Of a stretch of 64,000 nucleotides of DNA, positions 1-64,000 are shown one piece after another. The position numbers and the translations under genes were made by a program. This stretch comes from Halorientalis litorea (GTDB lineage Archaea; Halobacteriota; Halobacteria; Halobacteriales; Haloarculaceae): the NCBI RefSeq assembly GCF_023028225.1, contig NZ_CP095482.1:1178001-1242000 (forward strand), read 5' to 3'. The notes beneath the pieces are model-generated. The model did no database searches, was not told the DNA's origin, and saw only the letters and a program-made list of their open reading frames with translations. Position 1 is the first letter of the stretch. Each line of letters opens with the position of its first letter.

Positions 1-342
1 CCCGACACCCGTCCCGTCCTCGCGGACGACCGCGTCGCCGTCGCGTTCACGAACCTCGTGGAGAACGCCGTCGAACACGCCGGTGGGTCACCGGTAGTGA
101 CCGTCACTGCCGAACGCGAGGGTGCGGACGTGGTCGTCACCGTCACCGACGACGGCCCCGGGATTCCCGACCACGAACGGGCGGTCATCTTCGACGGCCA
201 GCGAGTGTCCCAGCACACCCACAGTACGGGCCTCGGCCTGTGGGTGACGAAGTGGCTCGTCGAGGGGTTCGGGGGGCGACTGGACTACGGGAGAGCGGAC
301 GGCAGGACACACGTCTCGGTCCGGCTCCCGACCGCCGCGTGA
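1..342 (+). CDS. Sensor histidine kinase, C-terminal ATPase part (cut by window start)
   Basis: The open frame runs in from the left edge, so only the last 113 residues are present. They form the HATPase_c domain of a two-component sensor kinase: the N box reads FTNLVENAVEHAG, the G1 box DDGPGIPD, and the G2 box STGLGLWV. These bind ATP for autophosphorylation of a histidine that lies outside the window. The sensory part is not visible, so the signal is unknown. A gap of about 160 bp without a gene separates it from the convergent rio1. The start codon is not in the window. Confidence 0.9.
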   Translation, partial: PDTRPVLADDRVAVAFTNLVENAVEHAGGSPVVTVTAEREGADVVVTVTDDGPGIPDHERAVIFDGQRVSQHTHSTGLGLWVTKWLVEGFGGRLDYGRADGRTHVSVRLPTAA

Positions 343-499
343 CCCGACTGTGGGTGTTGCCCGCGCGTTTCGTTCACTCGCTACCATCCCGCGGGTCGTT
401 TCTCCCCGCTCCGCACGGGCCTTCGCTCACGCCGTTCGTTCGCTCTCGCCCTGCTCGCGGCTCACGCCGCTCGCTTTTCCGGTGGCTCGCGCGCTTCGC

Positions 500-1399
500 T
501 TACTCGCCACCGCCGACCACGAACTCGAACAGGTCGTCGTCGCGCACGTCCATGCCCTGCCGCCGGAAGAACGCCGCCACGTTGTGACAGTCCCGTTCGA
601 GGAACTCCCGGCTGTTGGGGTGGTGGACCGTCACCGCCTGCCCGAGGTCGATGACGACGAGTTCCGACCCGTGGAGCAGGATGTTGTACTCCGAGAGGTC
701 GCCGTGGACCAGTCCCGCGTCGTGGAGACGGCGCATGTACTCCCGAACGACTTCGTAGGCCGTCTCCGGGTTCTCGACGTGGACCTCGCCCAACCGTTTC
801 GCCCGGTCGTCGGCGAGGCCGAGCAGTTCCATCACGAGGACGTTCCGTTCGACGGCGATGGGTGTCGGGACGCGCACACCGGCCGCCCGGGCGCGCGAGA
901 GGTTCGCGAACTCCTTGCGGACCCACGCCTTGACGACTTCCCCTTTGTCCTGCCCGATGCCCTCGAACCGCGGGTCGCCGTCGAGGTAGCCCCGCATGTC
1001 GCGGAAGTCGGAGGCGTTGATGCGGTACACTTTGACCGCCACCTCCCGGTTCTCGCCGGGCCGTGGCGAGTCCTCGGGGAGGTGTTCCACCGCCGTCGCA
1101 CCGCCGAGTGCCTGATAGACGTTGGCCTCCTTACCCGTGGAGATGGGGCCACCGAACGCGTCGATGTACCCGTCCTGAACGAGTTTGTAGAGGGCGGCGA
1201 AGGTGGCGTCGTCGAAGACCGAGGCCTCGACCTTGAACTGGTCGGCGTCCTTGATTCGCTCGCGGAACTGGTCGAACTCCCGGTCGCGCTTGCGGGCGAT
1301 GCGGTCGGCGTCCGTGTCCGAGACGTCGACTTCCTCCCACTCGTCGCCCGGCGAATCCACGTCGTCGGTGTCCACGAGGTCGAACTCGGTCACGGCCAC
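500..1399 (-). CDS. rio1: RIO1-type serine protein kinase
   Basis: This 299-aa protein is an atypical protein kinase of the RIO1 family, which in archaea and eukaryotes acts in small ribosomal subunit maturation. The nucleotide-binding loop ISTGKEANVY is at about residues 86-95, the ATP-anchoring lysine is K123 (AVKVYR), the catalytic loop VHGDLSEYN has D234 and N239, and the metal-binding aspartate is D251 (VIDLGQ). The N-terminal 40 residues are acidic and probably disordered. It lies 72 bp downstream of eif1A on the same strand, so both are probably made from one transcript, linking translation initiation with ribosome assembly. Length and motifs are complete. Confidence 0.95.
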   Translation of the reverse strand: MAVTEFDLVDTDDVDSPGDEWEEVDVSDTDADRIARKRDREFDQFRERIKDADQFKVEASVFDDATFAALYKLVQDGYIDAFGGPISTGKEANVYQALGGATAVEHLPEDSPRPGENREVAVKVYRINASDFRDMRGYLDGDPRFEGIGQDKGEVVKAWVRKEFANLSRARAAGVRVPTPIAVERNVLVMELLGLADDRAKRLGEVHVENPETAYEVVREYMRRLHDAGLVHGDLSEYNILLHGSELVVIDLGQAVTVHHPNSREFLERDCHNVAAFFRRQGMDVRDDDLFEFVVGGGE

Positions 1400-1471
1400 A
1401 TCCCCCCGGGTGTTGGCCGGTCGACTGTCGGGACCACACGACGCGATACGACGGACCGCATTAGGGGTGAG

Positions 1472-1759
1472 TCACTCCCGGATGTGCCCCTCCTCCCGGA
1501 GTTGGTCGGCTTCCTGTTTCTCGTAACGCCACGTGATGTCCCCCTTCTCGTCCTGCCAGTCCCACGGTTCGACCAGTACCACGTCGTCCTCGCGTATCCA
1601 GATGCGCTTTTGCATCTTGCCCGGGATGCGGGCTGTCCGTGTCTCACCGTCCATACACCGGACGCGAACCCGGTTGGCCCCCAGCATGTCCTCGACGACG
1701 GCGAACACTTCGTCCTCGTCGGGCATGCGGAGGTCAGTGCGGCCCTCGTTGTCGCTCAT
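1472..1759 (-). CDS. eif1A: Translation initiation factor eIF-1A
   Basis: This 95-aa protein has the S1-like OB fold of archaeal aIF1A, which binds the 30S A site during initiation. Diagnostic stretches are [22 protein letters not shown]-type strands followed by [19 protein letters not shown] (shown in parts). The ATG at 1759 starts MSDNEG and gives the usual family length; an upstream in-frame start would add 24 residues that look like read-through of the leader. A TATA element 25-35 nt upstream supports this start and a nearly leaderless mRNA. It is first in an apparent operon with rio1. Confidence 0.95.
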
Positions 1760-1783
1760 GGCCGGTGGTTCGGCCGCGGGACG

Positions 1784-1794
1784 GTTTAACTTTT
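1784..1794 (-). promoter_or_regulatory. TATA box of eif1A-rio1
   Basis: On the minus strand this reads AAAAGTTAAAC. It lies 25-35 nt before the eif1A start codon, the position expected for a leaderless haloarchaeal transcript. Confidence 0.6.
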
Positions 1795-1942
1795 GCACAA
1801 TCGCGCCGAACGCGCGCGAGCGACGAGGCACCCACCGAACCCCGATTTTCCGGTGGAATCGTCCACTCGACGGGCAGTCGTGCGGTTCCCCCTATAACCG
1901 CGCCCCCTGAAAGAACGGGGTGCTAAAGTAGAGGACCAATGA

Positions 1943-1950
1943 TTTATTAT
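1943..1950 (+). promoter_or_regulatory. TATA box of the alcohol dehydrogenase gene
   Basis: TTTATTAT lies 25 nt before the ATG at 1975, in an AT-rich island that stands out from the surrounding GC-rich sequence. Spacing predicts a leaderless mRNA. Confidence 0.65.
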
Positions 1951-1974
1951 GATGTCTTTGCTGGGTAGGGGTGC

Positions 1975-3042
1975 ATGAAAGCCGCAGTTTTCCACGGGGT
2001 GGAGGAGCCCCTGCAAATCGAGGACGTACCGGAGCCGACGGCCGACGATGAGCAGGTCGTGGTCGAAACCGAAGCGTGTGGTATCTGCCGGAGCGACTGG
2101 CACGCGTGGAAGGGCGACTGGGACCACATCGGCGTCGTCCCGACGGACGGCCTCATCTTCGGCCACGAGCCCGCGGGTACCGTCGTGGAAGTCGGTGACA
2201 ACGTCGACCGTATCCGCGAGGGCGACAAGGTCACCGTCCCGTTCAACCTCTCCGACGGGACCTGCCACCACTGCCGGAGCGGCCGCGGAAACATCTGTGA
2301 GAAGATGGTGCCGCTCGGCTTCCTGCAGATGGCTCCCGGTGCCTTCGCCGAGAAGTTCCCCGTCCGGCAGGCGGACCACAACGTCATCAAACTCCCCGAC
2401 GGCGTCGACCCCGTCGACGTCGCCGGCCTCGGCTGTCGGTTCGCGACGGCGTTTCACGGCCTCGTCCACCGCGTCGACGTGACCGCCGGGGACTGGGTGG
2501 CCGTCCACGGCTGTGGCGGCGTCGGCCTCTCGGCGGTCCACATCGCCGACGCCCTCGGCGCGAACGTCATCGCCGTCGACATCATGGACGAGAAGCTCTG
2601 GGCGGCCGAGGAACTCGGTGCCGACGAACTCGTGAACGTCACCGAAGTCGAGAACGTGGCCCAAGCCGTCAAGGCACACACCGAGTCCTCGCGCGGTGCC
2701 GACATCGCCGTCGACGCGCTGGGTGTCGCGGAGACGTGCCGGAACGCCATCAACTCGCTCGGCAAGGCCGGCCAGCACCTCCAAATCGGGCTGACGACCG
2801 GCGAGGACAACGGTGAAGTCCCCCTGCCCGTCGACAACATCGTCATGGACGAGCGGGAGTTCTACGGCTCGTTCGGGATGCCACCCAACGAGTACGACGA
2901 GATTTTCCGCATGATGGAGCGCGGCAAAATCAACCCCGGCGAAATCGTCACCGAGACGGTGGCCCTCGAAGAGGTGCCGGACATGGTCGCGGGCATGGGC
3001 GACTACGACACGGTCGGCATCCCCGTGTGCAACGAGTTCTGA
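1975..3042 (+). CDS. Zinc-dependent alcohol dehydrogenase (MDR family)
   Basis: This 355-aa medium-chain dehydrogenase oxidises an alcohol or polyol with NAD(P). The catalytic zinc ligands are C38 in GICRSD and H64-E65 in FGHEPAG. The Rossmann motif is HGCGGVGLS, and the acidic residue ending strand 2 (VIAVDIMDE) favours NAD over NADP. The structural-zinc lobe reads D94-GT-C97-HH-C100 ... C108, so the first of the four usual cysteines is aspartate; some archaeal ADHs have an acidic ligand there. The true substrate cannot be read from sequence. It is a single-gene unit with its own TATA box, followed after 105 bp by a small membrane-protein gene. Confidence 0.9.
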   Translation: MKAAVFHGVEEPLQIEDVPEPTADDEQVVVETEACGICRSDWHAWKGDWDHIGVVPTDGLIFGHEPAGTVVEVGDNVDRIREGDKVTVPFNLSDGTCHHCRSGRGNICEKMVPLGFLQMAPGAFAEKFPVRQADHNVIKLPDGVDPVDVAGLGCRFATAFHGLVHRVDVTAGDWVAVHGCGGVGLSAVHIADALGANVIAVDIMDEKLWAAEELGADELVNVTEVENVAQAVKAHTESSRGADIAVDALGVAETCRNAINSLGKAGQHLQIGLTTGEDNGEVPLPVDNIVMDEREFYGSFGMPPNEYDEIFRMMERGKINPGEIVTETVALEEVPDMVAGMGDYDTVGIPVCNEF

Positions 3043-3147
3043 ACCCCACGGCTGCCGTTCGGCCGCAGTACGGCGCAACGTAACGCTCCGTCGACAACTC
3101 TTGTTGCGAGTCAGGGCGTTTATCCTACACGGCCTGTCAGGGTCGAT

Positions 3148-3324
3148 ATGGTCGATAAGTACTCGCTCGGGATGCTCACTGGCGCGCTGCTGGCAGTGGG
3201 CGGTCTCGTCGCCATCGCCTCGGTCAGCCTCGTCGCGGGTGCCGGTGCGACGGCTATCGTCGTCGGTCTCGTGTTGCTCTTCGGGATGTATATGCTGAAG
3301 ATGCTCAGCGCGTTCGGGTTCTAA
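3148..3324 (+). CDS. Small hydrophobic membrane protein, 58 aa
   Basis: An ATG at 3148 opens a 58-residue frame ending at 3322-3324. The product begins MVDKYSLGML and consists of two hydrophobic stretches (about residues 8-29 and 32-51) joined by a short Gly/Ala turn, so it should be a two-helix membrane hairpin with short polar ends. I do not recognise a named family. The last four bases overlap the stop end of the convergent DUF460 gene, which argues that the reading frame is compact and real. Codon use is GC-ending like the neighbours. Function is unknown. Confidence 0.75.
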   Translation: MVDKYSLGMLTGALLAVGGLVAIASVSLVAGAGATAIVVGLVLLFGMYMLKMLSAFGF

Positions 3325-5324
3325 CTCTGTGTCCGGTCGGCGCGGTGTTCGCTGATGAGGCGGTCGACCATCTGCTCGTTTTGCTGTTTCTCGCGCTCGT
3401 CCGCCCGTTCGTGCCAGTCCTCGATGACCGTCTCCACGTCGCTCTCGCGTGCCACCGCGAGCGCGTCCACCTCCTGCATCGCCACGTCGTCGGCCGGGCC
3501 GACCGGGATGTCGTGTTCGAAGAGTACGTCGTCGGCCGCCTCCGAGAGCGACCCGCCGGCACGCAGGACGACTCGGGGGTTCACCGCCGCGAGTCGCTCC
3601 GCCGTCGACCGACCCGCGCCGCTCCCGTCTCGGAGGTACACCACGTCCGCCTCGGCGAGGCCGTACTGTTCGTCGGCGGCGGCGATGGCGTCGCGGGTGA
3701 ACTCCTCGATGACCTTCACCGGCACGAGGTCCTCGCTCTGTTCGGACACGTCCGCGAAGTTCGAGTGGTCGAGTCGCCAGAGTTCCTTGAGACGGTCGAG
3801 TTTGTCCTCCAGTTCCGCGACCCGTTCGCGCTCCTCGGACAGTTCCCGTTCGAGACGCTCGTTCTCCCGTTCGAGACGGGTGACCTCGCGGCGTTCGCGG
3901 GCCTCGCGGCGCTCCTCGCGGCGGGCCTGCGAGAGTTCGTCCTCATACTCGTCGATGCGCTCGTCCTTCCGGGCGATGGTCTCTTTCAGGTCCTCGGCGT
4001 GTGATTCGAGGCGGTCGACGCGGGCTTCGAGTCGCTTGATGCGTTTCTCCTCGTCGGTGAGTTCCCGCGGCGAGTGTTCGGTGGTCTCCTCGCTGTCCTC
4101 GTCGTCGGCCGCGAGGTCCGTGAGGACCGCCTCGACGGACTCCTCGCCGGCGACGACGCGAGCCAGTACGTCCCCCAAATCGTGCTGTGGCGGCACCTTC
4201 TCCGCGACGCGCTCGAACTGGTCCTCGTGGGCATCGTAGGCCTCCAGTGCCGCGGCCAGCGCGTCGCGCTCGTGGTCGTTGTCGTACGCTTCCTCGCGCG
4301 TCCGGTGTTTCTTCCCGTCGACCGGCAGGTCCGAGTGTGGCACCCACCCGGCGGCCTCGAAACTCCGGCGAACGCCCTCGACAGTCTCGGGCATCGGCGT
4401 CACGTCGGCGGCGACGACGATGGGGCGGCCGCGCTCGATTATCCACTCGATGACCTCGGCGGTGTCGGCCGTTCGGGTACTGAACACGTCGAGGACGCCG
4501 CCGTCGAGGTCGACCACCGCCACGGCCGTCGTCGTCCCGGGGTCCATCCCGACGATGACGTGGTCGCGTCGCTTGGCCAGCGGCTGGAACTCGATACCGT
4601 CACGACGCTCACGGTCGATTTCGACGCGTACGTCGCCCGACCGGCCTGCCGAGACGGGGATGTCTGCGGGACGTCCCTCGACCTCGAACACCGCGTTCGA
4701 GAAGCCGCCGTACTTCTCGGTTACGTCGCGCTCGTACTCCAGGCTCGCCTCGTCGAGTTGGCGTTCGACCGTCCGGGCGCGCTTTTTTACCGCGCCGTGG
4801 ATACGCCGCGTGTAGCGGTCCTCGGACCACCCGCCCTTGCCCGTCGAGCGACCGCGGGCGACCTTCACCTGCGTCGTGTCGGTGAACGCCGAGACTTCCT
4901 GCCCGACGTTCATCGCGGCCAGGCGAGCGGCAGCCTCGGCTTCCTTCATCGGGTCCTTCCCGTAGGGAACGCCGTGCCGGGAGGCGACGCGGGAGAGCGG
5001 GTCGGGTCGCTCGGCCCCGGTGACTTGGACCAGTTTCGTCTCGTCGGGGAGCGTCCCGAGGAAGTGGACCAATTGGTCCTTGTCGGCGGCGAGTTCGTAC
5101 ATGTTGTCCGTCGCCACGATGGCCGGTTCCTCCCGTTCGACGAGGCGACGGAGCTTTCGCCGAGAGACCACGTCGCGGTCCATCGACTCGCCGTCGAAGG
5201 CAACAACTGCGTAGGACGGCGCGTCGCCTCTCACGTCCCCGCTCTGGACATCGACCCCGAAGACGACTGCATCGAGGGCACTCGTGCGGGCGTTCACGTC
5301 CCTCGATAGGGACCTGTCGGACAT
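3321..5324 (-). CDS. DUF460 protein (RNase H-like domain with coiled coil)
   Basis: This 667-aa protein matches the archaeal COG2433/DUF460 family, whose core is an RNase H/RuvC-like nuclease fold of unproven function. The motif GMDPGTTTAVAVVDLDG near residues 262-278 resembles the first RNase H-fold strand with its metal-binding Asp. A long, highly charged coiled coil (many Glu/Arg heptads, roughly residues 410-520) follows, then a C-terminal alpha/beta domain. The N-terminal 220 residues form the DUF460-specific part. It is transcribed alone on the minus strand, tail to tail with a small membrane-protein gene. A nucleic-acid-processing role is inference from the fold. Confidence 0.85.
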   Translation of the reverse strand: MSDRSLSRDVNARTSALDAVVFGVDVQSGDVRGDAPSYAVVAFDGESMDRDVVSRRKLRRLVEREEPAIVATDNMYELAADKDQLVHFLGTLPDETKLVQVTGAERPDPLSRVASRHGVPYGKDPMKEAEAAARLAAMNVGQEVSAFTDTTQVKVARGRSTGKGGWSEDRYTRRIHGAVKKRARTVERQLDEASLEYERDVTEKYGGFSNAVFEVEGRPADIPVSAGRSGDVRVEIDRERRDGIEFQPLAKRRDHVIVGMDPGTTTAVAVVDLDGGVLDVFSTRTADTAEVIEWIIERGRPIVVAADVTPMPETVEGVRRSFEAAGWVPHSDLPVDGKKHRTREEAYDNDHERDALAAALEAYDAHEDQFERVAEKVPPQHDLGDVLARVVAGEESVEAVLTDLAADDEDSEETTEHSPRELTDEEKRIKRLEARVDRLESHAEDLKETIARKDERIDEYEDELSQARREERREARERREVTRLERENERLERELSEERERVAELEDKLDRLKELWRLDHSNFADVSEQSEDLVPVKVIEEFTRDAIAAADEQYGLAEADVVYLRDGSGAGRSTAERLAAVNPRVVLRAGGSLSEAADDVLFEHDIPVGPADDVAMQEVDALAVARESDVETVIEDWHERADEREKQQNEQMVDRLISEHRADRTQS

Positions 5325-5391
5325 AAATTCGGTGCCGGGTCAGCATCACTCGGCGAGGGTCACAGGGGCAGGGACCCGCCGGCCGTAGCCG

Positions 5392-6321
5392 CTACTCGTC
5401 GGCGTCGGGGAAAGGGATGTCGAGTTCGTCGCCGTCGTCGGGGAGGAACGCCTCGCCGTCGAACACCTCGCGGGCCTCGGCTTCGAGGCGGTCGGACTGC
5501 CCGGCGTACCGCGTAGAGACGTGCGTGAGCGCGAGTCGTTTCGCGCCCGCCCGGTTCCCGATTTCGGCGGCCTGTCTCGCGGTGGTGTGACCGGTCTGGC
5601 CCGCCCGTTCGCGGCGGTCCTCGGCGAACGTGGCGTCGTGAATCAACAGGTCGGCGTCCTCGGCGGCGGTGACCACGCTGTCGGTCGGGCGGGTGTCCCC
5701 CGTGTAGACGACGCGGCGGCCGGGCCGTGGCGGCCCGACGACTTGTTCGGGTTCGACCACCCGACCGTCGTCGAGTTCGACGGCTTCGCCCCGGTGGAGT
5801 TTGCCGTACTTCGGCCCCGGCGGGATGCCCAACTCCGCTTCTGCCTTCTCGCGGTCGAATCGCCCCTTACGGTCGTCCTCGACGAGGGCGTAGCCGACGG
5901 ACTTCGTGCGGTGGTCGGTCCCGAACGCCCGGACCTCGAAGTCGCTCCGGGAGAGTGCAACGTCGCCCGCCGAAACTTCGTGGACCCTGACGGGAAACGA
6001 GGGAGTCGCGCCGGTGACCGAAACGAGGTCCTCGACCCGCCCACGGGTCCCGGCGGGCGTGTGAATCGACAGGGCCTCCTCGCGGTCGTTGAAGTCCCAC
6101 GTCTGGACGAGGCCCGGCAGTCCGAGCACGTGGTCGCCGTGGAGGTGCGAGAGGAAGACGTGGGAGACGGCAAAGCCCGTCCCGAAACGCATCATCTGGC
6201 GTTGGGTTCCCTCGGCGGCGTCGAAGAGGAACCGCTCGCCCTCGCGGCGGACCATCACCGCGCTGGGGTTGCGAACCGAGGTCGGGACTGCTCCGCTGGT
6301 CCCGAGAAACGTCACGTGCAT
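5392..6321 (-). CDS. rnz: Ribonuclease Z (tRNA 3' endonuclease)
   Basis: This 309-aa metallo-beta-lactamase enzyme cuts the 3' trailer from pre-tRNA. The zinc motif SHLHGDH is at residues 58-64, and further histidine/aspartate ligands appear in YTGDTRPTDS and LTHVSTRY. The N terminus MHVTFLGTSGAVPT is typical of the short (bacterial/archaeal) form, and the exosite segment with GPKYGKLHRGE is present. Length is normal. The gene stands alone between the DUF460 gene and a divergent secreted-protein gene. Confidence 0.95.
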   Translation of the reverse strand: MHVTFLGTSGAVPTSVRNPSAVMVRREGERFLFDAAEGTQRQMMRFGTGFAVSHVFLSHLHGDHVLGLPGLVQTWDFNDREEALSIHTPAGTRGRVEDLVSVTGATPSFPVRVHEVSAGDVALSRSDFEVRAFGTDHRTKSVGYALVEDDRKGRFDREKAEAELGIPPGPKYGKLHRGEAVELDDGRVVEPEQVVGPPRPGRRVVYTGDTRPTDSVVTAAEDADLLIHDATFAEDRRERAGQTGHTTARQAAEIGNRAGAKRLALTHVSTRYAGQSDRLEAEAREVFDGEAFLPDDGDELDIPFPDADE

Positions 6322-6600
6322 ATCGCTGGAGTCGGCGAGCGGAGGGAAACCGGCTTCGAAATACCGCGGTCCCGACGGGACTAAGCCCGGCTTTCCTCGC
6401 CGTCGGGACGGACCACGGCGCGCGCCGCCACACAGGTACTGGCAGTGACACTTCGAAGCACTACTTACTGTGAGAGTGCCACTTTGGCGACGAACTGAAG
6501 TCCCTGATTATTGGATTTTCAGTCGGTGTATGGATTAGTTTCCGATTTGAATCGACGTGCCGGCTTATGCCGTCCTGCGCCGTGGAGACGTTCGCACGCA

Positions 6601-8418
6601 ATGGCACAACGACACACTGCCCTCCTGCTTGCTGGGCTGATGGTGCTCTCCGCTGGCGGCGCGGTGGCAGTCACCGCACCGACAGACGGTGTCACACTCC
6701 AACAGGCCGAGCAACAGGGCACACCGACAGTAACGTTCGAGAACCAGACTGCGACAGGCACGGTGACTATCGCGAACGCGACACTTCCCGAAGGCGGGTT
6801 CATCGCCATCCACGAATCCGACAACGGGACTGTGGGCGACATCGTCGGCGTTTCGGCCTACCTCGAACCGGGGACGGCCGAGACGGTCGAAGTCGCGCTC
6901 GACACCCCAGTCAGCGGGAACGCGTCGTACATCGCGATGGCTCACCGGGACACCAACGGCAACGAGACGTTCGACTTCGGCCCGGACAGTATCGAGGACG
7001 GTGCCTACATCGCCGAGGGTGACCCGGTCACCGACGCCGCGCAGGTCACCGAGGGTGTCCCCGACGACGCCGACACGCCGGACGACGCACCCGACGACGC
7101 CGACGACGCACCCGCGGATCTCGTCGTGACTGACCTCGACGCGCCCGCGAGCGCGACGGTCGGGCAGACACTCGCCGTGACGGCCACAGTCGAGAACCAA
7201 GGCGAGGAGTCCGTCACCGAGCAAGTGGAGTTCCGATTCGCCGGAACGCTCGTCGCGAACCGGGCGGTGAGCGTCGACGGCGACGGCAACGAGACGGTCA
7301 CCTTCGAGGTACCGAGCGGCCTGTACAACCTCAGCGCGGGCGAGTACACGCACGGCGTGTTCACCGAGACGGACGGCCAGACGGCCACCATCGCCCTCGA
7401 CGAGTCGTTCGCTCTCACCGACCTCGACGCACCGGCCAACGCGACGGTCGGTGACGAGGTGACCGTCAACGCGACGGTCCAGAACCCGAACGACGAGAAC
7501 GCGACCCAGACCGTCGAGTTCCGCTTCGCCGGGGCACTCGCGGACTCGGAGGACGTCGAACTCGCCGCGGGTGAGAACGCGACGGTCTCGCTCTCGGTCG
7601 ACTCCACCGGCGTCGAACCCGGCAACTACACGCACGCCGTGTTCACGACCACCGACGGTGCGTTCGCCGAAATCACGCTCGAACCGGCACCGCCGGAAGC
7701 GAACGTCACGTTCGACAACCAGACCAGCGACGGAACCACGGTCGAAGTCGCCTCGGTGACCACCTCCGACGGCGGGTTCGTCGCCATCCACGACGCGACG
7801 CTGCTGGACGGCAACGTCGTGGGGAGCGTCATCGGCGTCTCCGAGTACCTCGACCCCGGTGAGAACGAGAACGTCACCGTCGAACTGTTCGACGTGCCCG
7901 GCGCGGACTTCGAGAACGAAACGCTCACCGAGAACCAGACGCTCGTCGCCATGCCGCACCTCGACACGAACGGGACTGAAACCTACGACTTCGTCGCCAC
8001 CAACGGGAGCGTTGACGGCCCCTACACCGAGGACGGCGCGGCGGTCCTCGACGACGCCTTCGTGACTATCGGGCCGGCGGCACCGCCGACGCCGAACGCT
8101 ACGGAGACACCCACAGAGACGGCGACTGAGACGGAGACGGCGACCGAAACCGCGACCGAGACTGGGACGGAAACCCAGACCGGCACGGAGACCACGACCG
8201 AGACGGGGACGGCGACCGAAACCGCGACCGAGACGGTAACTGAGACCGCGACCGAGACCGAGACCGAAACCGGTACCGAGACGCAGACTGGCACCGAGAC
8301 GGAGTCGACGACCGACACGGAGACCGACACCGGCACAGAAACCGACACGGAGACCGGGACCGACACGGAGACCGGAACGGACACCGACACGAGCCAACCG
8401 GGCGAGACGGCGAACTAA
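6601..8418 (+). CDS. Secreted protein with two DUF7282-like and two CARDB-like domains and a Thr/Glu tail
   Basis: The ATG at 6601 starts a Sec-type signal peptide (MAQRHTALLLAGLMVLSAGG) and gives 605 residues; a longer start at 6511 would bury this signal. The mature protein has a DUF7282-like module (IAIHESDNG ... IAMAHRDTNGNETFDFG), two CARDB/Ig-like repeats each starting with LTDLDAPA or VTDLDAPA, and a second DUF7282-like module (VAIHDATLLDG ... VAMPHLDTNG). About 110 residues of Thr-Glu/Thr-Asp repeats follow. Many N-x-T/S sites suggest N-glycosylation. Such tails usually precede a PGF-CTERM anchor, but here the protein stops at SQPGETAN with no hydrophobic end. It is probably an extracellular or S-layer-associated protein. 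Confidence 0.8.
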   Translation: MAQRHTALLLAGLMVLSAGGAVAVTAPTDGVTLQQAEQQGTPTVTFENQTATGTVTIANATLPEGGFIAIHESDNGTVGDIVGVSAYLEPGTAETVEVALDTPVSGNASYIAMAHRDTNGNETFDFGPDSIEDGAYIAEGDPVTDAAQVTEGVPDDADTPDDAPDDADDAPADLVVTDLDAPASATVGQTLAVTATVENQGEESVTEQVEFRFAGTLVANRAVSVDGDGNETVTFEVPSGLYNLSAGEYTHGVFTETDGQTATIALDESFALTDLDAPANATVGDEVTVNATVQNPNDENATQTVEFRFAGALADSEDVELAAGENATVSLSVDSTGVEPGNYTHAVFTTTDGAFAEITLEPAPPEANVTFDNQTSDGTTVEVASVTTSDGGFVAIHDATLLDGNVVGSVIGVSEYLDPGENENVTVELFDVPGADFENETLTENQTLVAMPHLDTNGTETYDFVATNGSVDGPYTEDGAAVLDDAFVTIGPAAPPTPNATETPTETATETETATETATETGTETQTGTETTTETGTATETATETVTETATETETETGTETQTGTETESTTDTETDTGTETDTETGTDTETGTDTDTSQPGETAN

Positions 8419-8450
8419 CCCGCCCCGTCGGTTCACGGCTCGCGGCATCC

Positions 8451-8458
8451 GAACTTTT
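8451..8458 (+). terminator. Oligo-T run after the secreted-protein gene
   Basis: A CTTTTT tract lies about 35 bp after the stop codon at 8418. Archaeal termination is often specified by such T runs without a hairpin. The tract is short, so this is tentative. Confidence 0.35.
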
Positions 8459-8515
8459 TCGGTGGTCGCGGCGGGACCGACCGATTCTTACTGTCCGATG
8501 CCGTAGCCGCGGCCG

Positions 8516-9520
8516 ATGGACGCACCCCTGTGGACGGCGACACACCGGCCGGACATCGACGACCTGCCCCAGTCGAGCGTCCGGGAGGCGATGTGGGGTG
8601 CCGTCTCCGACCCGATGAACCTCGTCGTCTACGGCCCGCCGGGGAGCGGCAAGACAGCCGCCGTCCGGGCGTTGGCCCGCGAGGCGCACACGGACCCGGA
8701 CAACGACCTCGTGGAAATCAACGTCGCCGACTTCTTCGGGATGACGAAGAAGGAACTGAGCGAGGACCCCCGCTTCGAGTCGTTCGTCACGCCGAAGCGA
8801 CGCCGGGAGTCCTCGAAGGCCGACCTCATCAACCACGTCCTCAAGGAGTCGGCCAGTTACGCGCCGGTGTCGGGCGAGTACAAGACGGTACTGCTCGACA
8901 ACGCCGAGGACGTGCGCGAGGACTTCCAGCAGGCCCTCCGGCGCGTGATGGAGCAGTACTACGAGACAACACAGTTCGTCATCGCCACGCGCCAACCGTC
9001 CGCGCTCATCCCGCCGATTCGGTCGCGGTGTTTCCCGGTTCCCGTCCGCGCCCCCACGCACGAGGAGACTGTCGCCGTCCTGCGGTCCATCGTCGAGGAC
9101 GAGGGTGCCGACCACGACGACGACGGACTGGAGTACGTCGCGGGCTACGGCGACGGCGACCTGCGGAAGGCCATCCTCGGCGCGCAGACGACCTACGAGG
9201 CGGCCGGGGAAATCACCATGTCGGCCGCCTACGAGGCACTCGGCGAGGTGGGCGTCGACGACCGCATCGAGTCGATGCTCGACGACGCCGAGGCGGGCGA
9301 GTTCACCGACGCGCGCTCGACGCTCGACGACCTGCTCGTCGAGGAGGGGTTCAGCGGCGAGGAAGTGCTCGCCGACATCCTCCGCGTGGCGCGGAGCAGG
9401 TACGACACCGAGCGGTTGGCACGCCTGCACGCGCTGGCCGGCGACATCGACATGGACTTGAAATCGGGGACGAACGACCGTCTCCACGTCTCACACTTGC
9501 TCACGAAACTCGCGGAGTGA
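8516..9520 (+). CDS. rfcC: Replication factor C small subunit 2 (RfcC-like AAA+ protein)
   Basis: This 334-aa clamp-loader-type AAA+ protein corresponds to the second small RFC subunit of haloarchaea and methanosarcinas, which helps load PCNA. Walker A is GPPGSGKT (residues 40-47). The Walker B segment reads VLLDNAED, with Asn129 in place of the usual catalytic Glu, so its own ATPase activity may be weak. The SRC arginine-finger motif (residues 170-172) is intact and can act on the neighbouring subunit. A C-terminal helical collar region follows. The canonical small subunit, RfcA, is encoded at 48.4 kb. No operon partner is obvious; the next gene is convergent. Confidence 0.85.
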   Translation: MDAPLWTATHRPDIDDLPQSSVREAMWGAVSDPMNLVVYGPPGSGKTAAVRALAREAHTDPDNDLVEINVADFFGMTKKELSEDPRFESFVTPKRRRESSKADLINHVLKESASYAPVSGEYKTVLLDNAEDVREDFQQALRRVMEQYYETTQFVIATRQPSALIPPIRSRCFPVPVRAPTHEETVAVLRSIVEDEGADHDDDGLEYVAGYGDGDLRKAILGAQTTYEAAGEITMSAAYEALGEVGVDDRIESMLDDAEAGEFTDARSTLDDLLVEEGFSGEEVLADILRVARSRYDTERLARLHALAGDIDMDLKSGTNDRLHVSHLLTKLAE

Positions 9521-9541
9521 CGCCGTACCGGACGGGTCACG

Positions 9542-10540
9542 TCACCGCGTGAGAACGTGAACGTGTCTGACCAGCGAACGGTGGACGCGCCGCTCGAAGC
9601 GGCCGGTGACCGTCCACCCGGCGTCGCTGGCCGCGTCCGTCCACGACTGGTCGGCGACGAGGACAGCACGCGGAGCGAGGCGGCGTGCCTCCGACAGCGC
9701 GCCCGCGACGACCCCAGCGAGGTCACGGCCCTCGATTTTCGACTGCCGACCGTACGGCGCGTCGAACACCACGCCGTCGGCGGCGTCGGCGGGGAGGGGG
9801 AGACGCGTCGCGTCGGCCCGCAGTACGGCGTACTCACCGGGGTCGGGCAGTCCGGCGGGCGAGTTTGCCGGGTCGAGCGCGTGTGCGAGGTTCTCGGCAG
9901 TGCCGCGGGCCATCTTCGCCTGCGCGTCCGAACCGATCACGTCCGTGCCGACGAGACCCGCCTCGACGAGGACGCCGCCGGTTCCACACATCGGGTCCAG
10001 AATGGTCGTGCCGGGGCGCGCACCGGCGACGTTGGCGATGGCACGTGCAAGTAACGGGTCCATGCTCCCGGGTTGGAAGAACGGGCGGTCGGTCGGCTTG
10101 CGGTCGCCGAAGTCACGGACGCTCTCGGCGGCCAGCCACCCGAGGGCACAACACCCCTCGGAGAACACCGCACGGAGCACGTTGTCGGGGTCGTCCAAGT
10201 CGACGGTGTAGCCGCGGGCGACCAGTTCCGCGCCGAGTTCGCGTTCGGCCCGCTGGGTGTCGACTCCGGTCAGACTGCGCACGTCGCGAGCGCGGACGGC
10301 CACCGTGCCGGTCCGGTCGGTGTCGGCGGCCCCGAGGAGCGCGACTGCACTCGCCACGTCGGGGTCCGTCCGACCCACGAGGTCGCTGGCGCGGCGGGTG
10401 AACGCGAGGCCGCGGACCCGGTCCGTGAGGCCGCGGGCCGTCGCCACCCCGGGCGCGACGCGCTCGACGGCACTCGCGGCACTCGACGCCTCGCGGGCCG
10501 CGAAGGCGTCGTCAGTCCCGGCGAATTCGAGCAGGTACAC
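9542..10540 (-). CDS. tRNA (guanine-10-N2)-methyltransferase-like THUMP/SAM enzyme
   Basis: This 332-aa protein has an N-terminal THUMP-type RNA-binding region and a C-terminal Rossmann methyltransferase domain. The SAM site is LDPMCGTGGVLVEAGL, and the catalytic motif DAPYGRQSK matches the (D/N)PPY-type motif of the Trm-G10/Trm11 family that methylates G10 of tRNA. A GTG at 10540 starts VYLLEF, the usual beginning of haloarchaeal members; an ATG 87 bp upstream adds a basic, non-conserved extension. It is convergent with rfcC and divergent from tbp. The exact target base is inferred from family resemblance. Confidence 0.85.
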   Translation of the reverse strand: MYLLEFAGTDDAFAAREASSAASAVERVAPGVATARGLTDRVRGLAFTRRASDLVGRTDPDVASAVALLGAADTDRTGTVAVRARDVRSLTGVDTQRAERELGAELVARGYTVDLDDPDNVLRAVFSEGCCALGWLAAESVRDFGDRKPTDRPFFQPGSMDPLLARAIANVAGARPGTTILDPMCGTGGVLVEAGLVGTDVIGSDAQAKMARGTAENLAHALDPANSPAGLPDPGEYAVLRADATRLPLPADAADGVVFDAPYGRQSKIEGRDLAGVVAGALSEARRLAPRAVLVADQSWTDAASDAGWTVTGRFERRVHRSLVRHVHVLTR

Positions 10541-10663
10541 GACGGGAAATGGCCGCGTGACGGCTTTACCGCTTCCGGTCGAACCGCCCGCTGTCGGGTA
10601 TAACGCCGTCTTCGCCGCCGGATACAAGTCGAGATGGTGACCTATCAGTTTCGGGTATCAACC

Positions 10664-10680
10664 TTTATAAACCTTAAATA
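10664..10680 (+). promoter_or_regulatory. Overlapping TATA elements of tbp
   Basis: TTTATAAA (10664-10671) is followed at once by TTAAATA (10674-10680). They lie 28-35 and 19-25 nt before the tbp ATG. Two adjacent TATA-like sites before the TBP gene could allow TBP to act on its own promoter; that is inference. Confidence 0.65.
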
Positions 10681-10698
10681 CGTGGTTTAAGTCGAGAC

Positions 10699-11262
10699 AT
10701 GGTTGACCCCAAGGAAACAATCAACATCGAGAACGTCGTCGCTTCGACGGGTATCGGGCAGGAGCTCGACCTCCAGAGCGTGGCCATGGACCTCGAAGGG
10801 GCGGACTACGACCCCGAGCAGTTCCCCGGCCTCGTCTACCGGACTCAGGAGCCGAAATCGGCCGCACTCATCTTCCGGTCGGGGAAGATCGTCTGTACCG
10901 GTGCCAAGAGTACGGACGACGTTCACGAGAGCCTCCGCATCGTCTTCGACAAGTTGCGTGACCTGAACATTCAGGTCGACGAGGACCCCGAAATCGTCGT
11001 CCAGAACATCGTCACCTCCGCGGACCTCGGTCGCAACCTCAACCTCAACGCCATCGCCATCGGCCTCGGGTTGGAGAACATCGAGTACGAACCCGAGCAG
11101 TTCCCCGGCCTCGTCTACCGGCTCGACGAACCCGACGTGGTGGCCCTGCTGTTCGGCTCCGGGAAACTCGTCATCACGGGCGGGAAACAGCCCGAGGACG
11201 CCGAGGAGGCGGTCGACAAAATCGTCTCGCGACTCGAAGAACTCGGCCTGCTCGACGGCTGA
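10699..11262 (+). CDS. tbp: TATA-box-binding protein
   Basis: This 187-aa protein is the general transcription factor TBP, which binds the TATA box and recruits TFB. It is an internal duplication: NIENVVASTGIGQELDLQSV in the first half matches VQNIVTSADLGRNLNLNAI in the second, and each half contains PEQFPGLVYR followed by a GKIVCTGAK/GKLVITGGK strand. These are the two stirrups of the saddle. Length and acidity are normal for haloarchaea, which often carry several TBP paralogues. It has a strong promoter and is followed after 38 bp by a membrane-protein gene that could be co-transcribed. Confidence 0.97.
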   Translation: MVDPKETINIENVVASTGIGQELDLQSVAMDLEGADYDPEQFPGLVYRTQEPKSAALIFRSGKIVCTGAKSTDDVHESLRIVFDKLRDLNIQVDEDPEIVVQNIVTSADLGRNLNLNAIAIGLGLENIEYEPEQFPGLVYRLDEPDVVALLFGSGKLVITGGKQPEDAEEAVDKIVSRLEELGLLDG

Positions 11263-11300
11263 AACACAGGCTACATACCACGGGCGTCCGAACGCGGGGT

Positions 11301-11687
11301 ATGATTCCGTTGCAGAGTGTGACCGGCGGCGGACTGCTGGCAATCGTCGTCACCTTCCTCGTCGTCGCGCTCTTCTATGCCGTGACGCTCCACCTCGCGG
11401 CCACCTTCTTCATCGGCGACGTACCGAGCCAGCACGCCGCGACTGTCGCGCCCGTGCCCGCCGTCGTCTCGATCCTCCTTCAGCAGTACGGGACGACTGC
11501 GTTCGGTCCGCTCTCGCCGAGTCTCGGGGCTGGCGTCGCCATCCTCGTGACGCTCGTCGCCGACGCCATCGCCATCAGCTACGTCTACCGGCTCAAGTGG
11601 TCCTCGACGATACCGCTCACGCTCCTGCATTTCGGCTTCGCGGCCGTGTTGGGGTTCGCGCTGAACAACATCTTCGGCTTCATCTAG
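11301..11687 (+). CDS. Conserved membrane protein, 128 aa (DUF7473-like)
   Basis: This 128-aa protein has four predicted membrane helices (about residues 10-34, 44-62, 72-92 and 103-125) with a short polar loop after the first and third. It resembles a haloarchaeal family of unknown function that I believe is DUF7473; the number is from memory. No catalytic motif is visible. It lies 38 bp after tbp on the same strand, an arrangement that may be co-transcription. Its last eight bases overlap the stop end of the convergent HalOD1 gene. Confidence 0.75.
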   Translation: MIPLQSVTGGGLLAIVVTFLVVALFYAVTLHLAATFFIGDVPSQHAATVAPVPAVVSILLQQYGTTAFGPLSPSLGAGVAILVTLVADAIAISYVYRLKWSSTIPLTLLHFGFAAVLGFALNNIFGFI

Positions 11688-11946
11688 GTTCGACGGTAAT
11701 CGTCCCGTCGCTCCACACGTCGACTTCCGTCCCCGCGTGAGCGAACGTGACGTGGACATCACCGTCAGTTAGCAGGAGGCTGTTGAGGGCGTCGGGGTCG
11801 ATGCTCTCGAACAGCGCGGGGAGGTCGGTACTGTCACACCCCGACGAGGCCGCGATAACCGCAACGATGGCGGCACTGGGCGGCCTATCCGACCAGGCAT
11901 CACGGACGACAGTCATGCCGTCGTCAGGCGCGTCCGGGTCGCTCAT
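11680..11946 (-). CDS. HalOD1 output-domain protein, 88 aa
   Basis: This 88-aa protein is a stand-alone halobacterial output domain 1 (HalOD1). The family appears alone or at the end of haloarchaeal signalling proteins, and its mechanism is unknown. Typical stretches are PPSAAIVAVIAASSGCD, LPALFESIDPDALNSLL and a closing two-strand unit TFAHAGTEVDVWSDGTITVE. The ATG at 11946 is the only reasonable start. It overlaps the convergent membrane-protein gene by 8 bp. About 150 bp of sequence without a recognisable gene separates it from hisG. Confidence 0.85.
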   Translation of the reverse strand: MSDPDAPDDGMTVVRDAWSDRPPSAAIVAVIAASSGCDSTDLPALFESIDPDALNSLLLTDGDVHVTFAHAGTEVDVWSDGTITVEPR

Positions 11947-12094
11947 TGTCGAACCCAGCCTGTTGGTATAGAACGGAAGGGCGGCACATGGGACGACGTA
12001 GCAGTCTCAGCGGCAAGAGACTTGTGTGGTTGGCCGGGTCGGTCCAGACTGGACCTGACGAAGAACAGAAACGAACGTCGACTCGTGGTCGGGA

Positions 12095-12943
12095 CTACTC
12101 GACCATTCGCTCGATTTCGGTGACGAGGATGCCGCTCGCACCCTCGCGTTCGAGGTCGTTGATGGTCTCGAACACCTGTCGCTCGTCCACGACGGCGTGG
12201 ACTGCGACCTTGCTGTCGCCGGCGATATCCATCACCGTCGGCCCGCCCAGCCCCGGAATCACGTCTTTGACCGCTTGGAGGTTCTCCTCGGGAACGTTCA
12301 TCATCAGGTACCGTTTCCCCTCGGCCGTCTTGACCGACCGCAGTGCCGTCGTCACCTGCTCGACCTTCGGGTCGTCGAGTGCGTCCTCGCGGGCGAACAG
12401 GCGGACGGAGCTTTCGAGTACGTCGTCGACGACGCCCAGTCGGTTCATCCGCAGGGTCGTCCCGGTGCTGGTGATGTCGACGATGGCGTCGGCGATGTCC
12501 ACGTGGGGCGTGAGTTCCGTCGCGCCGGACACCTCCGCGATGTCGACATCGACGCCTTTGTCCTCGAAGTACGCACGGGTGACGTTCGGGAACTCGGTGG
12601 CGACGGTGCCGCCGGCGAGGTCCGCTACCGACTCGACGGGGCCGTCCTCGGGAGCGGCCAGCACCAGCCGGCAGGCCCCGTACTCCAAGTCGAGTAGGTC
12701 CACGAGGTTGTCGACGGCGGCCTCCCGCACTTGGTCGAGACCGGTGATACCCACGTCGGCGGCCCCGTCGCTGACGTACTCGGGGATGTCGGCGGCGCGG
12801 GCGTAGAGGATGGTCACGTCGGGGTCGACCGTCTCGGCGTAGAGTTTGCGGTCGGCACCGTCGACGACGTGCAGTCCGGCGCGGTCCAGCAGGTCGACCG
12901 ACGGCTCGTGCAGTCGCCCCTTGTTGGGCACGGCGATACGCAT
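12095..12943 (-). CDS. hisG: ATP phosphoribosyltransferase
   Basis: This 282-aa enzyme condenses ATP with PRPP in the first step of histidine biosynthesis. It is the long form: a two-lobed periplasmic-binding-protein-like catalytic domain ([25 protein letters not shown], and the PRPP loop [16 protein letters not shown]) followed by a C-terminal regulatory domain of about 75 residues for histidine feedback. The ATG at 12943 gives the family length; the open frame extends upstream only as read-through. It stands alone, without other his genes, as is common in haloarchaea, and is divergent from the SAH deaminase gene. Confidence 0.95.
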
Positions 12944-13037
12944 ACACGCACTTCCCGACCGTCGGTCAATTGCTTTTCGGGCCACGGAGCGGTCCGGGAT
13001 ACCGGGGATTAAGTCACTCCCCGGCCGAAGTCGGGAC

Positions 13038-14330
13038 ATGACGACGCTCGGAATCACGGGCGGGCGCGTCCTCCGGCCCGACGGGACCGTCACGCGCGCA
13101 GACGTACTCGTGGACAGCGACGCGGGCGAGATCCTGTCCGTCGGCGAGGCCGACGGTGCGGACGAGACACTCGACGCCACGGACGGACTGGTCGTCCCCG
13201 GCCTCGTCAACGCCCACACGCACGTCGCGATGACGCTCCTGCGGGGATACGCAGACGACAAGCCCCTCGACGCGTGGCTACAGGAGGACATCTGGCCCGT
13301 CGAGGCGGAACTCACCGCCGCCGACGTGCGCGCCGGGACGGACCTCGGACTCCTCGAGATGATTCGCTCCGGGACCACCACCTTCGGCGACATGTACTTC
13401 TTCATGGAGGAGGTGGTCGAGGCAGTCGCCGACGCCGGGATGCGCGCCCGCCTCGGCTACGGGGCCATCACCGTCGGCAAGGACGACGACGCGGCCCGCG
13501 AGGAGATGCGGACGGGACTCGACTTCGCCCGCGAACACGACGGCGCGGCCGACGGGCGCGTCTCCACGATGTTCACCCCCCACAGCCTCACCACCGTCGG
13601 CGAGGAGTACCTCCGCGAGTTCGTCCCGGAGGCCACCGAGGCGGGCGTTCCCGTCCACTTCCACGCCAACGAGACCGAGGACGAGGTGACCCCCATCGTG
13701 GACGAACGGGGGGAGCGACCGCTGGCGTACGCCGACGATATCGGGATGCTCACCGACCGAAACTTCCTCGCTCACGGCGTCCACGTCGACGAGCGCGAAA
13801 TCGAACTTCTCGCCGACCGCGGCACCGCCGTCGTCCACTGTCCGGCCTCGAACATGAAACTCGCCAGCGGGATGGCTCCCGTGCAGGCGATGCTCGACGC
13901 GGGCGTCCCCGTCGGCCTCGGAACCGACGGCGCGGCGTCGAACAACGACCTCTCGCTGTTCGACGAGATGCGCGACGCCGCGATGGTCGGCAAACTCGCC
14001 GCCGACGACGCCGCCGCCGTCGACGCCGGGACGGTCGTCGAGATGGCGACTGCCGGCGGTGCCGCCGCACTCGGCGTCGACTCGGGCCGTCTCGAACCCG
14101 GCGCGAACGCGGACATCGCGGTCGTGGACTTGGACGCCCCGCACCTGACGCCGGCCCACGACCCCGTGAGCCACCTCGCGTACGCCGTCACGGGGTCGGA
14201 CGTGCGCCACACAGTCTGTGACGGACGGGTGTTGATGCGTGACCGCGAAGTACTCCCACTCGACGCGGAGCGCGTGGTCGACGAGGCCAGTCGGCGCGCC
14301 CGTCGCCTCGTCGAGCGTGCAGAGAGTTAA
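13038..14330 (+). CDS. dadD: MTA/SAH deaminase (amidohydrolase)
   Basis: This 430-aa amidohydrolase matches the 5'-methylthioadenosine/S-adenosylhomocysteine deaminase family. Metal and substrate residues appear in [33 protein letters not shown] and [13 protein letters not shown]; the last carries the catalytic Asp. It should convert the adenine moiety of SAH or MTA (and perhaps 5'-deoxyadenosine) to hypoxanthine. The ATG at 13038 gives MTTLGITGG; an upstream in-frame start adds a basic extension not seen in this family. The SAH hydrolase gene lies less than 2 kb downstream on the same strand, so both routes of SAH disposal are nearby. Confidence 0.88.
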
Positions 14331-14444
14331 ACCACGAAATTCGTTTTTGAACGCTCTAACTATTTCTCGTCCGGTCGTGTAGCGTCTGAACGTCGTGAAC
14401 GGGATACCGGCTTTATCGTAGTCTCTCCCGTGGCACCGGACACG

Positions 14445-15158
14445 ATGAGTTGGCAATCCAAGTCACTGGCAGTCGTCACGGTCACACTGTTGCTCGTCGG
14501 GGCCGTCGCACCGGCCGCGGCGGTGGGGTCGACCCCCGGCGACGTGGTCGCACAGCAGACGGACACGGACGAGGACGCGACGGACGTGACCGAGACGGCG
14601 ACGAACGAAACCGACGGTGACGACGGGACCGAGACCGAGTCCGAAAACGAAACCGACGCGACACCGTTCGGCGTGGAGGTGTCGACGTTCGTCCACGCGC
14701 TCCAAGAGGAGCGTAATATGACGGTGAACGGCACGGAGAACGGCACCGACCAGCCGTTCGGGCTGGTCGTCGCCACCTTCGTGACCGCGAACAACCCCGG
14801 CAACGGGCAGGGGCCGCCGTCGTGGGCCGGCCCGGGTGAGGACGACAACGAAAGCGACGACCGGCAGGGACCGCCGCCGTGGGCCGGCGATGAGGAAGAC
14901 AACGAGAGCAACGACGACCGGCGTGGGCCGCCGGAGTTCGTGAACGAGAGCGACGGCGACGAACAGGGACCGCCGCCGTGGGCCGGCGGTGACGACGAGG
15001 ACGACGAAGACGAGGAGGCAGCGAGCGAAGACGAGGAAGATGAGACTGAAGGGGATGACGAAGAGACCGAGGCGGACGACGGAGAAGAGGAAGACGAGGA
15101 CGACGAGACGGACGACGGGCCGCCGGCGAACGCCGGGAACGGCAACGGTCCGCGATAG
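14445..15158 (+). CDS. Secreted acidic protein with GPPxWAG repeats
   Basis: This 237-aa protein begins with a signal peptide (MSWQSKSLAVVTVTLLLVGA ... AAAVG). It continues as an extremely acidic, low-complexity chain. After a Thr/Glu/Asn region there is a short ordered unit repeated twice (FGVEVSTFVHALQ and FGLVVATFVTANN). Then come four proline-tryptophan units, QGPPSWAG, QGPPPWAG, RGPPEF and QGPPPWAG, spaced by Asp/Asn/Glu runs. The last 80 residues are nearly all Asp/Glu, ending AGNGNGPR. I know no function; an extracellular linker or matrix protein is possible. The start at 14445 is preferred because it puts the charged residues just before the signal helix. Confidence 0.7.
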   Translation: MSWQSKSLAVVTVTLLLVGAVAPAAAVGSTPGDVVAQQTDTDEDATDVTETATNETDGDDGTETESENETDATPFGVEVSTFVHALQEERNMTVNGTENGTDQPFGLVVATFVTANNPGNGQGPPSWAGPGEDDNESDDRQGPPPWAGDEEDNESNDDRRGPPEFVNESDGDEQGPPPWAGGDDEDDEDEEAASEDEEDETEGDDEETEADDGEEEDEDDETDDGPPANAGNGNGPR

Positions 15159-15182
15159 GTTCGACGTCCTGCCCTCGCAGTG

Positions 15183-16094
15183 TCAGTCGTCGCGTTCGTA
15201 GACACGGACGTTTCGGAACGCTGAGGCCGCGGAACAGCCGTCACAGTCGTTGACGAAGAGCAGTGTCGACGCGTCGCCGAGATACCCCGGATTGTTCGAG
15301 TTGTACACGTCTCCGATGGGGATTTCGTAGCGAGTCCAGCCGTCGCCTTGGGCGTACGACGGTCCGTAGCCGTTCGTGACGGGGACGCCCCAGTTCTGGC
15401 TGCCCGCGAGTTGGACGACGCGGCCGCTTTGTTGGTTCGTGTCCGTCTCGAATCCGATGGCGTGTATCTCGCCCACGTCGTCGCTCCGAAACTCGAACGC
15501 GACGACGGTGTCCTCGGTCACGGTGTAGTCGAACGGGACGCCCGCCCAGCGGTTCCCTTCGAGGGAGACCGAGCGGCCGCCCCCGTCGACGGTCACGGCA
15601 CCACCGACGTTGACGTTGCCCGACCAGTTCGCCGGCGGTGACCGGTCGAAGCGCGCGAGGCGGGTGGGCGTGGCGTCCGAGAGGTCGAACGTCCGCTCGT
15701 GGACGACGGCGTCGCCGCTCACGACGAGGACGCGGAGTTCCCCCTGCACCGCGTGGGCGAGACTGAGGGACTCTCCGGCACTGAGTTTTCCGTCACCGTC
15801 CTCCGTCACGGGCACGGTATCCGACAGCGGGACACGGTCGGGGCGGCCGTCGCTCCGGAGGACGACGGCGGCGTCGTCGAGTGGAAGCGGGTCACCGGAC
15901 TGGTGGACGAGCGTGACGGTCCGTTCGTCGGCAGTCGACTCGACGGCGACAGTCGTCGGGTCCTGTGTCGCACGGTCGGCGAAACCGAGGGCCAGTGTCC
16001 CGATGACCGCGAGGAGGACGACGCCGACGGCCACGAGCAACAGGACGGCCACCGACTCGGACTGCCCGCGAATGTGGGGGGCGGCTTCAGCCAC
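15183..16094 (-). CDS. Type IV pilin-like secreted protein
   Basis: This 303-aa protein has the archaeal pilin N terminus: RGQSESVAVLLLVAVGVVLL is a class III signal with a short charged leader followed by the hydrophobic pilin helix, cleaved in this group by PibD-type prepilin peptidase. The long extracellular part ends in a predicted beta-sandwich (about residues 150-300) with Trp/Tyr/Gly-rich strands such as DGWTRYEIPIGDVYN and FVNDCDGCSAAS, resembling carbohydrate-binding jelly rolls. It is large for a structural pilin and could be a minor, adhesive or surface subunit. It is convergent with the secreted repeat protein and divergent from ahcY. Confidence 0.75.
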   Translation of the reverse strand: MAEAAPHIRGQSESVAVLLLVAVGVVLLAVIGTLALGFADRATQDPTTVAVESTADERTVTLVHQSGDPLPLDDAAVVLRSDGRPDRVPLSDTVPVTEDGDGKLSAGESLSLAHAVQGELRVLVVSGDAVVHERTFDLSDATPTRLARFDRSPPANWSGNVNVGGAVTVDGGGRSVSLEGNRWAGVPFDYTVTEDTVVAFEFRSDDVGEIHAIGFETDTNQQSGRVVQLAGSQNWGVPVTNGYGPSYAQGDGWTRYEIPIGDVYNSNNPGYLGDASTLLFVNDCDGCSAASAFRNVRVYERDD

Positions 16095-16196
16095 ACCCGA
16101 TACTTGCTCGTGCTGATACTAACGGCTTTGGTCCGTATCGGTTCGCGACTGCCCCGGTTCGGCAGTGTTTTGAGGCCGCTTTCCTTCAGTTCAATC

Positions 16197-17474
16197 ATGA
16201 CTGCGACCATCAGCGAGCGGCTCGCCGACCCGGCGAGTGCGCGCGAGGCGGGACGGCAGAAGGTGGACTGGGCACGCGAACACATGCCCATCCTCGAATC
16301 GCTGCGCGAGGAGTTCCGCGCCGAGGAACCCTTCGCCGGCGAGCGAATCGGGATGGCGATGCACGTCGAGGCCAAGACGGCGGTGCTGGCCGAGACGCTG
16401 GCCGACGGCGGGGCCGAAGTCGCCATCACCGGCTGTAACCCCCTCTCGACTCACGACGACGTGTCGGCGGCACTCGACGCCCACGAGAACGTCACCTCCT
16501 ACGCCGAGCGCGGCGTGGACGACGAGGCGTACTACGCGGCGATGGAGGCGGTCATCGGCCACGAACCCACCATCACCGTCGACGACGGGATGGACCTCAT
16601 CGCGGCCATCCACGAGGACCACCCCGAACTCATCGACACCATCGTCGGCGGGTGCGAGGAGACGACGACCGGCGTCCACCGCCTGCGGGCGATGGACGAC
16701 GACGGCGCGCTCCGGTATCCGGTGTTCGCCGTCAACGACACGCCGATGAAACGCCTGTTCGACAACGTCCACGGGACCGGCGAGTCCTCGCTGGCCTCCA
16801 TCGCCATGACGACGAACCTCTCCTACGCCGGCAAGACCGTCGTCGTCGGCGGCTACGGTGACTGCGGCCGCGGCGTCGCCAAGAAGGCCAGCGGGCAGAA
16901 CGCCCGTGTCGTCGTGACCGAAGTCGACGCCCGCCGCGCGCTGGAGGCGCACATGGAGGGCTACGAGGTCATGCCGATGCACGAGGCCGCCAAGGAAGGT
17001 GACGTGTTCATCACCACGACGGGCAACCGCGACATCATCACGAAGGCGGACTTCGAGGTGATGGGCGACGGCGTTCTGCTGGCCAACGCGGGCCACTTCG
17101 ACGTGGAAATCGACCTCGACGCGCTCGACGACCTCGCCGCCGACCGCTACGAACCCCGCGACGGCGTCGAGGCGTACGTCATGCCCGACGGGCGGGAGTT
17201 GAACGTCCTCGCGGAAGGACGGCTGGTCAACCTCGCCACGCCCGTCGCCTTGGGCCACCCCGTCGAGGTTATGGACCAGAGTTTCGGCGTCCAAGCCGTC
17301 TGCGTCCGCGAACTGGTCGAGTCCGGCGACGAGTACGCGGCCGGCGTCCACGACGTACCCGACGAGTTGGACAGGGAAGTCGCCGAGGTCAAACTCGACG
17401 CCGAGGGCGTCGCCTTCGACGACCTGAGCGACGAGCAGCGCGAGTACATGGAGTCGTGGCAACACGGGACGTAG
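16197..17474 (+). CDS. ahcY: Adenosylhomocysteinase (SAH hydrolase)
   Basis: This 425-aa enzyme splits S-adenosylhomocysteine into adenosine and homocysteine using bound NAD. The NAD-binding motif is VVGGYGDCGRGVAKKA, and substrate residues lie in ITGCNPLSTHDD and GCEETTTGVHRL. The C-terminal region shows GHPVEVMDQSF. The ATG at 16197 (MTATISERL) gives the usual archaeal length; much longer upstream read-through belongs to the antisense of the pilin gene. A methyltransferase gene begins 4 bp after its stop, so product inhibition by SAH and methyl transfer are linked in one transcript. Confidence 0.96.
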   Translation: MTATISERLADPASAREAGRQKVDWAREHMPILESLREEFRAEEPFAGERIGMAMHVEAKTAVLAETLADGGAEVAITGCNPLSTHDDVSAALDAHENVTSYAERGVDDEAYYAAMEAVIGHEPTITVDDGMDLIAAIHEDHPELIDTIVGGCEETTTGVHRLRAMDDDGALRYPVFAVNDTPMKRLFDNVHGTGESSLASIAMTTNLSYAGKTVVVGGYGDCGRGVAKKASGQNARVVVTEVDARRALEAHMEGYEVMPMHEAAKEGDVFITTTGNRDIITKADFEVMGDGVLLANAGHFDVEIDLDALDDLAADRYEPRDGVEAYVMPDGRELNVLAEGRLVNLATPVALGHPVEVMDQSFGVQAVCVRELVESGDEYAAGVHDVPDELDREVAEVKLDAEGVAFDDLSDEQREYMESWQHGT

Positions 17475-17478
17475 CGAC

Positions 17479-18252
17479 GTGTCCGACGGCACCGCGAACC
17501 GCTGGGATGCGGACGACTACGACGACGGCCACGGCTTCGTCGCCGAGTACGGCGCGAGCCTCGTCGACCTGCTGGACCCGAAATCGGGGGAACGGGTACT
17601 TGACCTCGGCTGTGGCACCGGCCACCTGACTGCCGACATCGCCGAGCGCGGCGCGACGGCCGTCGGTATCGACCAGTCCGCCGAGATGGTCGAACAGGCC
17701 CGCGCGGCGTACCCCGGCTTGTCGTTTCGGCGAGCGGACGCGCGGTCGTTCACCGCCGAGGACCGCTTCGACGCCGTGTTCTCGAACGCCGCACTCCACT
17801 GGGTCCCCGGGGCCGACCACGACGCGGTCATCGAGGCTGTCGCCGACGCCCTCCGTCCCGGCGGCCGGTTCGTGGCCGAGATGGGTGGAACGGGCAACGT
17901 CGACCGCATCGTGACGGCGACGCTGGCCGAACTCCGCGAACGCGGGTACGACCGCGAGAACCCGTGGTACTTCCCGTCGGTCGGCGAGTACGCGACCCGA
18001 CTCGAAGCAGGCGGGTTCGAGGTGCGGCGGGCCGTCCTGTTCGACCGACCGACCGAACTGGAGAACGGGGCCGACGGCCTCGCGGACTGGCTCTCGATGT
18101 TCGGCGACAGCCTGTTCGCGGGACTCGCCGACGACGAACGCGAGGCCGTCGTCGCGGGCGTCGAGGACCGCCTCCGCCCGGACATGTTCGACGGCGAGAC
18201 GTGGACGGCGGACTACCGCCGTCTCCGGTTCGTCGCCGTCCGGGCGGCGTGA
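17479..18252 (+). CDS. Class I SAM-dependent methyltransferase
   Basis: This 257-aa protein has the complete class I methyltransferase fold. Motif I is [12 protein letters not shown], the acidic residue ending strand 2 is in VGIDQSAEM, motif II surrounds RRADARSF, and motif IV is FSNAALHWV. The overall pattern resembles trans-aconitate 2-methyltransferase and related small-molecule methyltransferases, but the substrate cannot be assigned. Translation starts at a GTG 4 bp after the ahcY stop, which implies an operon in which AhcY removes the SAH formed. The C-terminal third is variable, as usual for the substrate cap. Confidence 0.88.
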
Positions 18253-18338
18253 GGGGAGCCAGCCACACGGACTCGGACTGTCCCGTCGGCGAACTACCGG
18301 ACGATTCCCTTTTGCCGTCACCCCACGAAGTCCGCGCC

Positions 18339-18863
18339 ATGTCGAGCAACCGGAAGGGGGACAGGCGCGAGCGCGAACTCGTCAACGAACTCGACGAGGC
18401 AGGCTTTGCAGTCATGCGCGCGCCGGCCAGCGGGAGTGCCACCGAGCGCGAACTCCCCGACGTGTTGGCGGGCGACGGCGAGACGTTCTACGCCATCGAG
18501 GCCAAGTCGTCGGCCGGCGACCCCATCTATCTGGACGGCGAGGAGATAGAGGCTCTACTCTACTTCGCGCAGAACTTCGGCGCGAAACCCCGCGTCGGCG
18601 TGCGGTTCGACCGCGAGGACTGGTACTTCTTCCACCCCGGCGACCTCTACACCACCGACGGCGGCAACTACCGCGTCAAAAAGGAGACGGCACTCGCCGA
18701 GGGCACGGACTTCGCGGAGTTCGTCGGCGACACCCAGAAAGTGACGCTCGAAGACGCCGCGGCGGCCGCTGGCGGGGAGAGCGGAGACGACGACGTGCGC
18801 GAGGTGCTGGCGGCGTTCGACCGTGGCGACATCAGCATCGAGGACGCCGCCGAGATGCTCTAA
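18339..18863 (+). CDS. hjc: Holliday junction resolvase Hjc
   Basis: This 174-aa protein matches the archaeal Hjc resolvase, which cuts four-way DNA junctions during recombination and fork restart. The nuclease core has the helix [14 protein letters not shown] with catalytic Glu, then LPDVLAG (D41), and IEAKSS (E54 and K56), the PD-(D/E)xK triad. The C terminus is longer than in crenarchaeal Hjc and carries a short acidic helix pair ([23 protein letters not shown]). The ATG at 18339 fits the family start [11 protein letters not shown]. It ends in a 4-bp overlap with the convergent SWIM gene. Confidence 0.93.
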
Positions 18864-19486
18864 ACGACGGCGGCGTCCTCGGTCCGTGAGAGCCGCGAGT
18901 ACGGGAACGCGTACACCCGCGGGTCGTCGGCGCGAAGACTGTCGCCGAGGTAGACGGCGTCCACCACGACGTCGTCGGCCGGATAGTCGTGGTTAGTCGG
19001 GTGGGCGGCGACGGTCCGGCCGGTCGCCTCGATGACGTACTCGTCGGCCCGAGCCGACCGCACCCGCTCGACGACGAGCGTGTCGGCCGTCTCGCGGTCC
19101 ACCACCACGTCGCCGGGTTCGACCCGGCAGTCCTCGCACAGCGGCGGGTCCGCGGTTTCGGGGACGAACGACTCGTGGCCACAGTGGGCGCAGTCGGCGA
19201 CGCGCTTGCCCGGCGGCGGGACGCGCCCGCGGGTTATCTCGATGGCGACGCGGCGGCGGTGTTTGCACCGGACCCCGCGGTAGCGGTAGTCGGGGCAGGT
19301 ACACCGACCGTCGAGGACGTCGACCGTGTACTCGCGGTCGCTCTCGCTCTCGACGGCGTAGCACCCGCCGCCCAGCGGCCTGACGGCCATGGGTTCGGTC
19401 CACGCGCGAGCGGCGCGCTCGTCCAACTCGGACAGGTCGGGCGCGAGGGCGACTTTGTGGTGACGAAGGGGTGGCATAGCTCTCAC
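18860..19486 (-). CDS. SWIM zinc-finger protein
   Basis: This 208-aa protein has a SWIM finger, [18 protein letters not shown], in which two Cys, one Cys and one His bind zinc; SWIM domains contact DNA or protein partners. A second potential zinc site follows (CAHCGHESF ... LCEDC). The C-terminal half, with [18 protein letters not shown], looks like a small beta domain. The family is widespread in haloarchaea without a known role. Its stop overlaps the stop of hjc by 4 bp, tail to tail. Either ATG (19486 or 19477) could be the start; I keep the longer. An accessory role in DNA repair is only a guess from context. Confidence 0.8.
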
Positions 19487-19682
19487 GGACGCGGCTCAGG
19501 TTTCGGTGCGTCCACTTCGTGGTAGGTGCTGGAAGTACCTAAGGGACACGGCCGGAGAGGCCCGAAACAGCCGAAATTACCCGGAAGAGGTGTATGAGTA
19601 GTGCCGAAGCGGACGTGTCGAGCGCGGTGGACGCGGCGCGCCCATCGAAGGTCTTTTAGATTGTCCATCGGAATCCGCGAGC

Positions 19683-19892
19683 ATGGATATCCAACGGGAG
19701 ACGGTCGTTCAAGCAGGCGTCTCCTTCGCGGCCGTGTTCGTCTTCATCGGAGCCGTCGTCTACGTCGGGACGAGCTTCCGGGCGAACGGGAACATCACGC
19801 CCGACGGCGGACTCGCCATCCTCGGTGCGATAGTGCTGTTCATGGTGGTCATGAGTGCCGTCGGCTACTGGCTCGCCGGTCAGGGGTCCTAA
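19683..19892 (+). CDS. Small two-helix membrane protein, 69 aa
   Basis: This 69-aa protein starts MDIQRETVVQAGVSF and has two hydrophobic helices (about residues 8-28 and 42-64) around a polar loop with FRANGNITPDGG. It resembles a haloarchaeal family that I believe is named DUF7472; function unknown. The reading frame has the GC-rich codon use of its neighbours and ends in a 4-bp overlap with the convergent priL. The 196 bp upstream holds no other gene that I can support. Confidence 0.75.
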   Translation: MDIQRETVVQAGVSFAAVFVFIGAVVYVGTSFRANGNITPDGGLAILGAIVLFMVVMSAVGYWLAGQGS

Positions 19893-20974
19893 CCGGTCGC
19901 TTCCTCGTCTCGCTCCTCGCGCCAGTCGGTGAGTTCGTCGTCGTCGGCGTCGTCGAGTCTGTGTTCGTAGTAGTTCAGCGGGTGTGACTCGTTGATGACG
20001 TCCTCGCAGATGTCGTCTTTGCCCACGCAGTCGCCGTAGGACTGCATCGTCGCACACGCCGGCGTCGAGTACGCCGTCGGACTCGTCTCGCCGCGGATGT
20101 GATTGACCTGATAGCGCGTCTGCTCCTCGCCGAAGCCGGGGTTGACCTGGAACAGGTCGACGATTTCGTCCGTCGTCATCCCGATGCCAGTGAGAAACGT
20201 CGCGATGGCGAAGCGGGAGTGGTGTTCGAGGTGTTCGCCCTTCTGCACCCGGTCAAGCAGGTGTTTCATGCAGGGCGGGAACATCTCGGGAACCACCGTG
20301 TCGATGTCCCGGGTCAAGTCGAGGTCCGCCAGCAGTTCCCGAACGCGGTCGGTCTCCTCGGTGAGTTCCGACGCGATGGCGTCGGGTACCTCGAAGGGGA
20401 GGCCGTCGGCGACGCGACTCTGGACGGCCTGCCGGAGCAGAATCAGGAGGTCCGATTCGTCTATCGGGACCTGTCCGTCCGCGAGCGGGCGGTTCACCAG
20501 TCGCCACTCGTCGCCCCACTCGCCGGCGGCGTGTTCGAGGTACGCGCTCACGTCGACGGCGTACTCGTCACCGGGGGTTTCGTGGACACTCCCCCCGAGG
20601 TCGAACTCCGCGAGCAGGTCCGAGAGGCCGAGTCGCTCGGTACGCGTACTCTGGAACTCCGTCGTCGTCGCGAGTTCCTCGGAGAACTGCTCGTAGGCCG
20701 ACCGGGCCTCCGCGCGCGTGTACCGGCGGTGTAGGATGTGTTCGTCCACCAGTGAGACGATGACGCGAGCGACCGGATACGAGAGGAGTTCGACGCGGGT
20801 CCGCCGGTGTTGGTCGCCGACGGTCCCCTCCGTGATGGCCCACTCGACGCGCTCCAGCCCGCGCTCGACGACGGCTTCGTCGGTGGCGACGAGGTCCGTG
20901 AGGTCCACGCCCGCGGCTTCGACGGCCTCGCGGGCGGCCGAGAGAAACGGGTACCGTGCGTGGAGCGCCTTCAT
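19889..20974 (-). CDS. priL: DNA primase large subunit
   Basis: This 361-aa protein is the regulatory subunit of archaeal primase, which with PriS makes primers for DNA replication. The C-terminal domain carries four conserved cysteines, C235, C307, C316 and C323 (PPCMK, PACATM, YGDCVG, DICED), that hold the 4Fe-4S cluster. The N-terminal region contains the helical PriS-binding part. Length is normal. PriS is not in the window. It is upstream, in transcription direction, of nothing obvious; pcn lies 2.7 kb away on the same strand with two membrane-protein genes between. Confidence 0.93.
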   Translation of the reverse strand: MKALHARYPFLSAAREAVEAAGVDLTDLVATDEAVVERGLERVEWAITEGTVGDQHRRTRVELLSYPVARVIVSLVDEHILHRRYTRAEARSAYEQFSEELATTTEFQSTRTERLGLSDLLAEFDLGGSVHETPGDEYAVDVSAYLEHAAGEWGDEWRLVNRPLADGQVPIDESDLLILLRQAVQSRVADGLPFEVPDAIASELTEETDRVRELLADLDLTRDIDTVVPEMFPPCMKHLLDRVQKGEHLEHHSRFAIATFLTGIGMTTDEIVDLFQVNPGFGEEQTRYQVNHIRGETSPTAYSTPACATMQSYGDCVGKDDICEDVINESHPLNYYEHRLDDADDDELTDWREERDEEATG

Positions 20975-21044
20975 CGGCCCTACGATTGGGGCGGGTCAGA
21001 ATAAACCCGGCGGTCGGTGCCGAAATTCCGGCGGTCGCGGCCGG

Positions 21045-21656
21045 TCAGCGCGACCGGCGGTCCTCGATTTCCGTGAGTACCTGTTCCTCGTTGCCCCCGT
21101 CACCGAGGAGTGACTGGTAGCGTTCCAGTTCCTGCGGGGACACCTCCATCCGGTGTGTCTCCCCACCCTGTTCGAGTTCGAGTGTGACCGTGCCGTGCGG
21201 GTCGTTGCGCCGCCGGACGTTGGCGACGGCAACGAAGAGGAACCACAGCGCGACGAAGCCGCCGAGGAAGTAGACGACGGCCGTCTCGAACACCAGCGGG
21301 TCCGCCGACTGCACCCAGCGGTCCGGGTACGCGTAGGCGAACAGTGCGACACCGGCGACGGCGACGGTCGCACCGGCGACGACGCCGACCTGCTGGCGAC
21401 GTTTCGACGGCAGGACGACGACGACACCGAGCAACACCGCCGGGCCGCCAAGTCCCGCGAGGACGCCGCCGAGGTGCTTCGCGGCGATGGGGTCCCGTGC
21501 GCCCAGCAACGGGCCGAGTGGCGTCGTCACCACGAGCAGGGCCGCGACGAGTGCCACCGCGCCAGCCAGCGACACCGCCCCACCGAGTGCGACCCGACGC
21601 GGGTCCCGGCCGTGGCGGTCACGTCGGCTGTCGTAGGCCTCGGAGAGGCTCGGCAT
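21045..21656 (-). CDS. Membrane protein, 203 aa (DUF7139-like)
   Basis: This 203-aa protein has four predicted membrane helices between about residues 24 and 145. A cytoplasmic N terminus (SLSEAYDSRRDRHGRDPRRV) comes first. A soluble C-terminal tail follows the helices, with a short beta pair (GTVTLELEQGGETHRMEVS) and a helix (PQELERYQSLLGDG). I recognise this as a conserved haloarchaeal family, probably DUF7139, of unknown function. It lies between priL and the transporter-USP gene on the same strand, with gaps of about 70 and 60 bp, so it could share a transcript with either. Confidence 0.75.
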   Translation of the reverse strand: MPSLSEAYDSRRDRHGRDPRRVALGGAVSLAGAVALVAALLVVTTPLGPLLGARDPIAAKHLGGVLAGLGGPAVLLGVVVVLPSKRRQQVGVVAGATVAVAGVALFAYAYPDRWVQSADPLVFETAVVYFLGGFVALWFLFVAVANVRRRNDPHGTVTLELEQGGETHRMEVSPQELERYQSLLGDGGNEEQVLTEIEDRRSR

Positions 21657-21716
21657 ACTCCCTACTGGTCGCTCCTGCTACAAAACGATGCGTCAGACAG
21701 GCGTGTGACGCGGCGG

Positions 21717-23564
21717 TCAACGGCGGCCGAAGACGCGCTCGCGGAGGTTCCACCCGTTCGGCCGCTCGGTGAGCAACACCGAACAGTCCACCTCGTCGAC
21801 CACGTCCATGTGGAGCGAGTCGGCCACCAGCCGCGAGAGGAGGCCGCGCTCGGTCGCACCCATGACGACCATCGTGGAGTCGGTGGCCGCTCGCTCGATA
21901 GCGGCCTCGACGTCGCCGGACCCGTCGACCGTCATCGTCGCGTCACCCAAGTCGTGTTCGACGGCCCAGTCCGCGAGGAACTCCTCGGCCGCGGTGCGTT
22001 CCGCCGCCCCGTCGACGACGTGCAACAGCGTCACCTCGGTCCCAGCGACCGATTGGAGCGTCCGCGCGACTTCCGCGCTGAGGGCACAGTTCTGTCCTCC
22101 GTTGGTCGGGAGGAGGAGCCGCGAGGTGTCGAACCCGCGGTCCTTGAGGATGAGGAAGTCACAGGGGAGCCGCCGGGTGAGGTCACTCAGTGACTGCTCG
22201 GAACGGGCCGCACCCCACAGGCGGTCCTCGCTCCACCCGAGGACGACGGTGTCGGCGTTCTTGCGCCGGGCGATGTCGAATATCTCCTGGAAGGAGCGAT
22301 GGGAGACGACCGTCGATGCTTCGAACCCGACATCGTAGGCGTCCGCCGTCGCTCGGACCGGTTCGAGGAGGGTCTTCGACTCGTCGACGATGCGGCGGTG
22401 CTGGGAGACGCCGTACCCCCCGGACATCCGCTGGGGCGTCTGGACGACGTGGACCGCGTGGACCGTCGCGGCCTCGTGGTCACTGGCGAGGGTACAGGCC
22501 AGTTCCACGAGGTGGTCCTCGGTCCGCGGGTTCGCGATGGGAACGACCACCCGATAGTCGCCGTTGTCCTCCTGTACCGCCGGTTCGACGGTGTCGACCA
22601 GCGGGACGTAAGCGCGGCCGACGACACCGCCGAGGAGCCACTCTCGACTGGAGAGTTGCCGGTTGGCTCCCTCGAAGCGGGCCGATTCGAGGCGGTGCTC
22701 GGTCGTCTGGAAGTAGTTGACCAGCGTCACCAGCACGACGCCGCCGACGGTGTTGCCGAGCAACACCGGGAGGACGAACTCGACGAGCCCCACACCGACC
22801 GCGAGGTCCCCGAGCAGGACCAGATACACCATCTCGGTGAACGAGACGACCGAGTGATACAGCCCGCCGAGCGGTATCGCGAGGAAGGCCAAGTAGATGA
22901 CGACCAGTCGGGAAATCGTGTCCCGTGCGGCGTACTCGACCCAGACGACGCCGGCGACGATGAGGCCCGCGAAGGCGGCCTTGGCGAACAGCGGCCACCA
23001 CGCCGTCGCCACGCCCTTCTGTGCGAGCGAGGCCGCCGCCGTGGCCGCACCGGGGTCCAGAACGCCACCGAACACGAGCGCGAGCGCGCCGAGCGCGCCG
23101 CCGGTGAAGTTCCCCGCCAACACGAGGGTCCAGTTGCGCAGGAGTGCCGGAATCGAGGCCAACCGCTCCAGCGTGAGTGCCACCGGCGGGAGCGTGTTCT
23201 CGGTGTAGAGTTGGTAGCCGCCGATGATGATGTAGATGAACCCGAGCGGATACAGCATGACGCTCAGGACGGTGTCGCCGCCGGTCGACGCCGTCAGCGA
23301 CGCGTACAGCAGGAAGGTGATGGTAATCGCAAAGCCCGCGGCGAGACCGCTGAAGAACAGTTCGCGGCTCCCGGAAGTTATTTCCTCGTCGGCGGCGGCG
23401 ATGATGCGCTGGAACACCTCGTCGGTCGAGAACCGGTCGCGGACGACCCGACCGGCCGCCGGGGCACCGCTCCGGGACCGTTCGACCGCCTCCCGGACCG
23501 ACTCCGCCGGGTCTTTTCCGTCCGGGGACCGGGCGTCACCGTCTCGGTGCTCGGGGTCACTCAT
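21717..23564 (-). CDS. Formate/nitrite-transporter-like protein fused to two universal stress domains
   Basis: This 615-aa fusion has an N-terminal FNT channel (about residues 60-285, six helices). Characteristic parts are the pentameric-channel repeat signatures GNFTGG and GNTVGG and the central pore histidine H237 in LYHSVV. Two UspA-like domains follow (about 337-470 and 475-600). The second keeps a nucleotide-binding-like pattern in VMGATERGLLSRLVADS. FNT proteins pass small anions such as formate or nitrite. The USP domains could sense nucleotides and gate transport or report energy status; that is inference. No formate or nitrite metabolic gene is adjacent, so the substrate is open. Confidence 0.88.
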   Translation of the reverse strand: MSDPEHRDGDARSPDGKDPAESVREAVERSRSGAPAAGRVVRDRFSTDEVFQRIIAAADEEITSGSRELFFSGLAAGFAITITFLLYASLTASTGGDTVLSVMLYPLGFIYIIIGGYQLYTENTLPPVALTLERLASIPALLRNWTLVLAGNFTGGALGALALVFGGVLDPGAATAAASLAQKGVATAWWPLFAKAAFAGLIVAGVVWVEYAARDTISRLVVIYLAFLAIPLGGLYHSVVSFTEMVYLVLLGDLAVGVGLVEFVLPVLLGNTVGGVVLVTLVNYFQTTEHRLESARFEGANRQLSSREWLLGGVVGRAYVPLVDTVEPAVQEDNGDYRVVVPIANPRTEDHLVELACTLASDHEAATVHAVHVVQTPQRMSGGYGVSQHRRIVDESKTLLEPVRATADAYDVGFEASTVVSHRSFQEIFDIARRKNADTVVLGWSEDRLWGAARSEQSLSDLTRRLPCDFLILKDRGFDTSRLLLPTNGGQNCALSAEVARTLQSVAGTEVTLLHVVDGAAERTAAEEFLADWAVEHDLGDATMTVDGSGDVEAAIERAATDSTMVVMGATERGLLSRLVADSLHMDVVDEVDCSVLLTERPNGWNLRERVFGRR

Positions 23565-23636
23565 CGGGTATCGATGTGCAGATAGGAGTCGTAAGCGTTG
23601 TGAAGCCGGTTCGAGCGGCCCGTCACGGATGTCGGG

Positions 23637-24380
23637 TCAGTCGCTCTGGATGCGCGGGGCGAGCATGTAGGTGACCTGCCCGTTGCCCTCGGCGATGTCG
23701 AAGTGCATCTTGACCGGGAACTCCTCGCCCAGTTCCATCTCCACCTCGGCGTTGCTCGGTATGGCCTTGTTCATGTCCTTGAGGTAGTCCAGCGAGAACA
23801 GCGAGTGAGCGTCGCCGGCGGTCAGGTCGATGAGGTCGTCGGTCCCCAACTCGAAGTGAACGTCGTCGGTGTCGCCCTCGGCGTCGACGTAGAAGGTCTC
23901 GTCGCCCTCGTCGACACCCAGCGCGATGTGGTCGCTGACCATGTCGGCGGCCGTGACGGCCCGGTCGATGTCCTTCCCTTCGAGGACGATGAGGGCGGGC
24001 AAGTCTAGGTCGGGGAGGTCTGGTTCCTGCCGAATCGAGTCCGGGTCGATGAGTGCGAGCGTCCCCTCCAGTCCGTCTATCTGGACGTGGAGTTTGCGCG
24101 TCTCCTCGTCGAGTTCCAACTGGATGAGCTGTCCCGCGTCGGCCATGCTCGCGAACTCCTCCAACCGGGAGAGGTTGACGCCGATGGTACCCCCGTCCGT
24201 CTCGTAGGACTCGAAGGCCGCGGCGTCGAGGCGGAGGTCGACCATCCCCACGTTCGCGGGGTCGACGGCCCGGATTTCGATGCCCTCGTCCGTGAGGTGG
24301 ATTTTGCACTCGTCCACCAGCACGCTCACGGAGTCGAGCGTCGCCCGGAGCGTCTCCGCACTCACAATCGCGTTGAACAT
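23637..24380 (-). CDS. pcn: DNA polymerase sliding clamp (PCNA)
   Basis: This 247-aa protein is archaeal PCNA, the homotrimeric ring that tethers polymerases, ligase and nucleases to DNA. Landmarks are [18 protein letters not shown], the DNA-facing and beta strands of domain one, the interdomain connector near [12 protein letters not shown], and the C-terminal [12 protein letters not shown]. As in other halophiles the inner surface has fewer basic residues. The ATG at 24380 gives the family start, and a minus-strand TATA box lies 27-34 nt upstream. RFC subunits that load it are encoded at 8.5 and 48.4 kb. Confidence 0.97.
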
Positions 24381-24406
24381 CTTGCCCCCGGCTACGCCCC
24401 CATCTG

Positions 24407-24414
24407 TTAAAAAT
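24407..24414 (-). promoter_or_regulatory. TATA box of pcn
   Basis: ATTTTTAA on the minus strand lies 27-34 nt before the pcn start codon, in a 119-bp divergent promoter region shared with the Bat-type regulator. Confidence 0.65.
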
Positions 24415-24470
24415 GCCCGTCCTTCGGCCGCGTGCGCGTGTATGCCGTAGCGCTGTTCCCGGGCCGACAG

Positions 24471-24481
24471 GTTATATTCCA
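24471..24481 (+). promoter_or_regulatory. TATA box and half operator of the Bat-type regulator
   Basis: GTTATATTCCA contains a TATA element 20-29 nt before the ATG at 24500. Its ATATTCCA part repeats one arm of the palindrome in the promoter of the metal ATPase at 25259-25272, which would fit autoregulation by the encoded regulator. Confidence 0.5.
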
Positions 24482-24499
24482 CCATGTCCAAGCGAGCGT

Positions 24500-25249
24500 A
24501 TGCGCGAACTCGTCTTCGCACTCGAGTACGAGTCCGGGTGCAACAGGGTGGCCGACACGCTCGCGAGTCACCCGGACGCCCGGATTCGCTCGCTCTCGCT
24601 GCACGCCACGGCCGAGAGCCTCTGGCGCGTCGACCACGCGACGGGGACGCCGGACGCGCTCGCCGCTATCGAGGACGCCTTCCTCGACACGGACTACTAC
24701 GCAGACTGTCTCGCCACCGAGGACTGCAACGCCACCCAGACCACCGAAGTGCTCGACCACACGGACGAGACACTCGTCCTCTACTCCCACTGGGAGCGGA
24801 CGCCCACCTGCGCGTCCGTACCCCACATCGCACGCGACCACCTCGGCGACGGCGTGCTGTTCGAGACGCGCCACGAGGGGCGACACTACACGTGGCGCGT
24901 CATCCACTCCGGTGCGGGCGACGTGGGCGCGTTCTTCGACGCCCTCGAGGCGGCTGTCGGCGACTGCGCCCGGATGGAGATGCTGCGGACGGCGGACACC
25001 GCGGCACCCGCGGGCGACACCGACGGCGAACGACGTGGCCTCTCCCCCGAACAGGAGGCCGCGCTCCGGGCCGCCGTCGAACACGGCTACTACGAGTCAC
25101 CCCGTGCCGTCGATGTCGGTGAACTCGCCGCCCACCTCGACGTCCCGCGGTCGACGCTCACCTATCGCCTGCGGCGGGCCGAAGAGACGTTGGCGAAGCG
25201 GTACGTCGCCGACACGCGACTCCCGACGGAACTCGCCCCACAGCTGTGA
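24500..25249 (+). CDS. Bat-type HTH transcriptional regulator
   Basis: This 249-aa protein ends in a bacterioopsin-activator HTH_10 domain: [30 protein letters not shown] followed by the recognition part [19 protein letters not shown] (quoted in parts). The N-terminal 180 residues form a ligand-sensing region with several cysteines and histidines ([28 protein letters not shown]), possible metal ligands. The ATG at 24500 starts [10 protein letters not shown], typical of this class. It sits 60 bp upstream of a zinc/cadmium P-type ATPase on the same strand, so a metal-responsive control of that pump is likely, though not shown. Confidence 0.85.
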
Positions 25250-25258
25250 GCATCGCGT

Positions 25259-25272
25259 TTGGAATATTCCAA
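25259..25272 (+). promoter_or_regulatory. Perfect 14-bp palindrome in the metal-ATPase promoter
   Basis: TTGGAATATTCCAA is a perfect inverted repeat. Its centre is about 44 nt before the GTG start of the ATPase gene and just upstream of a weak TATA element (CCTTATTC, 25278-25285). In archaea this is the usual position of activator sites. It is the best candidate operator for the adjacent Bat-type regulator. Confidence 0.6.
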
Positions 25273-25309
25273 CTAACCCTTATTCAGTCGACGGTCCTAC
25301 GGGCAGGTA

Positions 25310-27673
25310 GTGACCGACGAGAGAGACGCGACGGACGAGGGTGGCGAGTACCGGGAGGGAACCGCCCAACTCGTCGTCCCCGAGATGGACTGTCCGTCCT
25401 GTGCGGGGAAAGTCGACAAGAGCCTCGCGCGTGTCGACGGCGTCGTCGATACCACGCTCCAGCCGACCACCGGCAACGTCTCCGTCACGTACGACGCCGA
25501 CCGCATCGACGAAGGCGACGTGACCGCCGCCATCGAGGGTGCCGGCTACGACGTCCTCGGGGCCGACGTGTCCGACCCCGACGAATCCGAAGACGGCGTC
25601 GATATCGCGCCGCCGACTGAAGTGTGGACGAGTCCACGGGCGCGCAAGACGTGGGCCGGTGCCGTCCTCGTGACGCTCGGCCTGCTCTTCGAGTTCGTCC
25701 TCACGGGGAGCAACGTCGACGTGGCGAGCGTCCTCGACGCCTCGCTCGCACTCGCGGACGTGCTGTTCCTCGGTGCCGTCGCCGTCAGCGGGCTTCCGGT
25801 CGTCCGGAGCGGCTACTACTCCGCGCGGAACCGGAACCTCGACATCGACCTGCTGATGGGGACGGCCATCGTCGCCGCCACCGGTATCGGCTACTTCGTC
25901 GAAGCCGCCACGCTCGCGGTGCTTTTCAGCATCGCCGAGTTGCTGGAGGACTACGCGATGGACAGGGCCCGCGACTCCCTGCGCGAGTTGATGGAGTTGT
26001 CGCCCGACGAGGCCACTGTCCGGCGGGAGGGCGAGGAGGTGACCGTCCCGGCGGACGACGTGGCCGTCGGCGAGACAGTCGTCGTCCGCCCCGGCGACAA
26101 GGTGCCGCTCGACGGGTCGGTCGTCGAGGGGGAGAGTGCCGTCGACGAGTCACCGATTACCGGCGAGAGCGTCCCCGTCGACAAGGGGTCGGGCGACGAG
26201 GTGTACGCCGGGTCGATAAACGATACGGGCTATCTCGAAGTGACGGTCACGTCGACGGCGGGCGATTCCACGCTCTCGCGCATCATCGAGATGGTGCAGG
26301 GGGCACAGGCGAAACAGACCGAAACCGAGCAGTTCGTCGACCGGTTCGCGGGCTACTACACGCCGGCCGTCGTCGTCCTCGCGATTCTGACCGCCGCCGT
26401 CCCGCCGCTCGTCATCGCCGACCCCGTTTCGGTCGGCGCGGCGGGCTACGCGGTCACCTTCACCGGCGACTGGGGGACGTGGTTCGTCCGCGGCCTCACC
26501 CTGCTTGTCATCGCCTGTCCGTGTGCGTTCGTCATCTCGACGCCCGTCTCCGTCGTCTCTGGCGTCACCAGCGCGGGCAAGAACGGCGTCCTCGTGAAAG
26601 GAGGCAACCACCTCGAAGCGATGGGCAACGTCGACGCCGTCGCCCTCGACAAGACGGGCACGCTCACGCGGGGCGAACTCGCCGTCACCGACGTGGTGCC
26701 GCTCGGCGACACCGACGAGAGGACCCTGCTCCGACGCGCCGCCGGGTTGGAACGGCGCAGCGAACACCCCATCGCCGAGGCGATTCTCGCCCGTGCCGAG
26801 GACGCCGGCGTCGGCGACGTGCCGGACCCCGTGGCGTTCGAGAACCTGCCCGGCGAAGGTATCCGCGGGGAGTTCGACGGCGAGACGTACTACGCGGGCA
26901 AGCCGTCGCTGTTCGAGGAACTGGGCTTTGCGTTCTCCCGAGGGACGGGTAGCGGGGCCGCGGACCTGCAGTCCGACGGCGGCACGACCCCCGAGAGTGC
27001 CGTCGCGGGCGGTGACGGTGCGTTCGCCGCGGACACCCTCGCCACGCTGGAGCAGGAGGGGAAGACGGTGGTGCTCGTCGGCACGGAGACGGAGCTACTG
27101 GGGGCCATCGCCATCGCCGACGAGGTGCGTCCGGCATCGAAGCGGGCCGTCGAGCGACTGCAGGAACTGGGCGTCGCGCGCGTCGTGATGCTGACCGGCG
27201 ACAACGAGGGGACGGCGCGGGCCATCGCCGAACAGGTCGGCGTCGACGAGTACCGCGCGGAACTCCTGCCCGACGAGAAGGTGGCCGCCGTCGAGTCGCT
27301 GCAGGCGGCGTACGGCGAGGTGGCGATGGTCGGCGACGGCATCAACGACGCGCCCGCCCTCGCCACCGCCGACGTCGGCATCGCTATGGGCGCGGCAGGT
27401 ACCGACACCGCGCTCGAAACCGCCGACATCGCCCTGATGGGTGACGACATCGGGAAACTGCCGTACCTCTACGCGCTGTCGCACACGGCCAACGGCGTCA
27501 TCCGGCAGAACATCTGGGCGAGTCTCGGCGTGAAGGCGGTGCTCGCGCTGGGCGTGCCGCTGGGGCTGGTGAGCGTCGCCGTCGCCGTCGTCGTCGGCGA
27601 CATGGGGATGAGCCTCGGCGTGACCGGCAACGCGATGCGACTCGCGCGGGTCGACCCCGAGCGGTTCGCCTGA
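25310..27673 (+). CDS. zntA: Zinc/cadmium-type heavy-metal P1B ATPase
   Basis: This 787-aa membrane pump exports a soft divalent metal. An N-terminal HMA domain has MDCPSCAGKV (C28, C31). The transmembrane metal site CPC is at residues 403-405, the phosphorylated D447 is in DKTGTLT, the actuator has TGES, and the hinge has GDGINDAPAL. Near the C terminus SLGVK (K742) and GDMGMSL (D764) are the residues that mark the P1B-2 class for Zn2+, Cd2+ and Pb2+ rather than copper. About 45 residues between 540 and 590 form a Gly/Asp-rich insertion in the nucleotide domain. It starts at GTG 25310, downstream of a palindromic operator candidate and a regulator gene. Confidence 0.93.
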   Translation: MTDERDATDEGGEYREGTAQLVVPEMDCPSCAGKVDKSLARVDGVVDTTLQPTTGNVSVTYDADRIDEGDVTAAIEGAGYDVLGADVSDPDESEDGVDIAPPTEVWTSPRARKTWAGAVLVTLGLLFEFVLTGSNVDVASVLDASLALADVLFLGAVAVSGLPVVRSGYYSARNRNLDIDLLMGTAIVAATGIGYFVEAATLAVLFSIAELLEDYAMDRARDSLRELMELSPDEATVRREGEEVTVPADDVAVGETVVVRPGDKVPLDGSVVEGESAVDESPITGESVPVDKGSGDEVYAGSINDTGYLEVTVTSTAGDSTLSRIIEMVQGAQAKQTETEQFVDRFAGYYTPAVVVLAILTAAVPPLVIADPVSVGAAGYAVTFTGDWGTWFVRGLTLLVIACPCAFVISTPVSVVSGVTSAGKNGVLVKGGNHLEAMGNVDAVALDKTGTLTRGELAVTDVVPLGDTDERTLLRRAAGLERRSEHPIAEAILARAEDAGVGDVPDPVAFENLPGEGIRGEFDGETYYAGKPSLFEELGFAFSRGTGSGAADLQSDGGTTPESAVAGGDGAFAADTLATLEQEGKTVVLVGTETELLGAIAIADEVRPASKRAVERLQELGVARVVMLTGDNEGTARAIAEQVGVDEYRAELLPDEKVAAVESLQAAYGEVAMVGDGINDAPALATADVGIAMGAAGTDTALETADIALMGDDIGKLPYLYALSHTANGVIRQNIWASLGVKAVLALGVPLGLVSVAVAVVVGDMGMSLGVTGNAMRLARVDPERFA

Positions 27674-27842
27674 GCGCGGTACGCGGTCGATATCCGGCAC
27701 GCGGGCGGGTCGTTCGGGCAGAGAAGCGGTGCGTCAACCCTATCAGCGGCCACCCTGTCTCTATAGACATGACCGAACAGCGCGCGGCGAGATGCAGTGC
27801 CGTCCGGACGGCGAACCCATCGCAGAGGTCGGTGTAACACTG

Positions 27843-28601
27843 ATGACGGGCAAAGACGAGTACTACAACAAGGCGAAGCAGGAGGGGTATCGCGCCCGGT
27901 CAGCGTACAAACTCGCCCAGTTGGACGAGACGGCGAACCTCATGCACGAGGGGGACACCGTCGTCGACCTCGGGGCCGCACCGGGCGGGTGGCTACAGGT
28001 CGCCAGCGAACGGGTCGGCGAGTCCGGCACCGTCGTCGGCGTGGACCGCCAGCGAATCGACCCCATCGAGGGCGTCGAGACGATTCGGGGCGACATGACC
28101 GAGGCGGACACGAAAGACCGGCTCCGCGAGGCTGTGGGTGCGGCGGACCTCGTCGTCTCCGACATGGCACCGAACGTGAGCGGGCAGTACGAACTCGACC
28201 ACGCGCGGTCGGTCCACCTCGCACGGCAGGCCCTCGGTGTCGCACTCGACGTACTCGCGCCGGGCGGGGACTTCGCCGCCAAGGTGTTCGACGGCCAGGA
28301 CCTCGCGGACCTGCGGGCCGACGTGGAGAGCGAGTTCGAGTACGCACGCGAGGTCAGGCCCGACGCCTCCCGCGACGAGTCCTCCGAGTTGTATCTGGTC
28401 GGGAAGGGCCTGATAACCGCCCCGGTCGAGGCGGGCGACGTGGTGGAGGTCGAAATCACCGACACGGGCCACGAGGGCGACGGCATCGCCAAGGTGGACG
28501 GGTACACCGTCTTCGTCTCCGGGGCGAGCGAGGGCGAGACCCTCCCCGTCCACATCGACGAAGTGAAGCCGAACTACGCCTTCGCGCAACCGGCCGAGTA
28601 G
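27843..28601 (+). CDS. rlmE: 23S rRNA 2'-O-ribose methyltransferase RlmE with TRAM domain
   Basis: This 252-aa protein is an FtsJ/RrmJ-type enzyme that methylates a 2'-OH in 23S rRNA. The SAM site is VVDLGAAPGGWLQVA, and the K-D-K-E tetrad can be seen in ARSAYKLAQ, SDMAPNVSG, AAKVFDG and SSELYLVGKG. The last 65 residues form a TRAM domain (VVEVEITDTGHEGDGIAKV, VHIDEVKPNYAFA) for RNA binding, a fusion typical of haloarchaea. I chose the ATG at 27843 (MTGKDEYYNKAK); in-frame upstream starts add basic non-conserved residues. It is convergent with the YhhQ-type transporter gene, 4 bp apart. Confidence 0.92.
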   Translation: MTGKDEYYNKAKQEGYRARSAYKLAQLDETANLMHEGDTVVDLGAAPGGWLQVASERVGESGTVVGVDRQRIDPIEGVETIRGDMTEADTKDRLREAVGAADLVVSDMAPNVSGQYELDHARSVHLARQALGVALDVLAPGGDFAAKVFDGQDLADLRADVESEFEYAREVRPDASRDESSELYLVGKGLITAPVEAGDVVEVEITDTGHEGDGIAKVDGYTVFVSGASEGETLPVHIDEVKPNYAFAQPAE

Positions 28602-28605
28602 CACC

Positions 28606-29322
28606 TCAACGCGTCCCGGTCACGTAGGCGTCCTGGGACCCGTCACGCGAGCGCGCGAACGCGACGACGGCGTAGACGACGGGCGTGTCGACCAGCGCGA
28701 TGAGGAGTTTCAGGACGTACTGCCCGACGACGAGCGACGCGACGACCGAGGGCGGGAGCGCGGCCCCGACACCGAGCGCGTTCGGGACGACGTAGAACGC
28801 GAGCGAGACGAAGATGACCGTGTCGATGGCCTGACTGCTGGCCGTCGACGCGATGTTTCGGAGCCAGAGGTGGTCGCCACCGGTGGCGCGGCGCAGACGG
28901 TCGAACACCACCACGTCCCAGTTCTGACTCACGAGGTAGGCGACGAGACTCCCAGCGACGATGTTCGTGCTCGACCCGAGAACCTGCCGGAAGGTGGTGG
29001 GGTCGATGCTCGTGCCTGCCGCCGGTGCGAGGATGGTACTCCAGACCAGTGCCAGCAGGACGAAGTTCATCACGAAGGCGACGTTGACCATCACCTGCGC
29101 CGCGCGGCGACCGTACAGTTCCGCGTAGCAGTCCGAGGCGAAGAAGGTGAGCGCGTAGGCGAGTGCCGCACCCGGGAGCGTGAGCGTCGCCCCCGCGACG
29201 GGCAAGGAGAACGGGAGCGAGAACGCGAGCACCTTCGCCGCCGTCACCTGCGCAGTGACGAGAGCGGTGACGAACAACGCCAGCAGGCCGACTTGGGCGG
29301 TGCTGACGCGCTCACTGCTCAT
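28606..29322 (-). CDS. Queuosine-precursor-type transporter (YhhQ/VUT family)
   Basis: This 238-aa membrane protein has about six helices and the VUT/YhhQ signatures AQVTAAKVLAF, FFASDCYAELYGRRAAQ and NIASTASSQAIDTVIFV. Bacterial YhhQ takes up preQ0/preQ1 for tRNA queuosine. In archaea the same precursor, preQ0, is needed for archaeosine, so a salvage role is plausible. The N-terminal codons overlap the end of a ribbon-helix-helix gene by 11 bp, so the two are translationally coupled. Confidence 0.87.
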   Translation of the reverse strand: MSSERVSTAQVGLLALFVTALVTAQVTAAKVLAFSLPFSLPVAGATLTLPGAALAYALTFFASDCYAELYGRRAAQVMVNVAFVMNFVLLALVWSTILAPAAGTSIDPTTFRQVLGSSTNIVAGSLVAYLVSQNWDVVVFDRLRRATGGDHLWLRNIASTASSQAIDTVIFVSLAFYVVPNALGVGAALPPSVVASLVVGQYVLKLLIALVDTPVVYAVVAFARSRDGSQDAYVTGTR

Positions 29323-29488
29323 CGTCCAACCTCCCGTGCCGGGCGTCTATCTCGTCGAGTTGGTCCAGCGTCTTCCGAATCGACGCACGAATCGCCTCGC
29401 TCCGGTTGACGAACTTCCCGTCGCCGCCGACGTGGCCGTCCAAGTCTTCGAGCAGTTCCTGTGGCACCTCGACGCTTATCTTGGGCAT
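29312..29488 (-). CDS. Ribbon-helix-helix (CopG/MetJ-type) regulator, 58 aa
   Basis: A 58-residue frame starting MPKISVEVPQELLEDLD has the RHH pattern: one N-terminal strand (KISVEVP), helix A (QELLEDLDGHV), the turn GKFVNRSEAIR and helix B (RASIRKTLDQL). RHH dimers insert the strand pair into the DNA major groove. It is upstream of, and overlaps by 11 bp, the YhhQ-type transporter gene, so it probably controls its own operon. Direct repeats at 29562-29578 are candidate operators. It is complete and typical in length for the family. Confidence 0.87.
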   Translation of the reverse strand: MPKISVEVPQELLEDLDGHVGGDGKFVNRSEAIRASIRKTLDQLDEIDARHGRLDDEQ

Positions 29489-29561
29489 CCGGCCACCTCC
29501 CGAACGACCGTACTGTCCGCCCTCGGGACGCCATCCGTCGCCCGTCCGTCCGTGTACCGTG

Positions 29562-29578
29562 GTATTCTCATAGTATTC
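29562..29578 (-). promoter_or_regulatory. 11-bp-spaced direct repeat, candidate RHH operator
   Basis: GTATTC occurs at 29562-29567 and again at 29573-29578 on the plus strand, one helical turn apart. A minus-strand TATA-like GCTTATACT (29603-29611) would place the transcription start near 29581, putting the repeats just downstream of it, where a repressor could block transcription. Confidence 0.4.
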
Positions 29579-29719
29579 GTGAACGCATATCGCGAGTTGC
29601 GCAGTATAAGCACACCGACTCGGCCGGCCCGGGCGGTGTCAGGTCAGACGGCGACCGCAACACGTCTTGGCGGTGGGAAAATCGGCCGTGTCACCGCGGG
29701 TCACCCGCGACGAACCGCG

Positions 29720-31930
29720 TCAGTCCGCGCTCGCCTGTGGCCGTGGCCGTCCGCGCCGGCCGCCGAGGGTGATGGCCCACAGAATCCCGAGTCCGAGCAG
29801 GTACGCGAGGGCGGCGGGAACGGTGATGAGCAGCATCGTGAAGATGCCGCGCGGCGAGAGGAACGCACCGGCGACGAACAGGCCGACGAGGACGTGTCGC
29901 CAGTAACTCCGCATCGTGTGGTACGGGACGATGCCGCCGACGTGGAACAGCACCATCGAGACGGGGATTTCGGCGAGGAAACCGATACCGACGGTGGTGT
30001 AGATGACCAGCCAGCCGAAGTTGCTGATGCGGTAGGCGATGACCATGTTCGACTGGATAGCGTCGGCGGCCAGCCACGAGATGACCGACGGCGCGACGTA
30101 GAGGAACCCGACGAGACTCCCGCCGATGACGCCGACGACGAGCGACCCGCCCCAGACGAGCATCACGCGGGCGTCGCCGCGGACCAACCCGCGCTCGCGC
30201 ATCGCGGGCCACATATAGTAGAGCGCGAGCGGGAGCGTCACCACGATGCCGAGGAGTGCCGAGAACTTGATTTCGAAGATGAGTGCCTCGACAGGGTGGA
30301 GTGTCACGATGCTCACGTCCGGTTGGAGCGCGGCGGGCATCTGGGAGAAGAACACGTCCTTGACCCGCTTGATGCCCCCCTGATAGAGCCAGACGAACGA
30401 CCCCCCGAGGACGAGCATGAACAGGCCGACCAGCCGGAACGCCTTCGAGGTGAGCGATTCGAGGATGAACGCCACGTCGTAGTAGTAGCCGCCGATGTCC
30501 TCCTCCGTCGTCTCGTCCTCGGTGAAGGCGTTGAGCATCCCCGCCGCTGTCCCCGTCGCCGTCCCGCCCTCGTCGCCCCCGTCGTCGGCCGCCGCCTCGG
30601 ACGTGTCGTCCTCCTGTGCGTCCGCGAGGGCCTCGGCCTCGTCGAACCGGTCGAGGATAGCGCGGGCCTTCTCCGCGTCGTCGTCGTTCATGGCCGCGTT
30701 GGCCTGTCTCGTCGCCGCTTCCTCGCTCATCTCGGCGAACACTTCCGGCGGGGCGGCGCGGACGCCCGCCGCGTCGAGTTCCCCGAGGTCGATGTCGGCC
30801 GGTGACCCGGTACTCGCGGGGGCGGGGGCACCGCCGGCCGCGCGGTCGGCGGCCGCCAGCACGCGGCCCAGAACGAACAGGACGGCGACGCCGGTGGCGA
30901 GGACGGCGACGAACAGGCCGACGAGTATCGCCGCCGTCGTGTTCGGGAGGCCGGTCGTCTGACTCAGGGGTACGAGCGGGTCCGGACGGTACCCCGCCGG
31001 GATGGCCTGAAACACGGCGTTGACCGCTTCGAGGCCGCCGCGGGCGAAGAAGGCGTAGACGGCACCGAAGGCGACGACGGCCGTCCCGGCGAGGACGTTC
31101 CAGCGGTCCCGGGCCACGCCCGGCACGTCGACGTGGGCACTCGACCGCTTCGCGATGACGACGACCTGCGTGAGTTTGAGGCTGAACGCGTAGAGGGCGA
31201 CCAAGGGGAGCGCCCACATGACCTGCGTGAACGGGTCTGGCGGGGAGAACAACGCGCCGAAGCCGAAGATGGCGAGGACGGCGTACCGCCAGTTGTCACG
31301 GAAGGTTTCGTAGCGGACGATGTTGGCGTAGGCCAGCGCGCTCATCACGAGGGGCAACTGCGCCGCGAGGCCGAACGAGATTGTCAGCAGGAAGACGAAC
31401 TCGGCCCACTGGACGATGCCGTACGTCGGTTCGAACCCGACTTGGACGGCGTTCGTGGCGAGGAAGTTGAACATCAGCGGGAAAAAGAGGAAGTAGGCGT
31501 AGGAGACGCCGACGACGAGCAACCCGACTGCGAGCGCGGCGATGAGCGCGAGTTGCCAGCGTGGCACCCGTTCGCTCGGCCAGCGGTCACGCTCGCGGAG
31601 GGCGTCCCGGGAGTACCAGAGGAACACGAGGACGCCGACGATGACGCCCACGACGAGGCCGATTTTTACCTGTAGCAAGATGACGTCGAACGGCGTGAGA
31701 ACCACGACTTTCGTCGCCTCCCGCACGTCGGGGGGCATCTGCGCGAACAGGTCCGTCTTGAGCCGTTGCCAGACGAACCGCTGGAGGGTGTAAATCGTCA
31801 GCACGACGCCCAAGAGGGCGAAGACGAACACGCGCTGGAGGTCGGCCTGTGCGGCCGACAGCATGGCACCCAGCGTCTCGCGGCCGCTGTCGATGGACCG
31901 ACGGGTGTCCTCGTCGAGCGCGCTGGACAT
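29720..31930 (-). CDS. tatC2: Twin-arginine translocase TatC2 (tandem TatC fusion)
   Basis: This 736-aa protein contains two TatC units joined by two extra membrane helices, about 14 helices in all, as in the haloarchaeal TatCt. The first unit runs to about residue 290 (QVKIGLVVGVIVG, AYFLFFPLMFNFL, FGFGALFSPPDPFTQ). A linker with two helices and an acidic segment rich in Asp/Ala (about 390-480) follows. The second unit then carries EIKFSALLGIVVTLPLALYY and GAFLSPRGIFTM. It works in export of folded proteins, the main route in haloarchaea. The ATG at 31930 is chosen; upstream read-through is antisense to tatC1. It is divergent from tatC1. Confidence 0.93.
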   Translation of the reverse strand: MSSALDEDTRRSIDSGRETLGAMLSAAQADLQRVFVFALLGVVLTIYTLQRFVWQRLKTDLFAQMPPDVREATKVVVLTPFDVILLQVKIGLVVGVIVGVLVFLWYSRDALRERDRWPSERVPRWQLALIAALAVGLLVVGVSYAYFLFFPLMFNFLATNAVQVGFEPTYGIVQWAEFVFLLTISFGLAAQLPLVMSALAYANIVRYETFRDNWRYAVLAIFGFGALFSPPDPFTQVMWALPLVALYAFSLKLTQVVVIAKRSSAHVDVPGVARDRWNVLAGTAVVAFGAVYAFFARGGLEAVNAVFQAIPAGYRPDPLVPLSQTTGLPNTTAAILVGLFVAVLATGVAVLFVLGRVLAAADRAAGGAPAPASTGSPADIDLGELDAAGVRAAPPEVFAEMSEEAATRQANAAMNDDDAEKARAILDRFDEAEALADAQEDDTSEAAADDGGDEGGTATGTAAGMLNAFTEDETTEEDIGGYYYDVAFILESLTSKAFRLVGLFMLVLGGSFVWLYQGGIKRVKDVFFSQMPAALQPDVSIVTLHPVEALIFEIKFSALLGIVVTLPLALYYMWPAMRERGLVRGDARVMLVWGGSLVVGVIGGSLVGFLYVAPSVISWLAADAIQSNMVIAYRISNFGWLVIYTTVGIGFLAEIPVSMVLFHVGGIVPYHTMRSYWRHVLVGLFVAGAFLSPRGIFTMLLITVPAALAYLLGLGILWAITLGGRRGRPRPQASAD

Positions 31931-32026
31931 TCGCTTGTGGCTTACCGAGTCGCCGTTATCAACCTTTTTGAAACGCGCGGGACGGAGCGGGCGTGGAACC
32001 GGACGACGGTAGTCGGGAAAAGAAGG

Positions 32027-32035
32027 CTTACAATA
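32027..32035 (+). promoter_or_regulatory. TATA box of tatC1
   Basis: CTTACAATA lies 23-31 nt before the tatC1 ATG in the 127-bp divergent region between tatC2 and tatC1. Confidence 0.5.
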
Positions 32036-32057
32036 CCTGCCCGGCAACTCGGGGTAC

Positions 32058-33371
32058 ATGAGCGACGGCGAACCGGGGGCCTTCTCCGAGGTAAACACGG
32101 ACATGGACACCGGCCCGCCGCAACCGACGCCGGGGGCACCCGGCGACGAGGAGATGCCCCTCACCGAACACATCGAGGAGATGGTTCGCCGTCTCGCCGT
32201 CGTCGCCCTCGCGATGGCCGTCGTCGGTGCCGTCGCGTTCCCGTTCGCCGACCGCCTCATCAACTTCCTCTGGTTCTCGATTCTGCCCGGCATCGCCGAC
32301 GTGTGTCCGCCACCGACCGCCGCCGGTGCCGCGTCGGCCGACGCCGCCGAGGCGGCCTGTCCGCGCGTCTACCACCCGCTCGCGCTGATGCTCGCCCGCC
32401 TGAAGGTGTCCGCGCTGACCGGTTTCGTCGTCGGTCTCCCCGTGTTCGTCTACCAGACGTACCTGTTCATGCGCCCCGGCCTGTTCCCCCGCGAGCGTCG
32501 GTACTACCTCGCGGCGGTGCCGACGAGCCTCGTCCTCGCCGGCATCGGGGTGGCCTTCTCGTTCCTGCTGGTCCTCCCGGTCATCTTCACGTACTTCCTC
32601 TACTACTCCGAGAGTGCCGCCGACATCGCCTTCGGGTTGACGGAGACGTTCAACTTGATGGTGACGATGCTGGGGATGTTCGCCCTCATCTTCCAGATTC
32701 CGCTGTTCGTGATGCTCGCCATCATGATGGGTGTCACCTCCCGGCGGTGGATGGCCCAACGCCGCCTCTACTTCTGGGGTGGGTTCGCCACCATCGCCTT
32801 CCTGTTCGCGCCCGACCCGACCGGGATGGCCCCCATCTTCGTCGCCATCACGATGATACTCCTCTTCGAGGGGACGCTCCGTCTCGTCGCGTGGACCGGC
32901 GAGGACTCGCTGGTACCCACCGCCGCCGGCATCGCCTCCGTCCGGCCCTACGCGTGGGGACTGGCCGCCGTCGCCGCGTACGTCGCCAGCGACGCACCGG
33001 TGCCGGACGGCTACTTCGGTGCCCTGCCGCCGGTGGTCGTCGACGCCCTCGAAGCCGTCGGACTCGTCGGTGCCACGCCGGTCATCGTCGCCGCCGCCAT
33101 CATCGGTGCCTACGAGGTGTTCCGTATCCTCCTCCGGCGCGCCGGCGTGGGCGTCCGGGTCCGGTATCAGGTCGTCCGGCTTCGCCTGCCCGTCTGGCTC
33201 ACCGCCGTCGTCGTCGGCTACCTCGGGAGTCCGAACCCCGCCGTCCTCCGCATTCTCGGGACGACGTATCTGGCGACCACCGACGCGCTACTGCTCGCCG
33301 GCGTCATCGTCGCCCTCTACGAGGGCGTCCTGCTCGCGTGGCGGTTCCAGGAGCAGAATAGACGCCTCTGA
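32058..33371 (+). CDS. tatC1: Twin-arginine translocase TatC1 (TatCo)
   Basis: This 437-aa protein is the second TatC of the haloarchaeal pair. The receptor region begins with MPLTEHIEEMVRRLAVVALAMA, matching the cytosolic N-terminal TatC signature, and the loop and helix signatures LKVSALTGFVVGLPVFVYQ, FMRPGLFPRERRYY and FLFAPDPTGMAPI follow. The last 150 residues hold additional hydrophobic segments beyond the six TatC helices. It receives Tat signal peptides, such as those of the two Tat lipoproteins encoded at 34.5 and 56.6 kb. It is divergent from tatC2. Confidence 0.93.
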   Translation: MSDGEPGAFSEVNTDMDTGPPQPTPGAPGDEEMPLTEHIEEMVRRLAVVALAMAVVGAVAFPFADRLINFLWFSILPGIADVCPPPTAAGAASADAAEAACPRVYHPLALMLARLKVSALTGFVVGLPVFVYQTYLFMRPGLFPRERRYYLAAVPTSLVLAGIGVAFSFLLVLPVIFTYFLYYSESAADIAFGLTETFNLMVTMLGMFALIFQIPLFVMLAIMMGVTSRRWMAQRRLYFWGGFATIAFLFAPDPTGMAPIFVAITMILLFEGTLRLVAWTGEDSLVPTAAGIASVRPYAWGLAAVAAYVASDAPVPDGYFGALPPVVVDALEAVGLVGATPVIVAAAIIGAYEVFRILLRRAGVGVRVRYQVVRLRLPVWLTAVVVGYLGSPNPAVLRILGTTYLATTDALLLAGVIVALYEGVLLAWRFQEQNRRL

Positions 33372-33508
33372 CGGGTTCGTCGGAAGTTGAGTGAGCACCG
33401 TCTCCATGTCCCGTATCTGGCGCGCAGGCTGTCCATTCGGACTTCAGCACGAACGAAGACCTTCGACCAGTACAGCCTCGGGGTCGCTGAGACGCGCTGG
33501 TCGCGGCG

Positions 33509-34420
33509 TCAGGACCCGTCGGGGTAGTCGGTGTCGAACACGTCCTCGACGAGGGGTTCGTCGTCGGCAGTGTCGTCCTCCTCGGCGGGGCTGACGCTGC
33601 CCGTCTGGTAGCCGTGGAGGTCCAGCGTCACGTGGTCGAAGCCCAGGTCGCCGATGTGGTCGCGGGCGGCCCGGACGAAATCGGGGTCGAGGGCCGTCTC
33701 CAGTTCGGCCTCGCCCACCTCGATACGGGCGATACCGTCGTGGTCACGGACCCGGAACTGCTCGAAGCCCCACGTCCGCAGGACGCGCTCTGCCTTCTCG
33801 ATGCGGGAGAGGCGGTCCTCGGTGACCTCCAGTCCCGTCGGAATGCGCGAGGAGAGACACGCCATCGACGGTTTGTCGGCCACCGAGAGGTCGTAGGCGT
33901 CGGCGATTTCCCGGACCTCCGATTTCGTGATGTCGTGTTCCAAGAGGGGGGAGTAAGCGTCCAGTTCCTCGACGGCCTGCAGGCCGGGGCGGTGGCCCTC
34001 GCCGGGGTCCGAGGCGTTCGTGCCGTCACAGACCACGTCGATGCCCAACTCGCGGGCGTGGTCGAACATCGCCGAGAGGCGCATCGTCCGGCAGTGGTAA
34101 CAGCGGTCCTCGCCGTTCTCCACGAACGCCGCGCTGTCGAGTTCCGAGAACTCCACGATGTCGTGGCGGACGCCGATTTCCTCGGCGACGCGCGTGGCGT
34201 CGTCCAACTCGGCGGCCGGGAGCGTCTCGCTCTTTGCGGTACAGGCCACCGCGTCCTCGCCCAGCGCGTCCGCCGCGAGTGCGGCGACGACGCTCGAATC
34301 CACACCGCCGGAGAAGGCCACGAGGACGCCGTCCCGGTCGGCGAGTGAGGTACGCGCGGCGGCGACTTTCTCCGCGAGTGCTCCGTCGAGTTCCGACTCG
34401 GGTGTCCCCTCGACTGGCAT
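33509..34420 (-). CDS. larE: LarE-type ATP-dependent sulfur transferase
   Basis: This 303-aa PP-loop protein matches LarE, which adds sulfur to the pyridine ring in making the nickel-pincer nucleotide cofactor. The ATP motif is SGGVDSS (residues 37-43). The sacrificial-type cysteine corresponds to C188 in MACLSSRIPTG. Two further cysteines (C107, C110 in CYHC) could support an iron-sulfur variant in which sulfur is not taken from the protein. The ATG at 34420 is preferred to one 27 bp upstream. LarB of the same pathway is encoded at 44.9 kb; I did not find larC or larA in the window. Confidence 0.88.
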   Translation of the reverse strand: MPVEGTPESELDGALAEKVAAARTSLADRDGVLVAFSGGVDSSVVAALAADALGEDAVACTAKSETLPAAELDDATRVAEEIGVRHDIVEFSELDSAAFVENGEDRCYHCRTMRLSAMFDHARELGIDVVCDGTNASDPGEGHRPGLQAVEELDAYSPLLEHDITKSEVREIADAYDLSVADKPSMACLSSRIPTGLEVTEDRLSRIEKAERVLRTWGFEQFRVRDHDGIARIEVGEAELETALDPDFVRAARDHIGDLGFDHVTLDLHGYQTGSVSPAEEDDTADDEPLVEDVFDTDYPDGS

Positions 34421-34501
34421 ATGGCGGTCTACTCGGTTAGTGGGCAAAAGCCCGTTGTCTCGGGACTGTCGGAGCGACGGGCGTCTCCGTCTCGGCGTCG
34501 C

Positions 34502-35482
34502 TCATCCCTCGTCGCCCGGGGTGGCGGCGAAATCGACCTTGTAGTACGACCCGTCGTACTCGAAGGCGCGTCGCCGGTGGGGTGGCAGGTCCTCGTCGCC
34601 CTCGGTCGGCAGGGTCGTCGCGTCTCCGAGGTCGAGTCGCTGGAGGACGTGTGCGTACCCCGCCGAGACGGGGGCGGATTCCGCGTACTCGGTCCGGCCG
34701 GTGAGTTCGTCGAGGACCGCCGCCGTCTCGCTCGACAACTGGTCGGGGTAGAACGTCGTCGTCACCTCCGCGGCGAGGACGGCCTCTGTGAACTCTGCCT
34801 CGGACTCGGCGACGGGCGTCAGGACGGCACGCATCCGTGGCTCGCTGAGTCGCTCGCGGGAGACGTGTACCCGGAGGACCAGCCGGCCTTCAACCTCGAT
34901 GAACTCGTGTTCCGGCTCCGGAATCAGTTCGCTGTCCGCCGGGTCTGTCCGCCGGTAGACCGCACCACCGTGGTCGACGGCATCCCACGGCGCGCCGCCC
35001 CACTCGCCGCCCGGTTCGTCGGGTGCGGCCCGTGCCGCGAGGTACGCCAGTCGGGCCGCGCTCCGGTCGGGGTCGGGCAGGGCGTCGATGCTCGTCGCCT
35101 CGGGCGTGTCCGAGTCGTCGCTGTCGCCGACGCGTTCGAGTCGGAGGACGTACCGCTCGCGCGTCTCCCGGCCGACGTGAACGGCGTCGGTTCGGTAGTA
35201 CGTCCCGTCGTGTTCGACGTATCGCCCCTCGGGAAGTGGCGGATAGCCGACGGTGACGTACCGGTCACCGGCGGCAGTCGCGTCGATTGCCTCGCGGACC
35301 TCGGCGGTGCGTGGTGTCTCCGGATTCCAGAGGAACGCGAACTCGTCGGCGGACTGTTGTTCTGCGGTCAGTTCGACTCGGGGCGGGGGCGACGACGAGA
35401 TGACCGAGTTACAGCCAGCGAGCAGGGACGCGCTGGCGGCACCCGTCGCCGCGAGGAAGGTGCGTCGGGACCAATCGGGCAT
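34502..35482 (-). CDS. Tat-exported lipoprotein, unknown function
   Basis: This 326-aa protein begins with a twin-arginine signal (SRRTFLAATGAA) and lipobox LLAGC, so it should be exported folded and anchored by lipid on the outer face of the membrane. The mature part is acidic with repeated small beta units, for example YVEHDGTYYRTDAVHVG and FEYDGSYYKVDFAA, the pattern Y-D-G-x-Y-Y occurring at both ends. I do not recognise a domain. The ATG at 35480-35482 is fixed by the signal peptide. It is divergent from the MutS-related gene. Confidence 0.75.
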   Translation of the reverse strand: MPDWSRRTFLAATGAASASLLAGCNSVISSSPPPRVELTAEQQSADEFAFLWNPETPRTAEVREAIDATAAGDRYVTVGYPPLPEGRYVEHDGTYYRTDAVHVGRETRERYVLRLERVGDSDDSDTPEATSIDALPDPDRSAARLAYLAARAAPDEPGGEWGGAPWDAVDHGGAVYRRTDPADSELIPEPEHEFIEVEGRLVLRVHVSRERLSEPRMRAVLTPVAESEAEFTEAVLAAEVTTTFYPDQLSSETAAVLDELTGRTEYAESAPVSAGYAHVLQRLDLGDATTLPTEGDEDLPPHRRRAFEYDGSYYKVDFAATPGDEG

Positions 35483-35594
35483 ACGGCCGGACGTGAGTGT
35501 CGAGTGGCATCTATCTGGTGGTCCCGCCCGCCGACTGGCCGCCGAATCGACCCGAGCACTCTTTTGTGGTCCGGGGGATAGGTCACCTCGTCCG

Positions 35595-37625
35595 ATGGAC
35601 CTCGAAGCGATTCCGGGCGTCGGCGAGAAGACGGCCGACCGGTTGGCCGAACTCGACGACCCCGAGGCGGCACTCGACGCGGGCGACGTGGCGGCCATCG
35701 CTCGCGCCCCCGGTATCAGCGAGGGACGGGCCGCCCGCATCGCCCGCGCGGCAATCCGCGAACGGCACGGCGACCCCGGCACGTTCCTCGGCACCGACCG
35801 CGCCCGCGAGCTCTACCGCGACGCGCTCTCGCTGGTTCAAGAACGCACCGTCACCGACTACGCCGCACGGCGACTGGAGACGCTGTACCCGAGTGCGAGC
35901 GAGTCACGTATCGAGGAAGTCCGAGCGTTCGCCGCCGAGGCGATGGACCGCGACCCGAGCGACGACGTACTGGACGCCCTCGCGGGTGTCGAACCGCTCG
36001 AACCGCCAGCGGACCTGCGGGTCCGGGACCGCTGTCTCGCCACCGGCGACGCCGAGACGTACGCGAAGGCACAAGAAGCCGTCCCCGAGGTGAGCGTCGA
36101 ACTGGTCGAGGACGCCCGCCAGTTGTCGGAACTGGCCCGGGGCTACGCCACGGTCGTCGCCTTGGACGAGGCGTTCGCCGGCGTCGACATCGAGGGCGAC
36201 GTACGGGTCGAACCCGACGCCCTCGACGAACCCGAGCGGGTCGTCCCCGAGCGCGTGCTGGCGTTCTTCGCCCGGAACCGCGACAGCCTTCGGGCGGCCG
36301 TCGCCGTCCACCGCGCGGCGGGACTCGACGCCCCGTGTGACCTCGATTCGCTCGCCGCCGCCCTCGACAGACTCGACGGCGAAGGTGGCGTCCGCGGCGA
36401 CGACGAACTCGACCGCCTGACGACGGCGGTGAACGACATCGACGCCGCCGTCTCCACCGCCGAGAGCGTCGCCAACGACCACCTCCGGGAGGCCATCGAG
36501 GAGCGAGACGTGACCATCGAAGGGTCCGACCTCCTCTCGCTGGTCGAGCGCGGGGCGGGCGTGGACTCGCTCCTCCAGCGCGAACTCGCCGACGAGTACG
36601 ACGCGGCAGTCGCCGCCGCCCGTGACCACCTCGTCGACGCGCTCCGGTTGGCAGACACCGAGAGCATCGCCCGCCGAGCGTTCCCCGACGACCCGACATT
36701 CCCGGTGAACCACGACGAGGGCGTCGTGAGCCGACTCCGTGAGGAGTTGACCGCCGCACGGGACCGCCGGGCGACGCGGCTCAAGCGGGAGGTGGCCGCC
36801 GACCTCGCGGACGCCCGGCCGGACGCCGAGGGGCTGGTCGACGCCGCCCTCGAACTCGACGTTGAACTGGCGGTTGCGCGGTTCGCCGACGACTTCGACT
36901 GTGCGATTCCAGCCTTCGAGGGTAACGGGTTCGAAATCGAGGAGGGTCGCTCCCCGCTGTTGGACGTGCCATTCGAGGACGTCGAACCGGTGGACTACGG
37001 CGTCGAGGGCGTCACACTCCTCTCGGGGGTCAACAGCGGCGGGAAGACGTCGACGCTCGATTTGGTCGCGCTCGTCGTCGTCCTCGCGCACATAGGTCTG
37101 CCCGTCCCGGCCGACCGCGCCCGCATCGAACGGGTGACCGAACTCCACTACCACGCCAAGACGCAGGGGACGCTCGACGCGGGTGCGTTCGAATCCACGC
37201 TCCGGGAGTTCGGCGGACTGGTGACCGGCGTGGGGGACACGGACGGCGACGGCCCAGCGGACGCCCACAGACTCGTCCTCGTGGACGAACTCGAATCCAT
37301 CACCGAACCCGGCGCGAGTGCCAAAATCATGGCGGGTATCCTCGAAGCACTCGACGGGCGGGGCGCGACGGCCGTGTTCGTCTCCCACCTCGCAGGCGAG
37401 ATACAGGCCGCCGCCGAGTCGGCGGTGCAGGTGGACGGGATTCAGGCCGTCGGCCTCGAAGACGGTGAACTCCGCGTGAACCGCTCGCCGGTGAAGGGAC
37501 AACTCGCCCGCTCGACGCCGGAACTCATCGTGGAGAAACTCGCCGACGACGAGGCCAGTCCCGAAGACGAACGCGAGTTCTACGCACGCCTGCTCGGGAA
37601 GTTCGACGGCGAAGAGCAAGAGTGA
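35595..37625 (+). CDS. MutS-related ATPase with N-terminal helix-hairpin-helix
   Basis: This 676-aa protein opens with tandem helix-hairpin-helix motifs (IPGVGEKTADRLAEL and APGISEGRAARIARA), followed by a long helical middle region and a MutS-family ATPase. Walker A is GVNSGGKT (residues 478-485, K484), Walker B is LVLVDELES, and a signature loop TKTQGT-like stretch reads HAKTQGTLDAG. The ATPase is closest to the MutS2/archaeal MutS5 group; the mismatch-recognition and Smr domains are absent. A role in DNA structure recognition or recombination control is inferred. It is 59 bp upstream of orc1 on the same strand, with a perfect hairpin in the gap. Confidence 0.82.
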   Translation: MDLEAIPGVGEKTADRLAELDDPEAALDAGDVAAIARAPGISEGRAARIARAAIRERHGDPGTFLGTDRARELYRDALSLVQERTVTDYAARRLETLYPSASESRIEEVRAFAAEAMDRDPSDDVLDALAGVEPLEPPADLRVRDRCLATGDAETYAKAQEAVPEVSVELVEDARQLSELARGYATVVALDEAFAGVDIEGDVRVEPDALDEPERVVPERVLAFFARNRDSLRAAVAVHRAAGLDAPCDLDSLAAALDRLDGEGGVRGDDELDRLTTAVNDIDAAVSTAESVANDHLREAIEERDVTIEGSDLLSLVERGAGVDSLLQRELADEYDAAVAAARDHLVDALRLADTESIARRAFPDDPTFPVNHDEGVVSRLREELTAARDRRATRLKREVAADLADARPDAEGLVDAALELDVELAVARFADDFDCAIPAFEGNGFEIEEGRSPLLDVPFEDVEPVDYGVEGVTLLSGVNSGGKTSTLDLVALVVVLAHIGLPVPADRARIERVTELHYHAKTQGTLDAGAFESTLREFGGLVTGVGDTDGDGPADAHRLVLVDELESITEPGASAKIMAGILEALDGRGATAVFVSHLAGEIQAAAESAVQVDGIQAVGLEDGELRVNRSPVKGQLARSTPELIVEKLADDEASPEDEREFYARLLGKFDGEEQE

Positions 37626-37647
37626 GCGGCCCACGAACGGGCCGCTC
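37624..37647 (+). terminator. Perfect 9-bp hairpin between mutS-like gene and orc1
   Basis: GAGCGGCCC and GGGCCGCTC form a perfect 9-bp stem around a 6-nt loop, starting at the stop codon of the MutS-related gene. No T run follows, so it may be a terminator, an attenuator or an mRNA-stabilising structure between two genes. Confidence 0.5.
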
Positions 37648-37684
37648 CGAACAACTAAGTGCTGTGGGGAGCGTGGTGAAAGTG

Positions 37685-38824
37685 ATGGCAGACGACCCCG
37701 GGGACGGGATGCTCGGGTGGGACGAGTCCGTGTTCCGCAACGAACACGTCTTCGAGATAGATTACCTGCCGGAGACCTTTCACCACCGAGAGACCCAGAT
37801 GGAGAGCCTGAAGTACGCGCTCCGTCCGGCGGCCCGCGGGTCGCGGCCGCTGAACGTCATCGCGCGCGGGCCACCGGGAACCGGGAAGACGACCGGCGTC
37901 CAGAAACTGTTCAGCGAGCTGCGGGCCGAGGCACCGGACGTGCAGGCAGTCCGCATCAACTGTCAGGTCAACTCGACCCGCTACTCCGTGTTCTCCCAGT
38001 TGTTCGAGGGCGTCTTCGACTACGAACCGCCCTCCTCGGGCATCTCGTTCAAGCGGTTGTTCGAGCAGGTGACCGACCGACTGGTCGAGGACGAGGAGGT
38101 ACTCGTCGTGGCACTCGACGACGTGAACTATCTGTTCTACGAGAACGAGGCCTCCGATACCCTGTACTCGCTGTTGCGCGCCCACGAGGAACACGCCGGG
38201 GCGAAAATCGGCGTCATCTGCATCTCCTCGGACCTCGATTTGGACGTCATCGAGGAACTCGACGGCCGCGTGCAGTCGGTGTTCCGTCCCGAGGAGGTCT
38301 ACTTCCCGACCTACAGCGAGGCCGAAATCGCCGACATCCTCGGGGAGCGCGTCGAGCGCGGCTTCCACGAGGGCGTCGTCTCCGCGCCGGTGCTGGACCG
38401 CGTGGCCGCGCTCACCGCCGAGGCCAACGGTGACCTCCGGGTCGGCATCGACCTCCTGCGCCGGGCGGGCCTGAACGCCGAGATGCGCGCCGCCACCGAG
38501 GTCAGCACCGAGGACGTGGAGGACGCCTACGACAAGTCCAAGTACGTCCACCTCTCCCGGGCACTCCGGGGGCTCTCGGACAGCGAGGCGGCCCTCGCGG
38601 CGGTCATCGCCGAACACTCCGGCGAGCAAGCCGGGGCGGTCTACGAGGCGTTCAACGACCGGACCGACTTGGGCTACACCCGCTACTCCGAAATCATCAA
38701 CAAACTCGACCGCCTCGACATCATCGACGCCACCTACACCGACGTGGAGGGGCGGGGCCGGTCGCGGGAACTCGCCCTGAACTACGACGCCGAGGCGGTG
38801 CTGGACCGCCTCGGTGACGGATAA
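37685..38824 (+). CDS. orc: Orc1/Cdc6-type replication initiation protein
   Basis: This 379-aa AAA+ protein matches archaeal Orc1/Cdc6, which marks replication origins and helps load MCM. Walker A is GPPGTGKT (residues 62-69), Walker B is VVALDDVNYLF (DD rather than DE), sensor 1 is in GVICISSD, and a C-terminal winged helix includes YTRYSEIINKLDRLDIID. Haloarchaea carry many paralogues; those not next to an origin often have other or redundant roles. Here only 59 bp separate it from the upstream gene, and I see no origin-recognition repeats. The ATG at 37685 is chosen because it restores the common short N terminus. Confidence 0.92.
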   Translation: MADDPGDGMLGWDESVFRNEHVFEIDYLPETFHHRETQMESLKYALRPAARGSRPLNVIARGPPGTGKTTGVQKLFSELRAEAPDVQAVRINCQVNSTRYSVFSQLFEGVFDYEPPSSGISFKRLFEQVTDRLVEDEEVLVVALDDVNYLFYENEASDTLYSLLRAHEEHAGAKIGVICISSDLDLDVIEELDGRVQSVFRPEEVYFPTYSEAEIADILGERVERGFHEGVVSAPVLDRVAALTAEANGDLRVGIDLLRRAGLNAEMRAATEVSTEDVEDAYDKSKYVHLSRALRGLSDSEAALAAVIAEHSGEQAGAVYEAFNDRTDLGYTRYSEIINKLDRLDIIDATYTDVEGRGRSRELALNYDAEAVLDRLGDG

Positions 38825-38829
38825 GCCGG

Positions 38830-39528
38830 TCAGAACGCTTCGACGTGCGGGCGCAGGTCCAACTCCAGCGTCCACGCCGCGCGGTCCTGTTCGACGAGGT
38901 GCCAGTAGCTCTCGGCGATAGCGTCCGGGTCGAGGTAGTCCTCGGGGGCAGCCACCTCGCGGTCGGGTGGGAGAATCTGTCCGTCGAGGACGACGTGAGC
39001 GACGTGAATCCCGTCGGGACCCAACTCGCGCGCCATCGACTCGGCCATCCCGCGGCAGGCGAACTTGGCGGCGGAGAACCCGATTGCGTCCTCACGGCCA
39101 CGGACCGACGTGGTCGCGCCGGTGAAGATAATCGTCCCGCCGTCGCCGGCCTGCATGTCGTCCACGGCGGCCTGCGAGCAGTGGAGGGCGGCCCGCGGGC
39201 CGACGGCGAGCGCGCGGTCGAACTCCGCGGCCGAAACCGCCTCGACGCCCTTCCACGGGGCGGCACTGGCGTGGTTGACCAACACGTCGACGGGACCGAA
39301 CGCCTCGCGGATACGGTCGAAGGCCGCCGCGATATCGTCGGAGTCGGCGAGGTCGGTCGGAACTGCGAGGCCCGCACCTGCCGTGTCGTCCAACTCGGCG
39401 GCGAGGTCCACGATGTACGACTCCGTCCGGGCGAGGAGTGCGACCCGACAGCCCTCGCGGGCGAACGTGCGAGCGAGCGACGCACCGAGGCCGGGGCCGA
39501 CCCCGGCGACGACTGCCGTGCGTGACAT
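38830..39528 (-). CDS. Atypical short-chain dehydrogenase (SDR)
   Basis: This 232-aa protein has the SDR Rossmann fold with VVAGVGPGLGASLAR as the cofactor loop and VNHASAAPW as the NNAG-like strand. The catalytic Tyr of the YxxxK motif is Phe (F151 in FSAAK155), and the residue 13 positions earlier, normally Ser, is Ala138. A related group of SDRs shares FxxAKFxxRxxxQSMAxE, so this is a lineage trait rather than a sequencing error. It may bind NAD(P)H without normal oxidoreductase chemistry. The ATG at 39528 is preferred over one 27 bp upstream. It is convergent with orc1. Confidence 0.82.
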   Translation of the reverse strand: MSRTAVVAGVGPGLGASLARTFAREGCRVALLARTESYIVDLAAELDDTAGAGLAVPTDLADSDDIAAAFDRIREAFGPVDVLVNHASAAPWKGVEAVSAAEFDRALAVGPRAALHCSQAAVDDMQAGDGGTIIFTGATTSVRGREDAIGFSAAKFACRGMAESMARELGPDGIHVAHVVLDGQILPPDREVAAPEDYLDPDAIAESYWHLVEQDRAAWTLELDLRPHVEAF

Positions 39529-39652
39529 GCGGTCGAATAGCGGCCCCGTGGACAAAAACCCGTAGTCGCCGTGTGACGGTCAGAAGACGGCATGAGAGAG
39601 TGTATCTCACATCACCCAAAGTTAAGACACCCCCATCCTTTGAGGGAGGTGT

Positions 39653-39811
39653 ATGCCGGAATGTCAGAACTGCGGCGCGTTCGTCACTGCCGCGTATGCA
39701 CGTGTTTTTACACCGAACGGCATCCAGAAACCACGGGTCTGCCCGCAGTGCGAGGACAAGATTCGCGACGGTGCGGACGTGCGGCAAGCACGCTCGACGC
39801 GCCGAAGCTAA
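39653..39811 (+). CDS. Small CPxC zinc-finger protein (DUF7563-like), 52 aa
   Basis: An ATG at 39653, preceded by GAGGGAGGTG, a good ribosome-binding site, opens a 52-residue frame. Cysteine pairs CQNC (residues 4-7) and CPQC (30-33) frame an ARVF core, giving a zinc ribbon or treble clef; the C terminus is basic (RQARSTRRS). A second copy is encoded at 45796-45945 with the same MPxCxxCxAxV ... ARVF ... CPxC layout. I believe this is DUF7563, a haloarchaeal family of unknown role; nucleic-acid binding is likely. It lies 224 bp upstream of the restriction-modification pair. Confidence 0.82.
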   Translation: MPECQNCGAFVTAAYARVFTPNGIQKPRVCPQCEDKIRDGADVRQARSTRRS

Positions 39812-39979
39812 CTGTTCGTTCGCTCCTCGCCGTCGGTTCCAACCCGGAGATCCCCGTCACGCTCGCAAAGGAAAGGGTGCGACTGCGGACGAAGTCGCCC
39901 CGGACGCGTCACACAGTCGACAGCAGCGGCTCGGAGGAGCCGAAAGCCGGGCCGTCGTCGGTGTGGCCCGTGGAAGCAG

Positions 39980-39987
39980 TTTTTATG
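39980..39987 (+). promoter_or_regulatory. TATA box of the restriction-modification operon
   Basis: TTTTTATG lies about 49 nt before the methyltransferase ATG. The predicted leader of about 25 nt contains GAGGAG at 40014-40019, so this mRNA would carry a ribosome-binding site, unlike most neighbours. Confidence 0.5.
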
Positions 39988-40035
39988 TTCGTCCGTCTCG
40001 ACCGGTCGACGTAGAGGAGTCGCGCTAGTTTCATC

Positions 40036-41001
40036 ATGGACCCGGACGATTTCACCTTTATCGACCTGTTCGCCGGTATCGGCGGTATCCGCATCGCGCT
40101 CGAGCGCGCCGGGGGGCACTGTGTCTTCTCCTCGGAGATAGACGACAAGGCGCGAGCGACGTACGAGCGGAACTTCGGCGAGACGCCGAGCGGCGACATC
40201 ACCGAGATTCCCGCCGACGACATCCCCGACCACGACGTCTTGGTCGGCGGGTGGCCCTGCCCCTCGTTCAGCATCATGGGTGACAAGGAGGGCATCGACG
40301 ACGACAGAGGGGCACTCTTCTTCGAAATCGAGCGTATCCTCGAAGCGAAACAGCCCCACGCGTTCCTGCTCGAAAACGTCAAACATCTCAAGGGTATCGA
40401 CGGCGGCGAGGTGTACGAGTTCATCGAGGACAGACTCGAAGCGGCGGGCTATCACGTCCAGTCGAAGGTCCTCGACGCCCGGGATTACGGCCTCCCGCAG
40501 AAGCGAGAGCGGACGATGATAGTCGGGTTCGAGAAGAACTACAAGTTCACCATTCCCGAGCGAAACAGGGAGCAGAAGGACTTATCCGACGTGCTACAGC
40601 CCGAGAGTGCGGTCGACGAGGAGTACCAAGCCACGGAGTACATCAAGGAGAAACGACAGGATGCGGTGAACGAGGAGAACGTGTTCACCCCCTCGGTGTG
40701 GCACGAGAACAGGGCCGGCAACATCTCCATCCTGCCGTACTCGTGCGCACTCCGCGCAAACGCGTCGCACAACTACCTACTCGTGAACGGGGAGCGACAC
40801 CTGACTCCCAGAGAGATGCTCCGCCTGCAGGGGTTCCCGGAGGACTTCGAGGTTGAGGGTGCCTACACCAGAATCAGGGAGCAGGTCGGGAACTCCGTCC
40901 CGGTTCCCATGATAGCGGCGGTGGCCGAGGCGATGATGGACGCAATCGAGCGCGACGAGACGACGCCCGTGACGGAGCAGACAGAACTGCCGATAGAGTG
41001 A
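40036..41001 (+). CDS. DNA (cytosine-5) methyltransferase of a type II R-M system
   Basis: This 321-aa enzyme has all key m5C-methyltransferase motifs in order: I, FIDLFAGIGG; IV, GGWPCPSFS with catalytic C75; VI, LLENVKHL; VIII, PQKRER; IX, LTPREMLRLQGFP; X, EQVGNSVPVP. The target-recognition domain between VIII and IX is short. Arginine codons AGA/AGG are clearly more common than in neighbouring housekeeping genes, a sign of transfer. The gene for a restriction endonuclease starts 56 bp downstream on the same strand, so this is the protective partner of a two-gene operon. Confidence 0.94.
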   Translation: MDPDDFTFIDLFAGIGGIRIALERAGGHCVFSSEIDDKARATYERNFGETPSGDITEIPADDIPDHDVLVGGWPCPSFSIMGDKEGIDDDRGALFFEIERILEAKQPHAFLLENVKHLKGIDGGEVYEFIEDRLEAAGYHVQSKVLDARDYGLPQKRERTMIVGFEKNYKFTIPERNREQKDLSDVLQPESAVDEEYQATEYIKEKRQDAVNEENVFTPSVWHENRAGNISILPYSCALRANASHNYLLVNGERHLTPREMLRLQGFPEDFEVEGAYTRIREQVGNSVPVPMIAAVAEAMMDAIERDETTPVTEQTELPIE

Positions 41002-41057
41002 CCGTGCTGTCGGCCAGTCCGAAGAGCGAAGGGTGACGAGGGCGAACCACGGCCGAG

Positions 41058-42113
41058 ATGAGTGTCGAAGACGCGAAGGCGGAGATAGACACGCTAATCG
41101 GCAACTCTCGATTCCGCTGCTATCGACCGCTCCGAGTCGCCGAAATCCTCTTTCGGTCACGGACCGACGCCGAAATCGACATCGCCGACCCGGAGAGCTA
41201 CCGCGTCGCGAGTGCGCGGTGGCGCGACGAGATTTCGGAGCGACTCACCGGGAAGGGGTCCACGTCGTCGCGGTCCTACCAGAAGGACTTCAGCGATTTA
41301 CTCTCCCCGGAGGATTTGGGGGTGTTAGACCGGGTGAACAGAGAGAACGACGGCCTCGTGGAGTGTTACATCTACAGCAAACTGCGACACGACAAGTGGG
41401 GCGGCCTGATAGCCGCACAGGAGTACGTCGAGTCCGCGGACGTGGACACGTTCACCTTCGCGGAGTACATGGCCCTCACCGACGAGAGCGGGCTGCAGGA
41501 GGACTCGATGCTCGAAATCGCGGTCTACGCGCTGTTTACGGCCCTGACCGAGGAGTTGGACGCCGAGGCGGTACTCGAACTCGGGAACCCGGACCGTGCC
41601 GTCACGACGGACTTCTCGGACTTCGTCGGCGTGTTCTTGGGCCTCGCGCCCGACGAGACGTCGTTCCGAACGCCGGTCGACATCCACCGCGCGGGGCAAG
41701 GGACGTACGCGGCGGACAAGGGCGTCGACATCGGGACGAACTTCGGGACGATGGTGCAGGTCAAACACGTCTCCCTCGACACGGCCCAAGCCGAGAAGAT
41801 AGACGAGAACTCACACGTCGACCGCGTCGTCGTCGTGTGTCGGGACGCCGAACGCGACGTCATCGAGAGCGTCTCGAACCAACTCGGCTTCGACCGGGTT
41901 CAGGACATCGTCACCATCAGCGACCTCGAAGCGTGGTACGACAGGGCAATCGACGACCACCGCGACAGCATCGGCCGGCGACTGCTCGCGGCGTTACGGG
42001 ACGAGTTCAGCGAGGAGTTCCAGCGCGGCGAGTGGAAGGTCCCGGAAATCGACGCCCTCCTCGACGAACGCGGGTACGACCCCGACCGGCTGACCGGCCG
42101 CTGGGCACTGTGA
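41058..42113 (+). CDS. Type II restriction endonuclease, HaeII-like
   Basis: This 351-aa protein directly follows a cytosine methyltransferase. The N-terminal part, with RCYRPLRVAEILFRSR, resembles the HaeII family that cuts RGCGCY. A PD-(D/E)xK-like nuclease core can be seen in KGVDIGT (D224) followed by MVQVKH (Q234, K236), with V-V-V-V-C strand residues after it. HaeII membership is from recalled similarity, so recognition of RGCGCY is a prediction only. Codon use (AGA/AGG, ATA) is atypical, as in the methyltransferase gene. The position makes a restriction role very likely even if the family is wrong. Confidence 0.75.
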   Translation: MSVEDAKAEIDTLIGNSRFRCYRPLRVAEILFRSRTDAEIDIADPESYRVASARWRDEISERLTGKGSTSSRSYQKDFSDLLSPEDLGVLDRVNRENDGLVECYIYSKLRHDKWGGLIAAQEYVESADVDTFTFAEYMALTDESGLQEDSMLEIAVYALFTALTEELDAEAVLELGNPDRAVTTDFSDFVGVFLGLAPDETSFRTPVDIHRAGQGTYAADKGVDIGTNFGTMVQVKHVSLDTAQAEKIDENSHVDRVVVVCRDAERDVIESVSNQLGFDRVQDIVTISDLEAWYDRAIDDHRDSIGRRLLAALRDEFSEEFQRGEWKVPEIDALLDERGYDPDRLTGRWAL

Positions 42114-42155
42114 ACGTGCTCCGCGGCGAGTCGTCTGCACGCCGTTTCGCGCCGC

Positions 42156-43463
42156 TCACTCCCGTGCCGCCGACAGCACCGAACGCGCCTCCGCGAACAC
42201 GGCGTCCGCCCGAGCCGGGTCCCGAGCCTCGGCGGTGATACGGACGAGGGGTTGGGTGCCGCTGGCCCGGAGCAGGAACCACCCGTCACCGAGGTCCACA
42301 CGCACGCCGTCGAGCGTCGACACGTCGGCGTACTCGTCGGTGACCCGAGCGCGGACCCTCTCCATGACCGCAGTCTTCGCGTCCGTCTCGACGCTGTCGC
42401 GCCGGATAGGGTAGGTGTCCACCTCGGCGGCGCGGTCGGTCAGGGGTCGCTCGCTCGCCAGTTCGACGAGTTTGCAGGCCGCGAGCGGCCCGTCCGGGCA
42501 CAGCGTCGCGTCGGGCCATATCCACGCGCCGCTGGGTTCGCCGCCGAAGGCCACCCCGTCCTCGGCTACCCGGTCGGCGACGTACACGTCACCGACCCGC
42601 GTCCGCGTGACCGTGACGCCAGCCTCGGCGAGGTGGTCGTCGACGGCGAGGCTGGTGTCGACGGGTGCGGCCACCTGTTGGCCGTCGCTGGCGGCCGCAC
42701 GGGCTAGCAGTGCCAGCGTCACGTCCCCCGAGAGGTACGTCCCGTCGCCGGCGACGACGCGGGTCCGGTCGGCGTCGCCGTCGTGGGCGATGCCGAGGTC
42801 GGCGTCCCCCTCGGCGACCAACCGGGCCAGCGACCGGCAGTGCTCGGCGGTCGGTTCGCTCGGCCGCCCCGGGAACGCCCCGTCGGGTTGGGCGTTGAGC
42901 GTCTCCACCGCACAGCCGAGGCGTTCGAGCGCGTCGACGGTAACGCCGCCCGCACCGTTGCCCACGTCGACGACGACGGCGGGCGGGTCTGACACGTCCA
43001 CGGCGTCGACGAGCGCGTCGGCGTGGCGTTCGCGGGCGTCGACTCGGGTCCGGTCGCCCAACCCGTCCCACGCCCGCAGGTCGGCGGCCTCTGTCCGGAC
43101 GCGCTCGCTGATTTCCTCGCGGAGCGGTGCGTCGAACGCCTGTCCGGTCGGCTGCCAGAGTTTGATGCCGTTGTCCTGTGGCGGGTTGTGCGAGGCCGTC
43201 ACCGAGACGCCCGCGTCGGCGTCCTCCCAGCCGACGGCCCGGGCGACCGTCGGCGTCGCCGCGAGTCCCACGTCACACACGTCGGTGCCGGACTCCCGGA
43301 GTCCGGCGGCCAGCGCGTCGGTCAGCAACTCGCCGCTCTCGCGGGGGTCCCGTCCGACCACGACGCGCTCTGTGTCCATCCCGACCGCTCGCCCCACCGA
43401 GAGCGCGAGGGCGGCCGTCACCTTCTCGCCGACTGGCCCGCGGATGCCGCTCGTCCCGAACAT
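42156..43463 (-). CDS. glmM: Phosphoglucosamine/phosphohexose mutase
   Basis: This 435-aa enzyme belongs to the alpha-D-phosphohexomutase family. The phosphoserine is S91 in TASHNPPQDNG, the Mg2+ loop is AHDGDADRTR, the sugar loop is GGEPSGAWIW, and the phosphate-binding loop is LRASGTQPLVRI. The GEPSG and RASGT(Q/E) versions are nearest to archaeal GlmM/ManB; it likely makes glucosamine-1-phosphate for UDP-GlcNAc or a mannose/glucose 1-phosphate for glycosylation. A second paralogue is encoded at 46.3 kb. It is convergent with the restriction endonuclease gene, 42 bp apart. Confidence 0.88.
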   Translation of the reverse strand: MFGTSGIRGPVGEKVTAALALSVGRAVGMDTERVVVGRDPRESGELLTDALAAGLRESGTDVCDVGLAATPTVARAVGWEDADAGVSVTASHNPPQDNGIKLWQPTGQAFDAPLREEISERVRTEAADLRAWDGLGDRTRVDARERHADALVDAVDVSDPPAVVVDVGNGAGGVTVDALERLGCAVETLNAQPDGAFPGRPSEPTAEHCRSLARLVAEGDADLGIAHDGDADRTRVVAGDGTYLSGDVTLALLARAAASDGQQVAAPVDTSLAVDDHLAEAGVTVTRTRVGDVYVADRVAEDGVAFGGEPSGAWIWPDATLCPDGPLAACKLVELASERPLTDRAAEVDTYPIRRDSVETDAKTAVMERVRARVTDEYADVSTLDGVRVDLGDGWFLLRASGTQPLVRITAEARDPARADAVFAEARSVLSAARE

Positions 43464-43503
43464 ACCGGGGCCGACGGGTGACGCGGTAAAAAGTATCCCC
43501 CGT

Positions 43504-43689
43504 CTACGCTGCCGGGTCGAACTGACAGCACGCGCCGGTCGTCAGGTCGTCCGCCTCGATGTGGGCCGACAGACAGGCGTAGTTGCAGAACTGACCCGTC
43601 CGTTCAGGTTCGCCGTCGGCGGGTTCGGCGACGAACACGGGGTCGTGGGCCGTCACGTCCTGTCCGCAGTAGGTGCAAGCGTCCGTCAC
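43504..43689 (-). CDS. Small cysteine-rich zinc-binding protein, 61 aa
   Basis: This 61-aa protein has a treble-clef-like cysteine layout: CTYC (residues 5-8), then FCNYACLSAHIE, and a final ACC near the C terminus. It is acidic and has no other domain. Similar small zinc-finger proteins are common in haloarchaea; I cannot give a function. It lies 40 bp upstream of the glmM start on the same strand, so it may be transcribed with glmM, and is divergent from rpiA with 58 bp between starts. Confidence 0.72.
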   Translation of the reverse strand: MTDACTYCGQDVTAHDPVFVAEPADGEPERTGQFCNYACLSAHIEADDLTTGACCQFDPAA

Positions 43690-43747
43690 ACATCCAGTAC
43701 GGGGCCGGCGAGGAAGGCTTTTGTCCTACCGGACGGTTCCCCCGGGC

Positions 43748-44434
43748 ATGAAACGCGGCGGGAGCGACGAGGCGAAGCGACGGGCGGGCGAGTCCGCGGC
43801 CGAGGCCGTCGAGGACGGGGCGGTGGTCGGCCTCGGCACCGGGAGTACGGCGGCCCACGCGATTCGGGCACTCGGGCGGGCAGTCGGGTCGGGGCACGAC
43901 ATCGCGGGGATTCCGACATCCTACCAGTCCCGGCACCTCGCCCGCGAGGTGGGCATCCCGCTGACGACGCTGGACGACGACAGCCCCGACGTGGCCATCG
44001 ACGGTGCGGACCAAGTGGCCGACGGAGACCTGCTGAAAGGCGGCGGTGCGGCCCACGCACGGGAGAAGCTAGTCGACAGCGCGGCCGACCGGTTGCTCGT
44101 GGTCGCCGACGAGTCGAAACTGGCCGAGTCACTCTCGGTACCCGTCCCGGTCGAGGTCGTCCCCGACGCCCGGCGACCGGTGGCCGACGCCGTGCGCGAA
44201 CTGGGCGGCGACCCGACCCTCCGGGCGGCAGAGCGCAAGGACGGACCCGTCGTGACCGACAACGGCAACCTCGTGTTGGACTGTGACTTCGGCACTATCG
44301 GCGACCCGGCGGAACTGGCGGCCAGTCTGTCGGCACTCCCGGGCGTCCTCGAACACGGGGTGTTCGTCGGCCTCGCGGACGAGATACACGTCGGGACGGA
44401 CGAGGACGTGACAGTCCGTCGTCCCGACGCGTAG
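43748..44434 (+). CDS. rpiA: Ribose-5-phosphate isomerase A
   Basis: This 228-aa enzyme interconverts ribose-5-phosphate and ribulose-5-phosphate. Family motifs are VVGLGTGSTAAHAI (phosphate loop), AIDGADQVADG with catalytic Asp, LLKGGGAAHAREK with catalytic Glu replaced in position by the AHAREK variant of archaeal RpiA, and DNGNLVLDC. In haloarchaea it supplies ribose for nucleotides. The ATG at 43748 (MKRGGSDEAKRRAGE) fits; an upstream in-frame start adds 25 residues including part of the leader. A transcription stop shared with the convergent histone-fold gene follows. Confidence 0.92.
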   Translation: MKRGGSDEAKRRAGESAAEAVEDGAVVGLGTGSTAAHAIRALGRAVGSGHDIAGIPTSYQSRHLAREVGIPLTTLDDDSPDVAIDGADQVADGDLLKGGGAAHAREKLVDSAADRLLVVADESKLAESLSVPVPVEVVPDARRPVADAVRELGGDPTLRAAERKDGPVVTDNGNLVLDCDFGTIGDPAELAASLSALPGVLEHGVFVGLADEIHVGTDEDVTVRRPDA

Positions 44435-44451
44435 TCGTCACTATCCGGCTG

Positions 44452-44476
44452 AAAAAACGAGAAGGGTGAAACCCTT
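44452..44476 (-). terminator. Hairpin plus T6 terminator of the histone-fold gene
   Basis: On the minus strand AAGGGT-TTC-ACCCTT forms a 6-bp stem that overlaps the stop codon, followed after 4 nt by TTTTTT (44452-44457). It looks like an intrinsic terminator for the gene ending at 44475. Confidence 0.6.
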
Positions 44477-44642
44477 ACAGGTCGCGGGGCTGGACCGTCT
44501 TCCGGTCGTTCTCCTCGGCGCGTCGCGCGGCGTCGTCGAGCAGTTCTTCGACTTCGTCGTCGAGGGCGGCGTAGAAGTCCGAGGAGACGTTCATATCATC
44601 GAGCGCTTCCTTCACGGCGGCTTTGACGATCAGGTCTGCCAT
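44475..44642 (-). CDS. Small histone-fold protein (DUF1931-type), 55 aa
   Basis: This 55-aa acidic protein, beginning MADLIVKAAVKEALDDMNV, has the two-helix core and final RKTVQPRDL typical of histone folds, where the last Arg-Asp pair stabilises the loop. It corresponds to a conserved haloarchaeal DUF1931-type protein, usually near-identical between species. It is shorter than HMf-type histones and very acidic, so it is more likely a dimerisation or transcription-factor-like module than a DNA-wrapping histone. A longer in-frame start exists, but a strong TATA box 25 nt before 44642 fixes this start. Confidence 0.88.
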   Translation of the reverse strand: MADLIVKAAVKEALDDMNVSSDFYAALDDEVEELLDDAARRAEENDRKTVQPRDL

Positions 44643-44666
44643 ACAGGCGGTTAATCCAGAGGGGCC

Positions 44667-44680
44667 TTTATATACTTTCC
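44667..44680 (-). promoter_or_regulatory. Strong BRE/TATA promoter of the histone-fold gene
   Basis: The minus strand reads GGAAAGTATATAAA: a purine-rich BRE followed by TATATAAA, 25 nt before the start codon. It is close to the archaeal consensus and predicts high, leaderless expression. Confidence 0.75.
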
Positions 44681-44891
44681 TGATTGTACCGCTTCTCGCC
44701 GGGACTCGCGGGGGTCTGAGCGGTCTCATCCCCGCAATCACGCACCCGAGAGAACGGTCACCGATGCTGACAGGTGCGGAATCCGGGAATCCACGGGGCG
44801 GCAGTCGGTCGCCCGCGGTTGCGAGGGGTTGCCACGCGGGCCGGTCGTGACGAGACGATAGGTAGGAGTGGGTCCAGCGTCGAGGGAGGGT

Positions 44892-45674
44892 ATGCGCGAG
44901 TTGCTCGAAGCGGTCGCCGCTGGCGAGGTCAGCCCCGCCGAGGCGGAGGCACAGCTCGCTGGCTACGCCACCGGCGACGCGGGACGGTACGACGCCGCCC
45001 GTGAATCCCGGTCGGGCGTCCCGGAAGCCGTCCTCGCCGACGGAAAGACACCGGTGGAAATCGCGGACCTGTCCGTGACGGCCGTCGAGACGACGGGCCG
45101 GGCCATCGTGACGCGGCTCTCAGAGGACGGTGCCGCAGTGGTCCGCCAGCGACTGGGCGAGACCCACCCCGAGAGCGAGCGGACCTATCACGAGCGGGCA
45201 GGCGTGTTCGTCGCCCACGCACCCGGCTTCGAACTGCCGACGCTCGACGCGACTGTCGGTGTCGTGACGGCCGGCACGTCCGACGCGGTGCCCGCCGGCG
45301 AGGCGAGCGTCATCGCGAGCGAGATGGGTGCCACCGTCGAGCGAGTGAACGACGTGGGCGTCGCCGGTATCGCTCGTCTGTTCGACCGGTTGGACGAGTT
45401 GCGCGAACTGGACGTCCTCGTCGTCGCCGCGGGCCGGGAGGGCGCGCTCCCGACGGTCGTCGCAGGACTGGTCGACACGCCCGTCATCGGTCTGCCGGTG
45501 TCGACGGGCTACGGCCACGCCGGCGAGGGCGAGGCGGCACTCGTCGGAATGCTCCAGTCCTGTACCGCGCTGACCACCGTCAACGTAGACGCGGGCTTTA
45601 CCGCCGGGGCGCAGGCCGGACTCGTCTCGCGCGCGCTCGACTGCGCGCGCGAGCAGGCGAACACGCGCGGGTAG
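44892..45674 (+). CDS. larB: Nickel-pincer cofactor biosynthesis protein LarB
   Basis: This 260-aa protein matches LarB, which carboxylates and hydrolyses nicotinic acid adenine dinucleotide to start the nickel-pincer nucleotide. The C-terminal PurE-like domain holds VGVVTAGTSDAVPAGEAS, VLVVAAGREGALPTVVAGL and the active-site segment VIGLPVSTGYG. The N-terminal part has ERTYHERAGVFV. The ATG at 44892 (MRELLEAVAAG) is preferred to a GTG 24 bp upstream. LarE is encoded 10.5 kb away on the other strand. The enzyme that would use the cofactor (LarA or a homologue) is not in view. Confidence 0.92.
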   Translation: MRELLEAVAAGEVSPAEAEAQLAGYATGDAGRYDAARESRSGVPEAVLADGKTPVEIADLSVTAVETTGRAIVTRLSEDGAAVVRQRLGETHPESERTYHERAGVFVAHAPGFELPTLDATVGVVTAGTSDAVPAGEASVIASEMGATVERVNDVGVAGIARLFDRLDELRELDVLVVAAGREGALPTVVAGLVDTPVIGLPVSTGYGHAGEGEAALVGMLQSCTALTTVNVDAGFTAGAQAGLVSRALDCAREQANTRG

Positions 45675-45795
45675 CGGAGAATACCGCCGGAAGACGCAGT
45701 CTCGGCCCGAAATTTGGTGGAATTTTGGAATGGGTTATTAGTGGTCCCAGCCCGTACATATGCTGTCGGCAGCAACCCGTTGCCGGCAGTAGCAA

Positions 45796-45945
45796 ATGCC
45801 AAAGTGTAATCACTGTAGCGCGCACGTCTCCGAGCAGTTCGCTCGGGTCTTCGCGGATGAGTTCGGCCAAGTTCACGCCTGCCCGAGCTGTTCGGCGAAC
45901 GCTGGCATCGCCGAAGTAGCCCGCGAGCGCGCTCACGAGGCATGA
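45796..45945 (+). CDS. Small CPxC zinc-finger protein (DUF7563-like), 49 aa
   Basis: This 49-residue frame starts MPKCNHCSAHVSEQFARVF and contains CNHC and CPSC pairs, matching the layout of the protein at 39653-39811 (MPxCxxCxAxV, ARVF, CPxC). The tail (AEVARERAHEA) is helical. It has its own AT-rich promoter (GGAATGGGTTATTAG near 45727-45741). The two copies differ strongly at the DNA level, so the duplication is old. Function is unknown; small zinc-finger proteins of this type in haloarchaea are thought to regulate transcription or RNA. Confidence 0.82.
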   Translation: MPKCNHCSAHVSEQFARVFADEFGQVHACPSCSANAGIAEVARERAHEA

Positions 45946-45967
45946 CGGCCACTGTGGCCACCCGAAC

Positions 45968-45985
45968 CGTGGTGTAAGTACCACG
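45968..45985 (+). terminator. Hairpin after the small zinc-finger gene
   Basis: CGTGGT and ACCACG form a perfect 6-bp stem with a 6-nt loop 22 bp after the stop at 45945. There is no T run, so termination is uncertain. Confidence 0.3.
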
Positions 45986-46058
45986 CGAAGCCCATTCACG
46001 CCTCGTCCGGGGACGACCCGGGCACAACACTGACTTCCTACGGTCCCGACGCTGGTCT

Positions 46059-46304
46059 GTGAGCGACCACTACGTGTACGTCCTGCGCTGTGCCGACGAC
46101 ACCCTCTATACGGGCTACACGACCGACATCGAGCGGCGCGTCCGCGAACACGAGCGAGGCGACGGCGCGAAGTACACCCGCGGGCGAACGCCCGTCGACC
46201 TCGTCCACGTCGAGCGGTTCGACTCGAAGTCGGCCGCGATGTCACGCGAGTACGAACTCAAGCAGTACTCGAAGGCCGAGAAAGAGCGGCTCGTGGGTGG
46301 TTAG
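46059..46304 (+). CDS. GIY-YIG family small nuclease-like protein
   Basis: This 81-aa protein is a stand-alone UPF0213/YhbQ-type GIY-YIG domain. The motif pair is [18 protein letters not shown], in which the second element reads YTGYT, followed by the helix with conserved Arg (IERRVREHE) and the lysine-rich ALKYTRG-like segment [15 protein letters not shown]. Glu in [15 protein letters not shown] is the metal ligand. YhbQ homologues have weak DNA nuclease activity and are linked to repair; the archaeal role is unknown. Translation starts at GTG 46059. A T6 tract follows the stop. Confidence 0.88.
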
Positions 46305-46309
46305 CGAGG

Positions 46310-46315
46310 GTTTTT
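46310..46315 (+). promoter_or_regulatory. T-rich promoter/terminator element before the phosphohexomutase gene
   Basis: GGGTTTTTTCTCC lies 26 nt before the ATG at 46341, the right place for a TATA-like element, and only 6 bp after the preceding stop, where the T6 run could also end transcription. Confidence 0.4.
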
Positions 46316-46340
46316 TCTCCGGGGCGTCAGGACGGCACGT

Positions 46341-47714
46341 ATGGAGGAGATTTCGTTCGGCACCGACGGCTGGCGGGCAACGCTAGAGACGTTCACCGAC
46401 CGCCGCGTCCGGGCCGTCGGACAGGCCGTCGCCACCTACCTCCGCGAAGAGGGAGCGGGCGGCACCGTCGCCGTCGGCTACGACGCCCGCGAACACTCCC
46501 GGGGGTTCGCCGAGGAACTCGCCCGCGTCCTCTGTGCCAACGGCTTCGACGCGCTCGTCCCCCAGCGCGACGTGCCCACGCCGGTCCTCGCGTGGACCGT
46601 CCGTGACCGCGAACTGGCCGGCGGGCTGATGGTCACGGCCTCGCACAACCCGCCCGAGTACAACGGCGTGAAGTTCGTCCCGGCGGGCGGCGCGCCCGCG
46701 AGTGCCGACGTGACCGACGCCATCGAGTCCCGACTGGCACCACCCGACCCGCTCCCCGAGGCCGAGTACGGGACCGTGACCGAGACGGACCTGCTCACCC
46801 CGTACGTCGACCACGCACGCTCGTTCGTGGACGCCGACCTCGGCGGGTTGCAGGTCGTCTACGACGCGATGCACGGGAGCGGGCGCGGCGTCACCGACCG
46901 CGTCCTCGACGCCGCCGGAGCCGACGTGGAGCGACTCCGCTGTGACCGGGACCCCACGTTCGGCGGCGAGTCGCCGGAACCCAGCGCGGAGCGACTCGGC
47001 CGACTCCGCGAGCGTGTCCGGTCCGGCGAGGCAGACGTCGGCATCGCCAACGACGGCGACGCCGACCGCATCGGCGTCGTGACGCCCGGGCGGGGGGTCC
47101 TCGACGCGAGCCTGTTCTTCGCGACCGTGTACGAGTTCCTCTTGGGGGCACACGACGGGGCGGCCGTCCGTACCGTCTCGACCAGCAGCATCGTGGACCG
47201 TGTGGCCGACGCCCACGGCGAACTCGTCTACGAGACGCCGGTCGGGTTCAAGTACGTCGCCGCCAAGATGCAGGAACGCGACGCGCTGGTGGGCGGCGAG
47301 GAGAGCGGCGGCTTCGGCATCCGCGGCCACCTCCCGAACAAGGACGGCGTCGTGACCGCACTCTTGGCGGCCGCCGCAGCCGCCGACCGACCGTTCGACG
47401 AGCGCGTCGATACCCTCGAAGGAACACACGGCGAGGTCCATCAGGACCGCGTGAGCGTCGACTGCCCCGACGACCGGAAGGCGGGCGTCGTCGCCGACCT
47501 CGACGGCGCGCTCCCCGACGAACTGGCCGGCGAGGCAGTCGAGCGCGTCAACGACGTGGACGGGTTCAAGATATTCCTCGCCGACGGGACGTGGCTCCTC
47601 GTGCGGCCGAGCGGGACGGAGCCGAAACTCCGGGTGTACGCCGAAGCCACCAGTGCCGACCGGGTCGAGGAGTTGCTCGCCGCCGGGCGCGAACTGGTCG
47701 AACCGCTCGTCTGA
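46341..47714 (+). CDS. Phosphoglucomutase/phosphomannomutase
   Basis: This 457-aa alpha-D-phosphohexomutase has the phosphoserine S101 in TASHNPPEYNG, the metal loop ANDGDADRIG, the sugar loop GGEESGGFG and the phosphate loop VRPSGTEPKLRV. The GEESGG form is typical of phosphoglucomutase and broad PGM/PMM enzymes, so this paralogue probably handles glucose phosphates while the one at 42.2 kb handles glucosamine or mannose phosphates. It would feed nucleotide-sugar synthesis for glycoproteins. It is a single gene, convergent with the GNAT gene by 1 bp. Confidence 0.9.
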   Translation: MEEISFGTDGWRATLETFTDRRVRAVGQAVATYLREEGAGGTVAVGYDAREHSRGFAEELARVLCANGFDALVPQRDVPTPVLAWTVRDRELAGGLMVTASHNPPEYNGVKFVPAGGAPASADVTDAIESRLAPPDPLPEAEYGTVTETDLLTPYVDHARSFVDADLGGLQVVYDAMHGSGRGVTDRVLDAAGADVERLRCDRDPTFGGESPEPSAERLGRLRERVRSGEADVGIANDGDADRIGVVTPGRGVLDASLFFATVYEFLLGAHDGAAVRTVSTSSIVDRVADAHGELVYETPVGFKYVAAKMQERDALVGGEESGGFGIRGHLPNKDGVVTALLAAAAAADRPFDERVDTLEGTHGEVHQDRVSVDCPDDRKAGVVADLDGALPDELAGEAVERVNDVDGFKIFLADGTWLLVRPSGTEPKLRVYAEATSADRVEELLAAGRELVEPLV

Positions 47715-47715
47715 C

Positions 47716-48084
47716 TCACTCGACCGACCGCACGCCACGAAGTCGGCCGTCCGCCACCACCTCGATTTCGAACCCGAGTGCGTCCCAGAACGGGCGGACA
47801 CGTGGGTCGAACTCGGCGACGAGGCGACCCCGTCGGTCGGCGGCGGCGGCGACCAGTGCCGTCCCGATGCCCTGTCCGCGGCGGCCGGGTCGAACCGCGA
47901 TAGCCTCGATTTCGTGCCCGTCGAGGAGACACGCCCCGAGGACGCGCCCCTCGCTGGTGGCGACGAGCAGGTCCGCACCGTCGATGGCGGCCTCGACCGC
48001 TCCCGCGTCGGTTTGGAGCATCGCGCTGTCGAAGACGGTCATCGCTGCCGGGAGGGCATCCGAGCGTGCTTCGTGGACTCGCAC
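47716..48084 (-). CDS. GNAT-family N-acetyltransferase
   Basis: This 122-aa protein has the GNAT fold with the acetyl-CoA motif A, IEAIAVRPGRRGQGIGTALV, and motif B, FWDALGFEI. The start is a GTG at 48084, two bases after the stop of the SAMP2-type modifier gene, so the two are translationally coupled. A longer upstream frame would run through the modifier gene and is rejected. The substrate is unknown; because of the context a role linked to the ubiquitin-like modifier, or to protein N-termini or lysines, is conceivable. Confidence 0.85.
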   Translation of the reverse strand: MRVHEARSDALPAAMTVFDSAMLQTDAGAVEAAIDGADLLVATSEGRVLGACLLDGHEIEAIAVRPGRRGQGIGTALVAAAADRRGRLVAEFDPRVRPFWDALGFEIEVVADGRLRGVRSVE

Positions 48085-48086
48085 CG

Positions 48087-48293
48087 TCAGCCCCCCTTGA
48101 CGAGTCGGAGGATGCGCACGTGGTCGGCGTCGAGTGGCCGGTCCTCCGGGACCGGTGCGTCGTCGACCAGCACGGACACTTCGTGCGGGCTGAACCCGAC
48201 GGCGGCGAGGAGGTCCGCGTACGTCGGGTCCGCCCCGAGGTCGGCGGGGTCGAGTTCGCGCGTCTCCCCGCCGACGACATCGACCGTAACCAT
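48087..48293 (-). CDS. samp2: Ubiquitin-like small archaeal modifier protein, SAMP2-like
   Basis: This 68-aa beta-grasp protein begins MVTVDVVGGETRE and ends VRILRLVKGG, with the diglycine needed for activation by the E1-like UbaA. SPHEVSVLVDDAPVPED closely matches haloarchaeal SAMP2, which is conjugated to lysines and also supplies sulfur for tRNA thiolation. I use the ATG at 48293; a GTG two codons upstream is possible. The lysine before GG (K66) fits SAMP2, in which one lysine can form chains. It is followed 2 bp later by a GNAT gene and is divergent from rfcA. Confidence 0.92.
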   Translation of the reverse strand: MVTVDVVGGETRELDPADLGADPTYADLLAAVGFSPHEVSVLVDDAPVPEDRPLDADHVRILRLVKGG

Positions 48294-48375
48294 ACCCACC
48301 CGTTCGGCCTAGCGGGTGAAGGCGTTTCGGAGTCGCTCGGGGCGGAGACGTGCGGGAACTCCGCGCTGCAGTCCC

Positions 48376-48394
48376 GGGCAGTTTAAGACTGCCC
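48376..48394 (+). promoter_or_regulatory. Palindrome centred on the rfcA TATA box
   Basis: GGGCAGT-TTAAG-ACTGCCC is a perfect 7-bp inverted repeat with a 5-nt centre. The TATA-like AGTTTAAGA inside it lies 24-32 nt before the rfcA ATG. A protein bound here would cover the promoter; a symmetrical promoter is another reading. Confidence 0.55.
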
Positions 48395-48411
48395 CACTCC
48401 AGGGTCGGGAC

Positions 48412-50694
48412 ATGAGCGAGGCCGACGCCGAGTCGCGAAGCGGGCGCGACGAGATATGGATAGAGAAGTACCGCCCGCAGACGCTCGAAGACATCGTCGG
48501 GCAGGAGCAAATCGTCGAGCGCCTCCAGAGTTACGTCGCCCGGGACGACCTCCCCCACCTCATGTTCTCGGGGGAAGCAGGCGTGGGGAAAACGACCAGC
48601 TCACAGGCTGTCGCCCGGGATCTCTACGGCGAGGACTGGCAGGAACACTTCCTCGAACTCAACGCCTCCGACCAGCGCGGCATCGACGTGGTGCGCGAGC
48701 GCATCAAGAGTTTCGCGCGCTCCTCGTTCGGCGGCCACGACTACCGCATCATCTTTCTCGACGAGGCGGACTCTCTGTGCGTGCCACCGGGTACCGAAGT
48801 CGTCACCGGGTACCCGTCGAAGCCAGAGGTGAAACCGATAGAGGAGGTCGCAGAGGACGGTGAGCCGGTTCCGTCCGTCGACTTCGAGACGAACGAGATA
48901 CAGTCCGACAAGGGCCGCCTCGTCGATTCCGGCGTGGCCGACTTCTTCGAACTCGAACTGGAGGACGGACGGACGACCATTGCGAGCCCCACGCACCCGT
49001 TTTTCGTAGTCGGCGGAGATGGCCGACTCGTCGAGAAGGAGCTACGGGAGCTGTCCCCCGGCGACGAGATTGCCGATTTCAAAGACGAGATCGGAGTGGC
49101 ACAGTGCGACACCTGTGGCGATTGGACCGCAGGGAGATTCTGTTCCGTCGACTGCAAGAACGACGGGCACAGTCGTGAGATGCAGGGGCAGGGGAACCCG
49201 ATGTACGGGACCGAGTGGTCCGACGAGAGACGCGAGAAAATCGTCGAGAAACTCTCTGACGGCCGATTCGAAGGTGAGAACAATCCGAACTACGACGGCG
49301 AGTTCCACGGCGTCCAGATATGGGAGATGGACGAGGAAGCCGTCGAACGGTTCCGCGATAATCTCAGTCAGATCCGGTCCGGGACCACGTGGGACGAGTG
49401 GGTCGTCGACGCCGACCCGGAGGCGGTCAAAGAAAGAATCGGGAACGCTGCGGCAGAGTGGTGGGACAGTCTGGACGACGACGCGAAGGCAGAAATCGTC
49501 GAACGGAGCACGGAAGCCTGTGACTACCCCGTTTGTGACATTACTGGGGACAACAACCCGATGCGTGACCCCGAAGTTGCACAGAAAGTTTCGGAAGCTC
49601 TGCAGGGACACGAACCGACCGGAGGAAACATCAGACACAGTGACGAACTCGGCCATCTCGTCCGCTCCGATTGGGAGTACGAAGTCGCAAAGGCCCTGCA
49701 GGATGCCGAAGTCGAATACGAGTACGAACCGGAGTTCGAGCTGTCGGATTCGATGTTCCACCCCGACTTCTTGATTGGAGATACGGTCGTCGAGGTCAAG
49801 GGTGTCGCCGAACTGTGGGGACAAACCGAGAAAGTCGAGGAGTTCTTGGAGTCGTACGGTGATGACTACACGTTCGTCGTCGTCGGAGACGGTGAACTTC
49901 CTCACCACGAACACTACGAGAGAGACGAGTTCGAGCCAGCACTCGTCTCCGACGGTGGACTACAAGCGGTCGAAACCGTCAGAATCAGTCGCATCGATTA
50001 CAGCCACCGCGGAAAGGCCTACAACATCAGCATGGAGGACACACCGAACTTCATGCTCGCCAACGGGATCTTGACCCACAACACCGACGACGCCCAGTCA
50101 GCGCTCCGCCGGACGATGGAGCAGTTCTCGAACAACGTCCGCTTCATCCTCTCGTGTAACTACTCCAGCCAGATTATCGACCCCATCCAGTCCCGGTGTG
50201 CGGTCTTCCGGTTCGCGCCGTTGTCCGACGAGGCCGTCGAGGAGCAGGTCCGCATCATCGCCGACGAGGAGGGAATCGAACTGACCGACGACGGTGTCGA
50301 CGCGCTAGTCTACGCCGCCGGAGGCGACATGCGCAAGGCTATCAACGGCCTACAGGCCGCCGCGGTCACCGGCGACGTGGTGGACGAGGAGGGCGTCTAC
50401 GCCATCACGTCGACCGCTCGGCCCGAGGAGATACGGGAGATGGTGACCCGCGCGCTCGACGGGGACTTCCTCGCGGCCCGGTCGAAACTCGACGACTTGC
50501 TCACCGACGAGGGTATCGCCGGCAACGACGTCATCGACCAGTTGCACCGGTCGGTCTGGGAGTTCGACTTGGACGACGAGGCCGCCGTCACGCTTCTGGA
50601 CCGTATCGGCGAGGCAGACTACCGCATCACCGAGGGAGCCAACGAGCGCATCCAACTGGAGGCTCTGTTGGCGTCGCTGGCACTGGACGAGTAG
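48412..50694 (+). CDS. rfcA: Replication factor C small subunit, interrupted by an intein
   Basis: The 760-aa precursor encodes the main clamp-loader subunit, which opens PCNA with ATP. The N-extein (residues 1-122) has IWIEKYRPQTLEDIVGQE and Walker A GEAGVGKTT, and stops within the Walker B/DEAD region at FLDEADSL. A 435-residue intein follows. The C-extein resumes with TDDAQSALRRTMEQ, sensor residues in FILSCNYSSQ and the SRC motif (IQSRCAVF). Removal leaves 325 residues, the normal RfcS length, with the conserved DEADSLTDDAQ restored. The clamp loader cannot work until the intein splices out. The ATG at 48412 has a leaderless-type promoter. Confidence 0.96.
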   Translation: MSEADAESRSGRDEIWIEKYRPQTLEDIVGQEQIVERLQSYVARDDLPHLMFSGEAGVGKTTSSQAVARDLYGEDWQEHFLELNASDQRGIDVVRERIKSFARSSFGGHDYRIIFLDEADSLCVPPGTEVVTGYPSKPEVKPIEEVAEDGEPVPSVDFETNEIQSDKGRLVDSGVADFFELELEDGRTTIASPTHPFFVVGGDGRLVEKELRELSPGDEIADFKDEIGVAQCDTCGDWTAGRFCSVDCKNDGHSREMQGQGNPMYGTEWSDERREKIVEKLSDGRFEGENNPNYDGEFHGVQIWEMDEEAVERFRDNLSQIRSGTTWDEWVVDADPEAVKERIGNAAAEWWDSLDDDAKAEIVERSTEACDYPVCDITGDNNPMRDPEVAQKVSEALQGHEPTGGNIRHSDELGHLVRSDWEYEVAKALQDAEVEYEYEPEFELSDSMFHPDFLIGDTVVEVKGVAELWGQTEKVEEFLESYGDDYTFVVVGDGELPHHEHYERDEFEPALVSDGGLQAVETVRISRIDYSHRGKAYNISMEDTPNFMLANGILTHNTDDAQSALRRTMEQFSNNVRFILSCNYSSQIIDPIQSRCAVFRFAPLSDEAVEEQVRIIADEEGIELTDDGVDALVYAAGGDMRKAINGLQAAAVTGDVVDEEGVYAITSTARPEEIREMVTRALDGDFLAARSKLDDLLTDEGIAGNDVIDQLHRSVWEFDLDDEAAVTLLDRIGEADYRITEGANERIQLEALLASLALDE
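48778..50082 (+). mobile_element. RfcA intein with putative PD-(D/E)xK homing endonuclease
   Basis: The 435-aa intein starts at Cys1 (CVPPGTEVVTG, block A), has the block B THP histidine (SPTHPFF, residues 70-76), and ends with block F/G NFMLANGILTHN, followed by Thr as the +1 nucleophile. Between the splicing blocks are a four-cysteine finger (C110, C113, C122, C126), a NUMOD3-like motif (GNPMYGTEWSDERREKI, 139-155) and a second NNPM element (259-262). A PD-(D/E)xK-like nuclease follows: SDWE (297-300), HPDF (328-331) and EVK (339-341). I see no LAGLIDADG motif. Base composition is visibly less GC-rich than in the exteins, with AGA/AGG codons. Confidence 0.88.
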
Positions 50695-50846
50695 CCACGG
50701 AACGGGCGAAATTCCGACCGAACCGGCAGTTTGTACAGCGGTATGTAGCGGTCGGTAGCGGACAGTCCCGACTGTAGCGAGCGGCACGTATCGGGGACGG
50801 AATCACACGATAGCGGCCCCACGACGCACGTAGAGGACGGACTGGC

Positions 50847-50865
50847 GGCGGCGAATCTCGCCGCC
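50847..50865 (+). terminator. Perfect 8-bp hairpin upstream of alaS
   Basis: GGCGGCGA and TCGCCGCC pair perfectly around ATC, between rfcA and alaS. It lies just before the alaS TATA element, so it may end the rfcA transcript or serve as an upstream regulatory site. No T run follows directly. Confidence 0.35.
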
Positions 50866-50877
50866 TGTTCGGAACTG

Positions 50878-50883
50878 TTTTAG
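50878..50883 (+). promoter_or_regulatory. TATA box of alaS
   Basis: TTTTAG within ACTGTTTTAGG lies 25 nt before the alaS ATG, consistent with a leaderless mRNA. Confidence 0.5.
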
Positions 50884-50907
50884 GCCGCGCTCGGCCACAG
50901 TAGGGCA

Positions 50908-53688
50908 ATGAGTCAACTCGAATCGGAGTACCGACTCCAGTACTTCGAGGACAACGGGTTCCATCGGCTGGAGTGTGTCGACTGTGGCGACCACTTCTGG
51001 ACGGTCGACGGGGGCCGGGACACCTGTGGGGAACCGCCCTGCGCGGAGTACGATTTCATCGACGACCCCGGTTTCGCCGAGGAGTACAGCCTCGCCGAGA
51101 TGCGCGAGGCGTTCCTCTCGTTCTTCGAGGACCACGACCACGAACGCGTCGACCCCTACCCGGTCGCCGCGAACCGCTGGCGCGACGACGTGTTGCTGAC
51201 CCAAGCCTCCATCTACGACTTCCAGCCGCTGGTCACGTCCGGCGAGACGCCGCCGCCGGCAAACCCCCTCTGCATCAGCCAGCCCTGCATCCGGATGCAG
51301 GACATCGACAACGTGGGCAAGACGGGCCGGCACACGATGGCCTTCGAGATGATGGCCCACCACGCGTTCAACGCCCGCGAGGACGTCGAAGACGAGTACG
51401 CCTACGAGGGCGAAGTCTACTGGAAAGAAGAGACCGTGGCGTACTGTTTCGAGTTCTTCGAGTCCCTCGGTGCCGACACGGACGAACTCACCTTCATCGA
51501 GGACCCGTGGGTCGGCGGCGGCAACGCGGGACCCGCCCTCGAAGTCATCTACCAAGGGGCGGAACTGGCGACGCTCGTGTTCATGTCCATGGAGCAGGAC
51601 CCGGAGGGCGAGTACGAACTCAAGGACGGTAACCGCTACAGCCCGATGGACACCTACGTCGTCGACACCGGCTACGGACTGGAGCGGTGGACGTGGGTGA
51701 GTCAGGGGACGCCGACCGTCTACGAGGCCGTCTATCCCGAGATGATTGCCTTCCTCAAGGACAACGCCGGGGTCGACCTCAGCGACGAGGAGGAGTCGGT
51801 CGTCCACCACGCCGCGAAACTTTCGGGGCGGATGGACATCGACGAGGCCGACGACGTGGAGGCCGCCCGGGACACCATCGCCGAGCAGGTGGGCGTCTCC
51901 GCCGACGAACTACGCGCGTTGATGGCACCGCTGGAAGACATCTACGCCATCTCCGACCACTGCCGGGCACTCGCGTACATGCTCGGGGACGGTATCGTCC
52001 CCTCGAACGTCGGGACGGGCTATCTCGCCCGGATGGTCCTCCGCCGGACCAAGCGGCTGTGTGACAACGTGGGCGTCGACGCGCCGCTGGACGAACTCGT
52101 GGACATGCAGGCCGAGCGGCTCGGCTACACGAACCGCGACACCGTGCGCGATATCGTGCGCACGGAAGTCGAGAAGTACCGCGAGACGCTGGACCGGGGC
52201 GGCCGCCGCGTCCGTCAGTTGGCCGAGGAGTACGAGAACACCGGCGAGCCGATTCCCACGACGGAACTCGTCGAACTGTACGACTCACACGGCATCCAAC
52301 CGGACATGGTCGAGGAGATAGCCGCCGAGCGCGGCGTCGACGTGGACGTGCCCGACGACTTCTACTCGGTCGTCGCCCAACGCCACGGCGGCGACGAGGA
52401 CGACGAAGCGGCAGAACCCACGGCCGAGACAGCGCGGTTCACTGACCTGCCCGAGACGGACCAGCTGTACTACGAGAACCAAGAGCGAACCGAGTTCGAG
52501 GCGATGGTACTGGACGTGTTCGAGCGCGAGGACGGCAACTACGACGTGGTACTCGACGGGACGATGTTCTACCCGGAGGGCGGTGGTCAGCCAGCGGACC
52601 ACGGCGTCCTCTCGACGGACGAGGTGACGGCCGAGGTGACCGACGTACAGCGGTTCGACGGCGTCATCGTCCACCGGGCGGACGACGACCCCGGCAAGGG
52701 CGAGTTCGTCCGCGGACAGGTCGACGCGAGCCGGCGGCGGCGGTTGATGCGTCACCACACCGCGACGCACATCGTCGGGCACGCCACCCGCGAGGTACTG
52801 GGCGACCACATCCGGCAGGCCGGGGCACAGAAACACACCGACAGTGCCCGCCTCGACGTGCGACACTACGAACCCATCACCCGCGAGCAGGTCAAGGAGA
52901 TAGAGCGACGCGCGAACGCACTCGTCACCGAGAACACGGCGGTGACACAGGAGTGGCCGGACCGCCACGAGGCCGAGTCGGAGTACGGCTTCGACCTGTA
53001 CCAAGGCGGCATCCCGGCGGGCGAGCAGATACGCCTCATCCACGTCGACGAGGACGTACAGGCCTGTGGCGGCACGCACGTCTCCCGGACCGGCGACATC
53101 GGGGCCATCAAGATTCTCGGCACCGAGCGCATCCAGGACGGCGTCGAGCGGGTGACCTTCGCCGCGGGCGAGGCGGCCATCGAGGCCACCCAGCGCGCCG
53201 AGGACGCGCTCTCCGACGCCGCCGACGTGCTGGACGTGACGCCCCAAGAGGTTCCCGAGACGGCCGAACGCTTCTTCGAGGAGTGGAAAGAACGGGGCAA
53301 GACGATAGAGGACCTGCAGGAGGAACTCGCGGAAGTCCGGGCGGCGGGCGCGAGCGACGGGGACGAGGTGACCGTCGGTGACGCGACGGCTATCGTCCAG
53401 CGTCTCGACGCCGGGATGGACGAACTCCGGGCGACGGCCAACGCCATCGTCGAAGAAGGGAACATCGCCGTCGTGGGCAGCGGTGCCGACGGCGGGCAGT
53501 TCGTCGTCGCCGTGCCCGACGGCGTCGACGTGGACGCCGGTGAAGTCGTCGGCGAACTCGCGTCCCGCGTCGGCGGCGGCGGCGGCGGCCCGCCGGACTT
53601 CGCACAGGGCGGTGGCCCCGACGCCGAGGCTGTGGACGACGCGCTGGCGGACGCCCCGGACGTACTCAAGCAGGTCAGAGACGCCTGA
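50908..53688 (+). CDS. alaS: Alanyl-tRNA synthetase
   Basis: This 926-aa enzyme charges tRNA-Ala. It is the archaeal type, with an N-terminal extension containing a zinc-ribbon-like CVDCGDHFW ... CGEPPC. The class II catalytic core carries [18 protein letters not shown]. The editing domain has HHTATHI (H616, H617, H621) and CGGTH (C720), which clear mischarged Ser or Gly. A C-terminal C-Ala domain rich in glycine ([14 protein letters not shown]) follows. Length is normal. Its stop overlaps the start of the alpha/beta hydrolase gene by one base (TGATG), so the hydrolase is probably co-expressed. Confidence 0.97.
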
Positions 53689-54479
53689 TGTCACGGACCG
53701 AACGCGAGGGTGTCACTCTCTACTACGAGGCGGTCGGGAGCGGGCAGACCGTCGTGTTCGTCAACCCCGCGGGCTACGGCGCGTGGTGCTGGTCGTGGCT
53801 CGTCGACGCACTCGCCGGACCCGTCGAGACGCTCGTGTGGGACTACCGGGGGACGGGCCGGTCGGATGGCCCACCCGGACCGTACGACGTGGGGACGCTC
53901 GCGGCCGATCTCGACGCCGTGCTGGCCGACCACGGGGTCGACGGGGTCCACCTCGTCGGCGCGGGACTCGGCGGGATGGTCGCGCTGGAGCACGCGTTCC
54001 GCGGGGCACGGGCCGAGACGCTGACCCTCGTCGGGACGACGGCCGACGGGGCACGCGTGAACGCGGACGCCCTCGACGCGCTGGCCGCGCCGCGTGACGA
54101 CGCCGACGCGCTCCGCGAGTCGCTCCGGGGTGCGTTCTCGGCGGGCGTCGTAGCCGACCACCCGGACGCAGTGGACCGAATCGTCGAGTGGCGGGCCGAG
54201 GACGACGCCGACGCGGCGGGGTGGGACGCACAGACGGCGGCGATGACGAACTACGACGCGAGCGACCGTCTCTACGAGATGACGCGCCCGACGCTGGTAG
54301 TCCACGGCCGGGCCGACGGAGTGGTACCGTTCGACGCCGGGCGTGCCCTCGCGGACGGGTTGCCACGCGGTTCGTTCCAGCCCGTCGAGACGGGCCACCT
54401 CGCGGCGGCGGCGGACCCGGGTGCCGTCGAGGACGCACTGACCGGGTTCCTCGCGAGCGAGGGCGTCGACGGCGTCTGA
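53688..54479 (+). CDS. Alpha/beta-hydrolase fold protein lacking the nucleophile Ser
   Basis: This 263-aa protein has the alpha/beta-hydrolase fold: oxyanion strand VVFVNPAGYGAW, WDYRGTGRSDGP, and the nucleophile elbow HLVGAGLGGMVAL. In the elbow the GxSxG serine is Gly93 (codon GGA), so the classical hydrolase nucleophile is missing. The acid and base look present (D in HGRADGVVPF and H in VETGHLAAA). Either the protein is a non-catalytic relative or uses another mechanism, as in cofactor-independent dioxygenases and lyases of this fold. It overlaps the alaS stop by one base. Confidence 0.82.
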   Translation: MSRTEREGVTLYYEAVGSGQTVVFVNPAGYGAWCWSWLVDALAGPVETLVWDYRGTGRSDGPPGPYDVGTLAADLDAVLADHGVDGVHLVGAGLGGMVALEHAFRGARAETLTLVGTTADGARVNADALDALAAPRDDADALRESLRGAFSAGVVADHPDAVDRIVEWRAEDDADAAGWDAQTAAMTNYDASDRLYEMTRPTLVVHGRADGVVPFDAGRALADGLPRGSFQPVETGHLAAAADPGAVEDALTGFLASEGVDGV

Positions 54480-54550
54480 GCGCGTCACGGACCGCGGCGA
54501 GTCCTGCCGAAACGAAACGCCCTTTGCCGCGAACAGACTTTCACACGGTA

Positions 54551-55270
54551 ATGTCACGGCCACGCATCGCGCTGTTGAACGCGGCTCACGAGGGTGCGAA
54601 CACCCGGCGGAACTTCCGCCGCGAACTCGACGCGGACTTGGTCGAGTTCCACTGTCCCTCGGGCGACGTGCCCGAGACAGTCGCGTTCGACGGCTGTGTG
54701 GTCACCGGCTCCCGGGCCTCCGTCTACTGGGACGAACCGTGGATTGCCGACGTGAAGTCGTGGGTCGGCGAGGCCGTCGACGCCGGCCTGCCCTTCCTCG
54801 GCGTCTGTTGGGGTCACCAACTGCTCGCGGACGTACTCGGCGGCCACGTCGAGGACATGGGCGAGTACGAACTCGGCTACCGGACCGTCGAACACGACGG
54901 CGAGAACACACTCTTGGATGGCGTGAGCGACGCATTCACCGTGTTCACGAGCCACTCGGACCGGGTGGCCGAAGCCCCACCGGGAGCCGAGGTGTTCGCC
55001 GAGAACGACTACGGCATCCACGCGTTCCGCGCGGACCGGGTGTTCGCCGTGCAGTTCCACCCAGAGTACGACACCGAGACGGCCGCGTCCGTCACGCAGG
55101 GGAAAGACGACCACCTCCCCGACGAGCGTATCGAGGAGGTACTCGACGGCATCCACGAGGACCACTACGCGGCCGCCTGCGAAGCCAAGACGCTGTTCGA
55201 CAACTACCTCCAGTTCGTCGAGCGCGTGACGGCGGACGGCACGACGGGACGGCACGCCGCCGACGACTGA
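54551..55270 (+). CDS. Class I glutamine amidotransferase-like protein
   Basis: This 239-aa protein has a type 1 GATase domain like the N-terminal half of GMP synthetase. The nucleophile C86 lies in LGVCWGHQLLADVLGG, and the His-Glu pair is in VQFHPEYDTE. Hydrolysis of glutamine or of a gamma-glutamyl bond is expected. No partner synthetase gene is adjacent, so it may act alone like the family of gamma-glutamyl or polyamine-degrading amidotransferases; that is open. The ATG at 54551 follows the hydrolase gene after 71 bp and could share its transcript. Confidence 0.87.
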   Translation: MSRPRIALLNAAHEGANTRRNFRRELDADLVEFHCPSGDVPETVAFDGCVVTGSRASVYWDEPWIADVKSWVGEAVDAGLPFLGVCWGHQLLADVLGGHVEDMGEYELGYRTVEHDGENTLLDGVSDAFTVFTSHSDRVAEAPPGAEVFAENDYGIHAFRADRVFAVQFHPEYDTETAASVTQGKDDHLPDERIEEVLDGIHEDHYAAACEAKTLFDNYLQFVERVTADGTTGRHAADD

Positions 55271-55416
55271 CGAGCGGGGTAGTCGCTACCGACCGGCCGC
55301 GCGACAGCCGGGGATTGCGGGAACAGTACCCCCATACAGCGTCTCGTGACGGTGAGCAGCGGGCGTCTGTGGGCAACCGGTTACCCCGCTTACAACTCTC
55401 GACAGGTTGGGGAGTG

Positions 55417-55424
55417 TTTTTATC
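55417..55424 (+). promoter_or_regulatory. TATA box of the acyl-CoA dehydrogenase gene
   Basis: TTTTTATC lies 22-29 nt before the ATG at 55446, at the end of a 175-bp region that contains no gene I can support. Confidence 0.6.
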
Positions 55425-55445
55425 GTTGGAAACCAAGTGTAGGCC

Positions 55446-56609
55446 ATGCTCGACTACGTGAACTTGGAGTCGGACCTCTCGGACGAAGAGCGGATGATAC
55501 AGGAGACCGCCCGGGAGTTCGTCGAGGAGAACGTCACACCGGACATCGGTGACCACTGGATCGAGGGCACGTTCCCGACCGACCTCATCCCCGAGATGGG
55601 CGAGATGGGCTTTTACGCCCCGAATCTGGAGGGCTACGGCCTCCCGAACGTCAGCGAGAAGGCCTATGGCCTGTTGATGCAGGAGTTGGAGGCGTGTGAC
55701 TCGGGGCTGCGTTCGATGGCCTCGGTGCAGGGCGCGCTGGTCATGTACCCGATTCACGCCTTCGGGAGCGAGGCGCAGAAAGACGAGTGGCTCCCCAAAC
55801 TCGGGACGGGCGAGGCGGTGGGCTGTTTCGGCCTGACCGAACCCCAGCACGGCTCGAACCCCACGGCCATGGAGACCCGGGCGGAAGCCGCCGACGGCGG
55901 CTACGTGCTCAACGGCGCGAAGACGTGGATTACCAACTCCCCGATTTCGGACGTGGCCGTCGTCTGGGCGCGTGACACCTCCGACCCGGACACGCCCGTG
56001 CGTGGGTTCCTCGTCGAAACCGACCGCGACGGCGTCACCACCAACAAAATCGACGAGAAACTCTCGCTCCGTGCGTCCATCACGGGCGAAATCAGCCTGC
56101 AGAACGTCTTCGTCCCCGAGGAGAACGTCTTGCCGGACGTGCAGGGGATGAACGGGCCGCTGTCGTGTCTCACGCAAGCGCGCTACGGCATCGCGTGGGG
56201 TGCTATCGGGGCGGCACGGGACAGTTTCCAGACGGCGCTGGACTACGCGAAAGACCGCGACCAGTTCGGCGGCCCCATCGCGCGGTTCCAGATGCAACAG
56301 GACAAGCTCGCGGAGATGGCGAGCGAGATTACGCTGGCGCAGTTGCTCGCCCACCGGCTGGCGGACCTGAAAGAACGCGGGGAGATGCGGCCCCAGCACG
56401 TCTCGCTGGCAAAGCGCAACAACGTGCGGATGGCGCGGGACCAATCACGCATCGCCCGGGAGATTTTGGGCGGGAACGGCATCACTGCCGACTACTCGCC
56501 GATGCGTCACATGGCGAATCTCGAAACCGTCTACACCTACGAGGGCACCCACGACATCCACACGCTCATTCTGGGCGAGGACCTCACCGGCATCCCCGCC
56601 TACGAGTAA
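55446..56609 (+). CDS. Acyl-CoA dehydrogenase (glutaryl-CoA dehydrogenase-like)
   Basis: This 387-aa flavoenzyme oxidises an acyl-CoA at the alpha-beta bond. Signatures are GCFGLTEPQHGSNPTAMET (FAD/substrate loop), KTWITNSPISDVAVVWAR, SLRASITGEISLQNVFVPEEN and the C-terminal YEGTHDIHTLILG, in which the Glu of YEGT is the usual catalytic base. The TEPxxGS plus RxSxTG pattern is closest to glutaryl-CoA dehydrogenases, which also decarboxylate. Electrons go to ETF. It is a single gene with its own promoter; no neighbouring beta-oxidation gene is visible. Confidence 0.92.
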   Translation: MLDYVNLESDLSDEERMIQETAREFVEENVTPDIGDHWIEGTFPTDLIPEMGEMGFYAPNLEGYGLPNVSEKAYGLLMQELEACDSGLRSMASVQGALVMYPIHAFGSEAQKDEWLPKLGTGEAVGCFGLTEPQHGSNPTAMETRAEAADGGYVLNGAKTWITNSPISDVAVVWARDTSDPDTPVRGFLVETDRDGVTTNKIDEKLSLRASITGEISLQNVFVPEENVLPDVQGMNGPLSCLTQARYGIAWGAIGAARDSFQTALDYAKDRDQFGGPIARFQMQQDKLAEMASEITLAQLLAHRLADLKERGEMRPQHVSLAKRNNVRMARDQSRIAREILGGNGITADYSPMRHMANLETVYTYEGTHDIHTLILGEDLTGIPAYE

Positions 56610-56610
56610 C

Positions 56611-57903
56611 TCAGGCCGACCGGAGCGCGTCGGCGACAGTCGCGCTCGCGCCCGCCGCCGCGCGGGCGAGTTCCCGGATACGTACGTACCCGCCCAGCGG
56701 TCGCTCGAGTACGTCCACCTCGACGGCGTCGTCGGCGTCCCACTCGCTCAACTCTTCGTCAGCGTGGGCGAGTTCTTCCACCGAATACCGCAGCACCCGC
56801 CGAGTGAGGTGATACCCCGATGCCGCCGCGGCGGACTCGACCGCCGACACCGCGTCCTGTCTGAGTCGCCGCACGTCGTCGCCGTCGGAGACGGTCGTGT
56901 ACTCGCCAGCCGCGACACGTTGACGGAGCGAGTGGAACGCCGAGACCCGTGTCAGCGACCAGTGGAGCGAGGTGACGTACCCGGCGTGACGGTCCGGGTC
57001 TCCGTCGGGAACGTACCCGGCGTGCTGGCCGAGGCCTTCGAGTGCGGCACCGGCGGGCGCGTCCACGGCGGCCCCGTCGAGATACGACGACGGGTCGTCC
57101 GGCGCCGCCGGGAGCGACTGCTGGCGGTCACGGGCCGTCCGGGCGAGGGCGTCGGCCGCGCCGACGAAGGCGTCACGGAGCGAGCGACGCCGGTCGAGGG
57201 CGGCCACGAACTCGTCGTAGAGGTACGTCGCGTGGTCGACGGCCGCCCGGGCGCGCTCGATGTCGCCCCCGTACTCCCCGAACCAGAGCGTGTCGACCGG
57301 AGCGTCGGGCGCGAAGAGCGAACTGCCCTCGTCGAGGCGGTCCTCGATTACCGCGTGGAGGACGACCGCCGCCGCGGGGTCGTCGCCGACGTACGCCCAG
57401 CGGTCACGGAACGCTCGCAGGTCCTCCCGGACCGCCAGTCGCTCCTCGAAGAGGGCGTCGTCCGTGACGCGCCCCTCGACGGCGGCCCACGTCGTCGCCG
57501 CCGCCCGTGCCCAGCCGCGGGCGTGAGCCACGGTTTCGAGCGTACTGGCCGTCGGCGGGGCGGCCGCCACCTCGTCGAGGTGTCGTCGTGCGTGGGCACG
57601 CTCGTCGATGGTGTGTTCGCGGACGGTATCGTCGGAAACGTCGTCGACATCGAGCGGCTCCGGGACGCTGGCCAGTACCGACTCGGCACGGGCCACCTGG
57701 TCGGCGACGTAGTCTGGTTCGATACCGACCGGCACCACGTCTCGGACCGTCGGAGTTTCCCCCGACGCGACTTCGTTCAGAACGGCTCCGTCGACGGTCG
57801 GCTCCGCACCGTCGATAGCGTCACCGAGGCTGCCACACCCGGCAAGACAGCCGAGAGCGGCGGCGGTACTGCCGAGGAGGGCGCGGCGCGTTCGGGGGGC
57901 CAT
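56611..57903 (-). CDS. Tat-exported lipoprotein, unknown function, 430 aa
   Basis: The ATG at 57903 begins a twin-arginine-like signal (MAPRTRRALLGSTAAALG) with lipobox LAGC at residues 20-23. The mature protein is almost wholly alpha-helical and acidic. Its helices are rich in Ala, Asp and Arg (for example VADQVARAESVLASVPE, ARRHLDEVAAAPPTAS, LRDAFVGAADALARTARDRQQ). I recognise no domain. The helical pattern recalls extracytoplasmic ligand or metal-binding bundles, but no motif proves it. Its stop is 1 bp from the acyl-CoA dehydrogenase stop, tail to tail. Confidence 0.75.
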   Translation of the reverse strand: MAPRTRRALLGSTAAALGCLAGCGSLGDAIDGAEPTVDGAVLNEVASGETPTVRDVVPVGIEPDYVADQVARAESVLASVPEPLDVDDVSDDTVREHTIDERAHARRHLDEVAAAPPTASTLETVAHARGWARAAATTWAAVEGRVTDDALFEERLAVREDLRAFRDRWAYVGDDPAAAVVLHAVIEDRLDEGSSLFAPDAPVDTLWFGEYGGDIERARAAVDHATYLYDEFVAALDRRRSLRDAFVGAADALARTARDRQQSLPAAPDDPSSYLDGAAVDAPAGAALEGLGQHAGYVPDGDPDRHAGYVTSLHWSLTRVSAFHSLRQRVAAGEYTTVSDGDDVRRLRQDAVSAVESAAAASGYHLTRRVLRYSVEELAHADEELSEWDADDAVEVDVLERPLGGYVRIRELARAAAGASATVADALRSA

Positions 57904-57960
57904 ACTGTGGCCGGGTGGTCGAACGACAATAAATGGACACGACAAGCGTCCCCGGACGGG

Positions 57961-58428
57961 TCAGTCGAACCGTCCAGTTTCGGCCCCGCACTCGGCACAC
58001 AGCGTCAGGATGGCGTCCCGGTCGTCGGTCAGTTCCAGTTGCTGCTCGGTCCGACCGTCACAGTCCGCACACTCCCGCAGCATCTCCGTCTCGCCCATCT
58101 CGGCGGGCGCGCCCATCGCCAAGGCGACGACGCGCTCCTCGCCCTCGTTGGTTCCGAGTTGCCACTCACCCGGTTCGAAGCGGACAGCCTCGCGTTCCGC
58201 GACGGTGACCGTCCCGTCCTCCGTCTCGAAGGTGACAGTCCCGGTGGCGACGTAAAACACCTCCTCTTGGTCACTGTGGCGGTGATAACCGAAGCCAAAG
58301 CTCTCGCTCGGTTCGAGTTCGTAGTAGTTCAGTACCATGTCCGTGGCACCGAGCGCGTCGCCTACCTTGCGCTTGGTGTCGGCCGGTCCCATCCGGTCGT
58401 CCACGTCGTCGACGTTGGTGTGGTCCAT
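57961..58428 (-). CDS. Cupin protein with C-terminal zinc ribbon
   Basis: This 155-aa protein has a cupin core: motif 1 is FGYHRHSDQEEVFYVATG with two His and Glu as metal ligands, and motif 2 is FEPGEWQLGTNEGEE. A C-terminal extension has CADC and CAEC pairs (ECADCDGRTEQ ... TLCAECGAETG), a likely zinc ribbon. The cupin could be a small-molecule sensor or enzyme; the zinc ribbon suggests a regulatory or binding role. It is followed on the same strand by a lipoprotein gene and preceded by a second cupin gene, 30 bp apart. Confidence 0.85.
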   Translation of the reverse strand: MDHTNVDDVDDRMGPADTKRKVGDALGATDMVLNYYELEPSESFGFGYHRHSDQEEVFYVATGTVTFETEDGTVTVAEREAVRFEPGEWQLGTNEGEERVVALAMGAPAEMGETEMLRECADCDGRTEQQLELTDDRDAILTLCAECGAETGRFD

Positions 58429-58458
58429 AGACGGGCGACGGGCGGGACAGGTAAAAAT

Positions 58459-58944
58459 CTACTCGGCCGCCTCGTCGGGCCAGTAGTCCACGTCGGCGTC
58501 CTCGGGGTAGTATTTGGTCAGTTTCCGCCCCTCGTGTCGGCCCGGGGGCGTCCCGGTGTAGACGCCGACCTTGTCCATGTCGGGATAGACCACCACGTCC
58601 GGGTCACGCATCGTCGAGATGGCGAGGTACCGGAGCGGGTCGTCGCCGTCGTTGACGACGCGGTGGCCGCCCGCCTCGCCCGCCGGAAGGGCGACGTAAT
58701 CACCCGCAGACAGCGCGTGCTCGCCGTCGTCGAGGCGGACGGTGCCCGTCCCGGCGAGGACGTATATCGCCTCCTCGTTGCCCTCGTGGTAGTGATACGG
58801 CCACGAACGCTTGCCCGGCGGGAGTTCGTAGAGGCTACAGCCGATGTCCTCGCCGTCCGCCGCGGCGGCCAGTTGCTTCCGGCGGAACGCCGTCTCGCCG
58901 TGGTCGGACTCGGTCCAGTCGATGTCGTCGCCGTCGACGTGCAC
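58459..58944 (-). CDS. Cupin-domain protein
   Basis: This 161-aa protein has a cupin core with PYHYHEGNEEAIYVLAGTG (motif 1, with HxH and Glu) and YVALPAGEAGGHRVVND (motif 2). I start at GTG 58944 (VHVDGDDIDW); another GTG at 58989 directly abuts the preceding stop and would add 15 basic residues. The C-terminal 45 residues (VGVYTGTPPG ... KYYPEDADVDYW) are typical of a cupin subgroup of unknown substrate. It is 30 bp upstream of the other cupin gene on the same strand, so the pair may work on one metabolite. Confidence 0.82.
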   Translation of the reverse strand: MHVDGDDIDWTESDHGETAFRRKQLAAAADGEDIGCSLYELPPGKRSWPYHYHEGNEEAIYVLAGTGTVRLDDGEHALSAGDYVALPAGEAGGHRVVNDGDDPLRYLAISTMRDPDVVVYPDMDKVGVYTGTPPGRHEGRKLTKYYPEDADVDYWPDEAAE

Positions 58945-58989
58945 AGCAGTCGCTGTCGGGTGGCGACGTGAAAAGCGTGTGCGGGTCAC

Positions 58990-59154
58990 TCACTCCGCGC
59001 CGTCGATGTCGAGTTCCTCTCGGAGGTTCTCCAGTGCGTCGCTGTCGGAGAGTTCCTCCATCTGTTCTTGGAAGTGTTCCTCACAGACGCCGACCTTCAC
59101 GCCGTCTTTCTCGACCGCCACGTCCGCGTCGCGGTCGCAGTAGTGACACCGCAT
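58990..59154 (-). CDS. Small zinc-finger protein (DUF6757-like), 54 aa
   Basis: A 54-residue frame starts MRCHYCDRDADVAVEKDGV. It has a CHYC pair (CxxC at residues 3-6) and a CEEHF motif (residues 24-28) that together make a Cys3-His zinc site. An acidic helix rich in Glu and Leu follows, ending ELDIDGAE. I believe it is the haloarchaeal family DUF6757, of unknown function. It is followed at once by the cupin gene on the same strand (a GTG abuts its stop), suggesting one transcript. Confidence 0.8.
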   Translation of the reverse strand: MRCHYCDRDADVAVEKDGVKVGVCEEHFQEQMEELSDSDALENLREELDIDGAE

Positions 59155-59213
59155 ACCTACTGGTAAGAGCCACGCGAGTAAGAACCCTGCGACCGTGTCC
59201 GACGCCCGGCAGA

Positions 59214-59990
59214 CTACGCCAGTGCCGCACGGAACCGGGCGAGGTCGACCCGGTCCAAGCCCGCGCGCCCGAGCGTCTCGTCGTGGGCGTCGCTCCCGCC
59301 GGTGACGAGCAAGTCGTGTGCCTCTGCGGCCTCGACGACCGGCCCCGGGTCCGGGTCGTCGTCGTAGGGATAGTACAGTTCCACCGCGTCGAGGTCGGCG
59401 GTCAGTTCGAGCGCGCGCTCGGGGTCACCGTACCGGAGCGGGTGGGCCAATCCGACCACGCCACAGGACGCACGGAGGACCGCGAGGCCCGTCTCGAAGT
59501 CGGGGATGTCCCGGGCGACGTAGCACGGGCAGTCGCTCCCGATGAGCGAGTCGAACGCACCCTGATAGTCGTAGTCTGCGGGGCTGTCAGCGATGGCGCG
59601 GGCGATGTGCGGGCGGCCGACACCCTCCGTGGGGTCGATGTCGAGGGTCACGCCGAGACGGTCCTCGACGCAGCCGATAATTCGGCGTGCCCGCTCGATA
59701 CGGTCCCGTTGGAGGTGAGAGACGACATCCGCGAGTGCCGGGTGCGGGCGGACACCGTACCCCAGCAGGTCGACACGCTGGTCGCCGGTGTCGACCCGGA
59801 GTTCGATGCCGTGGACGAGTGTGACGCCGTCGCGGACCGTCACCGGCTCTTCCAGCACGGGACTCAGCCGGTCGTGGTCCGTGATGGCGACCACCTCGAC
59901 GCCCGCGCGCTTCGCGGCGGCGGGCACGGCGTCGAGCGTGAGCGACCCGTCGGAGGCCTGCGTGTGGACGTGGAGGTCCGCAACGACCAT
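59214..59990 (-). CDS. PHP-domain metal-dependent phosphoesterase
   Basis: This 258-aa protein has the PHP fold. The first motif DLHVHTQASDG (H7, H9) and second VVAITDHDRLSP give metal ligands, a third histidine is in VHGIELRV, and the last is in GGSDAHDE. It resembles the TrpH/RNase AM and PHP phosphoesterase group that hydrolyses 3'-5' nucleotides or 5' RNA ends. A single gene, divergent from the DUF5789 gene. Substrate unknown. Confidence 0.88.
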   Translation of the reverse strand: MVVADLHVHTQASDGSLTLDAVPAAAKRAGVEVVAITDHDRLSPVLEEPVTVRDGVTLVHGIELRVDTGDQRVDLLGYGVRPHPALADVVSHLQRDRIERARRIIGCVEDRLGVTLDIDPTEGVGRPHIARAIADSPADYDYQGAFDSLIGSDCPCYVARDIPDFETGLAVLRASCGVVGLAHPLRYGDPERALELTADLDAVELYYPYDDDPDPGPVVEAAEAHDLLVTGGSDAHDETLGRAGLDRVDLARFRAALA

Positions 59991-60076
59991 ACGGGCGGTC
60001 GGGACGGCCCGCCAAAGGCGGTTCCGGTCGTGGTCCTTAATGCCACTAGATTACTTCGGTAGAATTAGTGAGGAAA

Positions 60077-60086
60077 GTTTATGAAG
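60077..60086 (+). promoter_or_regulatory. TATA box of the DUF5789 gene
   Basis: AGTTTATGAA lies 22-31 nt before the ATG at 60108, in an AT-rich stretch (60040-60090). Confidence 0.55.
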
Positions 60087-60107
60087 GTTTGAGCGTCACT
60101 GTTACGT

Positions 60108-60395
60108 ATGCGATTGCTCAGCGGCCTCGACGAGGCAATCGGTGCCCACGAGTATCCGGCGACCACCGAGGAAATCATCGAGGAGTACGGGGACCTCGAA
60201 CTCGAACTGCCGAACGGGGACGAACAGTTGGGGGACGTACTCGGCCGTCTCGATTCGGAGACGTTCGAGTCCGCCGAGGACCTGCGGCTGTCGGCCTACA
60301 GTGCGGTGAGTTCGAACGCAATCGGGCGCAAGGGCTACAGCGACCGCGACCCGTCGACGCCCGGCGAAGGCGGCCACGACCAAGTCTCCTTCTGA
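60108..60395 (+). CDS. DUF5789 family protein, 95 aa
   Basis: This 95-aa acidic protein matches the haloarchaeal DUF5789 family. It has a short helix-turn-helix-like front (HEYPATTEEIIEEYGD), a conserved ELELPNGDEQLGDVLGRL segment, and a tail with AIGRKGYSDRDP. The family is small, conserved, and uncharacterised; its winged-helix-like pattern suggests DNA or partner binding. It has a clear leaderless promoter and stands alone. The downstream gene starts 85 bp later on the same strand. Confidence 0.85.
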   Translation: MRLLSGLDEAIGAHEYPATTEEIIEEYGDLELELPNGDEQLGDVLGRLDSETFESAEDLRLSAYSAVSSNAIGRKGYSDRDPSTPGEGGHDQVSF

Positions 60396-60479
60396 AGCGG
60401 GGCGGCCCCGCTGACCGTATGTAAAGCGAACGTTTGAGCCTCCACAACGGCCTTTGAGTGGGGTGTCACAGTGTGGGAC

Positions 60480-62480
60480 ATGGGACGCGACCAGACAGTT
60501 GTACTCGGAGTCCTGTTGCTCGCGGTCGGTGTCGCCGTCGGGGCCGGTGCCGTCGCGCTCGCCGACGGCGGCACGGCCGCGCCGCGAGCGACGCCGGAGA
60601 CTCCGGACAACACGACCGACCCGTTCGCCGCCACGGACGCGAGCCTCACGCAGTTCGAGAGTGACTCGGCGTTCGCCGACTACGTCAGGCGCGGCCAGCG
60701 GTTGGCCGAGGACCACGGCTTCCAGAGCAGACGCCGCCCAGTCGACCGGCGGAGGGTGGCCGAAGAACCGGATATCGTGCGGGACACGCCGGTCGCCACC
60801 GAGGCCCCGGAGATGGCCGGCGGTGACGGCGGTGGCGGCGCGAGCGCCCCCGAGCGCGTCAGCGGGACGAACGTCCAAGTGGCGGGTATCGACGAACCGG
60901 ACCTCGTGAAGACCGACGGCGCGCACCTCTACTACGCCTCGCCACGGGACCGCCCGCGGCCGCGCGCGCCGCGGGAGGGCGACGGCAGGGGTGACGGTGA
61001 GACGAGCGTCCTCTCCATCGAGACGCCACCGGAACCGACGCGGGTAGCCGACATCGACGCCGCGGGACAACTGCTCCGGTCGGGCGACACCCTCGTCGTG
61101 ATGGAAGAAGACAAACTCGTCGGCCACGACGTGAGCGACCCGGCCGACCCCGAGGAAGTCTGGACACAGGAGCTAGCCGACGAGGTGGTCACCGCACGAC
61201 TGACCGACGGGACGATGTATCTGGTCACGCGCTCTGCCGTCTCGCTCTCGGACCCGTGTCCCGTCGAACCGCTCGGCGGCGCGGCGTCCGTCGCCTGCAC
61301 CGACATCTACCGCCCGTCCGGGCAGGTGCCGGTCGACGCGACGTACACGGCACTCGCGCTCGACCCGACCAGCGGCGACGTGCGCGAGACGGCGACGTTC
61401 GTCGGCACGAGCGACACGACGGCGGTGTACATGTCGAACAGGTCGCTGTACGTCACCTACTCCGAGGGGACCCGACGCGCCGAACTCCGCCTCGATTTCC
61501 TGCTGACCGAACAGTCCGACCGCCTCCCCGACCGGACGCTCGACCGACTGCGGACGCTCCGCGGGTACAACATCTCCGCGGAGGCGAAAGCGGTCGAGAC
61601 GCGGCGGATACTCCGGGACTGGACCCGGACGCTCGGCGACGACGAGCGACAGCGCGTGCGGAGCAACATCGAGAACGACTTCCGCTCGTATCTGGCCGCC
61701 CACCAGCGTGACCTCGTGCGGACAGGCATCGTCCGGGTATCGACCGACGACCTCTCCGTCGAGAGCGTCGGAACGGTTCCGGGTCGCCCGCTCGACCAGT
61801 TCTCCCTGAGCGAACACGACGGGACGCTCCGAATCACGACGACGGTCCCGAGTGCCGGGAGCGCCGAGTCGGGCAACGACCTGTACACCCTCGACGCCGA
61901 CACGCTCGACCGCCGCGGAGCGGTGACCGACATGGGGGCGGGCCAGCGCGTCTACGCCACACGGTACGTCGGCGACACGGCCTACGTAATCACCTTCCGT
62001 CGGGTCGACCCGCTCCACGTCGTCGACCTCTCGGACCCCGACGACCCAGCGGAGGTCGGCGAACTGGAACTGCCGGGGTTCTCGACGTACCTCCATCCCA
62101 TCGACGACGACAGGGTACTCGGCATCGGCGAGGAGGACGGCCGCGTCAAGGCCGTCCTGTTCGACGTGTCGGACCCCTCGGACCCGACCGTCGCGGACGA
62201 CTACGTCCTCGACGCGCGGTTCTCGGCCGTCTCCGAGTCGCACCACGCGTTCCTGCTCGACCGCGAACACGGCGTGTTCTTCCTGCCGACGGGGCAGGGC
62301 GGGCGCGTCGTGGACTACACCGACGACGACCTCTCGCTCGAAGCGACCGTCGACACCGCGGGGAGCGCGCTCCGGGCACGCTACGTCGACGATTCCCTCT
62401 ACGTGTTCGGCCACCGGGAAGTCGTGGTCGTCGACGAACGGACGTGGGAGCGGACCGCGACCCTCGACCTCGACGACTGA
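60480..62480 (+). CDS. Secreted beta-propeller-domain protein
   Basis: This 666-aa protein has an N-terminal signal or membrane anchor (GRDQTVVLGVLLLAVGVAVG) and a Beta_propel domain typical of archaeal surface proteins. Signatures include TNVQVAGIDEPDLVKTDG, VATARYVGDTAY-like blades and VLGIGEEDGRVKAVLFDVSD. It should sit outside the membrane as a binding scaffold; no catalytic site is evident. The ATG at 60480 is preferred to a GTG nine bases upstream because the charged residues then precede the hydrophobic helix. N-glycosylation sites are few. It is followed by 176 bp leading to the DUF5786 gene. Confidence 0.85.
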   Translation: MGRDQTVVLGVLLLAVGVAVGAGAVALADGGTAAPRATPETPDNTTDPFAATDASLTQFESDSAFADYVRRGQRLAEDHGFQSRRRPVDRRRVAEEPDIVRDTPVATEAPEMAGGDGGGGASAPERVSGTNVQVAGIDEPDLVKTDGAHLYYASPRDRPRPRAPREGDGRGDGETSVLSIETPPEPTRVADIDAAGQLLRSGDTLVVMEEDKLVGHDVSDPADPEEVWTQELADEVVTARLTDGTMYLVTRSAVSLSDPCPVEPLGGAASVACTDIYRPSGQVPVDATYTALALDPTSGDVRETATFVGTSDTTAVYMSNRSLYVTYSEGTRRAELRLDFLLTEQSDRLPDRTLDRLRTLRGYNISAEAKAVETRRILRDWTRTLGDDERQRVRSNIENDFRSYLAAHQRDLVRTGIVRVSTDDLSVESVGTVPGRPLDQFSLSEHDGTLRITTTVPSAGSAESGNDLYTLDADTLDRRGAVTDMGAGQRVYATRYVGDTAYVITFRRVDPLHVVDLSDPDDPAEVGELELPGFSTYLHPIDDDRVLGIGEEDGRVKAVLFDVSDPSDPTVADDYVLDARFSAVSESHHAFLLDREHGVFFLPTGQGGRVVDYTDDDLSLEATVDTAGSALRARYVDDSLYVFGHREVVVVDERTWERTATLDLDD

Positions 62481-62585
62481 CCGGCGCGTGTCGGCGGGCA
62501 GGGCCGGCCACGACGGGCACTCGCCGCCGGAACCGGTGCCCGAAACCGCTGGTATCAGCCCCACTGTGCCGGGTTTGGTCGATGG

Positions 62586-62594
62586 ATATATATA
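62586..62594 (+). promoter_or_regulatory. TATATATA element upstream of the DUF5786 gene
   Basis: ATATATATA within TGGATATATATACCA is a very strong TATA-like element about 63-71 nt before the ATG at 62657. It would give a leader of about 40 nt. A weaker element (GTTTACC) lies nearer, so the active start is uncertain. Confidence 0.5.
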
Positions 62595-62656
62595 CCAGAA
62601 CTGGTGCGACCGTTACATTCATACTCGACTGTCGTTTACCGTGAGTGTGAGTACCA

Positions 62657-62830
62657 ATGTCTATGGGAGCCTACGACGAGGACGAACACGAACGTCGTGA
62701 ACGCAAGAACAGCGAAGTCGATGCGGCGTTCGACGACGAGCGGACGAGTTACCACGGGTCCGTCGAGTACGACAGCGGCGAGTCCGCCGAGGAACTCTTA
62801 GACCAGTTCGAGCAAATCAAGTCGGAGTGA
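62657..62830 (+). CDS. DUF5786 family protein, 57 aa
   Basis: A 57-aa frame starting MSMGAYDEDEHERRERKNS matches the haloarchaeal DUF5786 family: very acidic, with SEVDAAFDDERTSYHGSVEY and a final LLDQFEQIKSE. The sequence is nearly invariant between species, which is unusual for so small a protein, and its role is unknown. It has a strong upstream TATA element and overlaps the convergent membrane-protein gene by 14 bp. Confidence 0.85.
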   Translation: MSMGAYDEDEHERRERKNSEVDAAFDDERTSYHGSVEYDSGESAEELLDQFEQIKSE

Positions 62831-63539
62831 CGCCGTCCCTTCTGACGCCACGCCTGAGGAGGAGCACGGAGAGTCCCGTGACCACCGTCACCGCGCCGAC
62901 GTGCCCGACGACTGCCGTCAGGAGGACGGGGTACGGGAGCAGGAACGGGACCAGCGCGAGTTGCAGCAGGCCGAACCCCATCGTCTCTAGGTCCGCCCGC
63001 TGGAGTGCCCACGCCGTCTCGGAGTCGAACCGATACCGGTAGGACCGCCACAGGGCCGCGACGCTCGCCCACCACCCCGTCCCGATGCGATAGCACACGT
63101 CCCACAACACGAGGAGGACGAGGTAGACGACGAGAATCGGCGGCTCCGGGCCGAGAAGTCGCTCCACGAGCGGGACCTCGGCGTACCGCGGGTCGAAGAC
63201 GAACAGGTGGGTCACCAGTGCGACGTAGGCGAGGACGGCGAGGACCACTTCGATGCTCGACCCGAACAGGAGGCGTCGGTACGATTCGGGGACCGCCTCG
63301 CGGCGGACGAACCGGCCGATTCGGAGCATCTCGACGCTCCCGGCGGTGGCGACGACCACCGCGACAGTGCCCGCGATGGCCGCCGTCCAGAGGCCGTACA
63401 CCGCCGCGAGCGCGAGGATAGCCGTCTCGAAGACGAGAAACTGGAGTGCCACCGCCGCCCGCGTCGAGAGGTCGATGCCCGGGAGCGCGCCGACGATGCT
63501 CTCGTAGGCCCACGTCTCCCCGTACTCTGGCCCCCTCAC
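62817..63539 (-). CDS. Hypothetical membrane protein, 240 aa
   Basis: This 240-aa protein has about six membrane helices (near residues 27-47, 49-69, 93-113, 133-151, 190-206 and 208-230) and short polar loops. The N terminus (GPEYGETWAYESIVG) is soluble. I recognise it as a conserved haloarchaeal protein without a function. It starts at GTG 63539 with a 4-bp overlap (GTGA) with the stop of the gene upstream, so it is translationally coupled with the NAD-binding gene. Its 3' end overlaps the DUF5786 gene. Confidence 0.75.
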   Translation of the reverse strand: MRGPEYGETWAYESIVGALPGIDLSTRAAVALQFLVFETAILALAAVYGLWTAAIAGTVAVVVATAGSVEMLRIGRFVRREAVPESYRRLLFGSSIEVVLAVLAYVALVTHLFVFDPRYAEVPLVERLLGPEPPILVVYLVLLVLWDVCYRIGTGWWASVAALWRSYRYRFDSETAWALQRADLETMGFGLLQLALVPFLLPYPVLLTAVVGHVGAVTVVTGLSVLLLRRGVRRDGVTPT

Positions 63540-64000
63540 CGCTCTCCCGCCACCGGTGAGTATCCCTCGGTCGACTGGTCGGCCGCCGATTCCGGCGGCT
63601 TGGCGGGGTTGTGGACGGCCCGTGCCACCGCCTCGTCGAACGGCGTCAACTCGATGGGAAGGTGGTCGCGGATGCTGTCGTCGTGGACCACGACCGAGTT
63701 CTTCAGGCCGAGGATGAGCGGATAGGCGACGGACTTCGGGACGCTCGTCACGAGTCCGACCCAGTACATCGAGATTCGCGGCGTCAACACTGGAACGGGG
63801 ACGATGAGCGGCCGCCGCCCGGTGACGGTTTCGGCCGTCCGGGCCATCACCTCCCGGTACGTCAGTACGTCCGGCCCGCCGATTTCGTAGGTTTCACCCG
63901 CCGTCTCTGGCTGGTCGAGGACACCCGCCAGATAGGCCACCACGTCGCCGATGGCTATCGGTTGACACTCCGTGTCCACCCACTTCGGCGTCACCATCAC
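63536..64000 (-). CDS. NAD(P)-binding epimerase/SDR-like protein, C-terminal part (cut by window end)
   Basis: The frame continues past the right edge, so only the last 154 residues are present. They match the C-terminal half of NAD(P)-dependent sugar-epimerase-like proteins of the NDUFA9/complex I 39-kDa subunit type: IAIGDVVAYLAGVLDQP, TYEIGGPDVLTYREVMA and a variable end. The cofactor-binding N terminus lies outside the window. Members act as nucleotide-binding oxidoreductases or chaperone-like subunits. The stop overlaps the next gene's start by 4 bp. Confidence 0.85.
   Translation of the reverse strand: MMVTPKWVDTECQPIAIGDVVAYLAGVLDQPETAGETYEIGGPDVLTYREVMARTAETVTGRRPLIVPVPVLTPRISMYWVGLVTSVPKSVAYPLILGLKNSVVVHDDSIRDHLPIELTPFDEAVARAVHNPAKPPESAADQSTEGYSPVAGER

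Follow-up and report, generated by a model that had tools for sequence, protein, structure and literature searches.

We analysed a 64,000-nt stretch of the Halorientalis litorea genome (the window), in which a gene for a predicted DNA-binding regulator precedes a gene for a heavy-metal ATPase. Reading downstream from the regulator, a perfect palindrome comes first, followed by a CTAACCCTTATT promoter stretch and the GTG start codon of the pump. The features concerned are as follows.

24474-24481, plus strand: non-conserved half-site ATATTCCA, probably a chance occurrence, overlapping the TATA box of the regulator gene
24500-25249, plus strand: regulator gene (249 residues), with Pfam domains HVO_2928_N (residues 3-166) and HTH_10 (residues 181-232), Bat type
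25259-25272, no strand assigned: candidate operator, perfect palindrome TTGGAATATTCCAA, located, for a leaderless pump mRNA, at about -51 to -38
25273-25284, plus strand: putative basal promoter of the pump, BRE-like CTAAC and then TTAT (25280-25283, -30 to -27), assigned from the sequence and the aligned consensus CcAAGGCTTATCGA
25310-27673, plus strand: target gene, a P1B heavy-metal ATPase, Zn/Cd-like by family scores, with a GTG start and one N-terminal HMA domain

The pump has 787 residues, and its CPC motif at 403, together with a score of 507 bits (against 313.5) for the Cd family TIGR01512, places it among the P1B Zn/Cd ATPases. It also scores just above the cut-off of the Cu subfamily TIGR01511 (402.5 against 397), and it falls short of the ZntA equivalog models NF033775 (451.6 against 1240) and NF008262 (536.9 against 1005). 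In the regulator, the Pfam scan found only HVO_2928_N (PF24281; 211.1 bits, cut-off 27), HTH_10 (PF04967; 55.5 bits, cut-off 23.1) and an overlapping HTH_30 below its cut-off. The HTH_10 DNA-binding domain is shared with Bat, the bacterio-opsin activator. However, the protein is not Bat proper, since the scan shows neither PAS nor GAF; it also differs from Bat in its N-terminal domain and in having a palindromic TTGG-N6-CCAA site.

A preliminary description of this locus had credited the regulator with Cys/His-rich sensing segments, and seven such residues (H35, H46, C70, C76, C104, H109 and H136) are indeed invariant in the 60 aligned clade A proteins. Three of them, C70, C76 and C104, are found in most of the distant relatives as well (88-100% of group C); because they are kept even in relatives whose fetched loci lack such a pump, they may be structural. 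Other positions are distributed by clade: clade A is distinguished by H125, H129 and H136 (97, 83 and 100%) and clade B by a Cys at 80, and a Cys at 34, absent from A, is found in B, B2 and most of C. This is the pattern that a clade-tuned metal sensor might show. An AlphaFold2 model built from 35 sequences reached a mean pLDDT of 72.6 (moderate confidence), and a fold search with it gave no usable match for the N-terminal domain among solved structures. On the basis of the conserved Cys/His residues and the genomic linkage to a metal pump, we predict that the protein is a metalloregulator; in the 15 plasmid records listed, its annotation is no more specific than 'helix-turn-helix domain-containing protein'.

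The palindrome is exact at 25259-25272, and its centre lies 44.5 nt before the ATPase start, in agreement with the roughly 44 nt given in the preliminary description. With 13 perfect 14-nt palindromes in the window, such a palindrome per se is within chance expectation. The sequence of this one is beyond chance. It is the only AT-rich palindrome of the 13, and even with two mismatches allowed TTGGAATATTCCAA is matched nowhere else in the window, where shuffled sequence predicts 0.01 matches. The genome as a whole (3.21 Mb, five contigs) holds two copies at up to two mismatches, each between an HTH_10 regulator and a P1B pump. The second copy is on a 110-kb contig, where the regulator is 81% identical to that of the window and the pump is next to it. 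Searching the same genome for the motif, a check that the preliminary description had proposed, thus yielded one further site, again at a regulator-pump pair, and no wider regulon at up to two mismatches.

In the window, 37 nt separate the end of the palindrome from the pump GTG at 25310. This spacing is almost invariant among 139 loci of group A (78 of 79 from named haloarchaeal genomes, 61 of 62 from another genome set), being 37 nt in 132, 38 nt in three, 36 nt in three and 39 nt in one; the two loci missed by the spacing script, L083 and L173, do carry the site. The script favoured an in-frame start at 36-39 nt if one was present, and starts were listed separately without that preference. 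Raw locus counts overstate independence, because many loci are recent copies of each other; given that the two sets have species in common and that identical regulator DNA occurs across genera, the number to trust is that of the 72 nonredundant loci, 65 of which have the 37-nt spacing. The palindrome carries 1.80 bits per column (the outer four bases at each end being part of the search pattern) against 0.13 in the preceding 30 nt, and the block on its 3′ side aligns to the consensus CcAAGGCTTATCGA. Excerpts of PMC4983044 give TTWT as the haloarchaeal TATA motif and CGAAA as the BRE, and report that 72% of protein-coding transcripts in Haloferax volcanii are leaderless. Since TTAT fits TTWT and leaderless transcripts are common, we place TTAT at -30 to -27 and the palindrome at -51 to -38, adjoining the putative BRE and TATA box, an activator-like position.

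The position of the site is tied to the pump rather than to the regulator. At four loci (L063, L064, L065 and L073) the regulator is 1-5 kb away and the spacing to the pump is kept; at three others (L120, L121 and L027) an insert of about 200-360 nt between regulator and pump leaves the palindrome-pump distance unchanged. At L066, L085 and L086, the regulator precedes an ATPase only 40-43% identical to that of the window, with TTAGAATATTCCAA at 37 nt; the L085 ATPase is of the Cd subfamily too. These distances bear on whether the palindrome is instead a transcription terminator or RNA hairpin that ends the regulator gene, as its frequent location 4-50 nt after the regulator stop codon might suggest. 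Between site and regulator there may be anything from about 0 to 4.7 kb, and because the site can be kilobases from the regulator while remaining near-constant relative to the pump start, we consider a terminator barely credible; moreover, a 14-nt palindrome with neither loop nor T-run would make a poor one.

Some loci carry the site in multiple copies before the pump. Six tandem operator copies in 35-nt steps are found at L073 (1311-1499; the same place as L193, from Halopiger goleimassiliensis), about 2 kb from the regulator, and paired copies exactly 22 nt apart, or about two helical turns, are found at L080, L081 and L082.

Across 195 genomes of the order, TTGGAATATTCCAA occurs exactly 57 times, in 50 genomes, and its reversed control does not occur. 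Regulator positions were taken from the matches listed, which comprise at most 14 candidates per genome in most genomes and leave out the partial match G040:C85. Among these matches, a regulator of at least 60% identity shares the contig with 56 of the 57 exact sites. The distance from its 3′ end is at most 100 nt for 49 sites and at most 400 nt for 52; of the other four, three are 3′ of the regulator by 1.1-4.7 kb and one is 411 nt to its 5′ side. The 57th site (in G126) adjoins a 37%-identical relative. Random placement would put roughly 0.01 sites within 400 nt 3′ of a regulator, as against the 52 of 57 found there, and we therefore ruled out a chance palindrome.

The same association is seen when starting from the regulator. 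There are 77 regulators among the matches listed, 21 of which lack an exact copy of the palindrome. The 19 of these that were fetched (all except G119:C2 and G085:C122) include 17 with a variant of up to three mismatches near a pump, one (L084) with a different core, and one (L079) with neither pump nor palindrome within the fetched stretch. In the named set of 80 regulator loci, the palindrome is exact in 64, has one mismatch in 12 and two in one; of the three loci with no site at up to two mismatches, two have TTGGAAATATCCAA or TTGGATATTTCCAA, and at the other the contig ends inside the gene. The preliminary description had named absence of the motif at orthologous loci as what would tell against an operator; the motif is present at these loci.

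A survey starting from the pump, covering 57 genomes of the family, found the palindrome at up to two mismatches in 26 of the best 30 pump loci. Two of the others (L277 and L279) combine a 51-59% identical regulator with TTGGCGTGCGCCAA, and the remaining two (L271 and L274) are without a site, in genomes that lack a regulator orthologue; the best regulator match is at 33% identity in one and has E = 1.5e-8 in the other, the second of these genomes being only 81% complete. Among more distant pumps, of 56-62% identity and with no linked regulator, all 20 that were fetched lacked the palindrome; one of these, L295, has TTGGTACACACCAA. Proximity alone cannot name the binder of a site, and at L275 (G210, contig C78, 1656-2310), where the regulator match is broken into two pieces in different frames, the pump palindrome is intact. 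Nevertheless, we think it highly unlikely that the palindrome belongs to another DNA-binding protein and that the HTH_10 regulator is a mere neighbour: nearly all order-wide sites share a contig with a regulator, the site-less family pumps and the 20 homologous pumps described above have no orthologous or linked regulator, respectively, and the class of the core tracks the regulator clade, as described below. We conclude that TTGGAATATTCCAA, at the pump promoter, very probably serves the adjacent regulator as its operator.

The regulator-pump pair appears to have spread recently by horizontal transfer, given the second copy on the 110-kb contig, the identical genes across genera and 35 plasmid records with a regulator relative of at least 60% identity. 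Regulator DNA can be identical between genera, and the named loci include six groups of identical regulator genes; eight named loci (L175, L176 and L178-L183) in Halorussus, Halorubrum, Halorhabdus and Haloarcula share one identical regulator gene. A separate arrangement is found at L062 (3483-4366): the regulator there is 37% identical and is flanked by TTGGAACATACCAA, 36 nt ahead of its own start, and by TTGGAATATTCCAA beyond its end. Judged by eye only, the ORFs that follow resemble an ABC transporter.

One arm of the palindrome recurs at the regulator's own promoter, and the preliminary description had taken this as a sign of self-repression. The half-site ATATTCCA is present in the window, where it overlaps a TTAT (24472-24475) that precedes the regulator ATG (24500) by 25-28 nt, but it is not conserved. 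Of 76 distinct loci (78 rows minus L047 and L087, in which the regulator is cut or frameshifted; the half-site flagged at L047 stems from the pump promoter), one has it in the 80 nt that precede the regulator start, and none of the 80 named loci has it upstream of the regulator. Among the loci examined, it lies over the regulator TATA box in the H. litorea genome only. We conclude that this half-site is probably due to chance. Since it is found at no other regulator promoter examined, self-repression through ATATTCCA is unsupported, and we rejected it as an autorepressor site.

Regulators of clade B (about 55% identity) are associated with a different core: 12 of 14 loci carry TTGGCGYRCGCCAA or, in one case, the one-base variant TTGGCGTGTGCCAA, and the other two (L098 and L099) were not matched. 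These 12 loci and L084 make up 13 sites of this type, all at 37 nt from the pump. L084 is sister to clade A in a quick tree (SH-aLRT 91; the chosen outgroup is not one clade) and yet its site is of B type; the AATATT core is thus likely to have originated on the stem of clade A. On its own, TTGGCGYRCGCCAA was rejected as a specific pattern, being present in 28 of 195 genomes with the reversed control in 16. Fifteen of its 28 places are 3′ of a 53-61% identical regulator, five are 0.2-1.3 kb 5′ of a 40-42% relative, and eight are on contigs with no listed regulator.

The two core classes coincide with a difference at residue 221 of the recognition helix, which is Thr in 57, Ala in two and Asn in one of 60 clade A proteins, and Ser in all 15 aligned clade B proteins, L084 and L277. 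This suggests that 221 may be a specificity residue. Ser221 is also present in six group C proteins, four of which have a TTGGCGYRCGCCAA-like site (1-2 mismatches) before their own start, at -23 in L125, L126 and L128 and at -26 in L136; the remaining two have degenerate sites only. We hold a single-residue code at 221 as a working hypothesis only, since the T/S change occurs once on the tree and other positions changed alongside; positions 206, 207 and 229 also mostly differ between clades A and B. Where residue 221 of a group A regulator is Ala or Asn (L081, L083, L078, L147 and L194), the site still begins TTGGA, and L140 has Ser221 but a TGTGTA core. No site was detected at L139, one of three B2 loci, or for the other Gly217 proteins, L122 and L124.

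A TTGG-N6-CCAA-like site lies just 5′ of the regulator's own start at L123, L125, L126, L127, L128 and L136. At -23 to -10, the group C site has a repressor-like location, the place expected for autorepression. A broader reading, which we regard as possible if somewhat doubtful, is that TTGG-N6-CCAA is a general operator frame of HVO_2928_N/HTH_10 proteins whose six-base core is set by a few recognition-helix residues, and that it would act in two ways, by activation from upstream of TATA on metal pumps and, in another clade, by autorepression from downstream of TATA. The code proposed within this reading would pair Arg217 and Thr221 with AATATT-like cores, Arg217 and Ser221 with CGYRCG, and Gly217 with TGTGTA. 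If true, operators could be predicted from this frame for many uncharacterised haloarchaeal regulators.

The group C sites also bear on the main rival to activation, namely that the same regulator uses the same operator at TTGGAATATTCCAA for repression, with the apo-regulator beside the BRE blocking TFB until metal releases it. Their repressor-like location lends this reading some support, and, because the palindrome ends where the BRE starts, a bound dimer could hinder TFB. However, the site overlaps neither the TATA box nor the presumed start of transcription. The upstream activating site of bop, the target of Bat, is likewise directly 5′ of the basal promoter elements, and its place matches that of the palindrome. 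Furthermore, the characterised proteins NarO, DmsR and Bat are described as activators in excerpts of PMC11218638. We therefore consider repression unlikely.

The data support the proposal of the preliminary description that the palindrome is an operator: it is a conserved, operator-like element that is present at orthologous loci in a fixed position relative to the pump and its promoter, co-occurs with a Bat-type (HTH_10) regulator and diverges with it, having another core in the sister clade. The likely mechanism is one of activation, in which a dimer of the neighbouring HVO_2928_N/HTH_10 regulator would bind the palindrome, with one HTH on each TTGGAAT half, and conserved Cys/His residues of the N-terminal domain would sense an excess of Zn(II)/Cd(II)-type metal. 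The metal-bound regulator, directly upstream of the BRE and TATA box, would then aid TFB/TBP, which would start leaderless transcription of the P1B metal-efflux ATPase. We infer each of these steps, from binding and dimerisation through metal sensing and the leaderless start to activation over repression, from sequence comparison.

ZntR/MerR and ArsR/CadC are local metalloregulators of P1B pumps. Excerpts of PMC3600143 describe an Lrp/TRASH activator of yvgX (printed there as VNG1197C). All of these are likewise dedicated to a P1B metal-efflux ATPase but belong to protein families unrelated to the regulator of the window. Closer in architecture are the NarO/DmsR-type HTH_10 regulators of anaerobic respiration, which, according to excerpts of PMC11218638, are similarly Bat-like without PAS or GAF and are associated with an inverted-repeat promoter motif, CGAAYATDKTYG for denitrification promoters, whose binder those excerpts leave unsettled. 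As described, they differ from the window's regulator in motif, genes and signal. In the literature searched, including excerpts of PMC11218638, PMC3600143, PMC9240420, PMC4983044 and PMC8303175, the operator is not described and the regulator has no reported function; HVO_2928 is named within a list of antisense RNAs (excerpt of PMC8303175). A literature search with three operator strings gave no match.

An HTH_10 regulator, a P1B pump and a local operator are each of a known kind; the pairing of this regulator with the pump, the operator and its two classes appear to be new. Haloarchaeal genomes encode many HTH_10 proteins, and one branch of these would thereby gain an operator of two classes, together with a target gene and a promoter geometry. 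The pump promoter is, in addition, a candidate metal-inducible promoter for haloarchaeal genetics.
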